Positions 1-20,129 of a DNA stretch of 20,129 bases are shown here, in pieces (position 1 is the first letter of the stretch; every line of letters starts with the position of its first letter). Source of the stretch: a virus. The position numbers and the translations under genes were made by a program. The notes beneath the pieces were generated by a model. That model was not told where the DNA came from and did no database searches. It saw only the letters and a program-made list of their open reading frames with translations. The DNA is taken from the IMG/VR virus record IMGVR_UViG_3300037137_003002, positions 1 to 20,129 of that record; one strand, 5' to 3'.

Positions 1-756
1 AAAAGCGGAATTACTTCACATAAAAACTCAATACTTGAAATCAGAACATGTTTAAATCATGCTTGTAATAAAGCGATTGAAATAACGAAATCATCTATTG
101 GAAAAAAATATTGTTCACATTTTTGTTATTCTTCAGCAGATGAAACAAGCAATTCAAGATCTGTAAGGATGTCAGAGCTGAACCCGATGTTTAATTCCAA
201 CACTGTAGATCGTATGAGAAATTCGTGGCGCAATAATTGGGACAATGTTCGAACAGAAGTTAGTAAACTGGCGCAAATAAATCGTTTCAAAGATGCTCCT
301 TTACATCAAAATAGAAAGGTGCCAAATACATTAGAACAATCAGTTATTGATCTCGATATTCCAAGCCTTGTTTTTACAGGACTTGGTGAAAAATGGGTTA
401 CTTTTAAAAATGGTAAACATAAAAATCCCGATTTTATTATTGAAGGCACGAATAAAGTTGTCGAAGTCGGTGATGTATATTTTTGGCATACAGAACAAGA
501 AATTGAAGAAACAATTAAACTATATTCAGAAATCGGATATGAATGTCTTTATTTGACAAACAAGGAGATCGAAGAGTCATCTGAAAAATCATTTTTGAAA
601 CTTCAAAAATTTGTGTGTAATCATGATGTAAAAATTTCAAATATTAGAAAAATTGAAAAACCAAAAAGCTGGTCTGAGAGAACTGATCATTACAAATACA
701 ATATAGAAGTTGAAGATAATCATAATTATTTTGCTAATTCAATTCTTGTTTCAAAT
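1..756 (+). mobile_element. Intein, C-terminal portion, with zinc-ribbon plus Vsr-like (EDxHD) homing-endonuclease domain
   Basis: The splice end is visible directly. NIEVEDNHNYFANSILVSN immediately precedes Cys 757-759 and matches intein blocks F and G: a VEDNHNYF core, a terminal Asn at 754-756, and a +1 Cys nucleophile. The penultimate residue is Ser, where most inteins have His. Upstream in frame is a C-x4-C...C-x3-C zinc-ribbon (Cys codons at 49, 64, 112 and 124). A NUMOD3-like NPMF segment lies near 181, followed by a nuclease-like module: NPDF around 424-435, then VVEVGD with a downstream FWHT (about 457-492), then a helix and GYECLYLTNKEI. This pattern (PD, E, D, H) resembles the Vsr/I-Bth0305I-like EDxHD family. 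The N-terminal splicing half lies outside the window, so a split intein cannot be excluded. Confidence 0.85.
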
Positions 757-1839
757 TGTCATAATACTGAGGCCGAACTTGGAAAATTTATTGAGGTGAC
801 TTTTTCTGAAAAATTTGCACGTGATATCTTGAAGTGTAAGATTCCAAAGCTTGATTCTCAAGAAGCAGTTTATGAATGGGTAAAGACTTCATATCGAAAG
901 TCTGTGAATAAATACGTAAGAGAACTTGAAAAAAATCTAACAAAGTTATCAGACGCAACAACAGGTTATGGAGAATTTTCAAAGCAATATGAAATGCTAG
1001 AAAAACACTCAGGAAAAGTAGATCAATTTCTTGAAGTCTATTCTGCAACAAACTGGGTGATGAATATTGCTTATCCTCAGATTGGAAATCGAAGAGGTGC
1101 TAGAAAGTTTGAATTCAAGCCAATCGATCTTTCGTTGTATAGTCAAAAAACACTATTCAGATCAGGAAAACGATTGCTTATGATGTCTGCTACTGTTGTA
1201 GATAAAGATGTTTTTTGTTCATCGCTCGGCTTAAACCCTGCTGAAGTAGATTATTTAAGAATTCCGTCACCATTCCCTATAGAAAATCGACCAATTCACT
1301 ACATACGTGCAGGGTCGATGTCAAAAAATAATATCGACAAGACGCTGCCTGTAATGGCAGAAGCAGTAAAGTTGCTTCTTGAAAAACATCAGAACGAAAA
1401 GGGAATCATTCATACAACTTCATTCAAAGTTGCAAAGTATCTAATTGAAAATATTCGATCGAATAGAATTCTGTCACATGATTCATCAAATAGAGATGAA
1501 ATTCTAAAGAAGCATATTAGCTGCAAAGAACCAACTGTCATAATAAGTCCTTCAATGATGGAAGGTGTAGATCTTGCCGACGATTCATCTAGATTCCAGA
1601 TACTCTGTAAAATTCCATTTCCATTTCTTGGAGATCTCGTTGTTTCAAAGCGAATGGAACGAAATAGGCAGTGGTATCCTTACACTACAGCAAAATCAAT
1701 AATTCAATGCTTTGGTAGATCTGTTAGAAATGAGAATGATCATGCAATTTCATACATTCTTGATACAGATTGGGAACGATTCTATTCTAGAAATTCACAT
1801 ATGTTACCTGAGGAATTTAGAGCATCTCTTCGATCGTAG
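1..1839 (+). CDS. DinG/XPD-like superfamily 2 helicase, C-terminal part, with in-frame intein (5' partial)
   Basis: The reading frame is open from base 1, so the true start lies upstream. Bases 1-756 encode the C-terminal part of an intein. The C-extein begins with Cys-His-Asn at 757-765, which reads as the end of a DEAH/DECH-type motif II (Walker B). Further helicase motifs follow: Ser-Ala-Thr (motif III-like) at 1186-1194, KGIIHTTS (motif IV region) near 1399-1422, a motif V-like stretch ending EGVDLADD at 1543-1584, and motif VI QCFGRSVR at 1705-1728. This order, with FPF-type loops between motifs, matches the Rad3/XPD/DinG helicase C-terminal domain (HELICc2). From the family, the role is ATP-driven DNA unwinding in the host cytoplasm during phage replication or repair. 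The ATG at 169 is not the start, because an in-frame zinc-ribbon lies upstream of it. An FeS cluster cannot be judged here, since that part is off-window. A small gene follows after about 50 bp. Confidence 0.85.
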   Translation, partial: KSGITSHKNSILEIRTCLNHACNKAIEITKSSIGKKYCSHFCYSSADETSNSRSVRMSELNPMFNSNTVDRMRNSWRNNWDNVRTEVSKLAQINRFKDAPLHQNRKVPNTLEQSVIDLDIPSLVFTGLGEKWVTFKNGKHKNPDFIIEGTNKVVEVGDVYFWHTEQEIEETIKLYSEIGYECLYLTNKEIEESSEKSFLKLQKFVCNHDVKISNIRKIEKPKSWSERTDHYKYNIEVEDNHNYFANSILVSNCHNTEAELGKFIEVTFSEKFARDILKCKIPKLDSQEAVYEWVKTSYRKSVNKYVRELEKNLTKLSDATTGYGEFSKQYEMLEKHSGKVDQFLEVYSATNWVMNIAYPQIGNRRGARKFEFKPIDLSLYSQKTLFRSGKRLLMMSATVVDKDVFCSSLGLNPAEVDYLRIPSPFPIENRPIHYIRAGSMSKNNIDKTLPVMAEAVKLLLEKHQNEKGIIHTTSFKVAKYLIENIRSNRILSHDSSNRDEILKKHISCKEPTVIISPSMMEGVDLADDSSRFQILCKIPFPFLGDLVVSKRMERNRQWYPYTTAKSIIQCFGRSVRNENDHAISYILDTDWERFYSRNSHMLPEEFRASLRS

Positions 1840-1876
1840 AGTTTACTTTTTCAATTTCTACAATATAGTCATGATT

Positions 1877-1882
1877 TAGGAG
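1877..1882 (+). promoter_or_regulatory. Ribosome binding site that fixes the start of the Hc1-like gene
   Basis: TAGGAG lies 8 nt upstream of the ATG at 1891. A possible TTG start at 1885 would sit only 2 nt after this Shine-Dalgarno match, so the ATG is preferred. Confidence 0.7.
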
Positions 1883-1890
1883 CTTTGACA

Positions 1891-2136
1891 ATGAATGAAG
1901 AGATCGAAGTCAATGAAGAAACTACAATCTTATCTAAGTGGAATGAATTAAAATCACTTGTAGATTCTATAGAATTTGATGTCGAGAAAAATGCTCGTGG
2001 AGTCATAATATCAGGTATACGAGTTCGAAGAACACTTCGTACACTTCGTATCATAGCAACAGAACTTGTTAAAATTTCACTTGATAGTGATAAGTTGATT
2101 AAGCTGAATAAGTTGGCAAAATTAGACAAAGAGTGA
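1891..2136 (+). CDS. Small basic-core protein, possible histone H1-like (Hc1 family) nucleoid protein
   Basis: This 81-aa protein begins with an acidic stretch (NEEIEVNEE). A helical core follows, in which KWNELKSLV, an acidic D-VEK segment, and GIRVRRTLRTLRIIATELVK occur in order. Short Hc1-type histone H1-like proteins of Chlamydiae and Bacteroidetes have the same layout (LxxLVxxxEgDfxK...G..aGtRVRK.m.dlK.lAqe.R), so a DNA-compacting or nucleoid-associated role is plausible. It lacks the long lysine-rich tail of chlamydial Hc1, as the short Bacteroidetes forms do. The start is chosen by a good Shine-Dalgarno (1877-1882). It sits between the helicase gene and a small charged-protein gene, 13 bp from the latter, and is probably cotranscribed with both. 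The family call comes from recalled motif pattern only. It could instead be an unrelated helical phage protein. Confidence 0.5.
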   Translation: MNEEIEVNEETTILSKWNELKSLVDSIEFDVEKNARGVIISGIRVRRTLRTLRIIATELVKISLDSDKLIKLNKLAKLDKE

Positions 2137-2149
2137 ATTGGAGAATAAA

Positions 2150-2485
2150 ATGGCACGTAAAGAACTTTTAAGAGACATAGCAAAATTTAACCTTGATCCC
2201 AAGAAAGTATATGTTGCTGGGAAAAATGGCAATCTGATTCTTAAGCATGAAAAGAAAGTAATGCTTAATGAGCTACAAGACGATATTGCTAGTGAGTTGC
2301 AAGATCAAGATACAAACACAAGCAAAACAGATAAGTTACAACAAGAATCACAAGATGATCTTGCTGTGATTGTAGAAGATAAATCAGATGAGTTACAAAT
2401 TCAAGATGCTGTTACTGTTAAAAAGTCAAAGAAGTGGCCCCCGCCGCGCAAAAAGAAGAATGATGTACCCGCTGATGATCAGTGA
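2150..2485 (+). CDS. Hypothetical charged low-complexity protein
   Basis: This 111-aa protein is not recognised. The N-terminus (MARKELLRDIAKFNLDPKK) looks folded and basic. The middle, about residues 40-90, is acidic and Gln-rich, with degenerate repeats of the type (E/K)LQ-x-Q-D. The C-terminus is a basic, proline-containing tail (KKSKKWPPPRKKK), which might bind nucleic acid or the capsid surface. The ATG at 2150 has GGAG at 2140-2143. An upstream in-frame TTG at 2138 overlaps that Shine-Dalgarno and is rejected. The gene starts 13 bp after the Hc1-like gene. Its last 7 bp overlap the stop end of the convergent minus-strand gene. Confidence 0.65.
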   Translation: MARKELLRDIAKFNLDPKKVYVAGKNGNLILKHEKKVMLNELQDDIASELQDQDTNTSKTDKLQQESQDDLAVIVEDKSDELQIQDAVTVKKSKKWPPPRKKKNDVPADDQ

Positions 2486-2748
2486 ATGAAATCTCTAATC
2501 TTCTGATAGATGTTCTTTTCTATTTGACAGATTCGCATTCTAGTTAAGCCATACACATTGCCCACCTCATTAAGCGTGAGCGGGCCCATTTGTGTTGTAA
2601 TAAATAGGCAATTTTTACCTTGATCATGTTCTATCCACTTACGACATGCTTTTCGTTTGCATGAAACGCTTGCTGCCTCTGTGAGTTCATAACATGTCTT
2701 TTGTGATACTACTGGAAGCTTTGTAATCTTTTTATTGTGTGTAGTCAT
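2479..2748 (-). CDS. Cys-rich sigma-70 region 4-like HTH protein
   Basis: This 89-aa protein is the only gene on the minus strand. Residues 57-86 (GPLTLNEVGNVYGLTRMRICQIEKN... KIRDFI) follow the sigma-70 region 4.2 pattern TLEEIGxxxGVTRxRIxQIExxAxxKLR. That suggests -35 recognition or a related DNA-binding regulator. Ahead of it are four cysteines at 19, 30, 35 and 47, within CYELTEAASVSCKRKACRKWIE, which could form a small metal-binding fold. There is no sigma region 2, so it is not a complete sigma factor. It may be a phage-encoded transcription regulator or late sigma-like adaptor. The ATG at 2748 has no clear Shine-Dalgarno. It is divergent from PhoH across 59 bp and convergent with the preceding small gene (7-bp overlap). 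Confidence 0.75.
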   Translation of the reverse strand: MTTHNKKITKLPVVSQKTCYELTEAASVSCKRKACRKWIEHDQGKNCLFITTQMGPLTLNEVGNVYGLTRMRICQIEKNIYQKIRDFIH

Positions 2749-2770
2749 GTTTCAGTGTATGATAGTTTAG

Positions 2771-2786
2771 CAAAGAACGTTCTTTG
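2771..2786. promoter_or_regulatory. Perfect 16-bp palindrome in the divergent promoter region (candidate operator)
   Basis: CAAAGAACGTTCTTTG is fully self-complementary. It lies in the 59-bp spacer between the divergent sigma-like gene and the PIN-PhoH gene. A -10-like TATAAC (2787-2792) follows immediately on the plus strand. The position suits binding by a dimeric regulator acting on both genes. No T-tract follows, so it does not look like a terminator. Confidence 0.5.
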
Positions 2787-2807
2787 TATAACATCTAGCG
2801 GAATTAC

Positions 2808-4223
2808 ATGAAAAAGACCAAGACTTACGTTCTAGACACAAATGTTCTTCTAAGCGATCCTAGCTGTATCGATAATTTCCAAGATAACAATCTTATTATT
2901 CCAATCCTTGTTCTTGAAGAACTTGACAAGCAAAAAGGAAGAACAGATGACGTAGGAAGAAATTGCCGAGAAATTAGTAGAAAATTAGATCAGCTATCAT
3001 TAGTTGGAAGTTTAAAAGATGGTGTTCTGCTACGATCTGGAGGAACACTCAGGATAGTATCATCGCCTTCTGGCTATAATGCACTTCTTCCTCCTGAATT
3101 GACACGAGGTTCATCAATCGATAACATGATCATTGGATTAATGATGATGTTAATGAAGTCAGATGATACTTCAGGGTCAATTCTTGTTTCTAAAGACATC
3201 AATGTTAGAGTTAAGTGTTCTTCACTGGGAATACCAGCAGAAGACTATCTTAGTATTCGTGTTGCAGATAATTTGGAATCACTGTACACGGGAGTTCAAA
3301 CTGTACTTACTACAATGTCCGTCGTTGACTTATTTTATTTGACAGAAAAATCTGAAAACAAAATGAAGTTATCTTCATTTTCAAGTGTGACAACTTATCC
3401 AAATCAAATCATTGTCTTGAAAAATGTAAATTCTGATGGATCTACAGTGAAGTCTGCATTGGCTCGCGTAGATGAGTCAGGCACACTACATCATATAAGA
3501 AAACATGATAATATCTTTGGTTTGAAACCCAGAAATAAGGAACAGATATTTTCATTTGATCTCTTAATGGACCCAGACGTAAAACTAGTTACTTTGACAG
3601 GAAAGTCCGGGTGCGGAAAAACTTGTTTGGCTCTAGCTGCTGCATTAGAGCAACTAGATAAGCTTGGTGCATTGAAGACTTACAAGAAATTAATAGTTTC
3701 CAGGCCTGTACAGCCCGTTGGTAGAGATATTGGTTTTCTTCCGGGCACATTGAAAGAAAAAATGGAACCATGGATTTCTCCAATAAAAGACAATCTCGAA
3801 TTTTTGCTAGGCGCAGGAAAAAGTCAGCGAAATACGCAGCGGAAAAAACACGGAAATGAAAATGCTGAATCTTCCACATTCAAAGATTCATACATTGATT
3901 TATTACAGCGTAACGGTCTCATAGAGATTGAAGCGATTTCTTTTATCAGAGGAAGATCAATACCAAATGCATTCATGATCATTGATGAAGCACAGAATCT
4001 TTCTATGCATGAATTAAAGACGATCATAACAAGAGCTGGAGAGAACACCAAGATAGTTTTGACAGGAGACATAGAACAGATTGATAATGTGCATGTTGAC
4101 ACATATACAAATGGTCTGACTTATGCTATTGAGAAGTTTAAGAATCATTCAATTGCTGGTCATGTGACGCTGAGAAAGGGAGAGCGCAGTGCTCTTGCAA
4201 CTTTAGCTTCCAATATTCTGTGA
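2808..4223 (+). CDS. phoH: PIN-PhoH fusion protein (PhoH2/YlaK-type), putative RNase/ATPase
   Basis: This 471-aa protein has an N-terminal PIN ribonuclease domain (about 1-150). The conserved acidic positions look intact: Asp10 in VLDTNVLL, Glu37/Glu38 and Asp40 in LEELD, Asp105 in SIDNM, and Asp130 in SKDINVR. A PhoH P-loop ATPase follows (about 240-471), with Walker A GKSGCGKT at 265-272, VSRPVQPVGRDIGFLPG at 298-313, Walker B MIIDEAQN at 390-397 and a sensor-like LTGDIEQID at 418-426. Length and architecture match full PhoH2/YlaK proteins. These are thought to couple RNA unwinding to cleavage; the role in phages is uncertain. The ATG at 2808 has only a weak GCGGA upstream. It heads a plus-strand group just downstream of the candidate operator and -10-like TATAAC. 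A 57-bp spacer separates it from the structural block. Confidence 0.9.
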   Translation: MKKTKTYVLDTNVLLSDPSCIDNFQDNNLIIPILVLEELDKQKGRTDDVGRNCREISRKLDQLSLVGSLKDGVLLRSGGTLRIVSSPSGYNALLPPELTRGSSIDNMIIGLMMMLMKSDDTSGSILVSKDINVRVKCSSLGIPAEDYLSIRVADNLESLYTGVQTVLTTMSVVDLFYLTEKSENKMKLSSFSSVTTYPNQIIVLKNVNSDGSTVKSALARVDESGTLHHIRKHDNIFGLKPRNKEQIFSFDLLMDPDVKLVTLTGKSGCGKTCLALAAALEQLDKLGALKTYKKLIVSRPVQPVGRDIGFLPGTLKEKMEPWISPIKDNLEFLLGAGKSQRNTQRKKHGNENAESSTFKDSYIDLLQRNGLIEIEAISFIRGRSIPNAFMIIDEAQNLSMHELKTIITRAGENTKIVLTGDIEQIDNVHVDTYTNGLTYAIEKFKNHSIAGHVTLRKGERSALATLASNIL

Positions 4224-4280
4224 TTCTTGACATCATTATCGGGTAGGTTCTTGATGAACTGACATATTTGTAGATGAAAC

Positions 4281-5783
4281 ATGAGTGGTATCCTAGACAG
4301 TAAATCAAGAATCCTCGATGCAATTGTTACAGTCGAAGGCCGCCGGCAGATAGCCGCCGGCACGTTTAATGTAGCATTTGCAACATTCTCTGATGCAGAT
4401 GTTCAGTACATAACATCACCTTCTGAAGGCCATCTAGATCCTACACGAAATATTCAACTTGAAGTGTGCAATCTTCCGCAAGATCAAATTGTATTTGAAG
4501 CAAATGATGATGCAATGTTGTTACCATTTCGTAGTCATGACATCAAGATTCCTCAAAATGATATCAGTAATTTTTTGACACGTGACACAGGTCAGTCTTA
4601 TGAAGCATCATTACAAAATGGCAAATTAACTGTATTCCAACGTCATCACGGAAGAATGGTACAAACAACATCAATAAATGAAGATAAGAACGATAATAAT
4701 AAAGGCTTCATTTATTCTGATACTACCGGTCTCACTGCAAGTATTCTAGTCAAATCAAATATAACAGCAGGCACAATTGAATTAGCAGCGTATGGAGGTT
4801 CACCGCAAAAACCATTTATTGCGTATGTCGGCACACGCGGCGGCATGGGATCAGATCAATTTGCCACTTCTATATCTGGAGCAATTGAAAATTTACGAAT
4901 TGTAGGTGGCCCGAGCGTTGTATCGGCTGTGTCATCTGATGCTGTTTATCTTGATCTTGGTGAATCATTTGAACAAACAAAAATCTTTGCAACTGGCACA
5001 CTATCATCACCTTTGTTCGTAAAACAGGGTGCAATTGGTGGAAACTTAAGATATGACGAAGTAGAAAATGAAATCTTTGCTAGCAATATTCCAGGAATAT
5101 TATCATCTTCATTTGATAATTTTTTGCAGCTTCAGACACTCTCTTCAAATAACAAACTGTTTGAAGATGAAACATTTGAAATTAACACGTCTGATATTAG
5201 CTTTGATTTGACACAAATTGATTCGAATGTATTGAAAATATTTGCAGATGCACCGCCAACGTTAAATTCAATTGATTCACTTTTCAATGATGACAAGATG
5301 AGTCATCTTGATAACTTCAAATATCTGCCGCCAATCATAAAGGTCTCTGATTCATTAGTACCGAACAAAACGCAGATAGAAAATTTAACACCATATCTGC
5401 TCGGCAACTATCCATCTTGGGGCAATAATGAAAAACGAATGTCATTTATTGATTTAAAGAAGCAGCTTAAATCATATGAAGATACAAAGCGTCCTATTGT
5501 CTTAAAGAAAACGTCAAATGCAAATAATATTATGGGACAGTTTTTTGAAGTGACAAATAGCACTGTTTCAAAGCTTGATATTGTTGAATTTGGTCATGTA
5601 ATGAATGATGTTAAAGAGCCGTCTGCTGTAACTGATAATGTTTTTTTTGCTGGTAAGATTTTCTTGGACAATAGAGGCACAACATGTTTTGTCAACATGT
5701 TTACTTTGATTTTTTCAAAACTAACACCAACACAAGATCAGGAATTGATATTGGCATCTCAGTCAGCAAGAAAGAATTCATAG
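4281..5783 (+). CDS. Virion structural protein with shared ILDAxxTxxGRxxxA N-terminal module
   Basis: This 500-aa protein opens with LDSKSRILDAIVTVEGRRQI and continues AAGTFNVAFATFSDADVQY. The same module starts the 249-aa protein at 15383 (ILDAVLTDYGRQRLAAS...DDEVDY), so the two are N-terminal paralogues. In marine and other large myoviruses, proteins with this opening are annotated as virion structural components, likely tail or baseplate. The rest is beta-rich with alternating polar and hydrophobic segments, and I recognise no catalytic motif. A GC-rich direct repeat lies in codons 20-28. It is the first gene of the structural block, and the next gene starts 10 bp after its stop. No strong Shine-Dalgarno precedes the ATG; the 57-bp leader contains ATATTTGTA at 4264-4272. 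Confidence 0.7.
   Translation: MSGILDSKSRILDAIVTVEGRRQIAAGTFNVAFATFSDADVQYITSPSEGHLDPTRNIQLEVCNLPQDQIVFEANDDAMLLPFRSHDIKIPQNDISNFLTRDTGQSYEASLQNGKLTVFQRHHGRMVQTTSINEDKNDNNKGFIYSDTTGLTASILVKSNITAGTIELAAYGGSPQKPFIAYVGTRGGMGSDQFATSISGAIENLRIVGGPSVVSAVSSDAVYLDLGESFEQTKIFATGTLSSPLFVKQGAIGGNLRYDEVENEIFASNIPGILSSSFDNFLQLQTLSSNNKLFEDETFEINTSDISFDLTQIDSNVLKIFADAPPTLNSIDSLFNDDKMSHLDNFKYLPPIIKVSDSLVPNKTQIENLTPYLLGNYPSWGNNEKRMSFIDLKKQLKSYEDTKRPIVLKKTSNANNIMGQFFEVTNSTVSKLDIVEFGHVMNDVKEPSAVTDNVFFAGKIFLDNRGTTCFVNMFTLIFSKLTPTQDQELILASQSARKNS
4339..4362 (+). repeat. GC-rich 10-bp direct repeat near the start of the structural gene
   Basis: GCCGCCGGCA occurs twice, at 4339-4348 and 4353-4362 (period 14). Each copy contains self-complementary GCCGGC, so the copies could pair as a 6-bp GC stem (4342-4347 with 4356-4361). 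It encodes GRRQIAAG and stands out in an AT-rich gene. Confidence 0.8.
5294..5310. repeat. 17-nt odd-centred palindrome inside the 500-aa structural gene
   Basis: CAAGATGA and TCATCTTG are perfect inverted 8-mers around a single central G. It lies within codons for DKMSHL. It may be chance; no associated signal was seen. Confidence 0.6.
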
Positions 5784-5793
5784 AGATCCTGAA

Positions 5794-8370
5794 ATGGCAA
5801 TACTAACACAACAGGCACCCACTAAGTCTGCAACATCTCTTTTAAGAGTTAACCGTGCTATATTTGCAGATCTTGTCAAAATTGATGATTTGAATTACAC
5901 ATTTCGATTTCAATTTAATGTTTTAACTTCTAACAAAAATTTGCATATCGATTCAAAAGATTCTGTAAAAGTAACAGTCAAAAATCAAACTGAACCTCCT
6001 GTTCAACTTGGAACGCAGGGATTGCCAATACAAACACAGAATGCACTAAGTGAATTGACAAATGCAATCAATACATTAAATTCAACAAAGCTAGACATCA
6101 AAATCAATTCCGGCCTAATGATTATTAATGATATAGAAAAAAGCGAGACTGTTCTTGCAACAACAAAGATACCATTGTCTTCATATGTCGTCGATATCGA
6201 TAATAACTACACAATAACAGAGATGTATGAATTAGATCAGCATCCGTCGCGGCGCACAGCAAGAACACATAACAATTCAACATCATTCAACGATGGAGGA
6301 AATGACGGTATACCTGCAATCCAATACAATTCTGACAAGATCGATCCTTCAGATACACTAGTCAGAATTAATGAAGAACTTTGTGATATCACAACACCAG
6401 CTACAGACTCATATTCAACTTCTCTCACATCAGAATCATTATTAGATGATATCAAACCTGATTTTTTGAAAAAAGGATATTCGCCGCTGTTTTTCGATAT
6501 CACGAAATTCTATATTGATGATATTCCTGATGCACCGTTTCATTCTAAGATAACTTGGTACGATAAAAAAGTTGTCACAAAGAAGCTTGATCATGTCGAT
6601 GCTTTTTGTGTAATGTCGATTCCTCGCATTAACGATCATGCAACTTTGATAGTTTCTTTTGACATGATTAAGAAAAATGGTACTATTAGTGAAACAGTAA
6701 CACTACATCTTGATCTTACAGATCACATTGACGCATTTAAAGCAATAAAACATGCACCTGTAGTGTCATGCCCACCTGCACAGTGGTATGCTGGTAGTTC
6801 ATTTTCTAGCAATTCACATTTTCTTCAAGCTAACTGTCATCAAGAAGATAGTTCAAAGATATTTGGTTACAACATTTACATAAAAAAAATTGATCAGAAT
6901 GGATCATCTACAAAATATACACGCATAGCAAAAATACAAGCAACTGGACATACCAAGAAAATAGAATTTGTTTTTGCAAGAAAATCACCCCTTGAGATAA
7001 TAAGAGTTGTTCCTATTGATGATCATGGAAACGAGGCAAGTGTTTTTACTAACGTAGTCATAGGCCCAGGACATGATTCTATAGGAACGCTGACAATTTC
7101 ACCTAGACATTTTGGAAAGAATAATGTCGAGATTGAAGTCTATAATGTTCCAAAAGGTGTCATTGCTCTTGCACTATTCCGCCGCGACTGTACTCAAAAT
7201 GAAAATGAACAATTTGAAGCATTGACAACAGTATACCCGACTAGTGTTTCTGTCAATATGACGATAGCTGATGATACTGCAAAAATAGGAAGCACGTATG
7301 AGTACTATGTGATGGCATGGGTTGCTTCAAGATACAGCAGGGTTTATAAATTTCCAATTTCAAATTATGTGATGTTCAAGAATACGACTGCTGTAGGAAA
7401 TGAAAATTCAATCAATGTGATTATGTCAGACTTTACATCAACGCTTGAAGGAACAAACTATAACAATTCGTTTCTATTAAAGACATCAACAACGTCAATT
7501 ACAGAAAACAGACGTATTACAGACGAATTAAAAACACAACTACCAGAATTGTATGCACAGTTTCTTGACCCAGCAAATAACACTGAATCACCGCTAGGTA
7601 ATGCACAACCAGGAATTCCTGAATATGCAGATCTATATTTGCATGAAATCATAAGAACAAATCTAAATACAGCTGAACGTGAAATATTTGGATTAGTGTC
7701 AGACGGTACTTTCATAGATGGCGCTGAGACGCAAAAATCTTCTAATGTGAAGCAAATAAATCCGCAGCATTCATATGAGTATGATGTCTTTACATTCAGA
7801 AAAAATCCTTTGGAGCTTTTCAAAAAGTTTGTTGCCCGTGGCGTCAATTCAAAAGGAATTGAATGGTTTTATCTACCCTACAAATGGCTTAATCCAAAAG
7901 CAAAGCAAGGCCATCTGTATTCAGATGATAAATTCGGCATACCTGTAATAGATGCTTATGAATCTTTCACTTCTGATGCATTTGGTCTAACTGCATCGCA
8001 CAGAGTAGACGGATCTACCAGCTATGCGAGTCTGTCACAAATTCTGATAAAAAGAGTTGATAGAGGCACAGTTAGAATTACGTGGGATTATTCTGGTTCA
8101 TCCTCGTATGACAAATTGGACATCTACGACTCTTTCATAGTAATGAAAGATGTCAATGGAATTAGAAGCTTCGTAGGAAGAACACAAAGCGATCACATTT
8201 ATCATAAGCTTACTTCGTCTGACATTGGATCAATTTACTACATCATAATTCCTATAATGTCTGAATTTGACATTGATAAACCTGGTTACTCAACTCAAAT
8301 TATAATACGACCTGATTCAATTACGCCAAAGATAAAAGCAATGACTAGTTCACGACAAATCTCAGTTTAG
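5794..8370 (+). CDS. Large virion structural protein with fibronectin type III-like regions
   Basis: This 858-aa protein begins MAILTQQAPTKSATSLLRV. The N-terminal third has no recognised domain. Around residues 320-420, 425-525 and 745-845 the sequence has the strand pattern of fibronectin-III/Ig-like folds: buried aromatic strands such as GYNIYIKKI, YEYYVMAWVASRYS and VRITWDYS, then YYIIIPIM. Such domains are common in phage tail tubes, baseplate spikes and fibres and are often carbohydrate-interacting or adhesive. No signal peptide or membrane segment was seen. The ATG at 5794 follows the previous stop by 10 bp with only a GAGA-type Shine-Dalgarno, suggesting translational coupling. The next gene starts 15 bp downstream. 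A specific tail position cannot be assigned. Confidence 0.65.
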   Translation: MAILTQQAPTKSATSLLRVNRAIFADLVKIDDLNYTFRFQFNVLTSNKNLHIDSKDSVKVTVKNQTEPPVQLGTQGLPIQTQNALSELTNAINTLNSTKLDIKINSGLMIINDIEKSETVLATTKIPLSSYVVDIDNNYTITEMYELDQHPSRRTARTHNNSTSFNDGGNDGIPAIQYNSDKIDPSDTLVRINEELCDITTPATDSYSTSLTSESLLDDIKPDFLKKGYSPLFFDITKFYIDDIPDAPFHSKITWYDKKVVTKKLDHVDAFCVMSIPRINDHATLIVSFDMIKKNGTISETVTLHLDLTDHIDAFKAIKHAPVVSCPPAQWYAGSSFSSNSHFLQANCHQEDSSKIFGYNIYIKKIDQNGSSTKYTRIAKIQATGHTKKIEFVFARKSPLEIIRVVPIDDHGNEASVFTNVVIGPGHDSIGTLTISPRHFGKNNVEIEVYNVPKGVIALALFRRDCTQNENEQFEALTTVYPTSVSVNMTIADDTAKIGSTYEYYVMAWVASRYSRVYKFPISNYVMFKNTTAVGNENSINVIMSDFTSTLEGTNYNNSFLLKTSTTSITENRRITDELKTQLPELYAQFLDPANNTESPLGNAQPGIPEYADLYLHEIIRTNLNTAEREIFGLVSDGTFIDGAETQKSSNVKQINPQHSYEYDVFTFRKNPLELFKKFVARGVNSKGIEWFYLPYKWLNPKAKQGHLYSDDKFGIPVIDAYESFTSDAFGLTASHRVDGSTSYASLSQILIKRVDRGTVRITWDYSGSSSYDKLDIYDSFIVMKDVNGIRSFVGRTQSDHIYHKLTSSDIGSIYYIIIPIMSEFDIDKPGYSTQIIIRPDSITPKIKAMTSSRQISV

Positions 8371-8385
8371 TATAATAGGAAATAC

Positions 8386-11300
8386 ATGGGAAACTTTTTT
8401 AATTCAATTGCTGCATCTTCAAAAAAAGTAAGCGGCGCTGCCGCAGCAGCCACTGCACAAAATTCCGGACTAAATGCAACAGCATTACCAGATGATAAGG
8501 CTGTTAAAAAAGTCAAGGTTCCGCCCAAACATCCGGCAAAACAGCCAAAACCATATCCAATTGATGTTGAGCATGATTCCAAGAATTTTGATTCATCAGT
8601 TCAAGAACCACTAGATACTAAGATTTATGAACTTCACACGGGTCTTGTTGAAGACGAACCAGTGATTATTAGCACTGCAGAATTTGCGCCACTATATGAT
8701 TCTTCAAAAAACAAATCAGATCAAGGAGGAGCTCTAGAGCTTAAAGAATTTTCACGTGTAATCAATGCAAAAACTGCAATAACTGTCATGTCATCAAGCG
8801 ATGATGTGACAGTTTTTGTTGAAAAACAAAAGTCAGAACTTGATGATTTTTCTAGATCAGAAATGAATCAATTTACTGCATTGATGGATGTTATTTCAAC
8901 TACAGTTTCTAGAATGAACTTAAGAGGAACTGAAGCAGGAATAGAAACTCTTTTGCAACGAGCAGGCTACTCGACAACATCAACTTTAAATTTTTCTCAA
9001 ACAAAACTATGGCAGCAAAGTCTTGTTGAGCTAAAAAGAACACTTCTTTCTCATTCTAATACGATGCTTCATGAAGCATCTAGAAATGAAAGTGCATCTG
9101 ACAAAGACGAGTTTCTTTTGTCAGATATAGAAACTGTTCCAAATGATATGGTAAGGCTGTGGCTTAATCCTTTTGAAGGCGAAAAGTTACCAACTTTTGA
9201 CGATATCATAGTTTCTTCAAAATTCAAAAACAATAAACAAAGCTTTATAAGCTTTAAGTCTAGACAATATGTGAATCTTGCACCATCAAAAATACCAGAT
9301 AGAGATCGATTTGTTCAGAACACAATTGGAAGATCTGAAAACGTCTGGTTTGGAAGCAATTTTCTAACTCAGTATATTTCATCGGGTAAAGATGTTGTAG
9401 CTATTGCAAATATTTGTATCAAAGAAGACTGGTATTCTAAGTGGCTATTGAAAAATAAGTCTGATTTAACTGCAAATTTTGGCTATACTTTATCTCCGAC
9501 AGGTGATAATTTTTCAGTTTGGGATCATCTTGTTGGTCAATTTCCCAAGTCTGTGCTCAATGTTAATTTAGATCAAACTGGAAAAAATAAATCGCTTTCA
9601 AGCTTTTCTCAAAGCTATATTACAAATCCTGCGGGTGAAAAAAATCACGTCTTGACATTTGAAAATGTCAAACGAGAATCAACTAGTTATACACCGGGTC
9701 TCTTGTATTATGTCGATTCTGTTTTAAGCACATCTGATGGAAAGTCATTTGACACTACGCGTCTCAAAACATTACGAACTAATACGAAGACAACAATAAG
9801 CACTTTATTGAAGACAATTGAGCTATCAGGACACAAGTATAATAATGATACAAAGAAATATGAAAGAGAGATTGAATCGATTGATTCTTATATTAAGCCT
9901 CTTTACATTGTCAGCGATCTTTACAAGAATATCTTGAAAAAAAATAAATCGCACCATGTAACAGTGATTAGTGGAATAGACACTAGGTCTGCAAAGTCAC
10001 TGCCACATTCTTCAAACATAGGAACAAGACTTGCAGCAACAATATGTAAAGCTGCAGTTGTCCCGGTAGGTAATTATCAGGGCGTAGCAGATAATTTGAA
10101 GTCTCAATTATTCATACTGATCATGAATATTGTTCTTCAGAAAGAACACAAAGTAGAAAATGCAGATACAATTTCGTTAGTAAAGAGAAACATCTGTTCA
10201 ATACTAGCGAGTGTCAAATATAAGCATCCACATATTGCTACAGAAATTGCCGAAGCAACAGAAGATTACCGTACATTTCCTACAAAGACAGGCCACAATA
10301 GCGACAAATCATCAATCGCGCGAATCGATGATTCATTTGATGCTGCATGGCAAGCAACAATTACGGGCGGCGCGTTAGCACAGATTAAAGCCGCTGCTGA
10401 AATTAATTCTCAAAATAATGCTATTGACATGATCAATTATGCCACTGAAAGTCATCGACAAATTGCAGGTTTATCTTATCTAAACAGTGTTAATCATGCC
10501 ATTTTCAATGCAACAAACTATGCTGATCAAGACGGCTTGTGGAAGTCACTAGTCGAATATATGACAATCCACTACACAAAAAAAATATACACAGGAAACA
10601 AAGATTCTGTACAAACAACATCGTATTCTGGCATGTCTAAAATGACATACTTGTTCGGATGTTTTGATTTAGCATTGCGGATAATTGCAGCGCAAACACC
10701 AGAATCTTTGATTGGAGCTTATTCTACGGTGTATCAATACAAGAATTCTGCTCAAGGAATTGTTACTAAGCTTTCAATCTACGGCGAAGAGGGTCTAGTA
10801 ATCGACAAAGTAACAAAAGAACAAGTTCAGTCGTATTACAGTATCAACAAGAGCAGTGAGACAATTTCAAAAAAGATAGAAGACATTAAAGAATTATATG
10901 CAGCAGAAGATTCTGTTGCAATTGATCAGTTAGAAAAATATCGTATTTTCCTAGAAAATCTTGATAGAAATTTATCAAAACTTGACGCATCACTAAGCGC
11001 AGATTATGAAAAGCACTTGAATGCAATTCAAACGCTTTACTCGACAGATCAGACATTATCTAATACTAAGACGAAAGATTTAGTTGGATTGTCATTTACA
11101 GAGGGACAACTACTTCTTTCTAGCTACATTTTATCAGAATATCGTGATAGAATAAGAACAGATAGTACATCAGAATCAAAGCTATCATCGTTACCAGCAT
11201 TTGCAGATTTTCCAAAGGACTACATTAATTTTCTAAACATAAATGAGACAGAGCTTGTTTCATATTCATTGTTGTCACAGTATTTCGATTCTCTAGATTT

Positions 11301-12360
11301 CATGAAAGAGAAAGCTAACAATAAGAAAATACTAACAATAGGAATCCCGCCACTTTTGACACGATCGTTACTGTCGACTGTACGAGTAGACACGCTAGGA
11401 AGAGGAACAAGAGAAGGAATAATTCGTCTAAAGGTATACAAGCTAGATCGTCTACATCCTGATGTTGTTTATCATCCAAGAACTTATCTTTTTGACATGA
11501 ATAGATTCCCAACACGTGTACTTGAAAATTGGGATTTCACTGTATTCTCTCAGACTGATAATGATCTATTGAATATTCCTACAAAAATTTATTCACATAA
11601 TCATCATACCTTTTCGTTATGCAAGAATTTTCAGGAAGGCTTTTCTAGATCTTTTGATTTCTTGACAGAGAATGAAAAATTTGAACTCTATTCAAATCAG
11701 GTAATCAGTTTTATGCTCGAGGAATATCTTAGATGGTTCACAGACTGCTACTTTGATGAAACAAGATTTCACAATTTTGCACAACTTGATCATCAACTTA
11801 CAAATATTGATACACAGTATCAGAGATTTTTAGATACTATAAAAAAGAACCCAGCAAGTCCACGTACATTGCCAAAGCAAGGGACAATTTCTGCAATTTT
11901 TACTGATCAAAATGGTCAGCAATTTTCGCATGAAGTAAAGCCACCTACAACAACTGCAAACGTGCAAAAAGATGGAAATAATGCAGGTCTTAACATTCAA
12001 ATGGATGAAACTATGACATCATTTTTCACAAATGAAACGCTCATGATGAAAATTGATCATTTTAAACGTAGGGCATTGTATCCAAAGAAATTTGATAGAG
12101 TGTTTAGCATCATTATAGACCCAGATGATTTTACAGTAGATGAAACAAAGCCGCCTACAGAAACGCTAGATGCATTAAAAAGTGTAGGTGTAATCATTGG
12201 AGGTACAACAAATATTCCTGGTAAAGCACGTTCTCCGCTAAAACATAGAGATACTTCGCCTGGTGATATTACATATGATGAGTACTTTGTCACAATTGAA
12301 CCATATGATTTGAAAAATATCAACAACGAGCACGAGGGACATGGTCCTCGTGATCATTAA
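8386..12360 (+). CDS. Very large virion-associated protein of unknown fold
   Basis: This 1324-aa protein is the largest gene here. I do not recognise a family. The N-terminus (about 1-50) is Ala/Lys-rich and probably flexible. Most of the rest is mixed helical with many Ser/Thr/Asn. Residues about 819-885 (from INKSSETISKKIEDIKELYA on) look helical and coiled-coil-like. The C-terminus is rich in charged residues and ends in HEGHGPRDH. No catalytic motif, signal peptide or membrane segment was seen. Length and position among FnIII-like and paralogous structural genes suggest a tail, baseplate or neck component, by inference. The ATG at 8386 has ATAGGA at 8375-8380. The coding region contains several unusually perfect inverted repeats, including a terminator-like hairpin at 8781-8819. 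Confidence 0.65.
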   Translation: MGNFFNSIAASSKKVSGAAAAATAQNSGLNATALPDDKAVKKVKVPPKHPAKQPKPYPIDVEHDSKNFDSSVQEPLDTKIYELHTGLVEDEPVIISTAEFAPLYDSSKNKSDQGGALELKEFSRVINAKTAITVMSSSDDVTVFVEKQKSELDDFSRSEMNQFTALMDVISTTVSRMNLRGTEAGIETLLQRAGYSTTSTLNFSQTKLWQQSLVELKRTLLSHSNTMLHEASRNESASDKDEFLLSDIETVPNDMVRLWLNPFEGEKLPTFDDIIVSSKFKNNKQSFISFKSRQYVNLAPSKIPDRDRFVQNTIGRSENVWFGSNFLTQYISSGKDVVAIANICIKEDWYSKWLLKNKSDLTANFGYTLSPTGDNFSVWDHLVGQFPKSVLNVNLDQTGKNKSLSSFSQSYITNPAGEKNHVLTFENVKRESTSYTPGLLYYVDSVLSTSDGKSFDTTRLKTLRTNTKTTISTLLKTIELSGHKYNNDTKKYEREIESIDSYIKPLYIVSDLYKNILKKNKSHHVTVISGIDTRSAKSLPHSSNIGTRLAATICKAAVVPVGNYQGVADNLKSQLFILIMNIVLQKEHKVENADTISLVKRNICSILASVKYKHPHIATEIAEATEDYRTFPTKTGHNSDKSSIARIDDSFDAAWQATITGGALAQIKAAAEINSQNNAIDMINYATESHRQIAGLSYLNSVNHAIFNATNYADQDGLWKSLVEYMTIHYTKKIYTGNKDSVQTTSYSGMSKMTYLFGCFDLALRIIAAQTPESLIGAYSTVYQYKNSAQGIVTKLSIYGEEGLVIDKVTKEQVQSYYSINKSSETISKKIEDIKELYAAEDSVAIDQLEKYRIFLENLDRNLSKLDASLSADYEKHLNAIQTLYSTDQTLSNTKTKDLVGLSFTEGQLLLSSYILSEYRDRIRTDSTSESKLSSLPAFADFPKDYINFLNINETELVSYSLLSQYFDSLDFMKEKANNKKILTIGIPPLLTRSLLSTVRVDTLGRGTREGIIRLKVYKLDRLHPDVVYHPRTYLFDMNRFPTRVLENWDFTVFSQTDNDLLNIPTKIYSHNHHTFSLCKNFQEGFSRSFDFLTENEKFELYSNQVISFMLEEYLRWFTDCYFDETRFHNFAQLDHQLTNIDTQYQRFLDTIKKNPASPRTLPKQGTISAIFTDQNGQQFSHEVKPPTTTANVQKDGNNAGLNIQMDETMTSFFTNETLMMKIDHFKRRALYPKKFDRVFSIIIDPDDFTVDETKPPTETLDALKSVGVIIGGTTNIPGKARSPLKHRDTSPGDITYDEYFVTIEPYDLKNINNEHEGHGPRDH
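8781..8819 (+). terminator. Terminator-like hairpin plus T-tract inside the 1324-aa gene
   Basis: Arms 8781-8795 (AACTGTCATGTCATC) and 8800-8814 (GATGATGTGACAGTT) pair over 15 positions: 13 Watson-Crick and two adjacent G-U. The loop is the 4 nt AAGC. Five T followed by GTT run from 8813, so the 3' end is a canonical U-tract. It is intragenic (codons 132-145), so its function as a terminator, attenuator or RNA structure is inferred only. Confidence 0.55.
9063..9080. repeat. 18-bp perfect palindrome inside the 1324-aa gene
   Basis: GATGCTTCATGAAGCATC is fully self-complementary and centred on CATG. It encodes MLHEAS. Perfect palindromes this long are rarely expected by chance in 20 kb. No promoter or T-tract is nearby. 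Confidence 0.75.
9652..9671. repeat. 9-bp inverted repeat with 2-nt spacer inside the 1324-aa gene
   Basis: TTGACATTT and AAATGTCAA are perfect inverted copies separated by GA. As RNA it would form an 8-bp stem with a TGAA loop. It encodes LTFENVK. Confidence 0.7.
12331..12352 (+). repeat. Hairpin at the 3' end of the 1324-aa gene
   Basis: CACGAGGGAC (12331-12340) pairs with GTCCTCGTG (12344-12352) with one bulged G and an ATG triloop. It ends 5 nt before the stop codon. No U-tract follows, so it is not a classical intrinsic terminator. It could instead stabilise mRNA or separate cistrons. Confidence 0.6.
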
Positions 12361-12408
12361 TAATCAACATGAAATGCCGGAAATCACGGTGTATAAAGGA
12401 AATAGACA

Positions 12409-14457
12409 ATGAGTATTTTTGGTAAAATAGCAGGTGCAATAAATCAATTACGCCCTGAACAAAAAGCAATTGCTACAAGAGTAGCAAATAAGCAACTTGT
12501 CGAACCAACACATCCCTTGCGTGTAAAAATCTCAAATCCGTCTGTATCTGTTGACGAAGTAAATATACCAGAAGTAACGTCTGTAAGTTCAGAATTCATC
12601 TATAATTTCTATACACAAGACGAAAGGGTTTTACCTTTTGAAGACAATGATTACACACTTTTAACGCAGAATGCAAAACGACACACTGGTTTACTTCCAT
12701 TAAACAAGATTCCAAGATATGTGCTGATTAAATGGTCTGCACCAAGATTATCTGAATTTGAGTCTTCTAAAGAAATATACGACGACAACTCAACAAATAA
12801 TGGAAATGTCCATCAGAAACCACGTGAACCACGTGAACGTCATGATATAACAATACGTGGAAATCATGACAAGATTATATCAGAAGACAATTTTTTCAAC
12901 CCAGGATACATCACGCATACATTCTCAAATGTATCTGCAATAGAACAAGGCGGATCCGATATAGAAAATTTTACTAGATTGTCGCGCATACCTGCAGAGA
13001 GTATGTTTCAAATGGCAAGAGAACAAATTCGATCTGCTGCAAAAACACAAAATGTCGCTGATATTGAAGATGATAGATTCACAAAAACACAGCTCGGAGC
13101 ACTTTCAGACGCTTACGTAAAATTATCAGATTTTCCAAAGACTTCACTTGGTCTTCGAGTATTTGATGAATCTGGAAATCCATCAGACAAGGATGACTTA
13201 CTAAGATCTATAACAAAATCAGTTACGCTGAGCATGAAGATAAATAGCTCTGTAATAGCTGACATCTTTAAAGATTCAGTCGAAAAGACTACAAAAGATA
13301 ATTTAGCATCTTTGCAAATTTCACATTCAAATTCTAAAGTGAAGGGCTATCACAGAAGCAATACGCTTAAGGTCATTCCAATACAAAATGATGAGACAAA
13401 AGCATCTTTATCTTCACTTACACAGCCTGTTAAGATTATAGGTTACATTATTGATCGTTACATAAGGACTGCAGACGGATTTAAGCAAAATGCAACTTTC
13501 TATATTGAGAGCTGTCTGACAACACATTTTGAAGACAGAACTGTCTTGTATGGAACAGAATACACATACGCAATACGTACTGTTGCGGCAGTAAAAATAT
13601 TGACATACAGCGCTGACAAAACAAGCGTCGACATGTCGACGCTATATGTTAGCTCACGTCCAATTTCTGTTCATACAGAATGCTTCGAACATGTTCCACC
13701 CCCACAACCGAATGACATCAAATTCACATTTGATTATACAAAAAGAAAACTAAAGATTCACTGGGACACTCCTGTGAATCATCAAAAAGACGTCAAGCAA
13801 TTTCAGGTATTTCGGCGTAAGAGCATAAATGAACCATTTGAACTAATCGCACAATACGGATTTGACACATCGTTACCTGGACCAAATAATCAAGGCAGAT
13901 ATAAAACAAATGAACGCGTTGACTGCAATAATATTGAAAATATGAATGAAGATGACAAGGTGCTAATTCATTCACAAGGACCAGAGTCAGATCAGTCTTA
14001 CCCAGTATTCATGCACATCGATCCTGATTTTACAGTAGATACTGAATTTTTCATTTCGTCAGATTACATCTATGCAATATGCAGTATCGACGCTCACGGA
14101 ATGATTTCAAACTATTCTTCTCAGCATCGAGTAATATTTGATGCATACAAAAATAGATTAAATACTAAAGTCATTTGCGATGCTGGGTCACCTAGACAAT
14201 ATCCAAATATGAACTTGAGATTAGATGCTTTCAAAGACACAATTAGAGTTTCTGGTGATTCTGCAAGACAGCTGAATGTATATTTCACGCCTGAATATTT
14301 GAAGGTCAAAGATGATAAAAACAAAACGTACAAGATAGTCGAAGCACAAATACCAGGACAACAACCGTTTTATTTATTGCAGCTTATTAATCTGGATAAC
14401 CAGAAAATGCAGACAATTCGAATCAGTATCAAAGATCCGAAGAATTTAACAGCATGA
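12409..14457 (+). CDS. Virion structural protein with fibronectin type III-like domains
   Basis: This 682-aa protein has an N-terminal part (about 1-300) without a recognised domain. It includes a Lys/Arg/Glu stretch, PREPRER, from a 9-bp tandem repeat at 12820-12837. From about residue 320 the sequence shows two fibronectin-III-like units. One contains IIGYIIDRYIR and YGTEYTYAIRTVAAVK. The second contains KLKIHWDTP, KQFQVFRRKS, FELIAQY, and DYIYAICSIDAHGMISNYSS. It is therefore like the 858-aa protein in type, and a tail or baseplate fibre role is likely. The ATG at 12409 is preceded by AAAGGA (12395-12400). The gene is 48 bp after the 1324-aa gene and 66 bp before the GIY-YIG gene. A 20-bp perfect palindrome lies in codons 406-412. 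Confidence 0.65.
   Translation: MSIFGKIAGAINQLRPEQKAIATRVANKQLVEPTHPLRVKISNPSVSVDEVNIPEVTSVSSEFIYNFYTQDERVLPFEDNDYTLLTQNAKRHTGLLPLNKIPRYVLIKWSAPRLSEFESSKEIYDDNSTNNGNVHQKPREPRERHDITIRGNHDKIISEDNFFNPGYITHTFSNVSAIEQGGSDIENFTRLSRIPAESMFQMAREQIRSAAKTQNVADIEDDRFTKTQLGALSDAYVKLSDFPKTSLGLRVFDESGNPSDKDDLLRSITKSVTLSMKINSSVIADIFKDSVEKTTKDNLASLQISHSNSKVKGYHRSNTLKVIPIQNDETKASLSSLTQPVKIIGYIIDRYIRTADGFKQNATFYIESCLTTHFEDRTVLYGTEYTYAIRTVAAVKILTYSADKTSVDMSTLYVSSRPISVHTECFEHVPPPQPNDIKFTFDYTKRKLKIHWDTPVNHQKDVKQFQVFRRKSINEPFELIAQYGFDTSLPGPNNQGRYKTNERVDCNNIENMNEDDKVLIHSQGPESDQSYPVFMHIDPDFTVDTEFFISSDYIYAICSIDAHGMISNYSSQHRVIFDAYKNRLNTKVICDAGSPRQYPNMNLRLDAFKDTIRVSGDSARQLNVYFTPEYLKVKDDKNKTYKIVEAQIPGQQPFYLLQLINLDNQKMQTIRISIKDPKNLTA
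12820..12837 (+). repeat. Two tandem copies of a 9-bp repeat
   Basis: CCACGTGAA occurs twice in tandem and encodes PREPRE within the 682-aa protein. Each copy contains the palindrome CACGTG. Confidence 0.8.
13624..13643. repeat. 20-bp perfect palindrome inside the 682-aa structural gene
   Basis: Arm AGCGTCGACA is followed directly by its exact reverse complement TGTCGACGCT, with no spacer. It covers codons for TSVDMST and is GC-richer than its surroundings. As RNA it could form an 8-bp stem with a CATG loop. No promoter or terminator context was seen. Confidence 0.8.
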
Positions 14458-14523
14458 ATTGCGTTGTACAATCAGCATTATATTTAAGTCAAAAAGACAG
14501 AAGAAGCGATATTTGTAAAGGCC

Positions 14524-15396
14524 ATGTTTGTTTATAAGATAAAGAACAACATCAATGGAAAGTTGTATGTCGGCAAGACATCAAAGACATTAGATGCACG
14601 CCTGCGCGTTCATGTTCAGCATACATGTGAGACGCATTATAGAAAACAACTCATAACTAAGGCAATTAGAAAATATGGTGTAGAATCATTTGAAATGACA
14701 GTTCTTGAAGAATGTGTCGATAATGATACTGCATCTAACAGGGAAAAATTTTGGATCAAGGAACTTGACACGAAGAATCGATTAGTAGGGTATAATATGA
14801 CTGACGGCGGCGAAGGAACGCCCGGGCGCATTGTGACCGATGAAACGCGTCAAAAATTGAAGAACAGAGTTTTTTCTGATGAGACGCGTCAAAAAATGTC
14901 AGCATCTGCAAAAAAGAAGATTATTTCAGAAGAAGTTAGAATCAGAAAATCTTTGAAACAATCTGCTTCAATCGCTGGAAATAAGAATCCTTTTTTTGGA
15001 AAAGATTGGGGCCGCAAGGGACCTCTTTCTGAAGAAACTAAAACAAAACTTTCAGCTGCACATAGAGGCAAGATTCTCTCTGATGAACATAAATCACGAA
15101 TTCGCGCAGCAATGAAAAAAGTTGACAGATCTATTATCAGTTCAAACAAAGGAAAGGTTTGGCCGATATTTGGTTATGTTAATGAAGAACTTACATATGT
15201 GTATGATGGGTTCGATAGTGCTTCGCGTTCACTGAATGTTGAGATTAAAAAACTTCGTGTAATGACACAACAAAAAATTGAAGCTAGTGGTATTTTACTG
15301 AAAAAAGGTAATAGAATGAGCAGAGAAGATGTTGAAATGTTAAGAGAAAAGCTTGAAGTTGAAAGATCCGGAGGGTACAGTCATGGGCTGGCTTGA
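14524..15396 (+). CDS. GIY-YIG homing endonuclease with NUMOD3 repeats
   Basis: This 290-aa protein starts with a GIY-YIG nuclease domain (about 1-95). The motif is degenerate (VYKIKNNINGKLYVGKT): Tyr4 and Tyr15-Val-Gly stand in for GIY and YIG. Catalytic-type Arg26 and Glu74 are present, followed by NMTDGGEG. Four DNA-binding NUMOD3-like helices follow (TDETRQKLKN, SDETRQKMSA, SEETKTKLSA, SDEHKSRIRA), with a NKNPFFGK turn among them. A NUMOD1-like HTH stretch ends the protein (YVYDGFDSASRSLNV, about 225-245). Such proteins cut a specific allele and copy their own gene by recombination. The gene is free-standing between two structural genes. Its 3' end runs through the Shine-Dalgarno and start of the next gene, overlapping by 14 bp. 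The start at 14524 has only a weak AAAGG close to the ATG. No intron hallmarks were seen around it. Confidence 0.88.
   Translation: MFVYKIKNNINGKLYVGKTSKTLDARLRVHVQHTCETHYRKQLITKAIRKYGVESFEMTVLEECVDNDTASNREKFWIKELDTKNRLVGYNMTDGGEGTPGRIVTDETRQKLKNRVFSDETRQKMSASAKKKIISEEVRIRKSLKQSASIAGNKNPFFGKDWGRKGPLSEETKTKLSAAHRGKILSDEHKSRIRAAMKKVDRSIISSNKGKVWPIFGYVNEELTYVYDGFDSASRSLNVEIKKLRVMTQQKIEASGILLKKGNRMSREDVEMLREKLEVERSGGYSHGLA
15370..15375 (+). promoter_or_regulatory. Strong Shine-Dalgarno inside the GIY-YIG gene that fixes the next start
   Basis: GGAGGG lies 7 nt before the ATG at 15383. It favours that start over an in-frame upstream ATG at 15353, which would add MKLKDPEGTV and has no comparable site. 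It also encodes the C-terminal residues of the endonuclease. Confidence 0.8.
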
Positions 15397-16132
15397 TCAT
15401 TCAACTAATAACGTAATTCTGGATGCTGTCCTCACCGATTACGGTAGACAGCGCCTCGCAGCTTCTAATAGCTCTTTCAACATCACAAATTACTCTCTTG
15501 GAGATGATGAGGTTGATTACAGACTTATCAAGAAATACGGCAGAACAGTAGGTAAAGAAAAGATTGAGAAGAATACACCCGTCTTCGAGGCATTGACAAA
15601 TCCCAGCATTGCACTCAAATACAAGTTGATTGGTAGAGAAAATTCAGGAACAACTTTGTCGACTGTCTACTTGCCAGTACTGAAATACAGCCCTGCTGTT
15701 GATTTAGAAAAAGGAAAGAATGAAACAGTTGCAGTAACTGTTTCGCTCTATTTTAACAATGTGACAGGTCAGTCAGTTCCTGCAGAATTAATTCAAACAA
15801 TTTATCACATTAAGGTTCCTGATAGATTTTTCACAATTGAAAATCCGATCGGTGGAGACCTTACACAACCTGACATTGCACGTAATCTTGTGAACGCGGG
15901 AGATCCTAATAGAATTGCTACGTACACTTTTACAACTTCAACAGCTGTAAAAACTGCAATTACATTTACTGTTAAAGCTCGTACTATTGATAATACAACG
16001 CTTTCAGTTTATGGAAAACGTATCGATACTGGAACTTCCACAAGACAGATTAATAGCACGATAACTGTACAGGGTGATCGGCATGGTTGTACTGTTGACA
16101 TACCAGTAACATACAAAGCATCTTTATCATAA
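15383..16132 (+). CDS. Virion structural protein sharing its N-terminal module with the 500-aa protein
   Basis: This 249-aa protein starts MGWLDHSTNNVILDAVLTDY. It continues GRQRLAASNSSFNITNYSLGDDEVDY, aligning with the N-terminus of the 4281-5783 product (ILDA, GRxxxA, F-x-x-x-F/Y, D-x-D/E-V-x-Y). The remaining 190 residues are beta-rich, with a Thr/Val-rich C-terminal half (YTFTTSTAVKTAITFTVKA) that suggests an Ig-like domain. In large myoviruses such proteins are annotated as structural, near tail or baseplate genes. The start is fixed by GGAGGG at 15370-15375. The gene begins inside the preceding homing-endonuclease gene, and the next gene starts 18 bp after its stop. Confidence 0.72.
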   Translation: MGWLDHSTNNVILDAVLTDYGRQRLAASNSSFNITNYSLGDDEVDYRLIKKYGRTVGKEKIEKNTPVFEALTNPSIALKYKLIGRENSGTTLSTVYLPVLKYSPAVDLEKGKNETVAVTVSLYFNNVTGQSVPAELIQTIYHIKVPDRFFTIENPIGGDLTQPDIARNLVNAGDPNRIATYTFTTSTAVKTAITFTVKARTIDNTTLSVYGKRIDTGTSTRQINSTITVQGDRHGCTVDIPVTYKASLS

Positions 16133-16150
16133 AGACATAGAAATAATACA

Positions 16151-17524
16151 ATGGCAACCTCTAAAGAAATCCTAGCATCTGACAAAAAAACAACAAGGTC
16201 ATTTCTCAATCAACTTATTGACGTTCTACAAGAAGACGTAAGTTCTTCAATCTCTCGTAGAAAATATCAGGTATTTGTGACTGGTGGAGTGGGCCCGGGA
16301 GTGACTTCATCATTTTTTCAGACCGTTTACGACCAGGATTTTACGCTACAAACTGCAAATCCAATTTTTGATATCACTATAGGTCTTGCACCTCCTGATG
16401 CAATCAAGGGATCAAATGCCACAAATGATGACGGCGTAGCAGGAATAACGACAACGGGACAAGATACAACTGGCAAGTATCTATATCCGAGTAGTTCTCT
16501 CATGATGAGAGAAAAGACAGACATTTATAGTCAGTTTGCACAGACGCTACTCGGAAGTCGTACGTCAATGTTTAAGATTCCTGTAGATGCAACATTGACA
16601 ACTACACAATCACAGACAGACATCGATTCAGCATTATTCATTGCATTTAAGCGACTCTTTGCTCGTGATCAAATCAAGCGCGAGACTTTTGCAATGAGGT
16701 TCTATACGAAAGCTTCATTCGTAAGAGTCAATGCAGCAAGTACTGCAGATATTGACGTGCCACAATATCAGATAGATGCTAATGGAGTCCCTAATCTATA
16801 CGCACCTTCACTCAGCGGCTCTGCAATTTTTACAGATATTGGTGCATCTGATTCTAGATATTTTGATGTTGGTGGTCAATACGGTTATTTGGTTGATGCA
16901 TCGTCAACAACCAATGCTGTTGGTCTACTCTATTATGATAGTGGTATCGCAATCCTTGATGTTTCAAAAATTACATCTGGATCACAGTTTATGTCTGGTG
17001 CAATCGATGCAATGTCACCAACAGGACAAATCATTCTTGGCGGAGATGATACTGAAACACAACCAGGCCCTCATGGCGCATCTCCTAACACGGGTCGCGG
17101 TGCAAAATTAATCCCAGATCTCATGACTTCAGGTTCTGTAGATAACATCATTGATCACTTCTGTTATACACGCTTTGGAGCAGGATCGCTCACAGCAATC
17201 ACGTTTCAGAACGTAACAAACATAAACTCTTCACTGATCTTCTGTAGGGCTCTGCCTGATGATTTCAACTATTCGTCAAATCCGACGTACATAGAACAAA
17301 CAGGCGATTTTCAAGGTCGCTTAACGATATACGATCCTGCATTGCCAGAGGAACAACAGGAGCCTTTCACATATATCACAACAATCGGTCTGTATGACAA
17401 TTCAGGCGGAATGTTGGCTGTTGCAAAACTATCTAGGCCCATCGAAAAGAATCCCGGGCGTGATTTGACACTTCGCTGCAGACTCGATTTTGCAAAGAAA
17501 CACACCATCTCGTACACAAAGTAA
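16151..17524 (+). CDS. Virion structural protein (tail/baseplate type)
   Basis: This 457-aa protein begins MATSKEILASDKKTTRSFLN. It is rich in Gly, Ser, Thr and Asp, with no signal peptide or membrane segment. The C-terminal signature (FNYSSNPTY, then TYITTIGLYDNSGGMLAVAKLS, then RCRLDF) is one I associate with structural proteins of marine T4-like and other large phages, though a precise position in the particle is not known to me. The gene follows the 249-aa structural gene by 18 bp and has no clear Shine-Dalgarno, only A-rich sequence. After its stop are 23 bp, and then the zinc-finger endonuclease gene with its start-codon hairpin. Confidence 0.7.
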   Translation: MATSKEILASDKKTTRSFLNQLIDVLQEDVSSSISRRKYQVFVTGGVGPGVTSSFFQTVYDQDFTLQTANPIFDITIGLAPPDAIKGSNATNDDGVAGITTTGQDTTGKYLYPSSSLMMREKTDIYSQFAQTLLGSRTSMFKIPVDATLTTTQSQTDIDSALFIAFKRLFARDQIKRETFAMRFYTKASFVRVNAASTADIDVPQYQIDANGVPNLYAPSLSGSAIFTDIGASDSRYFDVGGQYGYLVDASSTTNAVGLLYYDSGIAILDVSKITSGSQFMSGAIDAMSPTGQIILGGDDTETQPGPHGASPNTGRGAKLIPDLMTSGSVDNIIDHFCYTRFGAGSLTAITFQNVTNINSSLIFCRALPDDFNYSSNPTYIEQTGDFQGRLTIYDPALPEEQQEPFTYITTIGLYDNSGGMLAVAKLSRPIEKNPGRDLTLRCRLDFAKKHTISYTK

Positions 17525-17537
17525 ATTATGTTGTATA

Positions 17538-17564
17538 GTTATGACGTATGGAACACGTCATAAC
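17538..17564 (+). promoter_or_regulatory. Hairpin placing the start codon of the zinc-finger endonuclease in its loop
   Basis: GTTATGACGT (17538-17547) and ACGTCATAAC (17555-17564) form a perfect 10-bp inverted repeat. The 7-nt loop ATGGAAC contains the ATG at 17548. No Shine-Dalgarno is visible upstream. Structures that hide initiation signals are known for phage homing-endonuclease genes, such as I-TevI in T4. Here such a role is inferred. Confidence 0.65.
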
Positions 17565-18660
17565 ATGCACACATTGCAGTAACCAATTCACTTCGCGTAA
17601 GAAAAAGAAGTTCTGTACACAAAAGTGTTACTTCGAATCCAAAGACAAAACTGTCACATTGACATGTGTTCACTGTTTGCAGACGTTCACAAAGCCATAT
17701 CGATTTCGTGAATCAAAGACGTGTTCTCGTGAATGCTTCTCTGCACATATGTCAAAAATCGTCGATACAAGCACTAAGAAGAAGTGTCTTGCATGCGGAA
17801 ATGATTTTGATGTTCCCAAAGGATCTGTTGACAAGACGAAGTTCTGTTCATATGACTGTTTCTTGTCAACACGTAAGACAAGACAACCACCTACAGTCAT
17901 AATCTGTAAGAACTGCAAAAAAGAGTTCTCTGTTAATGCAGGCAGATCTAAAACAAGACAGTTCTGCGGAAAGTCATGTTCAAATTCAGGTGAATTCAAT
18001 GCAGCCTATGGAAAACCAGGGTCAATGACAGGTAGATCACCGTGGTCAAAAGGTTTAACAAAAGAAACAGATGTTCGACTTGAACTATTGGGAAAAAAGA
18101 TAAGCAAAGTGATACACGATCAGTTTTCATTAGGGTGCCGTACACATTCTGGCAAAAGTAATCCAAATTATGGACATACATCTGAAACACTGACATCAGA
18201 ACAAAGACAAAGATATTCTGAAGCTGCTGTCAAAAGGATCCTAGCAGGAGTATCAGGATATAAAACGAAACACATAACGGGCATTTACGATGCCTTGAAG
18301 TCTGCACCAGTAAAATTCAAATCTTCTTGGGAGCTGGTAGCAATGATGTGGTGGGATCAGTGTGATGATGTTTTTTCGTACAAATATGAATCCAAAGTCT
18401 TTATTATCGAAGGTCAAAGAAGGGTTATTCCTGATTTTCTATTGTGTTATAATAACGGAATGCAAGTGATTATTGAAATTAAGCCAACAGCATTACAAAA
18501 TACACCTGTCATATCAGAAAAGCTTGAAATGACTCGAATTGCTGTCGAAAAAAGCGGTTTGAAGTATGAATTGATTGGAAATGAGACTATCGACAAAATG
18601 AAAAAAGAGTTAGGAGAAAAATTCATTTATGAAATCAAAAAATATCAAAGTAGGAAATAG
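17548..18660 (+). CDS. Four-zinc-finger PD-(D/E)XK homing endonuclease
   Basis: This 370-aa protein has four tandem C-x2-C...C-x3-C treble-clef-like fingers: Cys 7/10/23/27, 40/43/59/63, 80/83/100/104 and 120/123/140/144. A linker with a NUMOD3-like GKSNPNYGHTSETLTSEQR (about 202-220) follows. The C-terminal nuclease has FKSSWE (Glu262), VIPDF (Asp296) and IIEIKP (Glu310, Lys312), the PD-(D/E)XK core. This layout is typical of free-standing phage homing endonucleases of the TnsA-like/PD-(D/E)XK type. It cuts DNA at a specific target and spreads by recombination. It sits between two structural genes and overlaps the downstream metallopeptidase gene by 32 bp. Its start codon is in a hairpin loop, which suggests translational control. 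Confidence 0.85.
   Translation: MEHVITCTHCSNQFTSRKKKKFCTQKCYFESKDKTVTLTCVHCLQTFTKPYRFRESKTCSRECFSAHMSKIVDTSTKKKCLACGNDFDVPKGSVDKTKFCSYDCFLSTRKTRQPPTVIICKNCKKEFSVNAGRSKTRQFCGKSCSNSGEFNAAYGKPGSMTGRSPWSKGLTKETDVRLELLGKKISKVIHDQFSLGCRTHSGKSNPNYGHTSETLTSEQRQRYSEAAVKRILAGVSGYKTKHITGIYDALKSAPVKFKSSWELVAMMWWDQCDDVFSYKYESKVFIIEGQRRVIPDFLLCYNNGMQVIIEIKPTALQNTPVISEKLEMTRIAVEKSGLKYELIGNETIDKMKKELGEKFIYEIKKYQSRK
18612..18617 (+). promoter_or_regulatory. Shine-Dalgarno for the metallopeptidase gene, inside the preceding gene
   Basis: AGGAGA lies 11 nt before the ATG at 18629, within the last codons of the endonuclease gene. It supports the overlapping start. Confidence 0.65.
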
Positions 18661-18955
18661 AAAATACACAATTCTTTTGTTGACTGATGAAGATTTCGAT
18701 CAGACATTGTCAAAAAAAGGAGTTGATGATGTAGACATAAAAAGCTTTATTGACTATGATGATCAAATAATCTGTGTGAGATCGAGACTTAAACAAGATC
18801 ATCGTCAAGAATTGATTTTGCACGAACTCTTACATGCTTGTGCAGAGGATGCAGGCCTTAAGCAAGATGAAAAGTTTGAGGAATTTGTTCTATCTTTTTC
18901 ACCAAGGCTAAGTGTACTTATTTCATCTGGCTTGCAGGATATTTTGATTGACTGA
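18629..18955 (+). CDS. Small HExxH metallopeptidase-like protein
   Basis: This 108-aa protein has the zinc-peptidase motif HELLHA at residues 65-70 (His65, Glu66, His69). Acidic candidates for a third ligand follow: Glu73, or Glu84/Glu85 in EKFEEFVLSF. The preceding SFIDYDDQIICVRSRL region could be the strand beneath the active-site helix, as in ImmA/IrrE-type or other minimal gluzincin folds. Substrate and location are unknown; it has no signal peptide or HTH domain. In phages, such proteins may process virion or host proteins. It overlaps the preceding endonuclease gene by 32 bp and has its own AGGAGA, so it is probably the original gene following the 457-aa structural gene, displaced by insertion of the homing endonuclease. 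A 55-bp spacer follows. Confidence 0.7.
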   Translation: MKSKNIKVGNRKYTILLLTDEDFDQTLSKKGVDDVDIKSFIDYDDQIICVRSRLKQDHRQELILHELLHACAEDAGLKQDEKFEEFVLSFSPRLSVLISSGLQDILID

Positions 18956-19010
18956 AATGTAAAATAGAACTTGGACGTTTCCTGACAGCGCCGTATATTT
19001 AGAGAGTTCT

Positions 19011-20129
19011 ATGGCAATTATTCCTGTTACTGCTGACGATGTAGAACTGTTTACTATTGTCACAACACCAAATCGTTTTTATTCATCTTCGTCACTTGGA
19101 ATAACTGGGTCTGTTAAAGTTTTTCCTAGACAGTCTCATCTTGAAAAAGACACAACAAAATCACTCATTTTCAATGATACAGCCGGCAATGTAATAGTCG
19201 ATAGTAATTTTGATTCATTGTCAAAAAATATTAAAGATCATGCCCGAACGATCCGCGAGATAGGTCAGCCAATAACATCAGATTTAGGTCAATATTTTAA
19301 TCTCGTATCAGGCAGCCTTACGAAAACAAGAGATGTACTTGATATTGAACGATTCACGCCCACAACAAGGATAACAAAGCGAACAATTAGCAAAAACAAT
19401 GTCAAAGATATGTTAATGCCGTTTTATCGTGTAGATTATCCGCATGCACATTGGGCCTACACAAACTATAATTCTCTCAATTTTTTCACTGCAAATAGTG
19501 GATCAACACAACTAATTCCAACGAGTTCAGTGTTGCTGTATCCCAACGAACAAGATTCAGATCTACCAGGCCAAGAAGGCTATGTATCAGGATCTTATTG
19601 TCTCACAGGTGCATTTAGTTTTGACTTCTACATAAATCCAAGATACAAAGAAGATGGAATTACTAATGGTCACTTTAAGGCGGGAACAATATTCCATTTA
19701 TCTTCATCATATGCTTTGTCTCTTGTGACAGGATCGCTTAAAGATGTGAATGGAAAACCAGAAGGATTTAGACTTCAACTACAACTAAGTCAATCAGCAA
19801 ATATTGCACCGACATTTGCAAAACCAGACGTTTATCCAAATGATCTTGTTTTTCTTTCGTCTGATAATTCACTCAACTATAACAACTGGCATCATGTCGT
19901 TGTTAGATGGGGAACAAGCGCAATAAACCGCGGCACTGGGTCTTTCATGATAGATGGCATAAATCGTGGAAATTTCGTTGTGCCAAGTGGAACGATTATG
20001 CCTCGACCGCCATCAGATTCATTAAATCCTGACGTGCTTTGTGTTGGAAACTTCTATGAAGGATCAAACTACGGCGTCGATGCAATGAGTATCTTTTTTA
20101 GTCCTAACAATGCACGAAGAGATGGAGTC
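19011..20129 (+). CDS. Virion structural protein with LamG/concanavalin-like domain (3' partial)
   Basis: The frame starts at ATG 19011 (MAIIPVTADDVELFTIVTTP) and stays open for 373 codons to the window edge. AGAGAG at 19001-19006 is a weak Shine-Dalgarno. From about residue 200 it shows a concanavalin-A-like/LamG pattern: FSFDFYINP, FHLSSSYALSLVTGS, NYNNWHHVVVRWG, then GSFMIDGINRG and a CVGNFYEG strand. The NWHHV...DG combination is typical of laminin-G-type domains. In phages such domains occur in tail fibres, adhesins and baseplate decoration proteins and may bind glycans. The N-terminal 200 residues are unassigned. The 55-bp spacer before it contains TATATTTAGAG, a late-promoter-like AT motif at best. 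Confidence 0.75.
   Translation, partial: MAIIPVTADDVELFTIVTTPNRFYSSSSLGITGSVKVFPRQSHLEKDTTKSLIFNDTAGNVIVDSNFDSLSKNIKDHARTIREIGQPITSDLGQYFNLVSGSLTKTRDVLDIERFTPTTRITKRTISKNNVKDMLMPFYRVDYPHAHWAYTNYNSLNFFTANSGSTQLIPTSSVLLYPNEQDSDLPGQEGYVSGSYCLTGAFSFDFYINPRYKEDGITNGHFKAGTIFHLSSSYALSLVTGSLKDVNGKPEGFRLQLQLSQSANIAPTFAKPDVYPNDLVFLSSDNSLNYNNWHHVVVRWGTSAINRGTGSFMIDGINRGNFVVPSGTIMPRPPSDSLNPDVLCVGNFYEGSNYGVDAMSIFFSPNNARRDGV

What the first reader, a model, noticed from the sequence alone, without database searches (positions are those of the whole stretch)
1..765. Intein inserted inside motif II (DEAH box) of a phage DinG/XPD-like helicase
Intein blocks F/G end with Asn directly before Cys-His-Asn, which looks like the second half of the DE(A/C)H motif. 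Inteins favour catalytic cores. An insertion exactly within Walker B would silence the helicase until splicing occurs, and DECH (Cys) would supply the +1 nucleophile.
Basis: partly seen in the sequence, partly recalled or inferred. Interest (0 to 1): 0.75.

Follow-up and report, generated by a model that had tools for sequence, protein, structure and literature searches.

The report
Intein inside phage helicase's DECH motif
A virus of bacteria carries a self-removing protein insert that splits the most essential ATP-burning motif of a DNA helicase exactly in two; related inserts sit at the same point in other, very different helicases, so the insert seems to follow the motif rather than one gene.

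Summary
The window is a 20,129-base phage fragment that begins inside an intein. Its first 756 bases encode 252 intein residues (nuclease domain plus blocks F and G, ending SN), followed by the helicase C-extein starting CHNTEAELG. The missing N-half cannot be read here, but relatives supply it. Uninserted phage DinG/XPD-type helicases with the same gene neighbours read ...VVDE-CHN... with no gap. L211, a complete precursor with a 53% identical intein, reads LLILDE|CLRPETK...ILVSN|CHTTEG. L030, a contig ending inside the intein, reads LLVVDE|CLRDDAK. Splicing therefore rebuilds DECH, with a Cys at +1 that many uninserted helicases already have. The L211 intein model has the HINT fold and a second domain resembling the EDxHD homing nuclease I-Bth0305I. 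Beyond the finding: the closest inteins outside DinG (38-41% identical) occupy the same motif II point in ResIII/UvsW-type helicases whose exteins show no BLAST similarity to DinG. A pattern scan found 85 viral loci with DE|C...N|CH[H/N] inteins. Inteins at the DinG site are not one clade (p-AU 0.0017). So motif II is a recurrent intein site, entered several times. Splicing, helicase silencing and active homing are inferred, not tested.

The parts
1..756 (+). C-terminal 252 residues of an intein (about 139 N-terminal residues missing by comparison with L211), interrupted by the start of the record
   Evidence: open frame; 52.8% identity to L211 intein residues 142-388
64..195 (+). probable DNA-binding part of the homing nuclease: Cys/His cluster (C22, C26, C37, H40, C42) and NUMOD3-like NPMF stretch (residues 61-64)
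   Evidence: sequence and alignment A5; no Pfam match, so weakly supported
316..624 (+). EDxHD-like (I-Bth0305I-like) nuclease domain: E112, PDF 143-145, KVVEVG 152-157, WH 162-163
   Evidence: hmmsearch of A7, best PDB chain 3r3p E 0.0069; Foldseek of the L211 intein model, 3r3p_B E 4.5e-3 prob 1.00
691..735 (+). intein block F (YKYNIEVEDNHNYFA)
   Evidence: TIGR01443; conserved in A5
736..756 (+). intein block G (NSILVSN), terminal Asn252, penultimate Ser instead of the usual His
757..765 (+). +1 Cys-His-Asn: second half of helicase motif II (DE|CHN)
757..1839 (+). C-extein of a DinG/XPD-type helicase, 360 aa, then stop
1387..1776 (+). Helicase_C_2 domain (PF13307)

Best explanation
The window starts inside a homing intein that interrupts motif II (Walker B) of a phage DinG/XPD-type helicase between Glu and Cys (VVDE|CHN). 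Inferred mechanism: the precursor carries the Mg-binding Asp and catalytic Glu on one side of about 390 foreign residues and the motif's His on the other, so it should not hydrolyse ATP. The intein splices by the standard class 1 route (Cys1, block B His, terminal Asn, +1 Cys) and leaves intact DECHN. The +1 Cys is the helicase's own residue, already present in intein-free DECH relatives. An embedded EDxHD-type nuclease would cut intein-free alleles and copy the intein in. The same intein lineage also sits at the same codons of ResIII/UvsW-type helicases, so it has crossed between helicase families at least once. Shown by sequence: site, junction, domains, alleles, intein conserved more than host. 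Inferred: splicing, silencing, homing, direction and mechanism of the cross-family move.
For: Intein C-terminus and helicase C-domain at the junction. Intein-free homologues read DE-[CA]HN at the same point. Complete same-site allele L211, intein 52.8% identical to the window's over 250 aa; L030 N-half allele 52.5% identical to L211 over 80 aa. Genes upstream of L030 and downstream of the window both flank the helicase in the same relatives. L211 intein model: HINT fold, Z 19.5 to the NrdJ-1 intein, plus an I-Bth0305I-like domain. Other intein types at the DinG site: LAGLIDADG in L108/L193 and L148; others in L085 and L114. Window intein against the L213 intein in a ResIII-type helicase: 41%, E 8e-47, while the C-exteins show no similarity (E 0.73); L211 against L213 intein 37.6%, E 4e-73. 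Within DinG the intein is more alike than its host: 52.8% against 42.5%.
Against: The window's own blocks A and B and N-extein are off the record, so the left side of the junction is read only from relatives. The penultimate His is Ser. The window-only model was poor (pLDDT 40). Nuclease identification rests on weak sequence and moderate fold scores. No splicing, ATPase or cleavage data exist. EDxHD nucleases are reported to use targets near 60 bp (PMC3943268), while the two helicase families share only about GAYGAG|TGYCAY at the site, which does not by itself explain a jump between families.
Confidence: 0.9

Rival explanations
1. Split (trans-splicing) intein or fractured gene: in this phage the N-half lies in a separate ORF, as in phage STP4-a uvsW or phage G gp221/gp223.
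For: Split inteins at exactly this motif exist (L092, L095, L090). The window's N-half is unseen.
Against: The window frame stays open to base 1 through the nuclease. The closest relatives L211, L213, L214, L215 are contiguous with the nuclease inside.
Confidence: 0.05
2. Degenerate, no longer splicing intein or decaying gene.
For: Penultimate Ser; relative L214 has WY instead of WH in the nuclease.
Against: Frame intact. The ending LVSN is shared by all six sequences of this intein type that reach the C-terminus, so Ser is a lineage trait. The helicase domain scores normally.
Confidence: 0.05
3. Several independent origins of similar inteins at motif II through convergence, without any movement between helicase families.
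For: The need for a +1 Cys and conserved codons limit where inteins can sit.
Against: Window-type inteins in DinG and ResIII hosts share nuclease, splicing domain and the LVSN end over their whole length (E down to 4e-73), and holding DinG-site inteins as one clade is rejected (p-AU 0.0017).
Confidence: 0.1

Closest known systems
Walker B intein of mycobacteriophage large terminase (TerL1-e; PMC5050341)
   Same: Intein inside the Walker B motif of a phage P-loop ATPase
   Different: Host is a packaging terminase; here a DinG/XPD-type SF2 helicase, with an EDxHD-like nuclease
I-Bth0305I, EDxHD homing endonuclease (PDB 3r3p; PMC3943268)
   Same: Best PDB sequence match and a high-probability fold match of the nuclease domain
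   Different: The solved enzyme is named a mobile intron protein; this one sits inside an intein splicing domain; final Asp of the motif not placed
NrdJ-1 split intein (PDB 8ubs)
   Same: Closest HINT fold by Foldseek and VIA-align
   Different: A split intein (solved as a fusion); here contiguous with a nuclease inside, in a helicase
Split intein in uvsW of Salmonella phage STP4-a and in phage G gp221/gp223 (read here)
   Same: Same DE|CH motif II point in an SF2 helicase
   Different: Gene is broken in two and, in STP4-a, a TnsA-like nuclease ORF lies between the halves

Membership tests
Intein (class 1) | C-terminal blocks F and G with terminal Asn before +1 Cys/Ser/Thr | tested here: met
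   TIGR01443 E 5.8e-8 in the window; N252|C+1
Intein (class 1) | Block A with Cys1 directly after the N-extein and block B T-x-x-H | tested here: inconclusive
   Off the window. Present in same-site alleles L211 (C1, TANH) and L030 (C1, TDNH)
Intein (class 1) | HINT fold | tested here: inconclusive
   Met for the 53% identical L211 intein (Z 19.5); the window fragment alone gave a poor model
Intein (class 1) | Intein-free alleles continuous across the insertion point | tested here: met
Intein (class 1) | Protein splicing activity | not testable with these tools
   needs expression
EDxHD homing endonuclease | Conserved catalytic Glu, Asp and His in the Vsr-like fold | tested here: inconclusive
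   E112, D144, H163 present; I-Bth0305I is the best PDB sequence hit (E 0.0069) and a fold hit (E 4.5e-3); final Asp not assigned; His lost in L214
DinG/XPD-type FeS helicase | Helicase_C_2 domain and DinG/YoaA/Rad3 similarity | tested here: met
   PF13307 E 1.6e-18; NF053712 E 2.2e-19; TIGR00604 rad3 E 3.7e-7; all NCBIfam scores are far below the equivalog cut-offs, so it is of this type, not DinG or YoaA itself
DinG/XPD-type FeS helicase | Four Cys between motifs Ia and II for an FeS cluster | tested here: inconclusive
   Invariant in relatives (C113, C121, C144, C148 of L003) and in L211; the N-half of the window gene is not held

The most novel reading that the evidence does not exclude
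One intein lineage treats a protein motif, not a gene, as its niche: its nuclease tolerates the variable flanks and uses the near-invariant codons of DE|CH, so it passes among helicase families that share only motif II, and hosts with DECH rather than DEAH are the susceptible ones because they already supply the +1 Cys.
Probability: 0.35. Interest if true: 0.7.

Novelty: new variant of a known kind. Interest (0 to 1): 0.52.

Why it matters
Inteins are reported to cluster mostly by their own host genes (PMC5784728, for eukaryotic inteins). Here one lineage is found at the same codons of helicases whose flanking sequences are unrelated by BLAST, and motif II of SF2 helicases turns out to be a repeatedly entered intein site in phages, largely hidden in records annotated only as 'DNA helicase'. 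It offers a set of natural inteins with native DE|C junctions and a direct test of whether splicing gates a helicase.

Tried and rejected
Patterns drawn from the window intein alone found nothing in viral contigs; the hits came later from profile and block patterns. The L211 intein has no match at E 1e-5 in 50,697 named phage records. Joining L030 and the window as one phage was considered: GC 0.351 and 0.362 and shared neighbours fit, but by L211 numbering about 59 residues lie between them and no overlap exists, so it is left open. A link between the intein nuclease and the free-standing nuclease ORF 17548-18660 was not supported (hhalign probability 9%). The structure of the window fragment was too poor to use. 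Two literature searches were too broad to help; no held paper found describes the motif II site, which does not show that none exists.

Full report
WHAT THE WINDOW HOLDS. The record is a 20,129-base virus fragment. Its first frame is open from base 1 to 1839, 612 aa. Residues 1-252 end in YKYNIEVEDNHNYFANSILVSN, a good intein C-terminus (TIGR01443 E 5.8e-8; PF14890 below its cut-off). From base 757 the protein is CHNTEAELGKF..., a DinG/YoaA/Rad3-type helicase C-half (PF13307, NF053712, TIGR00604, phrog_2488).

THE EMPTY SITE. Seventeen viral contigs encode helicase relatives without an intein (44-78% identity). Read upstream of the matching residue they give ...LLVVDE (or a close variant) directly before CHN (15) or AHN (2). 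The N-extein alignment shows motif I, four invariant Cys as expected of FeS helicases, and ...DE[CA]HN. A wider scan with the N-extein alignment gave 65 loci, nearly all reading DE-[CA]H; over distinct contexts 25 have Cys and 31 Ala. So splicing here restores DECHN, and the +1 Cys is a normal residue of the host family.

THE MISSING HALF, FROM RELATIVES. L030, at the end of its contig, reads LLVVDE|CLRDDAKILIDIGLECSIGEIYKNHNITHVMSYN... with TVTDNH as block B. L211 holds a whole precursor, LLILDE|CLRPETK...ITVTANHKIWT...ILVSN|CHTTEG, with the gap of alignment A6 exactly between DE and CH. The L211 intein is 52.8% identical to the window's over 250 aa and 52.5% to L030's over 80 aa. Genes upstream of L030 and downstream of the window both flank the helicase in the same intein-free relatives, so the window's left side is expected to be the same gene. 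Whether L030 and the window are one phage is not settled.

FOLD AND NUCLEASE. AlphaFold2 of the L211 intein with six relatives has mean pLDDT 68. VIA-align gives the HINT fold, Z 19.5 to the NrdJ-1 split intein, rmsd 2.0 over 139 residues. Foldseek also returns the catalytic domain of I-Bth0305I (3r3p_B, E 4.5e-3, probability 1.00), and a profile of the nuclease region (A7) has 3r3p as its best PDB hit (E 0.0069). Invariant positions are E112, P143 D144 F145, K152, V153 and E155 of the window; H163 is kept in the window, L211, L213, L212 and L215 but is Tyr in L214. I read this as an EDxHD-like nuclease; whether it cuts is unknown.

MORE THAN ONE INTEIN TYPE AT THE DinG SITE. L085 (and L084), L108/L193, L114 and L148 are phage DinG-type precursors with inteins at the same point. 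L108 and L148 carry LAGLIDADG_2. Holding the five DinG-site inteins (L211, L085, L108, L114, L148) together as one clade is rejected (p-AU 0.00167), with the cautions of a short 140-column alignment and several poorly supported branches.

THE SAME POINT IN OTHER HELICASES. A pattern for block F/G followed by C-H-[HN], which says nothing about the left side, matched 114 viral loci. In 85 the same frame holds DE|C[FLIVS] and a block A upstream; most of the other 29 are cut by the locus end or look split. Nearly all C-exteins fall in one cluster with ResIII/UvsW/XPB-like SF2 helicases; named examples are Vibrio 159E43-1b and K391, Pseudomonas MR14, Corynebacterium phi673, and split forms in Salmonella STP4-a, Bacillus phage G and Pectobacterium Sabo. 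The relatives of the window's intein outside DinG, L213, L212, L214 and L215, are at this point in ResIII-type hosts. Window against L213: inteins 41% (E 8e-47), C-exteins none (E 0.73). L211 against L213: inteins 37.6% (E 4e-73), N-exteins none (E 1.1). Within DinG the intein is more alike (52.8%) than its host (42.5%). Both facts point to horizontal movement. The DNA shared across families at the site is about GAYGAG|TGYCAY.

HOW IT MOST LIKELY WORKS. From established knowledge of SF2 helicases, the Asp and Glu of DExH bind Mg and activate water and the His couples ATP use to unwinding. An insert between Glu and the next residue should block ATP hydrolysis until splicing. This is inference; nothing here measured activity. 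That splicing of a Cys-dependent junction in a probable FeS helicase might be redox-gated is only a thought.

PLACE AMONG KNOWN THINGS. Inteins in Walker B are known from terminases (PMC5050341), and inteins in helicases are known (PMC5784728). I found no held paper on the motif II site of DinG/XPD or other SF2 helicases, but key intein papers are not in the library, so priority is not claimed. I file the window as an intein, with a nuclease that works like an EDxHD enzyme, membership there unproven.

Noticed in passing
window 14524-15396 (+): Free-standing GIY-YIG plus NUMOD3 homing endonuclease ORF among structural genes (PF01541 E 2.3e-13; TIGR01453 E 1e-24).
   Followed up: partly
window 17548-18660 (+): Zinc-finger-like Cys pairs with a TnsA-like nuclease domain (PF08722 E 9.4e-7), 25% identical to the nuclease ORF inside the split uvsW intein of STP4-a: a third homing-type nuclease in 20 kb.
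   Followed up: partly
window 18629-18955 (+): Small M78/ImmA-like metallopeptidase whose start overlaps the end of the nuclease ORF (PF06114 E 6.8e-4, phrog_1233 E 2e-11).
   Followed up: no
L212 1849-5472: One ResIII-type helicase with two inteins about two dozen extein residues apart, one in motif II (DE|CHR) and one in motif III (L|SATP).
   Followed up: no
L216, L217, L222: Phage QueE-like radical SAM proteins with inteins at CSF|CD whose nuclease resembles the window's.
   Followed up: partly
L294 and L292: Cellular-genome contigs with inteins at DE|CHN of other ATPases: a HerA/VirB4-like protein of an Aenigmatarchaeota MAG and a SNF2-like protein in a proteobacterial MAG (host families judged by eye).
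   Followed up: no
L114, L085, L087-L089, L091: Many motif II inteins have a long uncharacterised insert without a LAGLIDADG match between blocks B and F, possibly another or a decayed nuclease type.
   Followed up: no
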